From positions 1 to 51,449 of the forward strand of contig NZ_JAKZKX010000026.1 of the NCBI RefSeq assembly GCF_022808715.1: a DNA stretch of 51,449 nucleotides. Reading direction: 5' to 3'. Every line of letters starts with the position of its first letter. Positions within the stretch are counted from its first letter, which is position 1. This stretch comes from Fundidesulfovibrio agrisoli (GTDB lineage: Bacteria; Desulfobacterota; Desulfovibrionia; Desulfovibrionales; Desulfovibrionaceae). The position numbers and the translations under genes are program-made. The notes under the pieces were generated by a model that saw nothing but the letters and a program-made list of their open reading frames with translations, was not told where the DNA came from and did no database searches. Positions 1-51,449 of this stretch are shown in pieces.

Positions 1-109
1 GGGCCGGCCCAGGAGGAGATTCTTCCGATATGTCGGCTTGCGCCGTCCCGCGCGGTCCTGGCAGGGAGACTCCAACAAGCCAACTCGCCGTATCTCGCCA
101 TAATAATAT

Positions 110-174
110 GGGATTCCAAAGGGAGGAACTCCCTTTGGCGGGGTTCAGGGGCAGGGCCCCTGGCCGCCGGAGGC
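110..174. repeat. Intergenic REP-like hairpin repeat, copy 1
   Basis: A GGGATTCCAAAGGG arm is followed by a CCCTTTGG arm, then a second GC hairpin (AGGGGC/GCCCCT) and the tail TGGCCGCCGGAGGC. The same start, hairpin and tail occur at 51381-51420. It lies before the MocR regulator gene, outside any credible reading frame. I take it as a dispersed intergenic element; the remainder of bases 1-271 shows no gene. Confidence 0.6.
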
Positions 175-271
175 GTCATTCGGCCCGCGCTTGCGAGCCG
201 GGCGTCGCTTCCGTACACTCGGGATACGGCTCCCCTCCCGGCCGCAACCGCCTCCCGCAGGTGCCACCGCC

Positions 272-1675
272 ATGCTCATCCTGAACCATGACGATCCTAG
301 GCCGCTCTACGTCCAGATCTACGCGCAGGTACGCGAACGCGTGCTCACCGGGAAGCTCCCCGCCGAGGCCAGGCTCCCCTCGGCCAGGGATATGGCCGCC
401 GAACTGGGCGTCAGCCGCAACACGGTGGAGAGCGCCTACCAGGAACTGCTGGCCGAAGGCTACATCCACACCAAAGCACGCAGCGGCTACTTCGTCTCGA
501 CCATCGGGCACGAGGTCCCGCCCGCGCCGCCGCAGCGAACCGCCATGCCCTCAAGGGTTCCCCGTACCCGCTACACTTTCGATTTCCATCCGGCCGGGCT
601 TGACCCTGTCAGCTTTCCCGCCTCAGTGTGGCGCAAATACTATCTGGAACACCTGCGCATGGATGAACCCCTGCTGGCCCGCTACGGCGACCCGCAGGGC
701 GACCCTGCCCTGCGCGCAAGCCTGCGGGACTACCTGGAGCGTTCGCGGGGCGTGGCCTGCGGCATCGAACACATTGTGATCTGCTCCGGATTGCAGCACA
801 GCCTGGACATGGTGGCCCAACTGCTGCGGGGCAGGTGCATGGCTCTGGCCACGGAGGACCCCGGCTACCCCCTGCCCCGGGAGGTCTTCGCCAACCACGG
901 CTACGAGGTCGTCCCCACGCCGGTGGGGCCGGGCGGCCTGGACCTCGCAGCCCTGGAAGCAAGCACGTGCGACATCGCCTACATCACGCCCTCGCACCAG
1001 TTCCCCCTGGGCGAGGTGATGCCCATCGCCAACCGGCTGCGGCTCATCGAATGGGCGCGCCAAGGCAGGTTCATCATCGAGGACGACTACGACAGCGAGC
1101 TGCGTTACCAGGGCAAGCCCATACCGTCCCTGCAAGGGCTGCGGCCGGACGGCAACATCATCTACACGGGCACTTTCTCCAAGATACTCTCCCCGGCCCT
1201 GCGCCTGAGCTACATGGTCCTGCCTCCTTCGCTGCTGGCCGAGTACCATCGGCGCTTCCTCTTCCATCTGCCCGGCGCGGCGCTGCCGGAACAGAGAACC
1301 CTGGCGGCCTTCATGGACAACGGCCATCTGGAGCGCCACCTGCGGCGCATGCGCGCGGTCTACAGAAAGAAGCGCCAGGCCCTGACGGCGGCGTTGGCCC
1401 GGCACTTCGGCCCCAAGGCGGAGGTCATCGGGCAGGAGGCCGGGCTGCACGTGGTGGTGCGCCTTATGGGCGAGCCGCGCGGTGAGGCGGAGCGGACCAA
1501 GCTGGCCGAGGCCTCGGGCATCCGCCTGCTGCCTTTCTCCATCGCTCACGCCGACGGACGCCCCGCCGACGAATTCCTGCTCCTGGGCTTCGGGGCCATG
1601 ACCCCGGAGCAATTGGACCAGGGCGTGCGGCTGCTGTTCGATATCAGCTACGGCCCGGAGCCCCGCTCGCACTAA
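272..1675 (+). CDS. MocR-family transcriptional regulator (GntR HTH plus aminotransferase-like domain)
   Basis: The first ~75 residues form a GntR winged helix with the typical RLPSARDMAAELGVSRNTV segment. The remaining ~380 residues look like a fold-type I PLP aminotransferase, with a TGTFSKIL stretch carrying the likely PLP lysine and an EDDYDSELRY motif typical of MocR/PdxR proteins. About 467 aa, normal for the family. I chose the ATG at 272 because upstream in-frame residues are proline/arginine-rich and unlike the family; the ribosome site (AGGTG) is weak. MocR proteins usually sense PLP or an amino compound and control a neighbouring gene. Here the convergent neighbour is an FMN-binding protein, which resembles the PNPOx fold, but no target can be stated. 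Confidence 0.85.
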   Translation: MLILNHDDPRPLYVQIYAQVRERVLTGKLPAEARLPSARDMAAELGVSRNTVESAYQELLAEGYIHTKARSGYFVSTIGHEVPPAPPQRTAMPSRVPRTRYTFDFHPAGLDPVSFPASVWRKYYLEHLRMDEPLLARYGDPQGDPALRASLRDYLERSRGVACGIEHIVICSGLQHSLDMVAQLLRGRCMALATEDPGYPLPREVFANHGYEVVPTPVGPGGLDLAALEASTCDIAYITPSHQFPLGEVMPIANRLRLIEWARQGRFIIEDDYDSELRYQGKPIPSLQGLRPDGNIIYTGTFSKILSPALRLSYMVLPPSLLAEYHRRFLFHLPGAALPEQRTLAAFMDNGHLERHLRRMRAVYRKKRQALTAALARHFGPKAEVIGQEAGLHVVVRLMGEPRGEAERTKLAEASGIRLLPFSIAHADGRPADEFLLLGFGAMTPEQLDQGVRLLFDISYGPEPRSH

Positions 1676-1773
1676 ATGGGAAAGCCCGGCGCGGCCACAT
1701 GGGCCGCACCGGGCGCAGAAAACGGGAAACGTGGGGAGGACGGTTCTATAGCGAGCCGGGGGTCCCCATGGCG

Positions 1774-2154
1774 CTACAGGGTCTGCTCGATCTCGGTGAC
1801 GGTGACCACCAGGGCGGCCCTGGCCCACTTGAACTTGCTCACGGCCTCGAAGTCGTGGCCCCCGGTCACGAATTTCGCCGATCCCTTCACCAGGAAGCCC
1901 GTTCCGGGGCCGTTGCGCCCCTTCACCTTGCGGCTGCCCAGCGTCAGGAGCACGCGTTCATTCACGGCCACGTTGGCCTCGGTCTTGTTCATGCCCCCCA
2001 CCGGAATCACCAGGCGCTCGTTGTCGAAGAGCTGCAGGTAGCTGTTCCAGGTGTTGACCATGTGCGGGCCGTCGTCGCCCAGGGTGGCGATGGCCACCAC
2101 GCCTTCGTTCTTCATGACCTCGCGCAGGATTTCGAGGATGTTTTCGGGTATCAT
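1774..2154 (-). CDS. Small FMN-binding split-barrel protein, Desulfovibrio FMN-bp type
   Basis: 126 aa with the segments NEGVVAIATLGDDGPH, VNTWNSY, GGMNKTEANV and GRNGPGTGF. From memory these closely match the ~122-aa FMN-binding protein of Desulfovibrio vulgaris Miyazaki, a dimeric flavoprotein related to pyridoxamine-5'-phosphate oxidase. The family binds FMN without a clearly proven physiological partner; electron transfer is suspected. A good ribosome site (AAGGAG) precedes the ATG. It is monocistronic, convergent with the MocR gene. It is the strongest taxonomic marker in the window. Confidence 0.9.
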   Translation of the reverse strand: MIPENILEILREVMKNEGVVAIATLGDDGPHMVNTWNSYLQLFDNERLVIPVGGMNKTEANVAVNERVLLTLGSRKVKGRNGPGTGFLVKGSAKFVTGGHDFEAVSKFKWARAALVVTVTEIEQTL

Positions 2155-2279
2155 GGCTGGTTCTCCTTGGGGTCGGTGTTCACGGCGCGGATGAACGCGC
2201 CATGTTGGGAGACTTAGCCATCAATCGGACGGGACAACAGGGCCAGTTGAAGAAAAAAACAGGGGGCCAGACGAAAGGC

Positions 2280-3692
<1,413 letters not shown>

Positions 3693-3694
3693 GC

Positions 3695-4321
3695 CTATTG
3701 AGCCGTCATCTTCTTCTTTTCCTGGATCTCGCGGTGGATCGCCTCCAGGGCCTTGATCTGCTTCTGCAGCAGCAATACCTCTTTCTCCTTTTCCTGCAAG
3801 CGCCTTGAGAGCTCCTGCTCGCCGACGGAGGCCTTGGCCGCGGGGGCGGGCTGCTTGGGTTCGCGCTGCGGGGCGAAGAGCTTGGCGTTCATCAGGAAAG
3901 GCGTGAGCATCCTGGGGTCGGCCTGATCGACGTTGCCGCCGGAGGAATGCTCCCATTCCTGCCAGACGGCGCGGGCGGCCTTGAAATCCTCGGCGTTCTC
4001 GGCCCCGGCCAGGCGGGCGCAGGCCAGGCCGAACAGGGCCTTGGAGCGCATGGCCTGATCCTCCACACGGCGGGCCATGGCATCGAACAAGGCCGCGCTG
4101 GCGCGGTAGTTGCCGCTCCAGAAGGCCTGGAGCCCTTCGGTATAGGCGGTCTCCGCATCCAGGCTTTCCAGGGTCTCGGGGCTGGGCACGGCCTGCAGGG
4201 AGGGCTCCGGCGCGGGTTGCGGAACCTGCTTGGGCGTGCAGCCCGTGGCGGCCATGCCGAGCGCCGCCGCCAGGGCGGCCGCTGCCAGCCAGCGTTTCCG
4301 GTTGGTTGGTTGCGAATGCAT
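3695..4321 (-). CDS. Lipoprotein between kinase and regulator, QseG/YfhG-like position
   Basis: 208 aa. A signal peptide with an arginine-lysine start, a hydrophobic stretch and a lipobox AATG-C near residue 28 marks it as a lipoprotein. A proline-rich spacer follows, then a helical region (~50-130) resembling TPR-like repeats, then a C-terminal coiled coil rich in Glu, Lys and Gln (~165-205). It starts one base after the kinase stop and ends two bases before the regulator, so the three are one operon. In enterobacteria the lipoprotein in this place (QseG) interacts with the kinase GlrK; sequence similarity cannot be confirmed here, so the role is inferred from position. Confidence 0.75.
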   Translation of the reverse strand: MHSQPTNRKRWLAAAALAAALGMAATGCTPKQVPQPAPEPSLQAVPSPETLESLDAETAYTEGLQAFWSGNYRASAALFDAMARRVEDQAMRSKALFGLACARLAGAENAEDFKAARAVWQEWEHSSGGNVDQADPRMLTPFLMNAKLFAPQREPKQPAPAAKASVGEQELSRRLQEKEKEVLLLQKQIKALEAIHREIQEKKKMTAQ

Positions 4322-4322
4322 C

Positions 4323-5786
4323 TTACGGATTCTCCCTGGAGATGGGTATGGTGAAAAAGAACGTGCTGCCCCGCCCGGGCCTGGAGTTGAGCCAGATCTT
4401 GCCGCCGTGGGCCTCCACGATGTTCTTGGCGATGGAGAGGCCCAGGCCGATGCCGTCGGCGGACTTCTTGAGCTTCTCGCCCCGGTAGTACTTGTTGAAC
4501 ACCAGGGGCTGCTCCCCCTCGGGGATGCCCGGCCCGGAATCCACCACCGAGAACAGCAGCTGGTTGCCGCCGTCCGCCAGTTGGAGCGAGGCCTCCACCG
4601 TGGATCCCGCCGGGGAGAACTTCACGGCGTTGCCGATCAGGTTCAGCAGGGCCTGGCGCAGATGCTCCACGTCGGCGGTCACCGAGGGCACGTCGGGCAG
4701 GGCGTGGGCGTTGATGGTGATCTTCTTGGCCTCGGCCGCGGGCATGGCCTTGTCCACGGTCTCCTGGAGCAGGTGCACCGGGTCCATGGGCTTGAAGCTC
4801 AGGTTGATGAAGCGCGAGGACATGCTGGAAACCTGCATCAGCCTCGCCAGCAGCTTGGAGATGCGCTCCAGCTCGGAGGAGGCGATGTCCAGGAAGCGCT
4901 TCTGGCGGTCGCTGACCTCGCCCAGCACCTGCTCGCGCATCAGGTTCACGGACTCGCGGATGGAGGTGAGCGGGGTGCGGATCTCGTGGCTCAACATGTC
5001 GATGAAGTCCGTGCGCATCATCTCCTCCTCCTTGAGGCGCGCGGTCATCTCGTTGAAGGCCTGGGCCAGCTCGCCCAGCTCGTCGCGTGAGATGACCCGC
5101 ACGGAGGTGAGCTTGCCGTCCAGGGTGAAGGCCCTGATGCCGCGCCGCAGCTCGCGCAGGGGGCGCACCAGCGAATAGGTGAGGTAGGCGCTCCCCATGA
5201 GGGCCACGGCCATGAGGATGCCCAGGCCGATCATGCCCGCGCGCACGGAGCGCTCGCTCCAGGCGTAGAGCTCGCGCATGCTGGATTCGATGAAGCGCTC
5301 GTTCTCCTGCTTGGCCGAGGCGATGGTGGTCAGCCAGGCGTTGAGCTTCTCCTGCGGCACCCAGGGCGGCTCGGACTTGAGCAGCTCCGCCGGGTCGCCC
5401 AGGTTGGGGAAGGTCTCGCGGTAGTCGTCCTGCAGCCTGGTCCACACGTCGGAGCCGGGGTAGCTGAACCACTGGATGGAGCCCAGGTTGCGCCTGTACT
5501 CCTTGAAGGCGGAGAGGAAATATTCCTTGTAGTTGTCCTGGCGCAGAACCTCGTACTTCTTCTGGTTCTCCTCGATGGCCAGCAGGTTGTCCACCATGGA
5601 CTGCGAGATGGAGATGACCTCGAAGCGCACCTTAACCACCTCGCGGGAGATGTTCACGATGCCCTTCTGGTAGTCGAAGATGTTGGAGGTCGTGAAAAAG
5701 ATGATCACCAGGATGCTGGCGAATACGAGTATCAGCTTGAAGAGCAAGCCGATGCGGAAGATGCGGGGTCTGCTGGGGAAACGCAT
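4323..5786 (-). CDS. glrK: Membrane sensor histidine kinase with HAMP domain, GlrK/QseE-like
   Basis: 487 aa. Transmembrane segments at ~13-33 and ~182-206 bracket a ~150-aa mostly helical periplasmic sensor. A HAMP domain follows (~207-258), then a dimerisation domain with the SHEIRTP box (H267) and an HATPase domain (N386 of NLIGNAVKFSP, DSGPG ~416, GIGLGLSIAKNIV). It heads an operon with a lipoprotein and a sigma-54 regulator. In characterised GlrK systems the kinase senses envelope conditions. The symbol is assigned by synteny and could be wrong at the orthology level, but the function as a kinase is secure. Confidence 0.87.
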   Translation of the reverse strand: MRFPSRPRIFRIGLLFKLILVFASILVIIFFTTSNIFDYQKGIVNISREVVKVRFEVISISQSMVDNLLAIEENQKKYEVLRQDNYKEYFLSAFKEYRRNLGSIQWFSYPGSDVWTRLQDDYRETFPNLGDPAELLKSEPPWVPQEKLNAWLTTIASAKQENERFIESSMRELYAWSERSVRAGMIGLGILMAVALMGSAYLTYSLVRPLRELRRGIRAFTLDGKLTSVRVISRDELGELAQAFNEMTARLKEEEMMRTDFIDMLSHEIRTPLTSIRESVNLMREQVLGEVSDRQKRFLDIASSELERISKLLARLMQVSSMSSRFINLSFKPMDPVHLLQETVDKAMPAAEAKKITINAHALPDVPSVTADVEHLRQALLNLIGNAVKFSPAGSTVEASLQLADGGNQLLFSVVDSGPGIPEGEQPLVFNKYYRGEKLKKSADGIGLGLSIAKNIVEAHGGKIWLNSRPGRGSTFFFTIPISRENP

Positions 5787-5848
5787 GGTCTGGTCGGGTC
5801 CACCCTGTTGGCGGGGGGTTCTTTACACCCAGGCGTGCCGGGGGGCAA

Positions 5849-6355
5849 TCACTTGGCGCCGAAAAGTTCGCGCTCGAACTCGTGGGGGCGGCGCAGGTTG
5901 GGGATGGAGAGCTTCTGGCCCGAGCCCGTCACGATGCTCACCTTGCCGTAGTTGAGGAGCGAACCGAGGAGCCCGGTGTGGGCGCACACGGATTCGATCC
6001 GATGCAGATCAACCGAGAACACGGAGCCCCAGAGCACGTCCTGCTGGATCATGCGTTTGGGAGTGACGATCACCTTGTTGCTGAAAAAGCCGAGCAGGCG
6101 CATGAGGCCCATGAGCGCGAGCACGGCCGCCGTGGTGTAGCAGGCCCCCTTCACGGACCAGGAGATCACCGGGGGCAGAATCTTCTTGAGGTCTTCCGGC
6201 GGGTTGAACTGGGTGACGCTCAGCAGGTAGGGCAGGTTCTGCATCACGGCGTAGGCCAGGGCGAAATAGATGGCAGCCTTGAGAAACACGGCCCAGTGCT
6301 TCTTGGTCTGGTAGAGAATGTCCTCGTTTTCGGCCAGAAGGCGTCGCGTGTTCAT
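5849..6355 (-). CDS. PH-domain (bPH2-type) inner-membrane protein
   Basis: 168 aa from the ATG at 6355; the in-frame stretch before it looks non-coding. It has two hydrophobic helices (~22-45 and ~68-92), then a C-terminal domain beginning NKVIVTPKRMIQQDVLWG and including VDLHRIESV and LLNYGKVSIVTGSG, typical of bacterial PH-like (bPH2/YdbT) domains. The role of such proteins is poorly defined. It lies 62 bp upstream of the kinase on the same strand and could belong to the same transcript. Confidence 0.75.
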   Translation of the reverse strand: MNTRRLLAENEDILYQTKKHWAVFLKAAIYFALAYAVMQNLPYLLSVTQFNPPEDLKKILPPVISWSVKGACYTTAAVLALMGLMRLLGFFSNKVIVTPKRMIQQDVLWGSVFSVDLHRIESVCAHTGLLGSLLNYGKVSIVTGSGQKLSIPNLRRPHEFERELFGAK

Positions 6356-6526
6356 TGGGGCTCCTGCTGCGGCATGCGCCGGTCTTGTCCGAAGCCAGGG
6401 CTGTAGCCCATTGAGGCCGCCGGTGTAAAGGAATGCGGGCGCTTGAACGAAATCGGCCGGCCCGCCCTTCTCTTTTTGGGCATCGGGAGTTATGATATTT
6501 CCATTGAGCCTTGATAGGAGTTTCAA

Positions 6527-6619
6527 ATGCAGGACGCCATCATCTTCTTCGTGGTGATCGTGGGCGTGGTGCTCGTGCTGAACATGCTGTTCCCCAACCT
6601 CAAGGGCAGGGGCGGCTGA
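6527..6619 (+). CDS. 30-aa single-span small membrane protein
   Basis: ATG at 6527 preceded by ATAGGAG with 8-nt spacing. The product starts MQDAIIFFVVIVGVV, has one hydrophobic helix over residues ~4-24, and ends in a positive tail (NLKGRGG). TATGATAT-like AT-rich sequence about 30 bases upstream could be a promoter. The stop is followed at once by a second tiny ORF whose GTG follows the TGA directly. No known family is claimed. The good ribosome site and the clear membrane helix make translation plausible. Confidence 0.55.
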   Translation: MQDAIIFFVVIVGVVLVLNMLFPNLKGRGG

Positions 6620-6685
6620 GTGCCCCGCGTGGAGGACTTCGGTCTGGAGTCCGACGGAAAGAGCAAGAAGAAATCATGCAAGTAG
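6620..6685 (+). CDS. 21-aa charged micro-ORF following the small membrane protein
   Basis: GTG directly after the TGA stop of the 30-aa protein; the product is PRVEDFGLESDGKSKKKSCK after the start. Codons are G/C-ending where possible and a cluster KSKKKSCK ends the peptide. It overlaps the 3' end of the convergent rhomboid gene by 12 bases. It may be a translationally coupled micro-protein or non-functional sequence. Confidence 0.35.
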   Translation: MPRVEDFGLESDGKSKKKSCK

Positions 6686-7633
6686 GGCCACGAACCAGGC
6701 CCCCGCGCACATGATCGCCGCCGCCAATCCCAGCCAGGGGGAGAGGCGGCGGTCCACGTTTCCGGTGGCGCGCAGCCACCAGGCGTAGGCCGCACCCAGC
6801 AGGAAGCCCGTGCCGAAGCCGAAGAAGTGGCCCATGAGGTCGATCTTGCGTGCCTCGTCCTCGTCGCCCACTCCCAGAAATGCCAGGATCATCAGCCCCG
6901 CCGCGAAGGGCAGCGCCCGCCGCCAGCGCAGCGCCCGCCCCAGGCGCACCAGCCTGACGCCCGCCAGGGCCCCCAGGGCCGCGAACACCGCCGTGGACGC
7001 GCCCAGAAAGGTATAGCCGGGATCATTGAAGGGAATCTTGGCCAGGTTGGCCAGCGCCCCGGCGGCCACGGCCAGCCACCAGGCCCCGCCGAGGCCCACC
7101 TCCTTGGCCAGCAGCAGCAGGAAGGTGCCGCCCAGGCCCACGTTGCCGATCAGGTGGGCGATGTCCGCGTGCAGGGTCAGCGAGGTCACGGCCCGCCAGA
7201 GCTGGCCCTGTGCCATGAGCCGGGTGTCGCCCAGGCCGCGCCCGTGCCAGTCCAGCTCGAAGGCCCCCAGGGAGTGCTGCGCCCCGGTGAGCGTGAGGAA
7301 CACCGTGACGACGGAGAGGCTCCAGATCACGCCGGGCAGCTCCCCCCAGGAGAAGCCGGGCTTGCGCAGGTCGCGCAGCTCTATGGGCTGGGGCGGGTTC
7401 TCCACGGCGAAGGCGCGCAGCTCGGCCACGGCCTCCTCCTCCCGGGAGGGCGGCACGAGCAGGCGCATGCCCGGCCAGCCCTGGCGGATGCGACAGGGGA
7501 TGCCCGCGGCCATGAGCGTCAGGGACCACTGGTGGGCCATGTCCGGCGTGAGCTCCGAAAGCCCCAGTTCATCGAGTACGGGGGCGGCGGCGTCGGGCCA
7601 GGGGCTCGGGCGCAGGGGTGGGCTTGGGTGCAT
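6674..7633 (-). CDS. Rhomboid-family intramembrane serine protease
   Basis: 319 aa from the ATG at 7633. After a ~110-aa cytosolic N-terminal part come about six to seven hydrophobic helices. Rhomboid signatures are present: HLIGN (His/Asn of the oxyanion helix), GASTAVF with the predicted nucleophile serine, and a later GHFFG histidine that would complete the Ser-His dyad. The family cleaves transmembrane helices within the membrane. The substrate is unknown. The N-terminal extension includes a short beta-rich stretch that I do not recognise. Confidence 0.85.
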   Translation of the reverse strand: MHPSPPLRPSPWPDAAAPVLDELGLSELTPDMAHQWSLTLMAAGIPCRIRQGWPGMRLLVPPSREEEAVAELRAFAVENPPQPIELRDLRKPGFSWGELPGVIWSLSVVTVFLTLTGAQHSLGAFELDWHGRGLGDTRLMAQGQLWRAVTSLTLHADIAHLIGNVGLGGTFLLLLAKEVGLGGAWWLAVAAGALANLAKIPFNDPGYTFLGASTAVFAALGALAGVRLVRLGRALRWRRALPFAAGLMILAFLGVGDEDEARKIDLMGHFFGFGTGFLLGAAYAWWLRATGNVDRRLSPWLGLAAAIMCAGAWFVALLA

Positions 7634-7723
7634 GGTGCTTCCTGGCGTAATTGCCGCTTTGCGGCGGGGTGCAACTTTGCTAGACGTTGGTCCGGCAATC
7701 CATCCGATCAATCGAGGCATCCA

Positions 7724-8833
7724 ATGGCCAGACAGGAACAGATATATTCGTTTTTTCTACTCGGCATCCTGGCGGTGTCGCTCTACTTCGCCTTCCAGGT
7801 GCTCACGCCCTTCCTGCACAACATCCTCATCGCCATCATCCTGGCGTCGCTGTTCCACCCCCTGCAGGGAAGGCTGAACAAGGACCTCAAGGGCCGCAAA
7901 ACCCTCGCGGCCCTGATCTCCACGCTGACGGTCACCCTGGTGATCGTGCTGCCCACCCTGTTCTTCCTGGGCGCGCTGCTCGGCCAGGCCGCCGTCTCCA
8001 TCGGGGCGCTGCAGAACTGGCTCAAGGGCGCGCACCTCTCCACCTGGCTCAGCAGCGAGACGTTCACGCCCTACATCACCTGGGTCAACGAGCACTTCCC
8101 CTGGCTGGAGATCGACCTGAACAAGCTGAACCTGCAGGGCAGCCTGCTGGACCTCTCGCGCAGGCTCGGCCAGATGATGATCGACTCCGGCACGAAGATC
8201 CTGGGCAACTTCATCGGCATCGGCCTCGATTTCGCCATCATGCTCTTCGTGCTGTTCTTCCTCTTCCGCGACGGCGACGCCATGCTGGTGCAACTCAAGC
8301 ACCTCTCGCCCCTGCACGACAGCCAGGAGGACCGCATCCTGCGCCGCATGCGCGACGTGGCCCGCTCCGTGGTGGTGGGCAGCTTCCTGGTGGCCGTGTG
8401 CCAGGGCGTGGCGGGCGGCATAGGGCTTTACATCGTGGGCATCCCGGCCCTGTTCTGGGGGGCCATGATGGGCTTCGCGTCCCTGATTCCCGTGGTGGGC
8501 ACGCTGCTCATCTGGGGCCCGGCCGCGATCTACCTGCTCATCGTGGGGGACTGGAAGGGCGCGCTCATCCTCACGGGCTGGGGCGCCGTCATCGTCTCCG
8601 GCATCGACTCCGTGGTGCGCCCGCTCTTGATGCAGGGCCAGGCCCAGATGTCCACCTTCTGGGTGTTCCTCTCCATCATCGGGGGCATCAAGTACTTCGG
8701 CCCACTCGGCATCCTCTACGGCCCCATGATCCTGGCGCTGGCCATGGTCATGCTGACCATCTACGCCGACGAGTACCACGAGGTGCTCGACGCCAAGTGC
8801 CACAACCCCGAGGCGCCGGACACCGACATCTGA
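7724..8833 (+). CDS. AI-2E family transporter (PerM/TqsA-type permease)
   Basis: 369 aa starting MARQEQIYSF at 7724. Several hydrophobic spans lie at the N-terminus, followed by a ~100-aa soluble insert and a second group of helices including FIGIGLDFAIMLFVLFFLFRDG and the family's PVVGTLLIWGPAAIYLL-type region. Members act as membrane transporters, some for AI-2 or ions; substrate cannot be deduced. The reading frame is open far upstream, but the residues there are proline/glycine-rich and overlap the divergent rhomboid gene, so the shorter start is preferred. Confidence 0.85.
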   Translation: MARQEQIYSFFLLGILAVSLYFAFQVLTPFLHNILIAIILASLFHPLQGRLNKDLKGRKTLAALISTLTVTLVIVLPTLFFLGALLGQAAVSIGALQNWLKGAHLSTWLSSETFTPYITWVNEHFPWLEIDLNKLNLQGSLLDLSRRLGQMMIDSGTKILGNFIGIGLDFAIMLFVLFFLFRDGDAMLVQLKHLSPLHDSQEDRILRRMRDVARSVVVGSFLVAVCQGVAGGIGLYIVGIPALFWGAMMGFASLIPVVGTLLIWGPAAIYLLIVGDWKGALILTGWGAVIVSGIDSVVRPLLMQGQAQMSTFWVFLSIIGGIKYFGPLGILYGPMILALAMVMLTIYADEYHEVLDAKCHNPEAPDTDI

Positions 8834-8882
8834 GCCGGCGCCCTAAGCACCGGCTAGCTGCCCGTCGAAACTGCCGACTCCT

Positions 8883-9006
8883 GCAGCCTGTTCAAAAAAC
8901 TCGCTGGCAAGGCGCGAGAAAAAGTCAAGGCCGAAGCGTATTGGGCATACGTGAGGGTTTGACTTTTTGCAGCAACGCAGCCAGCGGGGATTTTGGGGCA
9001 GGCTGC
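8883..9006. repeat. 124-bp imperfect inverted-repeat element (MITE/REP-like)
   Basis: The outer ends are perfect 8-bp inverted repeats GCAGCCTG (8883-8890) and CAGGCTGC (8999-9006). Inside, TCGCTGGC pairs imperfectly with GCCAGCGG, AAAAAGTCAA (8919-8928) pairs exactly with TTGACTTTTT (8959-8968), and CGTA pairs with TACG at the tip. The whole stretch can fold into one long hairpin. It separates the permease gene from the convergent secreted-protein gene and may also end transcription from both sides. Only one copy is present in this window. Confidence 0.7.
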
Positions 9007-9446
9007 TAATTCCCGGGGGCCCATTCCTTGCGCAGTTCGTCCAGAATCTCGTTGGCCTCGGGCACCTGCTTGCGCTGCATGGCCCATACGCGCAGGGCCT
9101 TGTTCACGGGGATGTGCTTGTTGGCCGGGTCCTTGTAGAAGGCGTCCATGCCCTCCACGAACTCCTTGAGGGAGAGCCCGAAGAAATAGCGGCTGGTGTT
9201 GTACTCGTAGGTGGTGCGGGTCTTCTCCACGCAGGGCTGGTCGGGCTTGTAGAGCGCAACGCTGCCCCGGGAGAGCACCGGCTGGGAGAAGTCCCCCCCG
9301 GTGACCACGCCGTCGAGCACGCCGGTCAGGTAGGCGTATTTCCAGATGTCGTTCTGCTGGGTCCAATAGGCTCCGTCGCGTTCCTGGGCGAGGGCGGGCG
9401 AAGCGGCAAGCAGCAGGGCGCAAACGAGGGTCAGGATCAGGCGCAT
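9006..9446 (-). CDS. Secreted hypothetical protein, ~146 aa
   Basis: Begins MRLILTLVCALLLAASPALA, a clear signal peptide with cleavage expected after AxA near residue 20. The mature part (~125 aa) is mixed alpha/beta, contains one cysteine, and has motifs GLSLKEFVEGMDAFYKDP and NEILDELRKEW. A GGAGGACC ribosome site supports the ATG at 9446. I do not recognise the family. The gene lies 55 bp downstream of a methyltransferase gene and its last base touches the 124-bp repeat. Confidence 0.7.
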   Translation of the reverse strand: MRLILTLVCALLLAASPALAQERDGAYWTQQNDIWKYAYLTGVLDGVVTGGDFSQPVLSRGSVALYKPDQPCVEKTRTTYEYNTSRYFFGLSLKEFVEGMDAFYKDPANKHIPVNKALRVWAMQRKQVPEANEILDELRKEWAPGN

Positions 9447-9501
9447 GGAGGTCCTCCGGCGGAATGTGTGCTTGGAAAGCGATGCGTAGGTATCAGCCCC
9501 G

Positions 9502-10056
9502 TCACCCGCTGGCAACAAGGGAGGCGGAGCCCGGCTTGCGGCAGGCCATCCTGCCCATGAACCGGGGCGGATCGTCCAGTTCGCCCTCGAAACTCTCCAG
9601 GATTTCCCAACCCCGGAACCAGGCCCCCAGCTCGCCGCGCCGCAGCAGATGGGCGGGGTTGCGGGGCTTGCCGAAAACCTCCTGCCCCTCCAGGTAGGTC
9701 TCCATCACGAACAGGCCGCCAGGGGCCAGGCAGGCCTTGAGCCCCTCCATGAGCGGCCTGTGCAGGTAGCGGAACACCAGCACCACGCCGTAGCTCCCGG
9801 GCTCGAACGCGGGCGGAGGGTCCGTCTCCAGGTCGAGCTGGCTGAAGCGCACGTTGGCGGGCCAGACGCCCCGCTCCAGGCCCTCGCGGGCCAGGCCGGA
9901 AACATCCACCAGGTGCACCGTCGCCCCGGAGACCGCCAGGTACAGCCCGTTGCGGCCGTCCCCGCAGGCCACGTCCAGCACGGGGCCCAGGCGCGCGGCG
10001 TCCAGGGCCGCATCGCGCCAGCGCACAAGCAGTTCCGCCGCCTTCGTGGCCATCAT
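9502..10056 (-). CDS. Class I SAM-dependent methyltransferase
   Basis: 184 aa. Motif I is VLDVACGDGRNG, then an acidic loop (HLVDVSGLAREGL), QLDLET for motif II/III, and a post-motif LAPGGLFVMETY. This resembles TehB/type-11 methyltransferases. Translation starts (ATGATG) immediately after the TAG of the SagB-type gene, so the two are coupled. The substrate is unknown; the context suggests work alongside the flavoprotein, but that is inference. Confidence 0.8.
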   Translation of the reverse strand: MMATKAAELLVRWRDAALDAARLGPVLDVACGDGRNGLYLAVSGATVHLVDVSGLAREGLERGVWPANVRFSQLDLETDPPPAFEPGSYGVVLVFRYLHRPLMEGLKACLAPGGLFVMETYLEGQEVFGKPRNPAHLLRRGELGAWFRGWEILESFEGELDDPPRFMGRMACRKPGSASLVASG

Positions 10057-11553
10057 CTACCTGCAGCCCGCCAGGGTTTTCTTGGGCCCGGCCCGGCGGG
10101 GAACGCCTACCGTCACGGCGTAGAGCATCCCCACCCCGGGAGGCAGGCCCAGCACGTCGGCTGCTTCGCCGTCGTAGAAGGCCCCCACCCCGCAGGCCCC
10201 GAGCCCCAGGGACTCGGCCGCCAGATAGAGCCTGTGCCCCAGGCGGCCCGCCCCGATGAGCGCCGCGCGGTAGCCCCTTGGTCCCAGGGTTTCCTCCAGG
10301 GCGGGCAGGTCCGCCAGGAAGACCACCTGCAGGGCCGCGTCGCGCATCCAGTGCTGGTCCAGGCAGATTCCGGCCATGGCCGGCCCCATGTTGCCGTCGC
10401 GCACTTCGGCCGCGCGCAGCGCGGTGCGGTTGAGCAGGAAGAACCCGGGCAAGGCCAGGAAGCCCGCCAGGCAGGCGTTCTCGCAGGGGTGCCCGCTCGG
10501 GTGCAGGGGCGCGCCCAGGACCTCGATCACCTGCCCCAGGGCCCCGTCGGGCAGGCGGTCATGCGAGTAGGCCCGGCGGGAGCGGCGCAGGGCCATGGCC
10601 CGGAAGAGGTCCGTGGCGGGGGCGGTGTCGGGCAGGGGCGGCAGGTCCTGCCAGTTCAGGCCCTGGCCCAGGTGCGAGGCCTCGGGGCGGGGCATGCCCT
10701 CGCCCTGCCGGAAGCGCTCCATGCACAGGCCGTGCACGGATGCCAACTGGGCGGGGAGGGTGTCCGCTCCGCCGGCTCTGCTCCAGGCGGCGGCTCCAGC
10801 GGGGAGCGGCCCGGGTTCGGCCAAGCCGTCCGCATCGCGGCAGGCGGCCCGAAGCACGGCCAGGCAGCCCTCGCGGGCGGGGTCCACGCCCAGGAACCCG
10901 TTCACGGCGCGGTCGTCGAAATCCAGCTCCACCGAGGCGTCCACCTCGTGGGCGGCCAGACCCAGGGCAAGCCCCTCCACCACGTGTCCCGTGTCCAGGT
11001 TCAGGTAGCGGTAGGCCCTGGCGCGGTATTTCCAGGCGCTGCGGAAGAAAATCGAGCTCACGAAGAAGAGGGCCTCGCCCGCCTCCCCCGGCAGACCGAG
11101 GCTGGCGGGCGTTGTGTTGCCCGGGCGCAGCAGGGTCAGGCCGTGGCCCGCGACGCCGTAGTGGTAGAGCCCCTGCCCAAGCCCCGCGCCTCCGGGCCAT
11201 TGCACATAGATTTCACACGGATAAAGAGCCCCTGCCGAGGGGCAGGCGCGGTAGAACATCATGCCGCCGCGATGCGGGCAGGAGCGCGTGAGCCCGGCGG
11301 CATGGAACAGCACGGCGGAGAGCGCGTCGAGGTCTAATGTCCGGGAGGCGTGGGTCCGGGAGGCGCGACTGCGGCCCAAGGCGCTCCAGAGGGTCGCTTG
11401 GGGCAGCCCGGCGTCGCGGTTCAGGGGAAGCGGGGGCAGATCCCCGTAGGTCTTGAAGGTCGAGGGTTCGTTGTCCCAGTCCAGCCCAAGGCCGGAGAGG
11501 CGTCCCCTGCCGTAGGAGACTGCGTTGTGGTACTCCGTTGCGGAGCTCACCAT
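10057..11553 (-). CDS. SagB-type flavin dehydrogenase with two nitroreductase-like halves
   Basis: 498 aa from the ATG at 11553. The N-terminal half carries the SagB signature ACPSAGALYPCEIYV. The C-terminal half (~residue 280 on) restarts with FRAMALRRSRRAYSHD, a nitroreductase-fold FMN-binding start, and contains AGRLGHRLYLAAESLGLGACGVGAF. SagB/ThcOx enzymes oxidise azoline rings during RiPP maturation, while stand-alone tandem SagB proteins exist without known peptide substrates. No precursor peptide or YcaO cyclodehydratase lies nearby, so a RiPP role is not supported. It overlaps the upstream membrane gene by 7 bases. Confidence 0.83.
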   Translation of the reverse strand: MVSSATEYHNAVSYGRGRLSGLGLDWDNEPSTFKTYGDLPPLPLNRDAGLPQATLWSALGRSRASRTHASRTLDLDALSAVLFHAAGLTRSCPHRGGMMFYRACPSAGALYPCEIYVQWPGGAGLGQGLYHYGVAGHGLTLLRPGNTTPASLGLPGEAGEALFFVSSIFFRSAWKYRARAYRYLNLDTGHVVEGLALGLAAHEVDASVELDFDDRAVNGFLGVDPAREGCLAVLRAACRDADGLAEPGPLPAGAAAWSRAGGADTLPAQLASVHGLCMERFRQGEGMPRPEASHLGQGLNWQDLPPLPDTAPATDLFRAMALRRSRRAYSHDRLPDGALGQVIEVLGAPLHPSGHPCENACLAGFLALPGFFLLNRTALRAAEVRDGNMGPAMAGICLDQHWMRDAALQVVFLADLPALEETLGPRGYRAALIGAGRLGHRLYLAAESLGLGACGVGAFYDGEAADVLGLPPGVGMLYAVTVGVPRRAGPKKTLAGCR

Positions 11554-11972
11554 GCCACGGCCCGGAGCAGGTCGATTCCGGTGTAGAGCTGGCAGATGGC
11601 CAGCAGCACGGCCAGGGTGTTGCCCACGGCGTGCACCAGGCCCAGGCGGGTGCCCGGTTTCTTCTCGCGGTCCAGCCGGACGCCGGTGGCCAAGCCGGAG
11701 ACCGCCAGCGCGCCGATAACCAGGGCCAACTTGCCGTGGAGGCCCGTGGTGAAGGGGGCGGTCCAGACCAGCCAGGTGGTGCTGAGGCCTGTGACCAGGC
11801 CCAGGAGCATGCCCGCCAGGGCGATCTTGCCCAGCAGCACGTGTGTGCGCCAGGGGAACATGGCCTTGCGCCCAAGGCGCACGGAGGCGAAACGGATGGA
11901 ACCCTGCCGCAGGGCCACGCAGGCCACGCCCAGGATCAGCAGCATGAAAACGGGGTGAGGATAGTTCATCAA
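11547..11972 (-). CDS. DUF4079-like four-helix membrane protein
   Basis: 141 aa, almost wholly hydrophobic, with four predicted helices. Histidines recur within or near helices (WRTHVLLGK, GLHGKLAL, LVHAVGN), a pattern like cytochrome b561-type heme proteins. DUF4079 is my best family guess. The gene overlaps the SagB-type flavoprotein gene by 7 bases, so a membrane heme/flavin partnership is possible but unproven. It is divergent from bioB across ~120 bp that must hold both promoters; I could not pick a convincing -35/-10 pair there. Confidence 0.65.
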   Translation of the reverse strand: MMNYPHPVFMLLILGVACVALRQGSIRFASVRLGRKAMFPWRTHVLLGKIALAGMLLGLVTGLSTTWLVWTAPFTTGLHGKLALVIGALAVSGLATGVRLDREKKPGTRLGLVHAVGNTLAVLLAICQLYTGIDLLRAVAW

Positions 11973-12093
11973 AGCATTTCCGGGCGGCGCGGGCGGCCGG
12001 TTGCCAAGCCTCTCCGCGCCGGGTAAGGGTGATCGCCGACGGCCGCCGCGCCCAAGCGGGCGGATAACACTTCAATTCTCCTACCGTGATATC

Positions 12094-13098
12094 ATGGGCA
12101 TTGGCAACAAGACCATCTTCAAAGACGCTTCGAACCGCGTGCTGGCGGGCACACCCCTGCACGGCGGACAGCTCGACGAATTCATAGCGGCCGTGGCCGA
12201 GGCCGCGGGCGAGGAGGCCGACGCGCTGCTCGCGGCGGCCAGGCGCATCCGGCTGGAGACCCTGGGCACCGCTGTGGGCCTCTGCGCCATCGTCAACGCC
12301 AAGAGCGGGCGCTGCTCTGAGAACTGCTCCTTCTGCGCCCAGTCCGGGCATTTCAACACCAGCGCCCCGGTGCACGCCTTCCTGGAGGTCGCCCAGGTGG
12401 TCCGCGCGGCGCGAACCATGCGGGAGCGCGGGGCCACCCGTTTCGGCATCGTCACCAGCGGCCTGCGCCCCACCGGGGAGGACTTCCAACGCCTCAAGCA
12501 GTGCATCGGCGAAGTCGCCGCCCTGGGCATGGGCGCGGACACATCCTGCGGGGTGCTGACCCGCTCGGAGCTGGACGAACTCAGGGAGGCGGGCCTCAGC
12601 GCCTATCACCACAACCTAGAGACCGCGCGCAGCTTCTTCCCCCAAGTCTGCACCACCCACGACTACGAGGACGACGTGCGGGCCGTGCGCGACGCCCTGG
12701 AGGCCGGGCTCTACGTCTGCTCCGGGGGCATCTTCGGCCTGGGCGAGAGCTGGACCCAGCGCGCCGAGCTGGCCCTGACCCTGCGGGAGCTTGGCGTGCC
12801 CTCGGTGCCGGTGAACTTCCTCACGCCCATCCCGGGCACGCCAATGGGCGCGCGACAGCCCATGCAGCCCCTGGAGGCCCTCAAGACCGTGGCCCTGCTG
12901 CGCTTCCTGCTGCCGGGCGCGCAGCTTCGCGTCTGCGGCGGCCGGGACGCGGTGTTCGGCGCGGAGCGCGGCCTCGATCCGCTCGAGGCCGGAGCCAGCG
13001 GGCTCATGATCGGCGACTACCTGACCACCAAGGGCGTCCGCGTGGAAGAGGACGTGCGCAACCTCCGGGCCAAAGGCTGGGAGACCGGCGGTGATTGA
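12094..13098 (+). CDS. bioB: Biotin synthase BioB
   Basis: 334 aa radical-SAM enzyme that inserts sulfur into dethiobiotin. The [4Fe-4S] motif CSENCSFC, the following AQSGHFNT, the YHHNLET segment and VNFLTPIPGTP all fit BioB. The conserved late segment RVCGGRD (the usual R ligand region of the [2Fe-2S] cluster) is present. The ATG at 12094 has a poor ribosome site and upstream TTG/GTG alternatives exist. The gene heads a tightly overlapping biotin operon and its 3' end overlaps bioF by 8 bases. Confidence 0.95.
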   Translation: MGIGNKTIFKDASNRVLAGTPLHGGQLDEFIAAVAEAAGEEADALLAAARRIRLETLGTAVGLCAIVNAKSGRCSENCSFCAQSGHFNTSAPVHAFLEVAQVVRAARTMRERGATRFGIVTSGLRPTGEDFQRLKQCIGEVAALGMGADTSCGVLTRSELDELREAGLSAYHHNLETARSFFPQVCTTHDYEDDVRAVRDALEAGLYVCSGGIFGLGESWTQRAELALTLRELGVPSVPVNFLTPIPGTPMGARQPMQPLEALKTVALLRFLLPGAQLRVCGGRDAVFGAERGLDPLEAGASGLMIGDYLTTKGVRVEEDVRNLRAKGWETGGD

Positions 13099-14245
13099 GC
13101 GCCGCTTCGCGGAGGCGCTCGTGGAGTTGGAGTCGATCCACCGGCTGCGCCGCACCCGCACTTTCGACCCCGACCGGCCGGGGCTGCTCAACGCCTCCTC
13201 CAACGACTACCTGGGGCTGGCCCGCCACCCGGAATGCGCTGCGCGCGCCTGCGAATTCGCCCGAGCCTGGGGTTCCGGCTCGGCCTCCTCGCGCCTGATC
13301 TGCGGCACCCTGCCGCCCCACGAAGCCCTTGAGGGCAGGCTCGCGGCCATGAAAGGCAGCGAAACCGCCCTGGTGATGGGCTCCGGCTTCCAGACCAACG
13401 CCTCGGTCATCGCCACGCTGCTCGACGCCCAGGCCCTGGGCCAGGCCCCGCTGGTCTTCGCGGACAAGCTCAACCACGCCAGCATGCACGAGGGCTGCCG
13501 CCTGGCGGGCGTGCGCCAGATCCGCTACCGCCACCTGGATATGGGCCACCTGGAGGCACTGCTCGATAAGCACGCGGCCGAGCCCGGCCCGCGCTTCATC
13601 CTGAGCGAGACGGTTTTCTCCATGGACGGCGACAGGGCCGACGTGCCCGCCCTGGCTTCCCTGGCCGAACGCCACGGGGCCTTCCTCTACCTGGACGAGG
13701 CCCACGCCGTGGGGGTGCTCGGGCCTGGGGGCCGCGGCCTGGCCGCCGGGGTGCCCCTGGAACAGGGGCTGGTGATGGGCACCTTCAGCAAGGCCCTGGG
13801 CAGCTACGGGGCCTACGTGTGCTGCACGCGCACCGTGCGGGAGTATCTGGTCAACCGCGCGCCGGGATTCATTTTTTCCACCGCCCTGCCGCCCCCGGTG
13901 CTGGGCGCTGTGGACGCCGCCCTGGACCTGATTCCGGCCATGGACGCCCAGCGCGACCGCCTCTCGGCCTGCTCGGAGCGCCTGCGCCAAGGTCTGCGGG
14001 CCGCAGGGCTGGATACCGGCGGCTCCAGCACGCAGATCGTGCCCGTGCTGGCAGGGGAAGAAGCCCGCGCCTTGGAGGCCATGGCCGCCCTGGAGTCAGA
14101 AGGCATCCTGGCCGTGGCCGTGCGCCCGCCCACCGTGCCGCCCGGCGGCAGCAGGCTGCGCCTCTCGCTCATGGCCGCGCACACCGAGGCGGACGTGGAT
14201 CGGCTCGTCGAGGCCGTCGCCCGCGCCCTTGGGGATGCACGATGA
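13091..14245 (+). CDS. bioF: 8-amino-7-oxononanoate synthase BioF
   Basis: 384 aa, GTG start inside the end of bioB. PLP-dependent alpha-oxoamine synthase joining pimeloyl-ACP/CoA and alanine. Visible motifs are SNDYLGLARHPE, GTLPPHEALE, DEAHAVGVLGPGGRGL and GTFSKALGSYGAY, the last holding the PLP lysine. Length is normal for BioF. The overlap with bioB and the ATGA junction with the next gene indicate translational coupling. Confidence 0.94.
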   Translation: MIERRFAEALVELESIHRLRRTRTFDPDRPGLLNASSNDYLGLARHPECAARACEFARAWGSGSASSRLICGTLPPHEALEGRLAAMKGSETALVMGSGFQTNASVIATLLDAQALGQAPLVFADKLNHASMHEGCRLAGVRQIRYRHLDMGHLEALLDKHAAEPGPRFILSETVFSMDGDRADVPALASLAERHGAFLYLDEAHAVGVLGPGGRGLAAGVPLEQGLVMGTFSKALGSYGAYVCCTRTVREYLVNRAPGFIFSTALPPPVLGAVDAALDLIPAMDAQRDRLSACSERLRQGLRAAGLDTGGSSTQIVPVLAGEEARALEAMAALESEGILAVAVRPPTVPPGGSRLRLSLMAAHTEADVDRLVEAVARALGDAR

Positions 14246-14901
14246 GCGCGCCCAGGCTTTTGCTGGTCCACGGCTGGGGCTTCGGCCCGGCCTTCTGGTC
14301 ACCCCTGCTGGAGGCGCTGGGCGACGTGGAGTCGCACCGGCTGGACATGGGCTTCTTCGGCCCCCCGCGCCTGGAGCTGCCGCCCGGCCCCTGGGTCACA
14401 GTGGGGCACTCCCTGGGTGCGCTCTGGCTGCTGCGCGAAGCCCTGCCGCAACTCGAGGAACGCCTCACCGGCTTCGTGAGCCTTGGCGGCTTTCCCCGTT
14501 TCGACGTGCCCCCCGGCCCCACCCGCGCCATGCGCCGGGGCCTGGGCCAGGGTCCGGGCCACGGTCCGGGCAGGAACGCGGCCCTGGTGCTCAGGAATTT
14601 TTACAGCGCCTGCGGGCTCCCGGAGGAACTCCACCCGGATATCTCCAACGCGGACCCGGAGCGCCTGGCCGAAGGCCTGGACGCCCTGCTGCGCTGGGAC
14701 GAGCGCGAACGGCTGGCGGGCCTGGTCGTTCCCCAACTGGCCCTGGCCGCCGAGGACGACGCTGTCGTCCCGCCCGCGCTGAGCCGGGCCAGCTTCCCTG
14801 CAGCCGAGATGGTCATGCTCCCGGACGGCGGGCACGCCTTCCCCGTCACCCGCCCCGGCATCTGCGCCCGGTACATCCGGGCCTTTCTGGAGTCGATTTG
14901 A
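14242..14901 (+). CDS. Alpha/beta hydrolase, probable pimeloyl-ACP methyl ester esterase (BioH/BioG role)
   Basis: 219 aa, ATGA overlap with bioF. Features are an oxyanion HGWGFGPAFW, nucleophile elbow GHSLG, an acidic AEDDAVVPP loop and the final histidine in GGHAFPVT, a full Ser-Asp-His triad. In the BioC/BioH pathway this enzyme removes the methyl ester from pimeloyl-ACP after chain elongation. Its place between bioF and bioC supports that role. It could be a BioH, BioG or other isofunctional esterase; I therefore leave the symbol empty. Confidence 0.83.
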   Translation: MSAPRLLLVHGWGFGPAFWSPLLEALGDVESHRLDMGFFGPPRLELPPGPWVTVGHSLGALWLLREALPQLEERLTGFVSLGGFPRFDVPPGPTRAMRRGLGQGPGHGPGRNAALVLRNFYSACGLPEELHPDISNADPERLAEGLDALLRWDERERLAGLVVPQLALAAEDDAVVPPALSRASFPAAEMVMLPDGGHAFPVTRPGICARYIRAFLESI

Positions 14902-15707
14902 GAGAGCCGCAGCTCCTTTCGCGCAGACGCCGCATCATCCGCGCCTTCTCCGGGGCGCGCGCCTACGACGCCAACGCCGCGGCCCAGGCCGCCATCGCTG
15001 AACGCTTGGCAGGGCTTGTGCTGGAATCCGCAGTACCGTCCGGCGCTGTGGCGCTGGACATGGGCTGCGGCACCGGCGCGCTGGCCGAACGGCTGCTCGC
15101 GGGCGGCTCGTTCAGCGGCTACCTCTGCGCGGACATATCCCCAGAGATGCTGGCCCGGGCGCGCTCGCGCCTGAACTCCCTGGGGCTGGCGGCCCGGCAG
15201 CGGACATGGTTCGCAGCCATGGACGCCGCCCGCCCCGCCCTGACCCCGCGCTTTAATCTGGCGGTCTCCAGCATGGCCCTGCACTGGGCCGCCGACCTTG
15301 GCGCGGCCCTGCGCGGCCTGTGGGAGGCCCTGCTCCCCGGGGGCAGGCTGGCCGTGGCCATCCCGGGCGAGGGCACCTTCCAGGCCTGGCGGGACGCCCA
15401 CCAGCGCCTGGGCCTGCCCTGCGGGCTCCAGGATTTTCCCTCCGCCGCCCAACTGGAGGCCCAACTAGCCGCCCTGCTCCCGGAACGGGCCAGCATCACA
15501 CAAGAAACTTTCCCCCTGCGCGCCGCACGCGCCGTGGATCTGCCGCGCCACCTCAAGGCCGTTGGCGCGTTCGTGCCCAGGCCCGGCCACTCGCCCTTGC
15601 CGCCTGGAGACTTCCGCGCCGTGCTGCGCGAACTGGACCGGGCCATGCGCCAGGGGGCCGCAATCGAATACCGCGCGCTCTTCGCCCTGGCGGACAAGCC
15701 CGCCTGA
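14898..15707 (+). CDS. bioC: Malonyl-ACP O-methyltransferase BioC
   Basis: 269 aa from a TTG start in a TTGA overlap with the hydrolase stop. SAM-binding motif I is ALDMGCGTGALAE, followed by CADISPEMLARAR and a SSMALHWAADL segment characteristic of BioC. The N-terminal RRIIRAFSGARAYDANA fits the start of BioC proteins, which supports the TTG. It methylates malonyl-ACP so that fatty-acid synthesis can build pimeloyl-ACP. The bioC plus hydrolase pair means that this bacterium probably uses the BioC-BioH style route rather than BioW or BioI. Confidence 0.9.
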   Translation: MREPQLLSRRRRIIRAFSGARAYDANAAAQAAIAERLAGLVLESAVPSGAVALDMGCGTGALAERLLAGGSFSGYLCADISPEMLARARSRLNSLGLAARQRTWFAAMDAARPALTPRFNLAVSSMALHWAADLGAALRGLWEALLPGGRLAVAIPGEGTFQAWRDAHQRLGLPCGLQDFPSAAQLEAQLAALLPERASITQETFPLRAARAVDLPRHLKAVGAFVPRPGHSPLPPGDFRAVLRELDRAMRQGAAIEYRALFALADKPA

Positions 15708-15720
15708 CACGAGGCCACCC

Positions 15721-17676
15721 ATGAAAGGATATTTCGTCACCGGAACGGACACCGACGCGGGCAAGACCGTGCTCTCGGCGCTTCTGTGCATGGCCCTTGG
15801 GGCCGACTACTTCAAGCCGTACCAGACCGGCCAGGCGGTCCAAGCCAGCCAAGCGGGCGGCGACGCCGATACCGCCACGGTTGCCCGGCTGGCAAAGCTG
15901 GGGCCGGAGCGGCTGCACCCGCCCGCCGTGATTCTGCCGGACCCGCTCTCCCCGGCGCAGGCCGCCGCGCGGGCGGGGATCACGCTGGACATCGCCGCCG
16001 TCGGATTGCCGGATACGCCGCGCCCGCTGATAGTCGAAGGCGCGGGCGGCGCGCTGGTGCCCATCGCCCTCGGGCAGGACATGGCCGCGCTCATGGCCCG
16101 CCTGGGCCTGCCCGTGATCGTGGCGGCGCGCTCCGGCCTGGGCACGGTGAACCACACCCTGCTCACCCTGGAGGCCCTGCGCCTGCGCGGGCTCACGGTG
16201 GCGGGCGTGGCCCTCTCCGGCCCGCCCAACCCGGAGAACCGCCGCGACATCGAACGCCTGGGCAACGCGCCCGTCATCATCGAAATTCCCCGCCTTGAGC
16301 CGCTCGATCACGGCTCGCTCAAGGCCCTGCTGCCCGCGCTCTCCCTTCCCGGCGTGACCGGCGACACCACCCAGGACGTGCTCCGGTGGGACCGCGAGCA
16401 CGTCTGGCATCCCTTCACCCAGGCCAAGACGGCCCCCGTGCCCATCCACCTGGCGCGCGCCAGCGGGGCGGACCTGGTGGCGGCCGACGGCAGGCGCTTC
16501 GTGGATATGGTATCCTCCTGGTGGGTTTGCGCCCACGGGCACGCCCACCCGGACGTGGCCCGCGCCGTGGCCCGGCAGGCCGCCACCCTGGAGCAGGCCC
16601 TGTTCGCCGAGTTCACCCACGAGCCCGCCGCGCGCCTGGCCCGCAGGCTGGCCGAGTTGCTGCCCGGCGACCTGGAGCGCGTTTTTTATTCCGACAACGG
16701 CTCCACGGCGGTGGAGGTGGCCCTGAAGATGGCCCACCAGTACTGGCGCAACCAGGGCCGCCTGGAACGCACCCGCATCGCCGCCTTCGAGGGGGCCTAC
16801 CACGGCGACACGGTGGGGGCCATGTCCGTGGGGCGCACCAGCGGCTTCTTCAGCCACTTCGAGCCCCTGACGTTCGGGGTGGACTTCCTGCCTTACCCCT
16901 CCACCTGGCTGGCCGACCCGGATGCGGAGCAGAAGCTGTCCCAGGCCCTGGCCGTGCTGGAGAACTACTTCAGTGTGCACCACGGCACCGTGGCCGCCGT
17001 GATCCTGGAGCCGCTGGTGCAGGGGGCCTCGGGCATGCGCATGGCCCCGCCCGCCTTCGTGAAGGCCGTGGCGGACATGGCCCGCAAGGCCGGGGCCCTG
17101 GTTATCCTCGACGAGGTGATGACGGGCTTCGGGCGCACCGGGACCATGTTCGCCTGCGAGCAGGCCCAGGCCCGGGCGGACATCGTCTGCCTGGCCAAGG
17201 GGCTCACGGCGGGCTTCCTGCCCATGGCCGCCACCGTGGCCAGCACCGCCGTGTACGAGGGCTTCCTGGGCGAGACCTTCCACCGCGCCCTGGCCCACGG
17301 GCACTCCTTCACGGCCAACCCCCTGGGCTGCGCCGCCGCCCTGGCCGGGCTCGAACTCTTCGACCGGGAGGACACCCTGGGCCGCATCGCCCGGCAGCAG
17401 GCCGTGCACCGCGAGCGCCTGGAGGCTCTGTTGGAGCACCCCAAGCTCGTGCGGCACCGCACCCTGGGCTGCATCGGCGCGGTGGACGTCACCGGGCGCG
17501 GCGAGGGCTACGACGTGGACACCGGGCGCAGGCTCAAGGCCTTCTACATGGAGCGCGGCTTCTTCGTGCGCCCCATGGGCGACGTGTTCTACTTCCTGCC
17601 GCCCTCCTGCGTGACGCCGCAGCAGCTCCACGACGCCTACGATCTGCTGCCGCAGGCTTTGGAACACTGCCTTTAG
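15721..17676 (+). CDS. bioDA: BioD-BioA fusion: dethiobiotin synthetase and DAPA aminotransferase
   Basis: 651 aa in one open frame. Residues 1-~215 are BioD: P-loop GTDTDAGKT (8-16), YQTGQ substrate loop and EGAGGALVP. Residues ~218-651 are BioA: HVWHPFTQ, SSWWVCAHGHAHP, YSDNGSTAVEVALKM, AYHGDT, LDEVMTGFGRTG and LAKGLTAGFLP with PLP lysine K493. The join is a short TGDTTQDV linker with no internal stop. BioA makes 7,8-diaminopelargonate and BioD closes the ureido ring, so the fusion links two successive steps. Domain order is the same as in plant BIO3-BIO1. It ends the operon before a strong hairpin. Confidence 0.95.
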   Translation: MKGYFVTGTDTDAGKTVLSALLCMALGADYFKPYQTGQAVQASQAGGDADTATVARLAKLGPERLHPPAVILPDPLSPAQAAARAGITLDIAAVGLPDTPRPLIVEGAGGALVPIALGQDMAALMARLGLPVIVAARSGLGTVNHTLLTLEALRLRGLTVAGVALSGPPNPENRRDIERLGNAPVIIEIPRLEPLDHGSLKALLPALSLPGVTGDTTQDVLRWDREHVWHPFTQAKTAPVPIHLARASGADLVAADGRRFVDMVSSWWVCAHGHAHPDVARAVARQAATLEQALFAEFTHEPAARLARRLAELLPGDLERVFYSDNGSTAVEVALKMAHQYWRNQGRLERTRIAAFEGAYHGDTVGAMSVGRTSGFFSHFEPLTFGVDFLPYPSTWLADPDAEQKLSQALAVLENYFSVHHGTVAAVILEPLVQGASGMRMAPPAFVKAVADMARKAGALVILDEVMTGFGRTGTMFACEQAQARADIVCLAKGLTAGFLPMAATVASTAVYEGFLGETFHRALAHGHSFTANPLGCAAALAGLELFDREDTLGRIARQQAVHRERLEALLEHPKLVRHRTLGCIGAVDVTGRGEGYDVDTGRRLKAFYMERGFFVRPMGDVFYFLPPSCVTPQQLHDAYDLLPQALEHCL

Positions 17677-17683
17677 AACGCAC

Positions 17684-17789
17684 AAAGCCCCCGGAGCACG
17701 CCCGCCCGGATGGCCGCAGTGCGCCGCCGGCGGCTGTTGCCTCTAAAATATGAAAAGCCCCCGGGGCGCGGCGCGCTCCGGGGGCTTTG
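17684..17789. terminator. Biotin operon terminator with two alternative left arms
   Basis: AAAGCCCCCGGAG (17684-17696) and AAAGCCCCCGGGG (17754-17766) can each pair with the same right arm CTCCGGGGGCTTT (17776-17788). The first pairing is perfect but leaves a ~79-nt loop; the second makes a compact hairpin with a 9-nt loop. It lies between convergent bioDA and the MauE-like gene and can work on either strand, though the T-runs are short. Confidence 0.75.
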
Positions 17790-17812
17790 TGATGAGATCG
17801 TATCGACCCGCT

Positions 17813-18238
17813 TCAGCAGCGGTCGCAATCCTTCCCGCCGCTGAACGCGCCCCACAGAGCCACGAGCCCTAGGAGCAGGATGAGCCCGTCCCGCACCAGG
17901 GTCTCCTTGCTGACGGCCTGCCCCGCGCCGCCGAAGCAGCCGCAGGTCACGTCCAATCCCCGAACCATGGCCCAGCCCATGAGCGCCATGAACACCGCCA
18001 TGAGCACGTTCAGCACCACGGCCGCGCCGCGCGCCAGCGTCCCCACGCACAGGGCCAGGCCGCAGACAACCTCCAGCGCGGGCAGCAGCATGGCCGCGCC
18101 GTAGACCATCTTGGCTGGGAGCACCTGATAATTGAATATCACGGCGGCGAAGGCCTGGGCGTCCATGACCTTCTCCGCCCCGGCGTAGACGAACAGTGCG
18201 CCGAACACCAACCGGCTGAGCGTGAACACGGCGCGCAT
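17813..18238 (-). CDS. MauE/DoxX-type redox-associated membrane protein
   Basis: 141 aa with four hydrophobic helices. It starts RLVFGALFVYAGAEKVMD, typical of the MauE/DoxX group, and carries a CGCFGG motif (~100) and a C-terminal CDRC pair that could be redox-active cysteines. Its start shares one base with the stop of the rhodanese gene upstream (TGATG). MauE-like proteins often help with disulfide or sulfur chemistry in the periplasm; here the pairing with a rhodanese supports a thiol/sulfur role by inference. Confidence 0.78.
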   Translation of the reverse strand: MRAVFTLSRLVFGALFVYAGAEKVMDAQAFAAVIFNYQVLPAKMVYGAAMLLPALEVVCGLALCVGTLARGAAVVLNVLMAVFMALMGWAMVRGLDVTCGCFGGAGQAVSKETLVRDGLILLLGLVALWGAFSGGKDCDRC

Positions 18239-18729
18239 CAGTTGCCCCCCTCCACCGGCCCGCCAGCTGCGGTCCAGCCTTCCATGCCTTCGGGCATCAC
18301 GGCCAGGGCGGTGAAGCCCATCTGCTTGAAGCCTTCGGCCAGATCCTTGCTCTTGGGGCAGCTGATGCCGCCGCAGTAGAACAGCAGGGGCTTGTCCTTG
18401 GGGAAGGCCCGGGCGGCGGCGTCCAGCCCGGTGAGCAGAACCTCGGCGGAGATGTTCACCGCGCCCGGAATGTGCCCCGCGGCGAACTCGTCCGGCTCGC
18501 GGGCGTCCACGAACACCCAGGACCCGGCCTTCAGCGCCTCCATGGCCTGGGCGGGGGTGAGCACCTCCAGCCCCTTCCTGGCGGCTTCCTGTACTTTTAC
18601 GGCCTTGTAGTCACCCCACCAGGGCAGGGGCTGCGGCCTGGCGACGTTGACAACCCAGGCGGCCATGATTGATATGACTGTGAGAACAACGACATCCGGC
18701 CACCAGGGGCGGCGCGCTTGCTGCAACAT
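18238..18729 (-). CDS. Membrane-anchored periplasmic rhodanese
   Basis: 163 aa. One N-terminal hydrophobic segment (~residues 11-29, VVVLTVISIMAAWVV) precedes a single rhodanese domain with FVDAREPDEFAAGHIPGAVNI and the active-site loop YCGGISCPKS; the likely active-site cysteine is the one in FYCGG. The domain probably faces the periplasm. It is cotranscribed with the MauE-like gene and divergent from the rhodanese-rubrerythrin fusion gene, so the three may share regulation. Confidence 0.85.
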   Translation of the reverse strand: MLQQARRPWWPDVVVLTVISIMAAWVVNVARPQPLPWWGDYKAVKVQEAARKGLEVLTPAQAMEALKAGSWVFVDAREPDEFAAGHIPGAVNISAEVLLTGLDAAARAFPKDKPLLFYCGGISCPKSKDLAEGFKQMGFTALAVMPEGMEGWTAAGGPVEGGN

Positions 18730-18845
18730 GCTATGCCTCGCTGTAAGTGCTTGCGGCCCCCTGCCTAGAGGAAAACGTGCGGAAACTCAACGCCCTGCTG
18801 GACTACTTCAAGTTCGTCCTACGCCATACCTTCGGAGGATCATCC

Positions 18846-19706
18846 ATGGCCGAGAGCGCCACTGCCCCCAGAGACGTGGACCCTGAAACCGTGCGCTCCA
18901 TCCTGGCCAACACCCCGCCGGGCGGGGTGACCGTCCTGGATGTGCGCCAGCCCTGGGAATACGAGCAGTTCCACCTGCCCGGAGCCACGCTCCTGCCGCT
19001 TGGCGAGCTCGAGGAGCGCATGGGCACCGTCCCCACGGACAAGCCCCTGATCGTCTATTGCCACTCCGGACGGCGCAGCGCGGCGGCGGCCTCCCTGCTG
19101 GCCGGGCACGGCCACCCCGGCGTGATGAACATGCTGGGCGGCGTCATGGCCTGGACCGGGGCCACCGCGGTGGGCGCCCCGCAGACCGGGCTGCAGCATT
19201 ACCGGGGCGACGAGACCCCGGAGGAGATCCTGGCCCTGGCCTACGCCATGGAGGCGGGCCTGGGCGAGTTCTACGAGTGTCTGGCCTCCACGGCCGCCAC
19301 TCCCGAGCTGGCCGAAACCTTCTCCCGGCTGGCCGGCTTCGAGGACAAGCACAAGCTCATGGTCTACCACCTCTACAAGCGGCTCCACCCCGAGAGCGCG
19401 GGCGTGGAGGACCTGGCGGCCAAGGCTGCCGGGGGTGCCACGGGCAAGGTGCTGGAGGGCGGGCGCAGCGGCGAGGAGATCCTGGCGGACGCCAAGACAT
19501 TGGACGGGGCGCATCCCGCGCTGGAGCTGGCCATGGGCGTCGAGGCCCAGGCCATGGACCTGTACATGCGCCAGGCCGCCCTGGCCGCAAATGACGAAGC
19601 CCGTGCGGCCCTGCTGGATCTGGCCAAAGAGGAACGCACGCACCTGCGCTCCCTGGCGGTGCTCATGGACAAGCTCGGCCCGGCATCGGAGGCCGCGCCC
19701 GCCTAG
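18846..19706 (+). CDS. Rhodanese-rubrerythrin-like (ferritin-like) fusion protein
   Basis: 286 aa from the ATG at 18846, six bases after GGAGGA. Residues ~5-105 form a rhodanese domain (VLDVRQPWEYEQFHLPGA, active-site YCHSGRRS). Residues ~125-280 form a four-helix ferritin-like domain with spaced carboxylates and histidines (EAGLGEFYE, FEDKHKLM, ELAMGVEAQAMDLYMRQA, KEERTHLRSL), suitable for a di-iron site. No C-terminal rubredoxin cysteines are seen. Such fusions suggest linked sulfane-sulfur transfer and peroxide or sulfide defence, but the reaction is not established here. Confidence 0.85.
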   Translation: MAESATAPRDVDPETVRSILANTPPGGVTVLDVRQPWEYEQFHLPGATLLPLGELEERMGTVPTDKPLIVYCHSGRRSAAAASLLAGHGHPGVMNMLGGVMAWTGATAVGAPQTGLQHYRGDETPEEILALAYAMEAGLGEFYECLASTAATPELAETFSRLAGFEDKHKLMVYHLYKRLHPESAGVEDLAAKAAGGATGKVLEGGRSGEEILADAKTLDGAHPALELAMGVEAQAMDLYMRQAALAANDEARAALLDLAKEERTHLRSLAVLMDKLGPASEAAPA

Positions 19707-19802
19707 GAGGGCGCCCTGACCCAGGCCCGGGCCCAGGCCCGGAAACAAACGAAACAACAGCGCGGCATCCGCAGCGCGCGAACCAACCACGAGGTTTTAC
19801 TT

Positions 19803-20228
19803 ATGGCTCCGGTCAATTTCTTCATGAACATCCTGTGGCTCCTGTTCGGGGGCATCTGGATGGGGCTGGGCTGGTGCCTTGCCGGGCTGATAATGGTGGT
19901 CACCATCATCGGCATCCCCTGGGCGCGCTCCTGCTTCGTCATCGCCGGGCTGGCCTTCTGGCCTTTCGGCAAGATGATCGTGGACCGCCAGTACGTGCAG
20001 GGCTACCACGACGCGGGCACCGGCCCCCTGGGGCTTCTCGGCAACGTGCTCTGGTTCGTTTTCGCGGGCTGGTGGCTGGCCGTGGGGCACCTGAGCGCGG
20101 CGCTGGTCAACTTCATCTCAATCATCGGCATCCCCTTCGGCATCCAGCACCTCAAGCTGGCGCTCATCTCCCTGGCCCCTGTGGGCAAAACGGTGGTGAA
20201 CAAGCCGGAATGCGGGGTCTGCCAGTAG
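19803..20228 (+). CDS. YccF-domain inner-membrane protein
   Basis: 141 aa with two copies of the YccF pattern: NILWLLFGGIWMGLGW...VVTIIGIPWARSCF and NVLWFVFAGWWLAVGH...ISIIGIPFGIQHLKLA. Four to five hydrophobic helices. The family is widespread and of unknown function. A secreted-protein gene follows 26 bases later on the same strand. Confidence 0.85.
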   Translation: MAPVNFFMNILWLLFGGIWMGLGWCLAGLIMVVTIIGIPWARSCFVIAGLAFWPFGKMIVDRQYVQGYHDAGTGPLGLLGNVLWFVFAGWWLAVGHLSAALVNFISIIGIPFGIQHLKLALISLAPVGKTVVNKPECGVCQ

Positions 20229-20254
20229 ACCCTGGAACCCAAGGAGAAACAGCC

Positions 20255-20659
20255 ATGAAACGCATCGTGCCCATGATCGTTCTCGCGGCCCTGGTGGCGG
20301 CCCCCGAAACAGGGGTGGCCAAGAAGGACAAGGACTTCCAGGGCGGCCCTCCCGGCAGCGTGCTCATGGAGCCCCTGCCCCCGGGGCAGGCCAAGAAGCA
20401 GGGCGGCGGCCCCCCGCCCTGGGCGCCGGCGCACGGCTACCGCGCCAAGCAGCAGTACCGCTACTACCCGCGCTACAACCTCTACCAGGACCCGGCCTCG
20501 GGGCTGTTCTTCAGCTTCCAGGGAGGGTCGTGGATCAAGGGCGGGCTGCCCGGCGGCGTTCCGCCCGGGCATCTGGGCAAGGGCTACATGATCCAGGGCG
20601 ACCCGGACGCGCCCTACAAGGGTAACGACGTCCACATGAAGAAGTACAAGGTGAAATAG
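20255..20659 (+). CDS. Secreted Gly/Pro/Tyr-rich hypothetical protein
   Basis: 134 aa starting MKRIVPMIVLAALVAAPETGVA, a signal peptide. The mature part is basic and rich in Gly, Pro, Tyr and Lys, with YRYYPRYNLYQDPASGLFFSFQGGSWIKG near the middle, which resembles short surface-exposed repeats in envelope proteins. A good AAGGAG ribosome site is present. I do not recognise the family. A rho-independent terminator follows 17 bases after the stop. Confidence 0.7.
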   Translation: MKRIVPMIVLAALVAAPETGVAKKDKDFQGGPPGSVLMEPLPPGQAKKQGGGPPPWAPAHGYRAKQQYRYYPRYNLYQDPASGLFFSFQGGSWIKGGLPGGVPPGHLGKGYMIQGDPDAPYKGNDVHMKKYKVK

Positions 20660-20675
20660 GCCACGCGCACAAAAC

Positions 20676-20702
20676 AAGGGCGGCTGAAAAGCCGCCCTTT
20701 TT
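20676..20702 (+). terminator. Rho-independent terminator
   Basis: A 10-bp stem AAGGGCGGCT / AGCCGCCCTT with a GAAA loop, followed by a run of T. It ends the YccF/secreted-protein transcript before the convergent tlyA gene. Confidence 0.9.
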
Positions 20703-20774
20703 CATGGTGCCTCGTCCAGCGCGCGATGGCCTGGCAGCGGCAAGCGTTTCGGGATTACCGGTCCGCCTGGCGGG

Positions 20775-21518
20775 TTACCTCACGCAGGCCAGCAGATACT
20801 CCTGGTTGCCCTTGGGGCCCTTGATGGCGGCGGGCTCCACGCCCAGCACGTGCAGCCCCAGCTCCCGCGCGGCGTTTTCCACCATCTGCACGGCAAGCAG
20901 GCGCAGGCTTTCGTCGCGCACCACGCCCTTCACGGTCTGCCCAGGCCCCACCTCGAACTGGGGTTTGATGAGCGCCACCACGCGCCCGCCGAGCTTCACG
21001 AACCCGGTCACGGCGGGCAGCACCTTGGTCAGCGAGATGAAGGACACGTCGATCACCGCGATGTCCACCTGTTCCGGGATCAAGTCCGGCGTTGCGGTGC
21101 GGAAGTTCACGCCCTCCATGCTCACCACGCGCGGGTCGGCGCGCAGCTTCTCGTGCAGCTGGCAGGTGCCCACGTCCACGGCGTAGACCTTGGCCGCGCC
21201 GTGCTGGAGCAGGCAGTCCGTGAAGCCCCCGGTGGAGGCCCCCACGTCCAGGGCCACGGCCCCGCTCACGTCCAGCCCGAAGTGCTCGAGCGCGGTGAGC
21301 AGCTTGTAGGCCCCGCGGCTGACGAAGCGCTCCGGCTCCGCCAGGGAGAGCTCCGCGCCGGCGGGCAGCATGCGTCCGGGTTTGTCCAACAGTTCGCGCC
21401 TGCCGCTTACGGTCTGATAGACCTGCCCGGCCATGACCAGGCGCTTGGCCCGCTCGCGGCTCTCGGCCAGGCCCTGGTCCACCAGGAGCTGATCCGCCCT
21501 GAATTTGGGGTTCGCCAT
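20775..21518 (-). CDS. tlyA: TlyA-family rRNA 2'-O-methyltransferase
   Basis: 247 aa. The N-terminal S4 RNA-binding domain (RADQLLVDQGLAESRERAKRLVMAGQV) leads into an FtsJ-like methyltransferase with VSRGAYKLL, SAM motif ALDVGASTGGFTDCLL, AVIDVSFISL and LIKPQFE. TlyA enzymes add 2'-O-methyl groups to 16S and/or 23S rRNA; the N-terminal length suggests a TlyA with the S4 domain, but which rRNA it modifies cannot be read from sequence. Its ATG is three bases after the stop of a candidate 42-aa ORF. Confidence 0.9.
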   Translation of the reverse strand: MANPKFRADQLLVDQGLAESRERAKRLVMAGQVYQTVSGRRELLDKPGRMLPAGAELSLAEPERFVSRGAYKLLTALEHFGLDVSGAVALDVGASTGGFTDCLLQHGAAKVYAVDVGTCQLHEKLRADPRVVSMEGVNFRTATPDLIPEQVDIAVIDVSFISLTKVLPAVTGFVKLGGRVVALIKPQFEVGPGQTVKGVVRDESLRLLAVQMVENAARELGLHVLGVEPAAIKGPKGNQEYLLACVR

Positions 21519-21790
21519 GTTTTAGCCCGCCAGACCGGGCCGGGTTGATGGTTCGCGCGCCAAGACGGCGCGCCTGGGGTGTTTCACGTATTGTCGGGCG
21601 AGGTCAAGATGTCCGGCTCCCCGCCCGGCTTGCTCGGCCCTGCGGTCCACGTACTGCGGAGCCCCCTCCTTCTGTTGGCGGGATTTATCCGTGTGGACGG
21701 GAGTGGGCCCTCCCACAGAGCGAAACAGGCTCGATGAACGGGGATATCCCGTTCTTGGGGGGCGTCCCCCATGCCCCGGCGTGCAACAAA
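21519..21790. other. Structured intergenic stretch between thrC terminator and tlyA
   Basis: About 270 bases with no convincing protein. On the minus strand it has several short GC hairpins, including the palindrome GGGAGTGGGCCCTCCC and an inverted pair GGGGGACGCCCCCC. Short segments match the order of blocks in 6S RNA (TGTTTCGC, GGGCCCACTCCC, GGGCTCCGCAG), but the similarity is weak. It could be a leader of tlyA or a small RNA. Confidence 0.3.
21522..21650 (-). CDS. Candidate 42-aa upstream ORF of tlyA
   Basis: GTG at 21650 through TAA at 21522, three bases before the tlyA start. An AGAAGGAGG ribosome-site match lies 14 bases upstream of the GTG, longer than ideal. The peptide is basic (many Arg) without a recognisable domain, and codon choice is less biased than in neighbouring genes. 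It may serve only to couple translation into tlyA, or may be chance. Confidence 0.25.
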   Translation of the reverse strand: MDRRAEQAGRGAGHLDLARQYVKHPRRAVLAREPSTRPGLAG

Positions 21791-21815
21791 AGAGCCCCGG
21801 CTTGGCCGGGGCTCT
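21783..21815 (-). terminator. Rho-independent terminator of thrC
   Basis: An 11-bp perfect stem AGAGCCCCGGC / GCCGGGGCTCT with a TTG loop (21791-21815). On the minus strand it is followed by TTTTGTTG, so it ends transcription coming from threonine synthase. Confidence 0.85.
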
Positions 21816-21874
21816 CATCGATCTAGCGTGTCGGAATCCGCCGCAGGCCACGTCTCGGCCTGTGACGGCGCGGC

Positions 21875-23323
21875 CTAGTTCTTCCCGGCCAGGCCCAGGC
21901 GGGCCACCACCTTCTCGGCGGCCTTCACGGTGTACTCCTCGGGGGTCAGGGCGGCCTTCTCCTCCGGGGTGATGACCAGCTCGGGCTTGTTCACCAGCCC
22001 GGGCTTGGGGGTCACGCCGTATTCGGCCGGGAACGAATTCGTGAAGTACATCTCCTGGAAGCCTGAGAACTTCAGGCTGTGGGCGGTGGCGTCCAGGATG
22101 GCCAGCTCCGAGGTTTCGATGAGCCCGGCCTCCTTGGCGCGGATCAGGCCCGCCAGGCATTCGCCGCCCTGGGTGCAGCTGATGTGCCCGTGGCGGTTGG
22201 CCAGGAGCATGGCGTCCATGATCTCCTGCTCCTCAACCTGGATCACCTGGAAGGAACCGGGGCCGCCGATCTTCTCGTACTGCTCCGCAAAGTACTTCAC
22301 GCGCGGGAAGGAGACCGGGTTGCCGATCATGGCGGCCTGGGCAACGCTTGGGATGACCTTCACGGGCTCGTAGGCGCGCTTGGCCGGGTCGGGCTCGCGA
22401 TAGAAGCGGAACACCGGGTCCGCGTGGGCGGACTGCACGCCGAAGATGCGCGGCAGCGAGGGGATCACGCCCAGGCGCTGCAGCTTGAGGAAGCCGCTCA
22501 TGACGGCGGTGATGTTGCCCGCGTTGCCCACCGGCACGAACACGGCCTTGCGGTAGGTGTCCCAGTCGTACCACTGGGCCACCTCGAAGGCGTAGGACTC
22601 CTGGCCCAGGATGCGCCAGGCGTTCTTGGAGTTGAGCAGGGCCACGCGGTAGTTGTCCGCCAGGTGCTCAACCACCTTCATGCAGTCGTCGAACACGCCG
22701 GGCACCTCCAGCACGATGGCCCCGCTGCCCAGGGGTTGCGAGAGCTGCGCGGGCGTGACCTTGCCCTGTGGCAGGATGACCACCGAGGTGAGCGGGTGCC
22801 CCACGTAGGCCGCGTACTGCGCGGCGGCGGCGGAGGTGTCGCCCGTGGAGGCGCAGACGGTGAGCACGCTGTCCCAGTTCTTTTCGCGCACCAGCGACTT
22901 CAGGAAGCTGAAGGCGCAGGCCATGCCGCGATCCTTGAAGGAGGCCGAGGGGTTCTGGCCGTCGTTCTTGAAGGCCATGGGCGTGCCCAGGATCTTGGAG
23001 AGCGCGGGGCTGGCCTCGATGACCGGGGTGTTGCCCTCGCCCAGGTAGACGATGTCCTGCGGTTCGAGGATGGGGGCCATCAGCTCGTAGAAGCGGAAGA
23101 TGCCGCGCAGGGAAGTGGTCTTGGTGGCGGCGCGCTTGTCGAACAGCGACTTCCAGTACACGGGCGGGTTCTCCGCCAGGGAGTCGAACCAGGTGTCCTC
23201 CAGCAGGAACACGCCGCCGCACCTGGGGCAGGTGTAGTGGAGCTCGCCGATGTCGAAGCGCTCCTCGCAGCCGAGGCAGAAATATTCCATGTTTCCGCGA
23301 TACGTGGGGAAATCGTTGGTCAT
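21875..23323 (-). CDS. thrC: Threonine synthase
   Basis: 482 aa from the ATG at 23323 (AAGGAAG ribosome site). PLP fold-type II enzyme converting O-phosphohomoserine to threonine. A short zinc-ribbon-like start (CLGCEERFDIGEL...CPRCGG) precedes YLGEGNTPVIEA, the PLP lysine motif ASFKDRGM, CASTGDTSAAAAQYAA and the FVPVGNAGNITAV loop that binds phosphate. Gene ends before a clean terminator. Annotation as thrC rather than another fold-II lyase rests on these combined motifs and size. Confidence 0.92.
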   Translation of the reverse strand: MTNDFPTYRGNMEYFCLGCEERFDIGELHYTCPRCGGVFLLEDTWFDSLAENPPVYWKSLFDKRAATKTTSLRGIFRFYELMAPILEPQDIVYLGEGNTPVIEASPALSKILGTPMAFKNDGQNPSASFKDRGMACAFSFLKSLVREKNWDSVLTVCASTGDTSAAAAQYAAYVGHPLTSVVILPQGKVTPAQLSQPLGSGAIVLEVPGVFDDCMKVVEHLADNYRVALLNSKNAWRILGQESYAFEVAQWYDWDTYRKAVFVPVGNAGNITAVMSGFLKLQRLGVIPSLPRIFGVQSAHADPVFRFYREPDPAKRAYEPVKVIPSVAQAAMIGNPVSFPRVKYFAEQYEKIGGPGSFQVIQVEEQEIMDAMLLANRHGHISCTQGGECLAGLIRAKEAGLIETSELAILDATAHSLKFSGFQEMYFTNSFPAEYGVTPKPGLVNKPELVITPEEKAALTPEEYTVKAAEKVVARLGLAGKN

Positions 23324-23383
23324 GTCGCTTCCTTCTGTTTCCGGCTCAGGCCGGGGGCTTGGCATGTAATAACCGCAGCGGGA

Positions 23384-23926
23384 TTAAAAGCCAAGCAGCA
23401 CGACAGCTTGCCGCGCGGCCTCGGCGGGCCAGACCGAACGGGCGATCAGGGCCAGCATGGCGCCGCCCAGGCCGATCTTGACTACGAAGCCCAGCACCCT
23501 GCCCCACATGGCCCCCTTGGCGGCGTGCCAAGCCTCGGGCGAGGGGCGGCCGTGCATGCGCTCGAAGGCGTAGCAGCCCAGGTAGGCCCCGCCCACCGCG
23601 CCCACCAGCGCGCCGAAGCCCAGCAGGAAGGGGGCGCAGAAGATGGCCCCCACGATGGCCCCGATGAAGGAGCCCATGTTGCCCTTGGATGAGCCGCCAT
23701 ACTTCTTGGTGCCGACGTACTGCGCGCCGAACTCCAGGGCTTCGCCGGCCACGGCCATGGCGATCAGCGGGGCGTAGAAGCCCCAACCCAGCGGCAGCGA
23801 GGGATGGATGAGGCCCCAGAGCCAGGCCAGGCCCAGCATGATCCAGTTGGCGGGCAAACCAAGGATGTTGAGGCCGAGCACGGCCAGTTGCACGGCAAGG
23901 AAGAGGGAGGCGTAGAAGTATTCCAT
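23384..23926 (-). CDS. DUF456 family membrane protein
   Basis: 180 aa from the ATG at 23926. Hydrophobic helices at both ends and a glycine-rich middle (GSFIGAIVGAIFCAPFLLGFGALVGAVGGAYLG) are characteristic of DUF456. The EALEFGAQYVGTKKYGGSSKG segment preceding it is typical too. Function is unknown. It lies 60 bases upstream of thrC on the same strand and may share its transcript. Confidence 0.78.
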   Translation of the reverse strand: MEYFYASLFLAVQLAVLGLNILGLPANWIMLGLAWLWGLIHPSLPLGWGFYAPLIAMAVAGEALEFGAQYVGTKKYGGSSKGNMGSFIGAIVGAIFCAPFLLGFGALVGAVGGAYLGCYAFERMHGRPSPEAWHAAKGAMWGRVLGFVVKIGLGGAMLALIARSVWPAEAARQAVVLLGF

Positions 23927-24040
23927 GGTGTTGCGCCCTATCGGTTGATTATCTTGAATTGATGATGCTGGAAGAAATCGAGGAACGTGAAACTGGCTTG
24001 CGCGAAAGCGCAGCCCCCACGGCAAGGGCGAGGGCTAGGA

Positions 24041-24259
24041 TTAGAGCATCCAGGGGAGAATCAGCACGGTCCTGCCCTCTTCACTCTCGATCCGAGGGGG
24101 GGTGCGCCGGTAGGCGTCGACGACAGCCTGTAGAAGCAACGCCTGTTTTTCGGGGGTCCTTTCCCGGGTCCGGTTGTGGCCGGGCCGGGGCAGTCCTTCC
24201 TGCGCAGCCTTGTAGCGTGCCCGGCGTCCAGCGTTTTGCAGTGTCTCGAACTCAAGCAT
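24041..24259 (-). CDS. 72-aa partner ORF of the nucleotidyltransferase-like gene
   Basis: Starts MLEFETLQNAGRRARYKA and overlaps the preceding gene by 8 bases. The product is basic in its first half (GRRARYKAAQEG, HNRTRERTPEKQ) and ends with a short hydrophobic strand (TVLILPWML). I do not recognise a domain. The overlap and shared lower GC content suggest a two-gene unit. It could be a small partner protein or a degraded remnant. Confidence 0.5.
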   Translation of the reverse strand: MLEFETLQNAGRRARYKAAQEGLPRPGHNRTRERTPEKQALLLQAVVDAYRRTPPRIESEEGRTVLILPWML

Positions 24260-24893
24260 TTTCTTCTCGCAATTTCCTGAACAGGTCCTCAGTTTGTTCT
24301 TCGGTAGCCCTGGCCTCAAGATATGTCCAGTCCAGTTGTTGTCCAGCTTCTTTGGCCGCCCTGGCAATGGCCCTCGCCCACAAGAAGCCATCTGCATTTT
24401 TCCAATGCTCGGCTTGGTTCAAGCGATCTATAATCAAGTCTTCAAAGGAAATGATGCGGACACGGAGGTCCGGGCTGCCCATGGAAACATCAAAGATACG
24501 TTCCCTGTTCTCGAACGGCGCCTCTGGTCCTTCTCCAAGCCATTGGACGTAGATGGAAAGGGATTCGTCGCCATATGTGGAATTTGAAAAACTGGTGAAC
24601 CCAGCTTCAGACAACAAAGCTTCAACAGCCTTCTTTGGCCCTTTGATGTCGATGTCTTCCGAGGCGTATGCTCCAGCTGTATAGATTTCGACGGCGAACC
24701 CACCCACAAGCAATACGGGGCGCTCGCCCCGTTTCTCAAGTTCGCGGTTGAGCAAGGCCAGAAACATGCCGCGGCGCTTGGTATCGTTTTCGATAGATGC
24801 GATACCGCGCAGTGTCTCTTTGAAGGAAGTTCCGCCCATTGGTTCCCCAGAAGCGAGGTGCTCGATGAATCTGTCGGGAGAGAGCATACCCAT
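24252..24893 (-). CDS. Nucleotidyltransferase-fold protein (AbiEii/DUF6036-like)
   Basis: 213 aa starting MGMLSPDRFIEHL. The segment PVLLVGGFAVEIYTAGAYASEDIDIKG shows the GG and D-x-D core of a minimal nucleotidyltransferase, followed by a helical region with SFEDLIIDRLNQAEHWKNADGF. Proteins of this kind include stand-alone nucleotidyltransferases and the toxins of abortive-infection modules. Base composition is distinctly less GC-rich than flanking genes, a sign of transfer. No clear ribosome site precedes the ATG, and a small hairpin (CCCCGTTGCGGGG) stands immediately upstream. Confidence 0.65.
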   Translation of the reverse strand: MGMLSPDRFIEHLASGEPMGGTSFKETLRGIASIENDTKRRGMFLALLNRELEKRGERPVLLVGGFAVEIYTAGAYASEDIDIKGPKKAVEALLSEAGFTSFSNSTYGDESLSIYVQWLGEGPEAPFENRERIFDVSMGSPDLRVRIISFEDLIIDRLNQAEHWKNADGFLWARAIARAAKEAGQQLDWTYLEARATEEQTEDLFRKLREENA

Positions 24894-24895
24894 AC

Positions 24896-24975
24896 CCCGT
24901 TGCGGGGTCCAGGGGGATGAACCTCCCTGGAGGGTGCGGGCGGCGGCCCCTCGGAGTCTTGGGCCGGGGGTGCGG
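24896..24975. repeat. Intergenic GC hairpins upstream of the nucleotidyltransferase gene
   Basis: A tight hairpin CCCCGTTGCGGGG (24896-24908) is followed by CCAGGGGG...CCTCCCTGG and a GGGCGGCGGCCCC stretch. The layout recalls the tail of the repeat at 110-174 but the sequence is diverged. The rest of the gap up to 25055 shows nothing else. Confidence 0.4.
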
Positions 24976-25055
24976 GGGCGGAGATCCCACCCAGCCAAGC
25001 ATCCAGACAACCTTGCCGGAACCGATCCTTAACTCGCCCCGCCCTGCCAAGCCTT

Positions 25056-26354
25056 CTAGTTGTCCTTGGCGCGTTTATCCACCACGCGCACGGCCTTGCC
25101 TTCGCTCTTGGGCAGGCTGTTGTGCTCCACCAGGTCCACCTTGGGGGTCACCAGCAGTTCGTCGCGCATCATGTGGGCGATCTTGGTGCGCAGCGCGCCC
25201 AGCACGCGCATGTCCTCCACGAAGACATCCTCGCGGACCTCCACCTTGATGCGGATCTGGTCGATGGGGCCTTCGCTCTCCAACTCGATCAGGTAGTTCT
25301 GGCCCACTTCGGGCAGGCGCATGAGCACCTGCTCGATCTGCATGGGGTAGATGTTCACGCCCTTGATGATGATGAGGTCGTCGGAGCGGCCGGTGATGCG
25401 GTCCAGCCGGATATGCTCGCGCCCGCAGGGGCAGGGCCCGGGCAGGAAGCGGGTCAGGTCGCGGGTGCGGTAGCGCAGGATGGGCATGCCCTCGCGGCAG
25501 AGCGTGGTGAGCACCAGCTCGCCCACCTCGCCCTCGGCCACGGGTTCAAGGGTCACCGGGTCGATGACCTCGGCCAGGTAGGCGTCCTCCCAGAGGTGCA
25601 TGCCGCTCTGCTCCAGGCACTCGAAGGCCACGCCGGGGCCGTTCATCTCCGAGAGGCCGTAGGAGTTGAAGGCCTTGAAGCCGAAGATTTCCTCCAGGCG
25701 GCGGCGTGTTTCCTCGGAGTGGGGCTCCGCGCCCACCAGGGCGATGCGCAGTCCAAGGCCCTTGGGGTCCACGCCGTTCTGCTCGCAGAAGTTGGCCAGG
25801 TAGAGCGCGTAGGAGGGGATGATGTGCAGGGCCGTGACCTTGAAGTCCTGGATGAGCTTCAGCTGGCGCTGGCTGTTGCCCGCGCCCATGGGCACGGCCA
25901 GGCAGCCCAGGCGTTCGGCCCCGTAGTGCATGCCCAGGCCGCCGGTGAACAGGCCGTAGCTGGTGGTGTTCTGGAACACGTCGGCCGGGCGCATGCCCAC
26001 CATGTGCATGCAGCGCGCCACCAGGGAGCTCCACCAGCTGATGTCCGCCGCGGTGTGGTAGACCACGGTGGGCGTGCCCGTGGTGCCGGAGGAGACGTGC
26101 AGGCGCACCATCTGGTCCGTGGGTACGGTGTTGAGGCCGTCGGGGTAGGAGTCGCGCAGGTCCTGTTTGGCGGTGAAGGGGATGCGGCGCACGTCGTCCA
26201 GGGTTTTCACGTCCTCGGGGCGCAGCCCGGCATCCTTGAGCTTGCGGGCGTAGAGGGGCGAGCGCGCGGCGCGCTCCACGGTGGTGCGCAGGCGGGAAAG
26301 CTGCAGGCGGGAGATATCCTCGCGGGTGAAGGACTCGGCCGGATCGTAGTACAT
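25056..26354 (-). CDS. Phenylacetate-CoA ligase family protein
   Basis: 432 aa from the ATG at 26354. Adenylate-forming enzyme with the P-loop-like VSSGTTGTPT, FNSYGLSEMNGPGVAFE, RYRTRDLTRFLPGPCPCGRE and GRSDDLIIIKGVNIYPMQIEQVL, all typical of PaaK. It would activate an aryl acid to its CoA thioester. There is no paa pathway around it, so the true substrate may be another aromatic acid such as indoleacetate; PaaK homologues often occur with 2-oxoacid ferredoxin oxidoreductases in anaerobes, which are not in this window. Confidence 0.88.
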   Translation of the reverse strand: MYYDPAESFTREDISRLQLSRLRTTVERAARSPLYARKLKDAGLRPEDVKTLDDVRRIPFTAKQDLRDSYPDGLNTVPTDQMVRLHVSSGTTGTPTVVYHTAADISWWSSLVARCMHMVGMRPADVFQNTTSYGLFTGGLGMHYGAERLGCLAVPMGAGNSQRQLKLIQDFKVTALHIIPSYALYLANFCEQNGVDPKGLGLRIALVGAEPHSEETRRRLEEIFGFKAFNSYGLSEMNGPGVAFECLEQSGMHLWEDAYLAEVIDPVTLEPVAEGEVGELVLTTLCREGMPILRYRTRDLTRFLPGPCPCGREHIRLDRITGRSDDLIIIKGVNIYPMQIEQVLMRLPEVGQNYLIELESEGPIDQIRIKVEVREDVFVEDMRVLGALRTKIAHMMRDELLVTPKVDLVEHNSLPKSEGKAVRVVDKRAKDN

Positions 26355-26443
26355 GCGCTCTGCTCCGTGGATGGGCCGCCCCGGCCACGTGCGCGAGCGC
26401 CTGTTGGCGGGCGCCACGGCCGGGCGGCAGGTGTCTGGGTGGC

Positions 26444-27898
26444 TCAGCCGCCGTATTCGGAGGGCGGCGGGATGTCCGTGGGGTTCTCGAAGGAGGTGGA
26501 TTCCTTGAAGAAGCGCAGCTTGACCACCCCGGTTGGGCCGTTACGCTGCTTGCCGATGATGATCTCGGCCACGTTGTCCTCGGGGGTCAGCTCGTCCTTC
26601 TTCTTGTAGGCGGCCTCGCGGTAGAGGAAGATGATCATGTCCGCATCCTGCTCGATGGCGCCGGATTCGCGCAGGTCGCTCATCATGGGGCGCTTGTCGC
26701 CGCGCTCCTCCACCTTGCGATTGAGCTGGGAGAGCGCGATCACGGGGACGTGCATCTCCTTGGCGAGAGCCTTCAGGTTGCGCGAAATGTCGGAAATTTC
26801 CTGCTCGCGGGAGTCGACGCGGCGCGCGGAGCGCATGAGCTGGAGGTAGTCCACCACCACCAGGCCCAGGCCGTGTTCGGCCTTCAGGCGGCGGCAGCGG
26901 GAGCGCACCTCCATGGTGGTCAGCGCGGCGGAGTCGTCAATGAACAGGGGAGCGGGGGAGATGGCGTTGGCCGCGTCGTAGAGCTTGGCCCAGTCGTTGT
27001 CGTCCAGCCTGCCCTTGCGCAGCTTGGAGAGGTCCACCTTGCCCCAGGAGCAGAGCGTACGCATCATGATCTGCTCTTTGCTCATTTCCAGGGAGAAGAT
27101 GGCCGTGGGCGTGTTGTACATGCAGGCCGCGCGCATGGCCAGGTTCATGGCGAAGGCCGTCTTGCCCATGGAGGGGCGTCCGGCCACGATGATGAGGTCG
27201 GACGGCTGGAGCCCGGCGGTGTATTCGTCGAAGCTGTAGTAGCCCGTGGGCACGCCGGTGACCACCTCGTGGTTGGCCATTCGGGCTGTGAGCTGCTCGA
27301 ACACCGAATCCACCAGCGTCTTGCTGGGGCTCATGACGCCGGTTTTCTTGGAGTCCGAGATGGCGAACACGGCCTGCTCGGAGGCGTCCAGCAGAGCCTC
27401 GGTCTCCTCCGCGCCCTCGAAAACCTTCTCGATGATGTCCGACGCGGCGGAGATCAGGCGGCGCTTCACCGCCTTGTCCCGCACGATCTGGGCGTGGTAC
27501 TCGGCGTTGGCCGCGCTCACGGTGGCGCTGGCCAGCTCCGCCAGGTAGATGGGGCCGCCCACGTCGTCGAGCTTGCCCATGCGGGACAGCTCGTCGGCCA
27601 AGGTCACCAGGTCCACGGCGACGGACTTGCGATTGAGTTCGAGGCAGGCCTGGTAGATGGCCTTGTGCACCGGGGAGTAGAAGTCGTCTTCCCCGAGGAT
27701 GTCGATGAGGGCGTGGAGGGTGGCATTCTTGATGAGAATGCCGCCCAGGACGGATTGCTCGGCTTCGGGAGAATGCGGGGGAACCCGGCGAAGGAGATCG
27801 CCGGAGACCCGCTCAAGAGTTTGCGGGGCGAGCTGGCCGTCGGCCTCGCCCGCCCCGCGACGGGTCTTACGCTTGGGCTTCGTCTGCGGGCTGTCCAC
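26444..27898 (-). CDS. dnaB: Replicative DNA helicase DnaB
   Basis: 484 aa. N-terminal helical domain (RRVPPHSPEAEQSVLGGILI) and a RecA-like C-terminal domain with Walker A AGRPSMGKTAF, IFSLEMSKEQ, VVDYLQLM and the SQLNRKVEERGDKRP motif. It unwinds DNA at the replication fork. The GTG start lies inside rplI, overlapping it by 32 bases; the first ~30 residues are basic. It is the last gene of the rpsF-rpsR-rplI-dnaB unit, a common bacterial order. Confidence 0.95.
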   Translation of the reverse strand: MDSPQTKPKRKTRRGAGEADGQLAPQTLERVSGDLLRRVPPHSPEAEQSVLGGILIKNATLHALIDILGEDDFYSPVHKAIYQACLELNRKSVAVDLVTLADELSRMGKLDDVGGPIYLAELASATVSAANAEYHAQIVRDKAVKRRLISAASDIIEKVFEGAEETEALLDASEQAVFAISDSKKTGVMSPSKTLVDSVFEQLTARMANHEVVTGVPTGYYSFDEYTAGLQPSDLIIVAGRPSMGKTAFAMNLAMRAACMYNTPTAIFSLEMSKEQIMMRTLCSWGKVDLSKLRKGRLDDNDWAKLYDAANAISPAPLFIDDSAALTTMEVRSRCRRLKAEHGLGLVVVDYLQLMRSARRVDSREQEISDISRNLKALAKEMHVPVIALSQLNRKVEERGDKRPMMSDLRESGAIEQDADMIIFLYREAAYKKKDELTPEDNVAEIIIGKQRNGPTGVVKLRFFKESTSFENPTDIPPPSEYGG

Positions 27899-28388
27899 TT
27901 TCCGCCGCTTCGGCTTCGGGGGCCAGGAGCTTCTCGCCCTGACGGCAGACGCGAACGCGCACGACGCCGCGCACGTCGGCGTGGAGCTTCACTTCCACTT
28001 CGTGCACGCCGAGGGTGCGGATGGCGTCCTCGAGCATGATCTTCTTGCGGTCGACGACGATGCCCTGGGCTTCCAGGTTGTCGGCGATCATGGCGGAGGT
28101 GACGGAGCCGTACAGCTTGTCGCCGTCGCCGGTGCGCACCTCGATGGCCACGTCGGCCGCGGCCAGCTTCTCCGCCAGGTCGGCGGCGCCTGCGCGCAGG
28201 GAGTCCATCTTGGCCTGGAGCTTCTTGCGCTCCAGTTCGAAGACCTTCAGGTTGGAGGTGGTGGCCAGCATGGCCAGGCCCTGGGGAATGAGGTAGTTGC
28301 GGCCGTAACCGGGCTTCACGGTGACGACGTCGCCCAGTTTGCCCAGGTTTTCCATATCGGCGCGCAGGATGAGTTTCATGGCAGACAT
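27867..28388 (-). CDS. rplI: Ribosomal protein L9
   Basis: 173 aa. Starts MSAMKLILRADMENLGKLGDVVTVKPGYGRNYLIPQG, the canonical L9 N-domain, then the long helix and the C-domain ending near VRVRVCRQGEK, plus an acidic Ala/Glu-rich tail of about 20 residues. The first ATG is kept because GGAG sits 7 bases before it; the internal ATG three codons later is also possible. L9 binds 23S rRNA domain V. Confidence 0.95.
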   Translation of the reverse strand: MSAMKLILRADMENLGKLGDVVTVKPGYGRNYLIPQGLAMLATTSNLKVFELERKKLQAKMDSLRAGAADLAEKLAAADVAIEVRTGDGDKLYGSVTSAMIADNLEAQGIVVDRKKIMLEDAIRTLGVHEVEVKLHADVRGVVRVRVCRQGEKLLAPEAEAAESGQPADEAQA

Positions 28389-28398
28389 GTGATATCTC

Positions 28399-28659
28399 CT
28401 ACGGCATCTTCTTCAGAAGTTCGGCGCTGTGCGTGGCGGTGTAGTAGATGAGGGCCATCTGGCGCGCACGCTTGATCTGGGTGGTCAACCGGCGCTGGCA
28501 CTTGGCGCAGGTGCCGGTGATGCGGCGGGCGATGATCTTGCCGCGCTCGGTGATGAAGTCGCGCAGGATGTCGGGGCGCTTGTAGTCCATGGGCAGGTTC
28601 TTGTTGGCGCAGAACCGGCAGAACTTCTTCTTGGGGGTGAATTTCTTCTTGAAGGACAT
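28399..28659 (-). CDS. rpsR: Ribosomal protein S18, cysteine-containing form
   Basis: 86 aa. Contains [33 protein letters not shown] and CAKCQRRLT. Two CxxC pairs (residues ~14/17 and ~51/54) show the zinc-binding C+ paralogue rather than the cysteine-free version made under zinc limitation in some bacteria. It lies 3 bases after rpsF and 10 bases before rplI. Confidence 0.96.
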
Positions 28660-28662
28660 GAT

Positions 28663-28980
28663 TTAGGCCTCCACGGGGGCGGCGGGCTCGAACTTGTCGG
28701 CCAGCTTGACGGTGACGAACTTGTAGATGCCGTCCGTGATGCGCACGATGCGCTCCAGTTCGGCAACGGCCGCGCCGGGAGCGGCGAACTCCATGCGGAC
28801 GTACTGGCCGCGCACCTGCTTGCGCACGGGGTAGGCCAGCTCCTTGGTTCCCCAATCGTCAACGGTCAGCATCGTGCCTTCCTGGCGGACGATGAGGCCG
28901 CTGAGGCTTTCGATGAGCTCTTTCTTGCTTTCCGCGTTGAGCTCGGGGCTCAAGAGCAGAAGCGTCTCGTACTTACGCAT
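28663..28980 (-). CDS. rpsF: Ribosomal protein S6
   Basis: 105 aa with the S6 ferredoxin-like fold: YETLLLLSPELNAESKKELIESL, DDWGTKELAYPVRKQVRGQYVRMEF and ELERIVRITDGIYKFVTVKL. Binds 16S rRNA together with S18. An AGGAGG ribosome site precedes the ATG. First gene of the ribosomal/dnaB unit. Confidence 0.95.
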   Translation of the reverse strand: MRKYETLLLLSPELNAESKKELIESLSGLIVRQEGTMLTVDDWGTKELAYPVRKQVRGQYVRMEFAAPGAAVAELERIVRITDGIYKFVTVKLADKFEPAAPVEA

Positions 28981-29005
28981 GCGATCCTCCTTTTGGTCTG
29001 TGGCC

Positions 29006-29022
29006 CTCCCCCTTCGGGGAAG
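29006..29022 (-). promoter_or_regulatory. Hairpin in the rpsF leader
   Basis: On the minus strand CTTCCCC-GAA-GGGGGAG forms a 7-bp stem with a 3-nt loop, ~26 bases upstream of the rpsF start. It could be part of an S6:S18-binding autoregulatory leader, which is known before rpsF in many bacteria, or the end of the upstream GTPase transcript. No T-run follows, which argues slightly against a terminator. Confidence 0.35.
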
Positions 29023-29042
29023 AGCAAGGCGAGGGGTTGTCG

Positions 29043-30764
29043 TTAGGCGGTTTGCCCCGGTGTGTCAAGGGCTTTGGCGAATCCTTCCCGAAGCGAGGCG
29101 GCCTGGGCCTCCTGCTCGCTCAGGGCCTGGCCGCGCCGCTCCAGTTCGGCTCGAAGCGGCTCAAGCAGGGCCACAATGTCGGAGAAAATCCTTTCCACGC
29201 GGGCGCGCAGCAGGGCGTCCAGCTCATCCTCCAGGCGGCGTCCGCCCTGGCTCAGCTCCTCTCGCAGCCGGCGGATGAGCCTGGGCCGGCTCACGGCCAG
29301 CACCCCGCCCGCCAGGAGCACGCCCGCCCCGGCCAGCACCCCGCCGGTGACGTCCACCACGACGCCCTTCACGGAGAGCACGAACAGGCCCCCGGCCAGC
29401 ACCATGAGCCCGCCCATGGCCGCCTTGGGGTCCATGCGGGCCACGCTCAGGGGGTCCACCCGCCCGGGCTGCCCGCCGGAAGCGAGAAAGGCGTCCAGCC
29501 CGGCGGCCACGTCGCGCAGCACGGCCTCGCGCTGCAAATCCAGCCGGGCGGCGTCCGGGGCCGCGCCAGGCCCGGCCAGCTCGCGCAGGTCGCGGGCCAT
29601 CTGGGAGAGTTCGAGCCCCAGGTTGCGCGTCAGGTTGGAGGCCCCCTCCCGGGCCAGGGCGTCCACCCTGCCCTCCAGCGAGTCGCGGAAGGCGCGGGCC
29701 AGCTCCTCCAGCAGGGCGGGCACGCCGGAGCGCCTGCGGAAGAAGCTTCCCAGGCTGCGGCGCACCATGCTGGGGAAGGAAAGCTCCAGCTCCACGGCGG
29801 CCAGGTAGTCGGCGCAGGCCAGGTCGTAGCTGCGCAGCACCTGCGAGGCCAGCAGCCCGGCTTCGCGGCTGGCGGCGTCGCGGGCCATGTCGAGGCGCTC
29901 CAGCAGGCTGGAGAGGCGGGCCTGGTCCTTGGCGAGGGCCGCGCGCTGCTCCCGGCCCTGGGCGTCCAGGCCGTCCAGCAAGCCCATGGCTCCCCTGGCC
30001 AGCGATTCCAGCTTGGCGGCCCCGTGCGCCCCGCCCGTGACCATCTCCCGGATGTGGCGGCGCACGGCCTCGATGCCGGAGAGTTCGGGCTGCACGGCCT
30101 CCAGCACGGAGGAGACCACGAACACCGGCGGCTCGCCCAGCCCCTTCTCGCGGGCCAGTTCGGCGATCCTGCGCCGGTTCACGCTCAGTTGCTCCACGCT
30201 GGCCAGGTCGGCCTGGGTGAGCACCAGCACCACCTTGCGCCGCCAGCGCCCGGCCACCTGCTCCAGGAAGTCCCAGGCGGAGCGCGTGTAGGGGTTCAGC
30301 GCGGAGAAGGTGAAGAGCACCAGGTCACTGCGGGGGATGAAACGCTCGGTGACCTCCTGGTGTCTGTCCACCACGGAGTCAACGCCGGGGGTGTCCACCA
30401 CGGCCACGTCGCGCAGGATGGGATGGGGCAGCAACAGCCGGGTGAGCAGCGGGCCTTCCTCATGGAATTCCCGCTCCGGGCCGTAGCTGATGATCTGGAT
30501 GCGGTCCGTGCAGGGGTCGGGGGCCACCTGGGCCGCCTGCTCCCCCAGCAGGGCGTTGATGAAGCTGGACTTGCCCGTCTTCACCTCGCCCACGGCCACG
30601 AACAGGAAGGGCTCCCCCGCCGCCGTGAGCAGGGAGCGGGCGTCCTGCGCCACGTCGCCCCGCCCGGCGCGCTCCGCAAGGGAGCACAACCCGCCCAGCA
30701 GCGCCGAGAGGGCGGCCCGGCGTTCGGCCAGGGCGCGGTCCACCAGGGTGGGCGCGGCGCTCAA
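29043..30764 (-). CDS. Dynamin-like GTPase
   Basis: 573 aa. G1 P-loop GEVKTGKSS (59-67), G3 DTPGVD (124-129) and G4 TQAD are clear, in the order of dynamin-superfamily proteins. The remainder is long and helical, with a hydrophobic hairpin at about residues 465-505 (MVLAGGLFVLSVKGVVVDVTGG) that could insert into a membrane, and a C-terminal coiled region. Bacterial dynamins remodel or protect membranes. Its start overlaps the preceding gene by 4 bases, placing it in an operon with partner-switch signalling proteins. Confidence 0.8.
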   Translation of the reverse strand: MSAAPTLVDRALAERRAALSALLGGLCSLAERAGRGDVAQDARSLLTAAGEPFLFVAVGEVKTGKSSFINALLGEQAAQVAPDPCTDRIQIISYGPEREFHEEGPLLTRLLLPHPILRDVAVVDTPGVDSVVDRHQEVTERFIPRSDLVLFTFSALNPYTRSAWDFLEQVAGRWRRKVVLVLTQADLASVEQLSVNRRRIAELAREKGLGEPPVFVVSSVLEAVQPELSGIEAVRRHIREMVTGGAHGAAKLESLARGAMGLLDGLDAQGREQRAALAKDQARLSSLLERLDMARDAASREAGLLASQVLRSYDLACADYLAAVELELSFPSMVRRSLGSFFRRRSGVPALLEELARAFRDSLEGRVDALAREGASNLTRNLGLELSQMARDLRELAGPGAAPDAARLDLQREAVLRDVAAGLDAFLASGGQPGRVDPLSVARMDPKAAMGGLMVLAGGLFVLSVKGVVVDVTGGVLAGAGVLLAGGVLAVSRPRLIRRLREELSQGGRRLEDELDALLRARVERIFSDIVALLEPLRAELERRGQALSEQEAQAASLREGFAKALDTPGQTA

Positions 30765-31426
30765 TGCGGCATTCCCGCTTCCATGTCCTTCAGGCGCCCG
30801 CCGCGATGCTGGGCCCCCTTGCCGTCGGGGTGGGCGGCGGCCCAGCAGTCCCGGTTGCGCGCGATGAGCCCCGGGGCCGAGAGGCGGATGGAGTTGCCCT
30901 TGGTGAAGGTGTCGTCATCCCCGGAATAGTATTGAAGGATCAGGGAGATGTCGCCCAGCTCGGGGTCGGTGAGGCTCCACTTCCAGATGCGCAGGCTGCC
31001 GAAGGGGTTGCCCCGCCACTGGGCGGGCTCCCCGTAGCGCTGCTTGAGCAGGGTGAGGATCTTTTCGTAAAAGGCCCTGGAGTCGTCGGCGTAGTTCATC
31101 TTGACGCGCACGACTCGGCCCGGCTGCTCGCAGTTGCCGTAGGTGACGTAGCCGGAGCGGAATCCCTCGGGCACCTCCACGGCCACGGTGGAGAGGTAAC
31201 GCACGGCGGCGTCCACCTCGGGGGTTCCGGGCGAAACCCTGGAGCCGAATTCCTTGATGTCCGCCCCGAGGCGCAGCCCCGCGATCTCGCGCGGGGCCTT
31301 GGCTTCGGGCCGGTCCGCTGCCTGGCCCTTCATCTGGGCGCAGGCCGGGGGAGCGGCCTGAAGGCCAGCCAGGAGCAGCATGGCGGCCAGGGCCAGCAGC
31401 CTGAGAGCCGGAACGGGGGCGCGCAT
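30761..31426 (-). CDS. Secreted hypothetical protein in the partner-switch/dynamin operon
   Basis: 221 aa, starting with a signal peptide (MRAPVPALRLLALAAMLLLAGL...CAQ); the ACA-Q site could be read as signal peptidase I cleavage. The mature part has IAGLRLGADIKEFGSRV, a YVTYGNC cysteine and FYEKILTLLKQRYGEPAQW, a pattern seen in small periplasmic proteins with a repeated alpha/beta unit. Family unknown. It lies 2 bases after the STAS gene and overlaps the GTPase gene by 4 bases. Confidence 0.72.
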   Translation of the reverse strand: MRAPVPALRLLALAAMLLLAGLQAAPPACAQMKGQAADRPEAKAPREIAGLRLGADIKEFGSRVSPGTPEVDAAVRYLSTVAVEVPEGFRSGYVTYGNCEQPGRVVRVKMNYADDSRAFYEKILTLLKQRYGEPAQWRGNPFGSLRIWKWSLTDPELGDISLILQYYSGDDDTFTKGNSIRLSAPGLIARNRDCWAAAHPDGKGAQHRGGRLKDMEAGMPH

Positions 31427-31428
31427 GG

Positions 31429-31767
31429 TCAGCCCGGGAAGGCGGCCAGGGCCTCGGCCTGGCCGGGGAAGATGGGGAATATCTCGTTGTAGCCCGAGAT
31501 CTCGAACACCTCGCGCATGTAGTCCTTGATGTCGCAGAGGTGCAGCAGGCCGCCGGACTTCTTCAGGTGCTGGAAGGCCATGAGCAGCACGCGCAAGCCG
31601 CTGGAGTTGATGTAGTCCACCCCGCCGAAGTCCATCAGCAGGAGCTGCGCGCCGCCGGTGATGAGTCCCATCACCTTGTCCTCAAGCTCCTTGGAGGTGT
31701 TCGAGTCCAGCCGCCCGGCAATGGCGAGGACGGTCACGGGTCCGGCGTTGGTCACGGCGAATTCCAT
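31429..31767 (-). CDS. STAS-domain anti-sigma factor antagonist
   Basis: 112 aa, SpoIIAA/RsbV-like. GRLDSNTSKELEDKV and MDFGGVDYINSSGLRVLLMAF are diagnostic; the serine in the NSSGL motif is the usual phosphorylation site. Such proteins bind an anti-sigma kinase and so free its partner. The presumed kinase partner is encoded 11 bases upstream. Confidence 0.9.
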   Translation of the reverse strand: MEFAVTNAGPVTVLAIAGRLDSNTSKELEDKVMGLITGGAQLLLMDFGGVDYINSSGLRVLLMAFQHLKKSGGLLHLCDIKDYMREVFEISGYNEIFPIFPGQAEALAAFPG

Positions 31768-31778
31768 CGGCTAGCTCC

Positions 31779-32195
31779 TCAGGTGATGTTCTTGCGGATG
31801 TGCAGAATGTTTCTGCCCTGCGCGCGCTGGTAGGCCAGATGGTCCATGGTCTTGCGCACGAAATGGATGCCCAGCCCGCCGATGGGGCGCGTCTCGGGCG
31901 AAGCCTCGAGGTCCGGCTCGGGGGCCTCCAGGGGATTGAAGGGGATGCCCTCGTCCTCCAGGATGATGTCGAGCCCGCCCGGCGTCATCGCGAGGGAGAG
32001 CTGTATGGGGTGGCCGCCCTGGGCCTCGAAGGCGTAGCAGATGATGTTGGTGACCAGTTCGTCCAGGGCCAACTGGATGTGGTAGGCGTCGCGCCCGGTC
32101 ACCGAACAGGTTTCCAGGAATTCCTCCAGCGCGGCGCTCATGCGGGTGAGTTCCTGAAGGCGGTTGTCGATGTGCAGGGTCATCTGCTGGGCCAT
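31779..32195 (-). CDS. Anti-sigma regulatory ATPase/serine kinase (RsbW/SpoIIAB-like)
   Basis: 138 aa if started at the ATG 32195; starts a few codons earlier or later are possible because the ribosome site is weak. GHKL ATPase motifs are visible: LALDELVTNIICYAF (N-box), LEDEGIPFNP (G1) and IGGLGIHFVRKTMD (G2). It would phosphorylate the STAS partner and bind a target, which may be a sigma factor or another output. No sigma factor gene is nearby. Confidence 0.85.
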   Translation of the reverse strand: MAQQMTLHIDNRLQELTRMSAALEEFLETCSVTGRDAYHIQLALDELVTNIICYAFEAQGGHPIQLSLAMTPGGLDIILEDEGIPFNPLEAPEPDLEASPETRPIGGLGIHFVRKTMDHLAYQRAQGRNILHIRKNIT

Positions 32196-32289
32196 GGCCC
32201 AAGTGTTTTTCACGATAGGGGGCGGCTGTCAACGCGGCGCGCCTTTTCGGGTTTTCAAGCCCGGTCCGGGATGATAGACGGGGCGGGCC

Positions 32290-33087
32290 ATGACCACCGA
32301 CAACACCCCCCTGAGCGACCAGGACGCCACCCAGGCCTTCCTGGAGAGCCTGCCGGAGCTTGCCCCCGGCCAAAGCTTCCGGTTCGCCTGCCACCCGCAG
32401 GTGCCTTGTTTCAACGCCTGCTGCTCCGACCTGACGCTGATGCTCACGCCCTACGACGTGCTGCGCCTGCGCGCCCAACTGGGCATGACCAGCAAGGAGT
32501 TCATCGCCAAGCACGCCCTGGTGGCCCAGGCCCCGGACACGGGCTTCCCCATGATGCGCCTGCGCATGCTGGACGAGGTGCACGGCTCGCCCTGCCCCTT
32601 CGTGCGCCGCGAGGGCTGCTCGGTCTACCCGGGGCGCCCCGGGGCCTGCCGCACCTACCCCCTTGGCCGCGCCACCAAGACCGGCCCCCTGGGCGAGGTG
32701 CTGGAGCAGTTCTTCATCGTGCGAGAGCCCCACTGCCGGGGCTTCGAGCAGGAGACCGACTGGAACTCGGCCGAATGGCTCAAGGACCAGGACCTCAAGC
32801 GCTACAACGACAGCAACGACCGCTACATGCTGCTCATGGCCCAGGCCAGGGACAAGGGCGCCCCGCTGGATCAGCGCCAGGCCAACTTGGTCTTCCTGGC
32901 GGCCTACAACACGGACGCTTTCGGCGACTTCCTCACACGCATGGGCGTGCTGGAGCGCCTGGAACTGGACGAGGAGCGCAAGGCCGAGATCCTCTCGGAC
33001 GAGGCCAAGCGCCTGGAGTTCGGGCTGGACTGGCTGGAGCTGATGCTCTTCGGCTCCGAGCGCGCGTTGAGCAAGAAGAAAGGCTAG
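32290..33087 (+). CDS. YkgJ-family cysteine-cluster protein
   Basis: 265 aa. CHPQVPCFNACCSDLTLMLTPYDVLRLR at the start and GSPCPFVRREGCSVYPGRPGACRTYPLG further on give the eight-cysteine pattern of YkgJ/Fe-S (zinc) cluster proteins. Function is unknown across the family. It ends three bases before hldE; they are likely cotranscribed. Confidence 0.87.
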   Translation: MTTDNTPLSDQDATQAFLESLPELAPGQSFRFACHPQVPCFNACCSDLTLMLTPYDVLRLRAQLGMTSKEFIAKHALVAQAPDTGFPMMRLRMLDEVHGSPCPFVRREGCSVYPGRPGACRTYPLGRATKTGPLGEVLEQFFIVREPHCRGFEQETDWNSAEWLKDQDLKRYNDSNDRYMLLMAQARDKGAPLDQRQANLVFLAAYNTDAFGDFLTRMGVLERLELDEERKAEILSDEAKRLEFGLDWLELMLFGSERALSKKKG

Positions 33088-33089
33088 CC

Positions 33090-33611
33090 ATGTTCGCCTC
33101 CACACGATGCAAGGCCCTCCCCCTGGAGGAACTGCTCGCCCGGCTTACGCCGCTGCGCGCCGCCGGGGGCATCGTGTTCACCAACGGCTGCTTCGACCTG
33201 CTGCACGCCGGACACGTTGACCTGCTGGAGCGGGCCAGGGCCCTGGGCCGGGTGCTCGTGGTGGGCCTCAACGCCGACGCCTCGGTGAGCGGGCTCAAAG
33301 GCCCCTCCCGCCCGGTGACCGCCTTCGCGGACAGGGCCAGGGTGCTGGCCGGGCTGGCCTGCGTGGACTTCGTCACCGGCTTCGACCGCCCCACCCCGCT
33401 GGAGCTCATCGAGGCCGTGCGCCCCGACGTGCTGGTCAAAGGCGGGGACTGGCCCGTGGAGTCCATCGTGGGCAGGGAGTCCGTCCAGGCCCGCGGCGGC
33501 CTGGTGATGAGCCTGCCCCTGTTGCCCGGTTATTCAACGACTTCCGTGATCGAACGCATTCTCGCCCTCTCGGGGCATGCGGGCCTTGACGCTTCTCCCC
33601 GCCGGGATTAA
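33090..33611 (+). CDS. rfaE2: D-glycero-beta-D-manno-heptose 1-phosphate adenylyltransferase (stand-alone HldE C-domain)
   Basis: 173 aa. FTNGCFDLLHAGHVDLLERA holds the HxGH nucleotidyltransferase motif, and NADASVSGLKGPSRPV and KGGDWPVESIVG are typical of RfaE domain II. It makes ADP-heptose for the LPS inner core. The kinase domain (RfaE1) is absent, so another gene must supply it, which is common in Desulfobacterota. Confidence 0.9.
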   Translation: MFASTRCKALPLEELLARLTPLRAAGGIVFTNGCFDLLHAGHVDLLERARALGRVLVVGLNADASVSGLKGPSRPVTAFADRARVLAGLACVDFVTGFDRPTPLELIEAVRPDVLVKGGDWPVESIVGRESVQARGGLVMSLPLLPGYSTTSVIERILALSGHAGLDASPRRD

Positions 33612-33641
33612 AATTTGTTCATCATTCACGGGAGAGATTTC

Positions 33642-33983
33642 ATGGCCGCCTTCATTTCCCCTATTGTCAACCGCGCCCTGTGCGCCACCCTCCTGGCGTT
33701 GCTGCTGTGCGGCGTCTGTCATGCGCAGGCCGAGCTGGAAATGCAGGTCGTTTCCAAGGACGCCACCCTCGTCGCCGTCGTCGGCGAGGAGGACGGCGAA
33801 GGCCTCTGGGTGGTGACCAACGACGGCACCAGCTACTCCGTCTGGACCCCCGAAGACGTGAGCCTCGAAGCCGTTTCCGCCTTCCAGCAGACCTACAAGA
33901 ACAAGGAAGTCACCCTCGTCGGCGACATCTACAAGGACAAGTTCGGGAACCTCAATCTCTTCGTGAAGTCCCTGCCGAAGTGA
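33642..33983 (+). CDS. Small periplasmic hypothetical protein
   Basis: 113 aa starting MAAFISPIVNRALCATLLALLLCGVCHAQA, a signal peptide with cleavage expected after HAQA or near it. The ~85-aa mature part is acidic with alternating strands (DATLVAVVGEEDGEGLWVVTNDG, VTLVGDIYKDKFGNLNLFV) and may form a small beta-barrel. GGGAGAG precedes the ATG. I do not recognise a family. Confidence 0.7.
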   Translation: MAAFISPIVNRALCATLLALLLCGVCHAQAELEMQVVSKDATLVAVVGEEDGEGLWVVTNDGTSYSVWTPEDVSLEAVSAFQQTYKNKEVTLVGDIYKDKFGNLNLFVKSLPK

Positions 33984-34091
33984 TCCCCGGACGGGCAGGA
34001 GATCGCCACGTCCCCTCACGCTTCACCCTCGCATCCTGACCGCCGGTTTGGCGCTCGCCTCAGGGGCCTCCTGTCGCGGGCGCTTCTTCCT

Positions 34092-34829
34092 TTGGCCTGC
34101 GGCCTGGCCGTCTGCCTGGCCTCCCTGGGCCTGCACCCGGCCGCTGCGGCCCAGCCCATAACGGTGCTCACGTTCGAGCGGCCGCCCTACTACACGCTCG
34201 GCTCAAACGGCTATCCCCAGGGCTTCCTGCTCTCCCTGACGGACCGCATCCTGCGCGAGGCGGGCCTGCTCCCCGAATATGTGGACATGCCCTCCCGGCG
34301 CATCCTCATGGAGCTGGCCGAGGCCAAGACCCTCACCTGCGCCGTGGGCTGGTACATGACCCCGGAGCGTACCCGCATCGCGGAATACAGCTACCCCATC
34401 TACCAGGACGCCCCGCTCATGGCCCTCTTCCGGGAAGGCTACCAAGGCCTGCCGGACGGCCCCGCCACCCTACGCGGGCTGGCCGCCATGCCGGACCTGG
34501 TGTTCGGGCTCAACGAGGCCTTTTCCTACGGGCCCGAGGTGGACGCCCTGCTGGAGAAGATGCCCCGCCCGCCCGTGCGGGTGAACGGCACCCAGGTGCA
34601 GTTGGTGCGCATGCTCCACGCCAGCCGCTTCGACGTCATGCTCGTGAACCCCGAAGAGATCGACGCGCTTTCGAACGAATCAGGCGTGAACCCTTTCACC
34701 CTGCGCATCGTGCCCCTGGCGGACCTGCGCAAGGGCCGCCTGCGCTACCTGTTGTTCAACAAATCCGTGGACCCGGCCGTGCTGCGCAGGGTCAACCGGG
34801 CCATCGAGAAACTCGTCAAGCTGGAATGA
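34092..34829 (+). CDS. Extracellular solute-binding (SBP_bac_3-like) periplasmic protein, start uncertain
   Basis: About 245 aa from a TTG. ITVLTFERPPYYT...GYPQGFLLSLTDRILREAG and CAVGWYMTPERTRIAEYSYPIYQDAPL resemble bacterial family-3 periplasmic binding proteins that sense or bind amino acids and other small ligands. No ABC permease genes lie beside it, so it may be a signalling receptor-type domain. With the TTG start the signal peptide lacks a basic N-region; in-frame codons upstream supply arginines (RRFGARLRGLLSR) back to the TGA of the preceding gene, but no ATG, GTG or TTG. Confidence 0.7.
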   Translation: MACGLAVCLASLGLHPAAAAQPITVLTFERPPYYTLGSNGYPQGFLLSLTDRILREAGLLPEYVDMPSRRILMELAEAKTLTCAVGWYMTPERTRIAEYSYPIYQDAPLMALFREGYQGLPDGPATLRGLAAMPDLVFGLNEAFSYGPEVDALLEKMPRPPVRVNGTQVQLVRMLHASRFDVMLVNPEEIDALSNESGVNPFTLRIVPLADLRKGRLRYLLFNKSVDPAVLRRVNRAIEKLVKLE

Positions 34830-34833
34830 CCCC

Positions 34834-35745
34834 GTGACATTGCCCCCTGAACTCCTCCCTGCCCTGGAAGCCATTCGCACCCTTTTGGAAAAGGGCCTGC
34901 CGCAGGACGAAACCGTGTTGCGCTATGCGGCCTCCACCCACGCCGACGCCAGCTCCGAAACTTTGGCGGCCTTGTTCGCCAACCGAGACGATCCCGAGGC
35001 CTCATCCCTGGCGGAGCTGCTGCTCTTCCCCGGCGAGGAGGCGCAACGCCGTCTGGAGACAGCGCTGGAGGCCGCCTGCGCCACGCCCGAGCAGGCGCGG
35101 GAGCTTGAGCAGGCCGTGGAGGATGCCGTGGCGCGCACCTGGGCCCTGCTCCCGGGCGGGCAGCGCCTGGAGCTGCCCCTTGAGCCCGGCGAGGCCGCCC
35201 TTTTCGTGCGGCGGCTGCGCCCGGAGCACACCGCCCCGCCCCAGGTGCTGGCCGCGGTGGAGCGCCGCTTCAGCGGCGAGGAAGCGCTGGAATTCAAGAT
35301 CATGCTGCGGCACTGCCGTCTGGCCTGGACGCCCCAGCGCCGCGCCTATGTCTGCGCCGTGCTGGGCGGGCTGGAGGCTTCCGCGCGCGACACCGCCGAC
35401 GCCCTGGCCTGGGCCCTGCGCCACCTCGCCGACGCCGACTCGCAGGCGTCGTTCGTGGACGGGCTGAGCGCGGCCTACGCCGCGCTGGAGGCCAACCTCA
35501 AGCGCGCGAGAGATTTCGGCCGCCTGCTGCGGACTTCAAGTTACGAGGTGATGATGTCGCAGGGCGTGCGCGCTCCGCACCTGCACGAGGAAGGCATCCG
35601 GCGGGAGATGGAACTGGTGGACATGATCTGCCAGGCGGTGGCCGGGCGTCCGGCCTGGACCCTGGCGGGCCTGGGGCAGATGGACATGGGCGACATGGAC
35701 GACCCCGAGGCGCTGATGGAGGCGTTCACGCGGCTGGGGGGCTGA
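34834..35745 (+). CDS. Helical hypothetical protein, 303 aa
   Basis: GTG start five bases after the binding-protein stop. Cytosolic, rich in Ala, Leu, Glu and Arg; long helical stretches dominate (LEQAVEDAVARTWALL, LEANLKRARDFGRLL). A run of Met/Asp (GQMDMGDMDDPEA) lies near the end. No signal peptide or recognised domain. Possibly cotranscribed with the binding protein. Confidence 0.6.
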   Translation: MTLPPELLPALEAIRTLLEKGLPQDETVLRYAASTHADASSETLAALFANRDDPEASSLAELLLFPGEEAQRRLETALEAACATPEQARELEQAVEDAVARTWALLPGGQRLELPLEPGEAALFVRRLRPEHTAPPQVLAAVERRFSGEEALEFKIMLRHCRLAWTPQRRAYVCAVLGGLEASARDTADALAWALRHLADADSQASFVDGLSAAYAALEANLKRARDFGRLLRTSSYEVMMSQGVRAPHLHEEGIRREMELVDMICQAVAGRPAWTLAGLGQMDMGDMDDPEALMEAFTRLGG

Positions 35746-35780
35746 ACAGCCCTTGCTTGCAGTTTATAATGCCGTTTGTG

Positions 35781-35819
35781 TGCCGGGGAAAGGCCGGCCC
35801 GGAGGGCCTTCCCCCGGCA
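35781..35819. terminator. Convergent hairpin terminator-like structure
   Basis: TGCCGGGGAAAGGCC pairs with GGCCTTCCCCCGGCA, leaving a short loop. It lies between the converging 34834-35745 gene and the 35853-37055 gene. There is no T-run, so termination is probable but not certain. Confidence 0.55.
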
Positions 35820-35852
35820 AATCCCGCTTGAGCGCGATGACCAGCTGTCAGG

Positions 35853-37055
35853 TCACGCATCTCCTTTCTTGGCCAGCTTCGCCACCTGAAGGCTCGACTT
35901 GGACACTTCACGCAGGGTGACGAGCAACTCCTTCACCACATTTCCCCAAGGAGCCTGGGCTTCAGGATTGAATTTTGAGAACGCGTTGGCCTGTGAAACG
36001 TTCCAATTGAATGCTTGCTCCATCTCCTCAAGCGTCAACCTGCCGCCATTGAGGTGTACAAAGAGTCGGCCTTGGCGCAAGGCGTGCCTGCGGTCCTTGA
36101 TTCGCTCCGCCTGGTCGAACATGGCTTGGGCCATACGGTAGGAATAGACAGCGATCAGCACCATCAAGCCGTAGAAGGTAAAAGACTTCGCGAAAGCGAA
36201 CAGCAGACCCAGCCACCCTTGGCCGACGACGGATTGTATGGCAGCCTCATTAGGTTTTATGCCGCCATACGCAACGGCCGCCGCAAGCACCACGGTCACC
36301 GTGCCGAGTATCATGAGCATTCGCGCGGCGCGCTGATACGACCTGGCCTTCCTGTTCATGTAGGCCAGCGCTTTCTCCACGAAGAGATCGGTCACGGCGA
36401 GGTTGTAGGTCCGCAACGCGGGGGGGAGGATCAGGAAATGATGGCCGGACTTGGCGCTGCCACCATTCGACTGAGCTGAATCTGCACAGGAAGTGACATT
36501 ATCATGTGCTTGCTGATTGCCCTGCGCCTGTTCCGCTGGGTCTGATCTGTAATGCAGATCGGCTTTGGCCTCCGCTGCTTCAGCAGTTCCACCTGCGGGT
36601 GGTTTCTTCTCGGTGTGTTGAGCTTCCCCAGCACCATTTACGGATTGTCCATCAGCGGTTCCGCCACATTTTTCACACCTCGACGACAGGAGCCCTTCGG
36701 GATAAAGCTCGCACAACACCTTGTTGACACGGTGCGTTCCGGCGACACCTTCAACCTCGCCGAGAACCGTGTGGCGAAGTTGCAGACGCCTGAACACTTT
36801 TTGGGTGATGTCGTCGTGATTACCGTCAATCTCGTTGCCTGGTGTTGGTTCATCGCCCGTGATCAATTCGTAAACCCAGGAATATATCCTGGAGGTTACC
36901 TTGCGGCTCGCATTAATGGCGCTATAAATACTTTTCTGTTTAAACGTGTCATACAATCGTTCTGCAGCCCAACACTTTAACTCTGAAAAATTGCAATAAT
37001 AGCGTGATTCTTTATCGCACTCGACTTTACCGCTCTCCTTGCTCGCGCCAGCCAT
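35853..37055 (-). CDS. Unrecognised two-helix membrane protein in an AT-richer islet
   Basis: 400 aa. An Ala/Lys/Glu soluble N-terminal half includes a CEKCGG knuckle (~127-132) and a Gly/Ala-rich low-complexity stretch (~132-205). Two transmembrane segments lie at ~246-265 and ~280-305, followed by a helical tail ending in LAKKGDA. It has a textbook AAGGAGG ribosome site just before the ATG and a plausible promoter. Codon use and base composition are clearly less GC-rich than flanking genes, suggesting recent transfer. I do not recognise a family and no phage or transposon gene is beside it. Confidence 0.65.
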   Translation of the reverse strand: MAGASKESGKVECDKESRYYCNFSELKCWAAERLYDTFKQKSIYSAINASRKVTSRIYSWVYELITGDEPTPGNEIDGNHDDITQKVFRRLQLRHTVLGEVEGVAGTHRVNKVLCELYPEGLLSSRCEKCGGTADGQSVNGAGEAQHTEKKPPAGGTAEAAEAKADLHYRSDPAEQAQGNQQAHDNVTSCADSAQSNGGSAKSGHHFLILPPALRTYNLAVTDLFVEKALAYMNRKARSYQRAARMLMILGTVTVVLAAAVAYGGIKPNEAAIQSVVGQGWLGLLFAFAKSFTFYGLMVLIAVYSYRMAQAMFDQAERIKDRRHALRQGRLFVHLNGGRLTLEEMEQAFNWNVSQANAFSKFNPEAQAPWGNVVKELLVTLREVSKSSLQVAKLAKKGDA

Positions 37056-37106
37056 ACTTCCTCCTTAATAGACCAGTCATCGGCACATATTGCGCGCAGC
37101 AGTGGC

Positions 37107-37135
37107 TATGTAAACACTTACACGATATAATTCAA
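37107..37135 (-). promoter_or_regulatory. Candidate sigma-70 promoter of the islet membrane protein
   Basis: On the minus strand TTGAAT, a 17-base spacer and TACATA stand ~50-80 bases upstream of the gene start, in AT-rich sequence. The -10 match is only partial. Confidence 0.4.
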
Positions 37136-37224
37136 ACTATAGATATGTATTTGTGTATTGCGGTCAAGGCGGACGTCAGCCGTTCTTGAATCTCAGAGCT
37201 GGGGAGGCGGGTCAGGATGAGGTT

Positions 37225-38325
37225 CTAATCAGACGTAGGCATGGCGGGCAGGGTGACCACGAAGACGGCCCCTGGGCCGTCCGTGCGCGTCAGCGCGATG
37301 CTCCCGCCCAGGGACTTCATGATGCCGTCGCAGATGGAGAGCCCCAGCCCCGAGCCCTTTCCCACCTCTTTCGTGGAGAAGAACGGCTCGAATATGCGCT
37401 GGGCGATGGCCTCGGGCACACCGGGGCCGGTATCCTCAAGTTCGATCTCCACTACCCCGGAGGGGCGGTCGCGCACTTCCGCCCGCAGCGTCCCGCCCCG
37501 GGGCATGGCGTCCAGGGCGTTCTCGGCCAGGCGGCGCACCACCTGCTCAATCTCGAAGCGCGGCAGGAACACCCTGGCCACGGGTTTGGCCGCGCAGACG
37601 TCGAAGACGACGCTCTGGTCCGCCGCGCGCTCCCGCACCAGTTCCAGCCCGGCGCGCACGGCCTCCACGGGGTCGAACTCGGAGGCGCGGGGGTCGATGC
37701 GCCCGCCCACCTTCATCAGCCGCCCCACCACCGTCTTGCAGCGCCGCCCCTGGTTGACGATGGCCTCAAGCTCCGCGCGCACCTCGTGCGCCTCCGGGGA
37801 GGCGGAGAAGCCCGGCTCCTCCATGAGCTCCAGGGCCCAGCCGGCCTTCTGCATCATGATGTTCACGGGGTTGCTGATCTCGTGGGCGACCCCTTCGGCC
37901 AGCCTGCCTATGGCGGCGAGCTTGCCGGTCTCGATCATGCGCAGGTTCTCTTCCTGGTCCATGCGGCGCATCACGGCCCGCTCCAGCGCAGCCGTGAGGG
38001 CGTCGATGTCCACGGGCTTGGTCAGGTAGTCGGCGGCGCCGTATTTCATGCCCGCCACGGCCGTGGCCACGTCGGACTGACCCGTGAGCATAACCACCTG
38101 GACCAGCGGCCAGCGTTCGCGCATTTCGCGCAGCACGTCCAGGCCGCTGCGGTCCGGCAGGTTGACGTCCAGCACCACCACCGAGGGGGCCTGGCTCTCC
38201 ACGAGCGCGAGCCCCCCGGCCGCGTCGAACGCGGCCGTAACGGGGAAGTCCCTGGCCTCCAGGCGCACGGCCAGGAGCTGGACGAAGTCGCGCTCATCGT
38301 CGATGAGCAGGGTCTTGGGGCGCAT
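37225..38325 (-). CDS. Receiver-histidine kinase fusion (N-terminal REC, C-terminal kinase)
   Basis: 366 aa, last gene of the nine-gene cluster. Residues 1-~120 are a receiver domain (D53, K103), joined by a helical linker to a kinase with GRLAEGVAHEISNPVNI (H148) and an HATPase (ENALDAMPRGG, DTGPGVPE, GSGLGLSICDGIM). No transmembrane segment. In such fusions the receiver state usually sets kinase activity, so it can accept phosphate from an upstream relay. It starts 14 bases after the preceding receiver gene. Confidence 0.88.
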   Translation of the reverse strand: MRPKTLLIDDERDFVQLLAVRLEARDFPVTAAFDAAGGLALVESQAPSVVVLDVNLPDRSGLDVLREMRERWPLVQVVMLTGQSDVATAVAGMKYGAADYLTKPVDIDALTAALERAVMRRMDQEENLRMIETGKLAAIGRLAEGVAHEISNPVNIMMQKAGWALELMEEPGFSASPEAHEVRAELEAIVNQGRRCKTVVGRLMKVGGRIDPRASEFDPVEAVRAGLELVRERAADQSVVFDVCAAKPVARVFLPRFEIEQVVRRLAENALDAMPRGGTLRAEVRDRPSGVVEIELEDTGPGVPEAIAQRIFEPFFSTKEVGKGSGLGLSICDGIMKSLGGSIALTRTDGPGAVFVVTLPAMPTSD

Positions 38326-38339
38326 GGCCCCCTCCCGGG

Positions 38340-38795
38340 TTATTTGTCCTCGTCGAGCACCTGGCGGGCGCTTTCGAAGTCGCCTTCCTCGGCCAGGGCC
38401 GCGACGACCATGGCGTCTTCCATGCGGTCGCGGTAGGCCTTCTTCACGGTGCCCAGCAGCTCGTCGATGTCGATGGGCTTCTTGTGGTAGTGGAACGCGC
38501 CCAGCTTGCGGGCCTCTTCCTCGTCCAGGTCGGTGCCGTGGCCGGTGAGGATGATGATGCGCACGGTGGGGTTGGTCTGGCGCACCTTGCGCAGCACTTC
38601 CATGCCGTCGATGCCGGGCATGCGCAGGTCGAGGATCATGACGTCGGGCTCGCCGGTCTTGAGCGCGTCCAGCGCGGCCTCGCCCGAATACACCACCTTG
38701 GAGGGCACGTCGCGCATCTTCATGCGTTCGGCCAGGGTGTTGACGAAGTTTTCCTCATCATCCACGAGAAGCAGCTTGATCTTGTTCATCTCCAT
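38340..38795 (-). CDS. Response regulator with receiver domain and short C-terminal helix
   Basis: 151 aa. Receiver motifs: VDDEEN, D56 in MILDLRMPG, TGH and K-P in KKPIDIDELL. The receiver is followed by ~30 residues (MVVAALAEEGDFESARQVLDEDK) with no DNA-binding output, so it probably acts by protein contact. ATG at 38795 chosen; a second ATG lies two codons inside. Confidence 0.86.
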   Translation of the reverse strand: MEMNKIKLLLVDDEENFVNTLAERMKMRDVPSKVVYSGEAALDALKTGEPDVMILDLRMPGIDGMEVLRKVRQTNPTVRIIILTGHGTDLDEEEARKLGAFHYHKKPIDIDELLGTVKKAYRDRMEDAMVVAALAEEGDFESARQVLDEDK

Positions 38796-38838
38796 CTCCT
38801 TCCATCATTGGGCGCACTCGCCCGCCTCGGTAAAACGC

Positions 38839-39489
38839 CTATCGCCCAGCCTCCGCGAAGGCCAAGCGCACCCCGCCTTGAACGATACCAATCGTGAAAA
38901 TTCCGGGCTTGCCCGCGGGCAGCGCCCCGGCCAGCGCCTCCTGGCCCTGCGCGGCCATCCCGGCGCAGACCACGTCTATGAAGACCTCGCCCTCGCCGCG
39001 CCCCGGCGCCAGCCGGAGCGCGCGCGGCTCCCCGCCGCAGTGCGGCAGCACAGCCTGGACCACCGTGTCCAGGGCCGTGAGCACGTCGATGAGCCGCGCG
39101 GCCGCCTTCAGCGGTTCGGGCGCGCAGGCCACCTCCAGGCTCGCCTTGTGCTTCTTGGCCGCCCGGCCGCACAGCGAGCCCACCAGCGCGGCGGCCACGC
39201 CCACGTCGGCCGTCTCGGGGCCGTCGTCCGTGGAATGGCCGAGGGCCGAGAGCCTCTCGCAGATGCCCTGCCCCCGGTCCACCTGGGCCTGAACCTGGGC
39301 GATGATCTCCTGAAACTTGTCGTGATACTTGAACTTCGGCCTAAGCCCCATGGACTTGAGCGACTCCTTCCGGGCCAGGTAGAGAAAGTCTCCCATGAGG
39401 CCGGAAGCCTGCTGGATGGTGGCCAGCACGTTGCACAGGTCGTGGCTGACCATGGCTGCCATGCGGCCGAGGTATTTTTCGTTGTCCAT
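38839..39489 (-). CDS. ChpT-like histidine phosphotransferase / degenerate kinase
   Basis: 216 aa. It opens MDNEKYLGRMAAMVSHDLCNVLATIQQASGLMG, a DHp-like helix with H16 in SHDL, then helical sequence and an alpha/beta C-terminal domain. No N-box, G1 or G2 ATP-binding motif is visible, so it cannot be a normal kinase. Size and order (DHp helix pair plus degenerate catalytic-like domain) match ChpT-type phosphotransferases. It lies between two receiver genes, which fits a relay role. It could also be a phosphatase or an inactive kinase. Confidence 0.6.
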   Translation of the reverse strand: MDNEKYLGRMAAMVSHDLCNVLATIQQASGLMGDFLYLARKESLKSMGLRPKFKYHDKFQEIIAQVQAQVDRGQGICERLSALGHSTDDGPETADVGVAAALVGSLCGRAAKKHKASLEVACAPEPLKAAARLIDVLTALDTVVQAVLPHCGGEPRALRLAPGRGEGEVFIDVVCAGMAAQGQEALAGALPAGKPGIFTIGIVQGGVRLAFAEAGR

Positions 39490-39497
39490 GCCCGCCA

Positions 39498-39872
39498 CTA
39501 GCTCCTGGCCACCTTCACGGCCTCGCCGATCTTGGACGTCAGGTCGTCGATGGAAAGCGGCTTGATCATGTAGTCGAACGCGCCGAGCTTCATGCCGTCC
39601 ATGCCGTCCTTGGTGGCCCCCTGCCCCGTGAGCAGGATCACCTGCACCTTGGGGTGGCGCTCGCGGATGAGCCGCAGCACCTCGAGGCCCTTGATGCCGG
39701 GCATGAACATGTCCAACACCACCACGTCGGGCTGGCTCTCGGCCATGGCCGCGAGCCCGGCTTCGCCGTCCAGCGCGACCCGGCACTCGATGCCGCGCAG
39801 TTCGAGTCGTTCCGCCAGGGTCTGGACGAAGTCCTCTTCGTCGTCCACCAGCAGGATGTTCCAATCCTTCAT
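39498..39872 (-). CDS. Stand-alone receiver-domain response regulator
   Basis: 124 aa, only a receiver: VDDEED, D54 (VVLDMFMPG), T in LLTGQG and K104 in YMIKPL. A GTG two codons before the ATG would overlap the kinase stop (GTGA); the ATG at 39872 is used. Having no output domain, it probably shuttles phosphate between the upstream Cache kinase and the phosphotransferase-like protein encoded 8 bases downstream. Confidence 0.88.
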   Translation of the reverse strand: MKDWNILLVDDEEDFVQTLAERLELRGIECRVALDGEAGLAAMAESQPDVVVLDMFMPGIKGLEVLRLIRERHPKVQVILLTGQGATKDGMDGMKLGAFDYMIKPLSIDDLTSKIGEAVKVARS

Positions 39873-39874
39873 GC

Positions 39875-41605
39875 TCACGCGGCCTCCACGGCGGCGGTGG
39901 GGGGAGCCATCACCGGCAGCAGCACGGTGAAGGTGGAGCCCACCTGTTCCTGGCTCTGCACGGAGACTTCGCCCCCGAGCCTTTTGATGATTCCGTAGGT
40001 GATCGAAAGCCCCAGCCCGGTGCCCTTGCCGCGCTTGGTGGTGAAGAAGGGCTCGAAGATGCACTTGAGCGTATCCTCGGACATGCCGCAGCCGTTATCC
40101 TGGATGGAGAAGCCCACGTGCTCCTCCCCCTGGTTCCAGGTGCGCACCGCGATGGTCCCCCTGTCGGGGATGGCGGCCAGGGCGTTGTTGAGGATGTTCA
40201 GGATCACCTGCTGCAACTGCCCCCGGTCGGACTCGATGCGCGAGAGCGCCGGGTCGAGCTCCAGGCTCAGGCTCACGTTGCGGCTCTCGGCCTCGCGCTG
40301 CAGGAAGCTGGAGGTCTCGGTGATGACCTCGTTCAGGCTCAGGGCCTCGATCTTCACGTCCATGCGCCGGGCGAAGCCGAGCATGCGGTGGGTGATGCCA
40401 CGGCAGCGCTCCACGGCGCTGATGATGGCCTCCACCTGCCGCAGGAACTTGGACTTGCCGGGGTAGTCCTCCTGGAGGGCCAGCAGATCCTTCATAAGCC
40501 CGGCCTTTTCGTTGATGATGGCCAGGGGGTTGTTGATCTCGTGGGCCACGCCCGCGGCCAGGCGGCCGATGGAGGAGAGCTTCTGCGCGTGCTCCACCTG
40601 GCGGAAGGCCAGGGCTCTGCGCTCCTCGGCCTCGCGCATGCGAATCAGCAGCAGGCCCGTGAAGCGCGAGACCACGTAGAAGGTGGCCACCACGCCCGCC
40701 AGGAAGATCACCAGCAGATCCCCGCGCAGGTTGTACCAGGCCGTGAGCACGCCCAGGCGGGGTTTGGCGGCCATGAGCACGAAGTCCGTGTTGGGGAAGT
40801 AGGCGTAGGAAAGATAGATGTCGCGCCCGGAGGGGTCCGTGGTGGAGACCACCGAGGCCTCGTAGCTCACCGGCGGCAGCGGCAGCGGGCAAGGCTGCAG
40901 CACGTCGCCGTAGAGGTAGGAGCTGGTCTGCAGGATGCCCTTGCGGTTCACCAGGAAGGCGTCCGACCCGGGCTCCAGGCCCATGGCGGCGATGATCTTT
41001 TCGAACTGCCGGGTGTCCAGGGTGGCTCGCAGAATCCAGGATTCGCCCGATTCCGCCACGTGCTGCACGCAGATGACCACGTGGGGCAGGTTGCGGTAGC
41101 CCAGGAACACGTCGGAGACGTACTTGCCGTTGGCTTGCACCTGGGCGAACCACTCCTGCCCGGAGTAGTCGCGGCCCTTGAGATCATACGGCCCGACGTA
41201 GCTGACCTGATGGCCCTTGGAGTCGATGAGGCCCAGGTCCATGAAGCCTTCGAACTCCTTGCGCATCACCCGGAAGATGCGAGCCAGGTCGCGCTCGCTG
41301 GAGAGGTCCTGGAAGCTGTAGGCCTGGGCGATGAAGGCCACGGTGGAGACGCGCTCCGCCAGGAACAGGTCGATGGAGTTGCGCGTCTTGCCCAGGATGA
41401 CGCGCAGCGGGTTCTGCACCTCGCGCGACATGGTGGCCTGGAACTCCGCGAAGTTGATCAGGGCCATGAGCAAGAGCGGCACCATGGTGACCACGGCCAT
41501 GAGGCCCACGATCTTCCGTTTGAGGGTCTCGTAGCGCTCAGGCGAGATGGAGTCCTCGCTGGTGTGCAGGTCCTTGAAGTGGCGGGTGAAGATATCACCG
41601 AGCAT
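39875..41605 (-). CDS. Membrane histidine kinase with periplasmic Cache-type sensor
   Basis: 576 aa from the ATG at 41605. TM1 ~31-53 and TM2 ~295-320 enclose a ~240-aa periplasmic sensor with FMDLGLIDSKGHQVSYVGPYDLKGRDYSGQEWF, characteristic of double Cache domains that bind small ligands. The cytosolic part has RLAAGVAHEINNPLA (H355) and an HATPase (NILNNALAAIPDRG, DNGCGMSED, GTGLGLSITYGII). No HAMP is evident. The gene overlaps the NifX-like gene by 11 bases. The ligand may be related to the exporter's substrate, but this is inference. Confidence 0.9.
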   Translation of the reverse strand: MLGDIFTRHFKDLHTSEDSISPERYETLKRKIVGLMAVVTMVPLLLMALINFAEFQATMSREVQNPLRVILGKTRNSIDLFLAERVSTVAFIAQAYSFQDLSSERDLARIFRVMRKEFEGFMDLGLIDSKGHQVSYVGPYDLKGRDYSGQEWFAQVQANGKYVSDVFLGYRNLPHVVICVQHVAESGESWILRATLDTRQFEKIIAAMGLEPGSDAFLVNRKGILQTSSYLYGDVLQPCPLPLPPVSYEASVVSTTDPSGRDIYLSYAYFPNTDFVLMAAKPRLGVLTAWYNLRGDLLVIFLAGVVATFYVVSRFTGLLLIRMREAEERRALAFRQVEHAQKLSSIGRLAAGVAHEINNPLAIINEKAGLMKDLLALQEDYPGKSKFLRQVEAIISAVERCRGITHRMLGFARRMDVKIEALSLNEVITETSSFLQREAESRNVSLSLELDPALSRIESDRGQLQQVILNILNNALAAIPDRGTIAVRTWNQGEEHVGFSIQDNGCGMSEDTLKCIFEPFFTTKRGKGTGLGLSITYGIIKRLGGEVSVQSQEQVGSTFTVLLPVMAPPTAAVEAA

Positions 41606-41954
41606 CGGAGCCTCCCTTGGCGAAGAGGATGTCCCCGGCCCGAAGCGCCCCTTTGGCGAATCGCTCGAGAGCGACCCTGGCCGGCGCCGCCACATTATCA
41701 AGTACTTCCACTCTCTTCCAGCGAAGATAATGGTAATATTCCTCTTCGATGGCCCCGCAGATCACCACGTCCACGTCCTTTTGCAGCACCAGGTCGCACA
41801 CGCCCTCGGCCGAGGGCTGCGGCAGCAGGAAGTCCGTGGTGGGTATGGCCTCCTCGCCAGGGGTGACCACGGCCACGAGTGCGGCCGAAGCCAGGTCGAA
41901 CCTGGGGGCCACCTCGTCGCGGTAGAGCGGGATGAGCACTCGCTTGCTGCGCAT
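41595..41954 (-). CDS. NifX/NifB-C-terminal-like (Fe-Mo cofactor fold) protein
   Basis: 119 aa. RVLIPLYRDEVAPRFDLASAALVAVV, then VCDLVLQKDVDVVICGAIEEEYYHYLRWKRVEVLDNV resembles the dinitrogenase iron-molybdenum cofactor-binding fold found in NifX, NafY and small archaeal/bacterial homologues. It begins one base after the PAS-AAA+ gene ends and overlaps the Cache kinase gene by 11. No nitrogenase genes are present, so a role in metal/cluster sensing or in handling a sulfur-linked cofactor is only a guess. Confidence 0.75.
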   Translation of the reverse strand: MRSKRVLIPLYRDEVAPRFDLASAALVAVVTPGEEAIPTTDFLLPQPSAEGVCDLVLQKDVDVVICGAIEEEYYHYLRWKRVEVLDNVAAPARVALERFAKGALRAGDILFAKGGSDAR

Positions 41955-41955
41955 G

Positions 41956-43116
41956 CTATTCGCCTCCCGCCCCGGCGAGGCCCAGGTGCCCAAGCAGGTG
42001 GACCGGCAGGCAGGCGGGGGGGATGTCCGGCTTGGTGCAGACCATCACCGCGAACTCCACCACGTTGCGCAGCTCGCGCACGTTGCCCGGGTAGTCGTGA
42101 GACAGGAGCAGCCTGCGGGCCTTGGGCGTGAAGCCCTCGACCTTCTTGCGGAACTTGGCCGCGTACAGCTCCAGGAAGTGCGCCAGCAGAAACTCGATGT
42201 CCTCCCGGCGCTCGCGCAGCGGCGGCAGGTCCAGGCGCAGGGCGCCCAGGCGGTAGGCCATGTCCCTGCGGAGCTTGCCCGCGCGCACCAGCTCCTCCGG
42301 GGCCACCGGAGAGGAGGCGATGAGCCGCGCCTGGGAGCGCACGTCCATGGCCGCGCCCACGGGGCGGATCAGCCCCTCGTCGGCGAACTGCACCAGGCGC
42401 ACCTGCAGGGCCTCGGGCAGCTCGCCGATGTCGGAGAGGTGCACGGTTCCGGCCCCGGCGCGCTGGAAGGCCCCGGGGGTTATCTCGCCGGTGGGCTGGC
42501 GGCGGCCGAAGATCTCGGCCTCCAGCAGTTCGGGCGACATGGGCCCGCAGTTGACCCGCACGAAGGGCTCGCGCGAGCGCGGCGAAAGCTTGTGGATGGT
42601 CTCGGCCACCGCGTCCTTGCCGGTGCCCGTCTCCCCGATGACGATCACGGGGGCGTCGGCCTGGGCCATGGCGGGCAGCAGGCGCATCAGGCGCTCCATC
42701 TGGGGGCTCTTGCCCACCAGGCCACCCACGCCGCCCGGCTCCTCCAGGCGGCGTTCCAGGGCCTTCAGCGCGCTCAGGTCCTCCACGAGGTCGAGCCGGT
42801 AGCGCATCTCCCCGCTGGCGTCGTTGACGGGCAGGGAGTGCAGGCGCACCGGAATGCGCCGACGGTGGCGGTTGACGATGTCGGTATCCGCCGGGCCCTC
42901 CTGGGCGGTGCGCTTGTGGCACAGCCCGGAGCGCAGCACATGCCGCCCCGGCACTCCGGCCACCTCGTCCCTGGCGAACCCCGTGAGCCGCTCCAGGGCG
43001 GCGTTCATGGTCACCAGCAACCCGTCCCTGTCCAGGACGGCCACCCCGAGGGGCAGGCCGTCCAGGACGGGGGCAAGGTCGAGCGATGCGAGGATTTCGG
43101 GGCTCAAGGGCTTCAT
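41956..43116 (-). CDS. PAS-AAA+ protein related to sigma-54 activators but lacking GAFTGA and HTH
   Basis: 386 aa. PAS domain ~12-115 (GVAVLDRDGLLVTMNAALERLTGF), then an AAA+ core with Walker A GETGTGKD (161-168) and the region VPPLRERREDI/NVRELRN. Where sigma-54 activators carry GAFTGA the protein reads GRRQPTGEITPGAF (204-217), and Walker B is TVHLSDIGE rather than TLFLDEIGE. After the AAA+ lid it ends without a Fis-type helix-turn-helix. It therefore should not activate sigma-54 transcription and may instead act as a sensor or partner for the nearby full activator. Confidence 0.85.
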   Translation of the reverse strand: MKPLSPEILASLDLAPVLDGLPLGVAVLDRDGLLVTMNAALERLTGFARDEVAGVPGRHVLRSGLCHKRTAQEGPADTDIVNRHRRRIPVRLHSLPVNDASGEMRYRLDLVEDLSALKALERRLEEPGGVGGLVGKSPQMERLMRLLPAMAQADAPVIVIGETGTGKDAVAETIHKLSPRSREPFVRVNCGPMSPELLEAEIFGRRQPTGEITPGAFQRAGAGTVHLSDIGELPEALQVRLVQFADEGLIRPVGAAMDVRSQARLIASSPVAPEELVRAGKLRRDMAYRLGALRLDLPPLRERREDIEFLLAHFLELYAAKFRKKVEGFTPKARRLLLSHDYPGNVRELRNVVEFAVMVCTKPDIPPACLPVHLLGHLGLAGAGGE

Positions 43117-43129
43117 CTGCTGAAGGCTC

Positions 43130-43564
43130 CTAGTGTCCGCCGCTGCCCACGATGCCGGAGGCGGCGATCGTCAGCACGATCACCTCGAGCAGAGCGATGA
43201 TCGCGAAGGAGGTGTCCTTCTTTTTCAGGAACGCCGGGATCAGCGGGATGTAGGCCACGATGGTCAGGCCGGCGAGCAGCGCGATCCCCAGGAAGTTGAG
43301 GAAGTCGCCCTTGGCGAGCAGCGTGGCCCAGCCCCAGCCCACGGGCACGTTGCCCTGCTCAAGATAGACCTTCACGGGCTGGCTCCAGAGCTGGACGATC
43401 TTGTCCATGGGCACGTGGGGGGTCATGAGGCCGGTCACGTAGAGGATGTAGGTGAGGGCCATCAGGGCCAGGCCGCCCCAGCAACCCCAGAACAGGAAGT
43501 CGGCGTAGAGGGTCTGCTCGGGCGGGGTTTCCACGCTCACGCAGGCATTGGTATTGTCAGCCAT
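43130..43564 (-). CDS. Small membrane protein linked to the TauE/SafE exporter
   Basis: 144 aa with three hydrophobic helices (~23-45, ~90-112, ~118-139) and a soluble loop between the first two (MTPHVPMDKIVQLWSQPVKVYLEQ). AAGGAG ribosome site. It lies 27 bases after the exporter and 13 bases before the PAS-AAA+ gene. Small DUF1634-like proteins often accompany TauE/SafE exporters; I cannot confirm the family. Confidence 0.72.
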   Translation of the reverse strand: MADNTNACVSVETPPEQTLYADFLFWGCWGGLALMALTYILYVTGLMTPHVPMDKIVQLWSQPVKVYLEQGNVPVGWGWATLLAKGDFLNFLGIALLAGLTIVAYIPLIPAFLKKKDTSFAIIALLEVIVLTIAASGIVGSGGH

Positions 43565-43591
43565 GATTCACTCCTTCTCAGATTGGGCGGA

Positions 43592-44566
43592 TTAGAGGCC
43601 CAGGCCCTTCATGAGCGCCTTGGCGCCGGAGAACAGCAGCACGCCGATGACCATGTACCGGATGAACTTCGGCTTGGCCTTGGCCAGCAGCTTCACGCCC
43701 GCGAACGAACCGAACATCAGGCCGATGACAGAGGGGATGGCCATCAGGGGGATGACGCAGCCCTGGTTCAGGTAGACCCAGGCGGCCGAGGTGTCCGTGA
43801 TGGACAGCAGGAACTTGGAGGTTCCCACGGAGATCTTCAGCGGAACGCCCATGACCAGGTTGAGCACCGGCACGTTGGCCCAACCGGCGCCCAGGCCGAA
43901 CATGCCCGCCATCACGCCGATGACGATGAACAGCAGCAGGCCGGGCAGGGTGCGGTGGGTCTTCCAGTCGATGACTTCGCAGGTGCCGGGGTCATAGTAG
44001 GCGCCGTTCATGCCCAGAGCCAGGCCGAGGGCGTCCTGCTTGGTGACCACGGGGCGCACCGTGTTCTTGGAGAACAGGAGCAGGCAGGCGATGAACAGGA
44101 TGGTGCCGCCCAGGGCCATCTGCACGATGTTGGTGGGCAGGGCCAGGCCGACCATGGCGCCCACGATGGCGCAACTGCTGGCGATGAGCGCCACGGGCAG
44201 GGCCAGGCGAAGGCTGGCCATGTTGCGCTTGAGCAGACCGGGGCCCGCGGCCAGCGCACCGGCCAGGGCCACCAGCAGGCCCGCGCCTCTCACGAAGTCC
44301 AGATGGAACGGGAAGAAGCCGCTCACCAGGGGGACGAACAGCACGCCGCCGCCCACGCCGGCCAGCACCGCGATGATGCCCAGCACGAAGCAGAACACCA
44401 ACAGAACGGCGGGCCACTGCCACCACGGGGCGTCGGGGGTTCCCGCCGCCTGGGAAACATCGGCCAACGCCTTGCCGCCGTCGGCGCCCGCGGCCAGGGC
44501 GATGGCCACCCAGGCCAGGCACAGGGCCAACACCACCATCGAAAGTCGCATCCATCTCGATTTCAT
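43592..44566 (-). CDS. TauE/SafE family sulfite/organosulfonate exporter
   Basis: 324 aa from the ATG at 44566. The N-terminus is hydrophobic; eight or so transmembrane helices follow, with GIIAVLAGVGGGVLFVPL and VIGVMAGMFGLGAGWANVPVLNLVMGVPLK, the two related family-defining segments. Members export sulfite, sulfoacetate or other anions, or take up taurine-derived sulfonates. In a sulfate reducer sulfite export or sulfonate handling would be plausible. First gene of the signalling cluster, with a sigma-54-like promoter in front. Confidence 0.88.
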   Translation of the reverse strand: MKSRWMRLSMVVLALCLAWVAIALAAGADGGKALADVSQAAGTPDAPWWQWPAVLLVFCFVLGIIAVLAGVGGGVLFVPLVSGFFPFHLDFVRGAGLLVALAGALAAGPGLLKRNMASLRLALPVALIASSCAIVGAMVGLALPTNIVQMALGGTILFIACLLLFSKNTVRPVVTKQDALGLALGMNGAYYDPGTCEVIDWKTHRTLPGLLLFIVIGVMAGMFGLGAGWANVPVLNLVMGVPLKISVGTSKFLLSITDTSAAWVYLNQGCVIPLMAIPSVIGLMFGSFAGVKLLAKAKPKFIRYMVIGVLLFSGAKALMKGLGL

Positions 44567-44655
44567 GTTTGCTCGCTCTCCCTTGCTTCCGAATTCATCC
44601 AGTACCGCACCGTTTGGATCGGGCGGCACGCCCCACGCTTGTTCCTTCCCGCACA

Positions 44656-44671
44656 ATCAAGAAGCGTACCA
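44656..44671 (-). promoter_or_regulatory. Candidate sigma-54 promoter of the TauE operon
   Basis: Minus-strand TGGTACG-N4-TTGAT is close to the consensus TGGCACG-N4-TTGCW. The weak point is GA in place of the near-invariant -12 GC. The predicted start point is ~44645, ~80 bases before the exporter ATG, and the tandem palindromes at 44723-44760 lie about 80-115 bases upstream of it, the usual distance for an enhancer. Confidence 0.5.
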
Positions 44672-44722
44672 GCAAAGTAACTCCATAATTCCAGATATTT
44701 GACATTTTACGGTCAACTGAAA

Positions 44723-44740
44723 GCGGCAAAAGTTTGCCGC
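44723..44740. promoter_or_regulatory. Operator palindrome 1, GCGGCA-N6-TGCCGC
   Basis: Perfect GCGGCAAAAGTTTGCCGC, 18 bp. Predicted enhancer site for the divergent sigma-54 activator. Starts 20 bp before copy 2, two helical turns. Confidence 0.8.
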
Positions 44741-44742
44741 TT

Positions 44743-44760
44743 GCGGCAAGGGGTTGCCGA
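44743..44760. promoter_or_regulatory. Operator palindrome 2
   Basis: GCGGCAAGGGGTTGCCGA, one base off the perfect palindrome. Paired with copy 1 on the same face of the helix. Confidence 0.75.
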
Positions 44761-44766
44761 TTTGGC

Positions 44767-44795
44767 TTTTCATTTCGAGGGGCAAGGGATATAAT
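44767..44795 (+). promoter_or_regulatory. Candidate sigma-70 promoter of the activator gene
   Basis: TTTTCA, a 17-base spacer and a perfect TATAAT at 44790-44795. The start point would be near 44802, just before palindrome 3, which would allow autorepression. Confidence 0.6.
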
Positions 44796-44805
44796 GCAGG
44801 GGTAA

Positions 44806-44823
44806 GCGGCATAAAATTGCCAC
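44806..44823. promoter_or_regulatory. Operator palindrome 3
   Basis: GCGGCATAAAATTGCCAC, one mismatch. Lies at about +5 to +22 of the predicted activator transcript. Confidence 0.7.
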
Positions 44824-44862
44824 CAGGATGGAGGCCTCCGCAATGCGAGGGAACCGGCCGCT

Positions 44863-45894
44863 ATGACCAGCGGCAAAAACCTGCCGTTACGGCTGCACCT
44901 GGACGACCTGCCCGAGGAGGGCGGGGGCGTCACGGCCGTGCTCATCGGTTCGCGCTCCATGCGCGACGCCCATCAGCTGGCCTCCAAGGTGGCGCCATCG
45001 GACGCGCCCATCCTGCTGCAGGGCGAATCCGGCACCGGCAAGGAGCTCTTCGCCAGGCTCATCCACACCCTCTCCAACAGGAAAGAGAAGCCTTTCATCC
45101 CCGTGAACTGCGGCGTGCTCAAGGGCGAACTCTTCGCGGACAAGTTCTTCGGGCACGAGGCCGGAGCCTTCACCGGGGCCTCGCGTCAGCAAAAGGGAAG
45201 CTTCGAGCTGGCCGGGGACGGCACGCTGTTTCTGGACGAGGTGGGCGAGATACCGCCCAACAACCAGGCCGACTTCCTGCGCGTGCTGGAGCAGCGCACC
45301 TTCCGCCGCCTGGGCGGCGAGCGCGACCTGCCCTTCGACGCCCGCATCGTGGCCGCCACCAACCGCAACCTGCTGGAGATGGTCCGCTCCGGGGACTTCC
45401 GGGCCGACCTCTACTACCGGCTCAACGTGGTGCCCGTCTCCCTTCCGCCGCTGCGCCAGCGCACGGACGACATCCCGCACCTGGCGGGCCACTTCCTGGA
45501 GCACTACGCCCACCGCTACCACCGCCCGGTTCCTGGCCTGGCTGAAGAATCTTTAGCGATCCTCGGCAAGTACGCCTGGCCCGGCAACGCGCGCGAGTTG
45601 CGCAACATGATCGAGCGGCTTGTGCTGGTGCATCCCGGAGGCAGCATAGAGCCCGACGACCTGCCCCCCGAGGTGCACAACAGCCCCCTGGCCCACAGCG
45701 CGGAGCCCCCGGGCCCGGAGAGCATGCTCCTGGAGGCTGCGGTGCGCGACGCCGAGATCAAGGCCATCTTCCGCGCCTTCAGGCACGCCCAGGGCAGCAA
45801 AGCCAAGACAGCTGAAATACTGGGTATTTCTCCCAGAACGCTGCGCTACAAGCTCAGTGAATACGGATTGGAACTGGACCGGACGGCCCGCTGA
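44863..45894 (+). CDS. Sigma-54 activator without a sensor domain (PspF-like architecture)
   Basis: 343 aa. Only ~25 residues precede the AAA+ domain. Walker A GESGTGKE (54-61), an intact GAFTGA (101-106), Walker B TLFLDEVGE and the R-finger region FRADLYYRLNVVP are present, and a Fis-type helix-turn-helix closes the protein (KTAEILGISPRTLRYKLSEYG). No receiver, PAS or GAF input domain, so activity must be set by another protein or by concentration. It stands divergent from the TauE/SafE operon and its own gene start contains an operator palindrome. It is the obvious candidate to bind the GCGGCA-N6-TGCCGC sites. Confidence 0.9.
   Translation: MTSGKNLPLRLHLDDLPEEGGGVTAVLIGSRSMRDAHQLASKVAPSDAPILLQGESGTGKELFARLIHTLSNRKEKPFIPVNCGVLKGELFADKFFGHEAGAFTGASRQQKGSFELAGDGTLFLDEVGEIPPNNQADFLRVLEQRTFRRLGGERDLPFDARIVAATNRNLLEMVRSGDFRADLYYRLNVVPVSLPPLRQRTDDIPHLAGHFLEHYAHRYHRPVPGLAEESLAILGKYAWPGNARELRNMIERLVLVHPGGSIEPDDLPPEVHNSPLAHSAEPPGPESMLLEAAVRDAEIKAIFRAFRHAQGSKAKTAEILGISPRTLRYKLSEYGLELDRTAR
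44870..44887. promoter_or_regulatory. Operator palindrome 4, within the activator coding start
   Basis: GCGGCAAAAACCTGCCGT, one mismatch, codons 3-9 of the activator gene. Binding here could block transcript elongation. Confidence 0.65.
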
Positions 45895-45956
45895 AAAAAG
45901 AATTCGCAAAGATTCAGGGTCGGTGGGATTACCGCCGCGCAAGGCGATGCGGCGTA

Positions 45957-45974
45957 GCGGCAAAATCTTGCCGC
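45957..45974. promoter_or_regulatory. Operator palindrome 5, downstream of the activator gene
   Basis: GCGGCAAAATCTTGCCGC, a perfect palindrome in the gap between the activator and a convergent receiver gene. The gap (45895-46001) holds no other feature. Confidence 0.7.
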
Positions 45975-46001
45975 AAGGGTGGGGTCGGCCCCTCGGGCGG
46001 C

Positions 46002-46400
46002 CTAGGCCGAGGCGGCCACGGGCATGGCGACGCCCCCCCCGGGGCTGAAGCGTTCCACCATGCGGACCACGGACCGCTCGTCCAGGGGCTTGCGCATCAC
46101 GGCGTCGGCCCCGAACTCCATGGCGTAGTCCAGGTAGTCGAAATTGTAGGCCGCGCCCCCGTTGGACATGGCGATGACCGTGATCCCGGAATTATAGTCC
46201 TTCACGTCCAGCACGATCTGCAGCCCGGAACGACGGCAGAGGAAGATGTCCGTGATGACCATGTCCACCCCTCCCTCCTGCTTGATGAGGTCGAGGCAAT
46301 AGAGGTCGTCGGACAGGATGACGTCATGGCCGTTTTTGATCAGGATTTCCGCGATGCTGGTCGCGGATTCCATGTTGTCTTCGACGATCATTATGCGCAC
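46002..46400 (-). CDS. Stand-alone receiver-domain protein
   Basis: 132 aa from the GTG at 46400, chosen because AAGGAG stands six bases before it; a longer GTG start at 46427 is less likely. Receiver residues are VEDN, D51 in VITDIFLCRRSG, and K104 in VMRKPLDERS. The conserved switch Thr/Ser region reads IAMSNGG. No output domain. Convergent with the sigma-54 activator and next to operator 5, but not evidently part of that operon. Confidence 0.8.
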   Translation of the reverse strand: MRIMIVEDNMESATSIAEILIKNGHDVILSDDLYCLDLIKQEGGVDMVITDIFLCRRSGLQIVLDVKDYNSGITVIAMSNGGAAYNFDYLDYAMEFGADAVMRKPLDERSVVRMVERFSPGGGVAMPVAASA

Positions 46401-46659
46401 CGTTTTCTCCTTATGGTCGCCTCTCACCTGGAGGTACAGCGCTTCTTGTGCGCATAGTTGGCTATCGGACGGTTTTCGTCCAGTAGGGAAACCCTACTCT
46501 TGGCGGGCGGTTTTGGGGTAGTTGGCAGAAGGCTTTGATTTTCGAACAGTTGGCGATTTATGTTGCCCTTTCCGGTGAAGTGGCGGTAGTTTGCGGCATG
46601 AAAACCCACGCATTCTCCCCTCGCCCGGCCGGGCCCGGAAGCCCAGCCGGGAGTTCCGT
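46401..46659. other. AT-richer intergenic region with a small hairpin and repeated GTTGGC
   Basis: A perfect GTAGGG-AAA-CCCTAC hairpin lies at 46483-46497. AGTTGGC occurs three times (near 46456, 46516 and 46545). These may be half-sites or the start of the receiver-gene leader. No gene is visible. Confidence 0.45.
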
Positions 46660-46920
46660 TTGAGCGCCTGCGTCGGCTGCGGCTGGTGCTGCCTGAACGA
46701 CCAGTGCGTCGAATCGCGCATCCTTTACGGTTACAAACGGCGCTGCCCGGAAATCCACTGGGACGCCGGCCTGAAGCTCTATCGCTGCGGGTTCTCCGGC
46801 TCGCAACGCATGCGCCTGCTGCTGGCCATGGGCGAAGGCTGCTGCGCCCCGCTCAACTCCTGGCGGGACGACGTGCGCGACCGCGACGCCCAATACCCCC
46901 CGGACGACGGCCCCTATTGA
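46660..46920 (+). CDS. Small cysteine-rich protein, 86 aa
   Basis: TTG start after a GGGAG ribosome site; an upstream in-frame ATG would add a poor N-terminus. SACVGCGWCCLNDQC is a compact cysteine knuckle, with a further CPEIHW, YRCGFSG and EGCCAPLNSW. The eight or nine cysteines recall YkgJ-like or small Fe-S/zinc proteins. Function unknown. Confidence 0.6.
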   Translation: MSACVGCGWCCLNDQCVESRILYGYKRRCPEIHWDAGLKLYRCGFSGSQRMRLLLAMGEGCCAPLNSWRDDVRDRDAQYPPDDGPY

Positions 46921-46933
46921 GCCCGCCCTCCCC

Positions 46934-48352
<1,419 letters not shown>

Positions 48353-48679
48353 CTGCGGTCTCCTGGAGCCGCCCAGCGGGCCGGGTGGCGGCCGGGTGGC
48401 GGGATGGGGTCGCCTGCATATATGATCGAGCCGGGCTGCGGGGTCAACACAAGTCCGATGTCGCTGGGGCTTCCATGGAGCACGCCGCGCAAACCCGGCC
48501 CTGGCGCAACACCCTGGAATTGCCCCTCCTGGCCGCATGGAGCCAACAGGAATCGACCGCCCGGCGCGGCCAGGCTTTTTCCAGGCACGGCGTGTCCTAA
48601 TTGAAACTTGACCATCTTCTTCGGGATTCACTACATGAGCACAAGATCGCCGATGAACCGCCTGCACCGGGAGGGTCCC
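48353..48679. other. Divergent intergenic region before gnd and the secreted-protein operon
   Basis: On the minus strand TTGACC (48442-48447) with an AT-rich CATATATG ~17 bases downstream could be the gnd promoter. Toward the plus-strand operon a second TTGACC occurs at 48608 with a poor -10. No gene or strong hairpin seen. Confidence 0.4.
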
Positions 48680-49291
48680 ATGCTCCGCACGACCGCTATC
48701 TCCGCCTGCCTACTGCTCCTCGCCCTTTTGTCCCCCGCGCACGCCGCCAGCGAAAAGGCCCAGGAGCTGCGCAAGGCCGACGGCCTGGTGGCCTTCACCC
48801 CGCCGGACTCCTTCCTCGCCGGGCTGTTCATCGCCGACGAGATGGAGCCGCACTTCCTCTTCGGCACCGTGAAGGACTTCCAAACCTCCCGTAAATGCCC
48901 CACCGCCTGGCTCATCGAGGAGGGCGAGAAGGCCCGCATCGGCAAGCCAGCCGATTCCGGAGCCCCCCTGGAATACACCCTCTACCTGGAGGAGGACTGC
49001 CCCGGCGGCGTGGTCCACTACGTCTTCGTGGACCAGAGCGCCATGACCCCCCAGCAGTGGATCGAGTGGCGCAAGCAGTTCCACAAGAGCAAGGCCGAAG
49101 GCGAGTACGGGGCCACCAGGGAGCGCATGGAGAAGGCCGTGTCCGGGGGCTCGAAGATGGGCGGCGAGCTGCGCTTCATCATGGTCGACGGGCAGCTGGG
49201 CCAGGGCAAGACGCCCGAGCAGGCCCTGCGCCAGGACATGAACTTCCAGCCCTGCTACGACCTCAAGCAGGGCGCCAAGCTCGGCCAGTAG
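48680..49291 (+). CDS. Secreted hypothetical protein, ~203 aa
   Basis: Begins MLRTTAISACLLLLALLSPAHAA, a signal peptide. The mature domain is mixed alpha/beta with two or three cysteines (RKCPTAWL, EEDCPGG, FQPCYDL), a YVFVDQSAMTPQQWIEWRKQFHKS helix and a C-terminal PEQALRQDMNFQP. Family not recognised. A GGGAGGG ribosome site supports the ATG at 48680. First gene of a three-gene unit with a membrane-anchored protein and a Tat-exported DUF362 protein. Confidence 0.72.
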   Translation: MLRTTAISACLLLLALLSPAHAASEKAQELRKADGLVAFTPPDSFLAGLFIADEMEPHFLFGTVKDFQTSRKCPTAWLIEEGEKARIGKPADSGAPLEYTLYLEEDCPGGVVHYVFVDQSAMTPQQWIEWRKQFHKSKAEGEYGATRERMEKAVSGGSKMGGELRFIMVDGQLGQGKTPEQALRQDMNFQPCYDLKQGAKLGQ

Positions 49292-49299
49292 GCTTTCCC

Positions 49300-50328
49300 G
49301 TGGCAAGAGTGCGCACAAGCGGGGCCGAAAGAATGACGGGGCTGGCCGTGCTGGCCCTGCTCGCCTGCGTGGCGGCATGGCTCGCCGTGCGGCAGGCCGA
49401 CTTCAACCCCGCCGTGATCGTGGCCATGAACCACCCCAAGGGGGCCGGGCGCATCGTGAGCGGGCAGCAGGGCGCGGCCCTGTCGCAGAGCGCGGGCTAT
49501 CTGGCCGACGTGCAGGGCTATACGGCGCTCTCCGAGCTTGAGAGCTACAACCCCGAGACTCTTTCCGACAAGATCGACGGCAAGGCCGAGCTGTACCTGG
49601 CCTCCAACTTCCAGGAGATGGCCTGCCGGGCATTCTCCGTGGCGGACGCACGGGCCGAGGTGTTCGTCTACGCCATGGAGTCCCCCAAGGACGCTTTCGC
49701 CGTGTTCAGCGGCCAGCGCCGCCCCGGTGCCGATCAACTGACCCTGGCGCAGAACGCCTACGCCACCGAGAACGCGCTCTTCCTGACCAAGGGCCGCTTC
49801 TACCTGGAGCTCGTGGCGGACCACGCCTCCCCCGAGTTGCGCCCCGCGCTGGAGAGCCTGGCCCAGACCCTGCTCGCAGCCCTGCCCGAGGACGCGGCGC
49901 AAAAATCCGAAGCGGAGCTCTTCCCCGCCGAAGGCCTCCGGGCGGACAGCGTGCGCCTTGCCGTGAGCGACGCCCTGGGCATGGAGGGGCTGGAGAACGT
50001 CTACACCGCCGAGTACGCCCTTCCTTCCGGGGAAGCGGCGGCCTTCCTGGCCCGGCGCGAGAACGCCGCCCAGGCCCGGGCTCAGGCCGAAGCCTATGCG
50101 GCCTTCCTGACGGGCAACGGGTTCAAGCCCGTCCCCCCCGGCCCGGACACGGCCGGGCTGCCCGAGGGCGCGCGCGTGCTGGCCCTGGAGGACATGATCC
50201 AGGTGGTGATGACCAGGGGGCCGGTGCTGGCGGGCGTGCACGACTCCGTGAACCGGGCCGCCGCCCTGGAACTGGCCCGCGTCCTGGGGAACGCCCTGGC
50301 CAAATCCCCCGAGGAGAACAAGCCGTGA
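49300..50328 (+). CDS. Membrane-anchored DUF6599-like protein
   Basis: About 342 aa; GTG at 49300 or 49309, or ATG at 49333. The N-terminal hydrophobic helix (TGLAVLALLACVAAWLAV) looks like a signal anchor. The large extracytoplasmic domain has two similar halves, each with a YxAEYALPSG or ELYLASNFQEMACRAFSV type strand region. The protein precedes a DUF362 gene with a 4-base GTGA overlap, and such pairs are seen in Desulfobacterota. I regard DUF6599 as likely, not certain. Confidence 0.6.
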   Translation: MARVRTSGAERMTGLAVLALLACVAAWLAVRQADFNPAVIVAMNHPKGAGRIVSGQQGAALSQSAGYLADVQGYTALSELESYNPETLSDKIDGKAELYLASNFQEMACRAFSVADARAEVFVYAMESPKDAFAVFSGQRRPGADQLTLAQNAYATENALFLTKGRFYLELVADHASPELRPALESLAQTLLAALPEDAAQKSEAELFPAEGLRADSVRLAVSDALGMEGLENVYTAEYALPSGEAAAFLARRENAAQARAQAEAYAAFLTGNGFKPVPPGPDTAGLPEGARVLALEDMIQVVMTRGPVLAGVHDSVNRAAALELARVLGNALAKSPEENKP

Positions 50329-51350
50329 GCACCACCGGCCCCGATCCCGCCTTTCCGCCCGGCGAGGGCATGAAGCGCCGCGAGTTCCTCAAGCGCGTGG
50401 CCGGGGCCTCGGCCGTGGCCGTGGGCGCCTGCGGCCTGGGTTTGGCCCTGCGCGACCCCTCGGGGCCGTCGGCCCTGCCCGAGCTCAAGGCCCTGCCCGG
50501 CCTGGGCGACTACTCCGTGAAGGACCGCCCCTCCGGCAGCCCGCGCATGGCCGTGGTGCGCGGGGCGGACCGCGCCGCCATGTTCGAGCAGGGCATGAAG
50601 GCCCTGGGCGGCATGGAGCAATTCGTCAAGAAGGGCGACCGCGTGCTCATCAAGGTCAACGCGGCCTTCGCCTCCCCGGCGTCGCTGGGGGCCACCACCC
50701 ACCCCGAGCTGCTGGCGGCCGTGGCCGCCGCCTGCGCCAAGGCGGGCGCGGCAAGCGTGGGCGTGACCGACAACCCCATCAACAACCCGGAGAGCTGCTT
50801 CGAGATCGCCGGGCTGGCCGGGGCCGCCCGCCAGAGCGGCGCGAAGATCATCATCCCCCGGGCCGGGCTGTTCGCGCCCGCCACCCTGCCCGGCGCCAGG
50901 CTCATCAAGGACTGGCCCGTGCTGGCCGGGGCCTTCGCGGGCGTGACCAGGCTCATCACCCTCTCTCCGGTGAAGGACCACGCCCGGGCCGGGGCCTCCA
51001 TGTCGCTCAAGAACATGTACGGGCTGCTTGGCGGCAGGCGAAACGTCTTCCACCAGGACATCAACGCCATCATCACCGAGCTTTCCATGCTGGCCAGGCC
51101 CACGCTCAGCGTGCTGGACGGCACCGTCTCCATGATGACCAACGGCCCCACGGGCGGCTCCCTGTCGGACCTCAAGGCCACCAACATGCTCGTGCTGACC
51201 ACCGACCCCGTGGCGGGCGACGCCTTCGGCGCGGGCCTGCTGGGGCGCACCCTGGAGGACATCCCCTACATCCGCATGGCCCAGGCCGCCGGGGCGGGCA
51301 CGGCGGACTTCGCCTCCCTGAACCCCATCTACCTGGACTCGGGAGCCTAG
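50325..51350 (+). CDS. Tat-exported DUF362 protein
   Basis: 341 aa from a GTG overlapping the preceding stop by 4 bases; the ATG at 50370 is also possible. A twin-arginine signal KRREFLKRVAGASAVAVGA is clear at residues ~17-36. The mature part has the DUF362 pattern VLIKVNAAFASPASLGATTHPELLAAV, KDHARAGASMSLKNMYGLLGGRRNVFHQDI and DPVAGDAFGAGLLG. The family is of unknown function; Tat export suggests a folded, cofactor-bearing product. No ferredoxin motif is visible. Confidence 0.85.
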   Translation: MSTTGPDPAFPPGEGMKRREFLKRVAGASAVAVGACGLGLALRDPSGPSALPELKALPGLGDYSVKDRPSGSPRMAVVRGADRAAMFEQGMKALGGMEQFVKKGDRVLIKVNAAFASPASLGATTHPELLAAVAAACAKAGAASVGVTDNPINNPESCFEIAGLAGAARQSGAKIIIPRAGLFAPATLPGARLIKDWPVLAGAFAGVTRLITLSPVKDHARAGASMSLKNMYGLLGGRRNVFHQDINAIITELSMLARPTLSVLDGTVSMMTNGPTGGSLSDLKATNMLVLTTDPVAGDAFGAGLLGRTLEDIPYIRMAQAAGAGTADFASLNPIYLDSGA

Positions 51351-51380
51351 CCGTGCGCGCCGCCGACCAGCACCCCATGA

Positions 51381-51420
51381 GGGATTCCAAAGGGCGCAGC
51401 CCTTTGGCCGCCGGAGGCCC
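51381..51420. repeat. Intergenic REP-like hairpin repeat, copy 2
   Basis: GGGATTCCAAAGGG, a short loop, CCCTTTGG and then CCGCCGGAGGC. It matches the opening hairpin and the closing tail of the copy at 110-174 but lacks that copy's middle second hairpin. Lies after the DUF362 gene. Confidence 0.65.
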
Positions 51421-51449
51421 CTCCCCACTTTCAGGCTCCGGCCCGGGCC

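Follow-up and report, generated by a model that had tools for sequence, protein, structure and literature searches.

In Escherichia coli, PspF is a sensorless sigma-54 activator encoded divergently from its target, the psp operon, and it reportedly limits its own synthesis, as Jovanovic is said to have described in 1997. Activators of this class are also known in pairs, such as HrpR/HrpS, FleQ/FleT and the VnfA paralogues, and FleT acts through FleQ. FleT is devoid of both outer domains (PMC3162934), and VnfA paralogues interact with each other (PMC9542535). The closest described system is that of DVU2956 in Desulfovibrio vulgaris Hildenborough, for which a motif was predicted by Kazakov et al. 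(2015; PMC4641369). DVU2956, which is sensorless and has a GAFTGA motif, is divergent from the sigma-54 operon DVU2957-2964 (DVU2957-2967 in the methods of that work), which is the sole target named in the text of PMC4641369 and includes the TSUP protein DVU2958 (PMC5840216) and DVU2960, an activator-like protein with GAFPGA (PMC4641369). In gel shift assays, DNA upstream of DVU2957 was shifted by DVU2956 and not by DVU2960 (PMC4641369), and DVU2956 reportedly acts as a switch for biofilm and sulfide (Zhu, 2019, via PMC8586430). Within the literature searched, DVU2956 was named in eight papers and DVU2960 only in PMC4641369; the phrase 'lacks the GAFTGA' occurs in a paper on NtrC (PMC12421884).

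The locus analyzed here lies in a stretch of 51,449 nucleotides of Fundidesulfovibrio agrisoli (contig NZ_JAKZKX010000026.1), hereafter called the window, and its features are listed in Table 1. As in the DVU2956 regulon, an activator with GAFTGA and a Fis-type HTH, in which the domain search found no sensor domain, is divergent from a putative sigma-54 operon that includes genes for a TSUP protein and for a PAS-containing activator-like protein. The gene order is shared by three loci of other genomes (L047, L050 and L058), whose PAS-AAA+ protein reads GAFPGA, as in DVU2960, and which are closely similar to L057, from Nitratidesulfovibrio liaohensis, in the operator and promoter region. For these reasons the module in the window was taken as the orthologue of DVU2956 and DVU2957-2964, which it appears to be, judging from its layout and from the likeness to L057. 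In the L057 group the sites consist of CCGGCAACAAATTGCCGG plus a degenerate copy alongside, compatible with the 'three conserved half-sites' of a legend in PMC4641369. Given the published motif and the binding of DVU2956, it is unlikely that the operator sequence is new. DVU2894 was considered as orthologue and dropped, as PMC4641369 assigns it a flagellar role and a different motif. With PspF, the activator in the window shares the lack of a sensor, the dependence on sigma-54, the divergent orientation with respect to its target and, probably, self-limitation; nevertheless, its score against the NCBIfam PspF model (264.5 bits) falls under the cut-off of 443.55 and the protein is therefore not a PspF, and no PspA-like protein was found among the operon genes examined in the window.

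Table 1. Genes, promoter elements and operators of the locus, with positions in the window.
Feature	Position	Strand	Basis or remarks
Receiver-domain protein, likely last of the operon genes	39498..39872	-	Domain search
Histidine kinase with dCache sensor domain, likely same operon	39875..41605	-	Domain search
NifX-like protein	41595..41993	-	Weak match, under Pfam cut-off
PAS-AAA+ pseudo-activator	41956..43116	-	GAFTGA and HTH not found; Walker A retained; Walker B Asp substituted
144-aa protein without Pfam or NCBIfam match	43130..43564	-	Domain searches
TauE/SafE (TSUP) exporter-type membrane protein	43592..44566	-	PF01925
Sigma-54-like promoter (-24/-12) of the TauE operon, TGGTACGCTTCTTGAT	44656..44671	-	Weighted consensus search
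Operator 1, proximal upstream site of the sigma-54 promoter	44723..44740	.	Exact; centre 60 bp upstream of -24
Operator 2, distal upstream site	44743..44760	.	1 mismatch; 20 bp from operator 1; centre 80 bp upstream of -24
-10 (TATAAT) of the activator's sigma-70-like promoter	44790..44795	+	Weak -35
Operator 3, shortly after the -10 of the activator's sigma-70-like promoter	44806..44823	.	1 mismatch to GCGGCA-N6-TGCCGC
Sensorless sigma-54 activator, AAA+ domain and Fis-type HTH, DVU2956-type	44863..45894	+	Domain search, GAFTGA check
Operator 4, within activator codons 3-9	44870..44887	.	1 mismatch to GCGGCA-N6-TGCCGC
Operator 5, beyond activator stop codon; proposed auxiliary operator	45957..45974	.	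Exact

A sequence-only reading of this DNA had reported five copies of the palindrome GCGGCA-N6-TGCCGC, and all of them were recovered at their positions, two perfect and three with one mismatch. The palindrome grows inward, its fuller form being CGGCAA-N4-TTGCCG. With up to one mismatch the window holds six copies, five of them inside 1.3 kb, whereas 300 dinucleotide shuffles of the window gave a mean of 1.29 copies in total, at most two within 1.3 kb, and in none of the 300 (0/300) were five such copies found within that distance. With up to two mismatches there are 17 copies, not above the chance mean of 14, so that the significance rests on the clustering of good copies. In the genome of the organism (3.94 Mb in 52 contigs), exact GCGGCA-N6-TGCCGC occurs at five places, two of which have GC-rich spacers, and exact GCGGCAA-N4-TTGCCGC occurs at operators 1 and 5 and at one place upstream of a gene for a HesB-like selenoprotein.

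According to the same reading, the first two copies precede a sigma-54-like promoter directed toward TauE, and copies 3 and 4 lie past the sigma-70-like promoter of the activator and inside its first codons. Both placements stand, the pair being centred 60 and 80 bp upstream of the sigma-54-like promoter, operator 3 beginning 11 bp after TATAAT and operator 4 covering codons 3 to 9. A gene for sigma-54 is present in the genome. Strict regular expressions gave no sigma-54 site among the matches listed, and a weighted consensus was used for that reason, with which the operon promoters score at least 20.5; in its first run other sites were taken in two loci (L026 and L032), for which the constrained run gave 61 bp. 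Of 54 non-identical loci, 53 have, with up to three mismatches, an operator whose centre lies 59-62 bp upstream of the -24 element, and 43 have another at 79-83 bp. The promoter was picked among sequences with an operator-like site 40-110 bp upstream, a choice that favours the presence of a site, not narrow peaks. The distal site was not found in 11 of the 54 loci at that threshold, and only two further sites occur within 110 bp of the -24 element, at 101 and 102 bp. Loci were excluded from these counts when activator identity was below 52%, sequences were identical or contained in others, no TauE was in range or flanks were too short; those retained share ancestry, so the counts are not independent. 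The -12 element reads GA in the window, the consensus being GC, and among the 54 loci it is GA in 24, GC in 16, GT in 9 and GG in 5 (with two loci assigned another site), which means that these promoters are not all near the consensus.

The sequence-only reading had proposed a scan of this and related genomes, and its result favours the model. A search of 149 family genomes for exact GCGGCAA-N4-TTGCCGC gave 55 places, distributed over 39 genomes. An activator orthologue is no more than 500 bp away from 32 of them, which come from 26 genomes. Two further copies, in genome G027, match the L051 sites in sequence and spacing, at a locus whose activator gene was found only as two pieces. Thus 34 of the 55 exact copies belong to the activator/TauE locus, and the 21 elsewhere are not above background, as the reversed-pattern control gave 33 places in the 149 genomes (sum made by hand). 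The absence of the palindrome beside orthologues in related species, which had been named as an argument against the model, was not observed: operators are present at orthologous loci. An equivalent of operator 3 also exists in two other loci (L075 and L094), and three more (L035, L068 and L069) have a similarly placed site. A composite operator-plus-promoter pattern matched a single place in the own genome, the window locus; across the family, 51 of the 149 genomes have some match, many of them away from the activator locus. The 16-mer core with one mismatch was at background level in seven genomes of the genus (18 vs 18 in the own genome), and neither the composite pattern nor these searches point to a wider regulon in the own genome. 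The exact copy at L004, upstream of the gene for the HesB-like selenoprotein, was rejected as marking an extra regulon member, since it is missing upstream of this gene in the five other genomes of the genus that carry the gene.

Relatives of the activator number 43 in the species-genome collection, 37 of them with at least 53% identity, and an orthologue was counted in 39 of the 149 family genomes, seven matches of 45-47% identity having been set aside. Of 54 activators, 53 carry GAFTGA or GAYTGA. Another set of 54 loci was examined for an operator near the activator start: 50 have it, 49 of them in the same frame, and four lack it. The peptide read from it is mostly x-G-K/N-x-L-P, and its leucine codon was TTG in all 46 tallied rows (46/46), compared with 8% of leucine codons in the remainder of the gene; once three rows omitted by the script are added, the count is 47 of 49, the window and L075 using CTG. 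The rows having been chosen because they resemble the palindrome, this codon count partly reflects the selection itself. A conserved operator at the start codon, with a non-preferred leucine codon, would fit self-repression. In L047, L050, L057 and L058 the upstream operator pair itself overlaps the activator start, and there a single pair seems to do both jobs.

Operator 5 begins 63 bp beyond the stop codon of the activator gene, between convergent genes, and is thus upstream of no gene start. The sequence-only reading had assigned no role to it. In 15 of 52 loci the region between 20 bp ahead of the gene end and 190 bp beyond it contains a post-stop operator with up to two mismatches; with 200 permutations of the half-sites, the average was 0.11 loci and the highest count two. 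The other 37 loci lack the site, so the switch does not depend on it. The site seems to go with the activator gene. A function as terminator found no support, as the T run is missing after most of the listed post-stop copies, L021 being an exception. It could alternatively be proposed that operator 5 acts for a neighbouring gene or a small RNA: in D. vulgaris the enhancer-binding proteins DVU0653 and DVU0679 control non-coding RNAs directly downstream of their own genes (PMC4641369), and in L018 a same-strand gene follows the site. We consider this rather unlikely, since the next gene in the window is convergent, the downstream genes appear, from reading of the open reading frames, to vary among the lineages in which the site is retained, and in all 15 loci (15/15) the best sigma-54-like sequence 40-110 bp from the post-stop operator stays below a score of 20 in either direction, against at least 20.5 at the operon promoters.

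The sequence-only reading did not mention the PAS-AAA+ protein encoded in the target operon. Genes for TauE, the 144-aa protein and the PAS-AAA+ protein recur as neighbours among the matches listed where the contig is long enough, and in 38 of the 39 family genomes a PAS-AAA+ relative is encoded no more than 5 kb from the activator, the exception being a fragmented assembly (G135) in which the only match is on a different contig. In 36 sequences of this protein, GAFTGA was never found (0/36), Walker A was recognisable in all (36/36) and the Asp of Walker B was substituted in the 33 that were tallied (33/33), with LSD in the window protein. No Pfam HTH was found in the latter, and the HTH profile of the activators exceeded the inclusion threshold in only two of the 36 (L047 and L058); the L050 protein is cut by the end of its contig. 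Judged by these motifs, the PAS-AAA+ protein on its own could hardly activate sigma-54, and it is a candidate to act as sensor of, and restraint on, the sensorless activator. Such an arrangement would resemble the paired activators mentioned above in that two related AAA+ proteins may cooperate, one of them short of domains. In contrast to those pairs, the DNA-binding member in the window is sensorless and intact, and the putative partner keeps PAS, without GAFTGA and usually without HTH.

That the sites are bound by a regulator other than the activator, for instance the PAS-AAA+ protein itself or an unlinked factor, is conceivable in so far as the activator of the window is a putative binder of them. 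We nonetheless regard this as improbable: exact copies concentrate beside the activator gene, DVU2960 gave no binding (PMC4641369) and an HTH was found in just two of the 36 PAS-AAA+ proteins. A role of the palindromes in RNA, as hairpins steering translation or termination, would be in line with the hairpin of 6-7 bp that each copy can form, with the location of operator 4 in the first codons and of operator 5 after the stop, and with the T run of L021, and is still very improbable, as the upstream pair has the same motif at a near-constant distance from the promoter and, being located before the TATAAT of the activator, is probably outside its mRNA, most of the listed post-stop copies have no T run, and the orthologue DVU2956 binds DNA in vitro (PMC4641369). 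Chance or base composition, to which the ordinary total at up to two mismatches and the background level of single 16-mers with one mismatch might point, has a negligible probability in view of the clustering, geometry and conservation at a single locus.

Taken as binding sites of the activator, the five palindromes would serve both to turn on the TauE operon and to limit synthesis of the activator, and we regard this reading as likely. The activator would bind the paired operators 1 and 2, about two helical turns apart, where its AAA+ ring would be assembled; the ring would then open the sigma-54 promoter and switch the TauE operon on. At operators 3 and 4 the activator may hinder its own sigma-70-like promoter and early coding region, thereby limiting its own synthesis. 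Operator 5 would be an auxiliary operator of the activator gene, most likely reinforcing the self-repression through a loop back to the start, across the 1.1-kb gene. The earlier model of one protein that activates the exporter operon and limits itself finds support in the sites, their conserved geometry and their concentration at this locus, and binding upstream of the operon has been published for the orthologue; binding by the activator of the window, activation, self-repression and the loop are the parts that we infer. A further proposal, which we put forward tentatively and hold to be possible rather than probable, is that this is a sigma-54 regulator split in two, with the activator providing DNA binding and contact with sigma-54 and the PAS-AAA+ protein acting as a sensing and restraining subunit of the ring, combined with a repression loop between the operators at the start and stop of the gene.

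The switch itself belongs to the published DVU2956 regulon. A separate operator at the start codon, a post-stop operator, a nearly fixed spacing of about 60 and 81 bp and a family-wide pseudo-activator that has lost GAFTGA were not found in the passages of PMC4641369 covered by the analysis. The layout is common to many sulfate-reducing bacteria, and the switch is partly known in D. vulgaris.

For these bacteria, the analysis ties a palindrome to a regulator and its target across many Desulfovibrionales and provides an exact, testable geometry, with sites about 60 and about 81 bp upstream of the -24 element. The post-stop operator suggests an unusual form of self-repression. The signal of the sensorless activator is a question raised in PMC4641369, and for the missing sensor the pseudo-activator encoded by the target operon offers a concrete candidate.

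The sole further exact GCGGCAA-N4-TTGCCGC in the F. agrisoli genome lies ~90 bp upstream of a HesB/IscA-like gene (locus L004), in which an in-frame TGA is read as selenocysteine (U33). That site is missing upstream of the gene in all five other genus genomes that carry the gene (5/5).

Several features were noted around the activator gene. In the window, a seven-codon open frame (MRGNRPL), preceded by GGAGG, ends in a TGA that overlaps the activator ATG, and a frame of equal length can be read at the same place in locus L075; it may encode a leader peptide or serve translational coupling. At locus L051 and on contig G027:C55 the activator gene appears as two matches in different frames, although the operators there are exact; either the assembly is wrong at this point or the gene was broken recently. 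Downstream of the activator, the gene following the post-stop operator in L018 lies on the same strand, ~90 bp past the activator stop, and its start, judged by eye, resembles a second TauE/SafE-type protein. An exact CGGCAA-N4-TTGCCG in family genome G094 is found ~1.25 kb past the activator match, more distant than the usual post-stop site.

Coordinates of the features described in this part
Feature	Position	Strand
HesB/IscA-like gene and adjoining Cys-containing paralogue	L004:1086-1409 and L004:1802-2110	-
144-aa protein	window 43130-43564	-
GGAGG	window 44830-44834	
MRGNRPL frame	window 44843-44866	+
CGGCAA-N4-TTGCCG	G094:C29:207373-207388	

The 144-aa protein had matches in 64 of the 149 family genomes, versus 39 with the activator, and because of this wider occurrence the exporter module may be under other control in some genomes.
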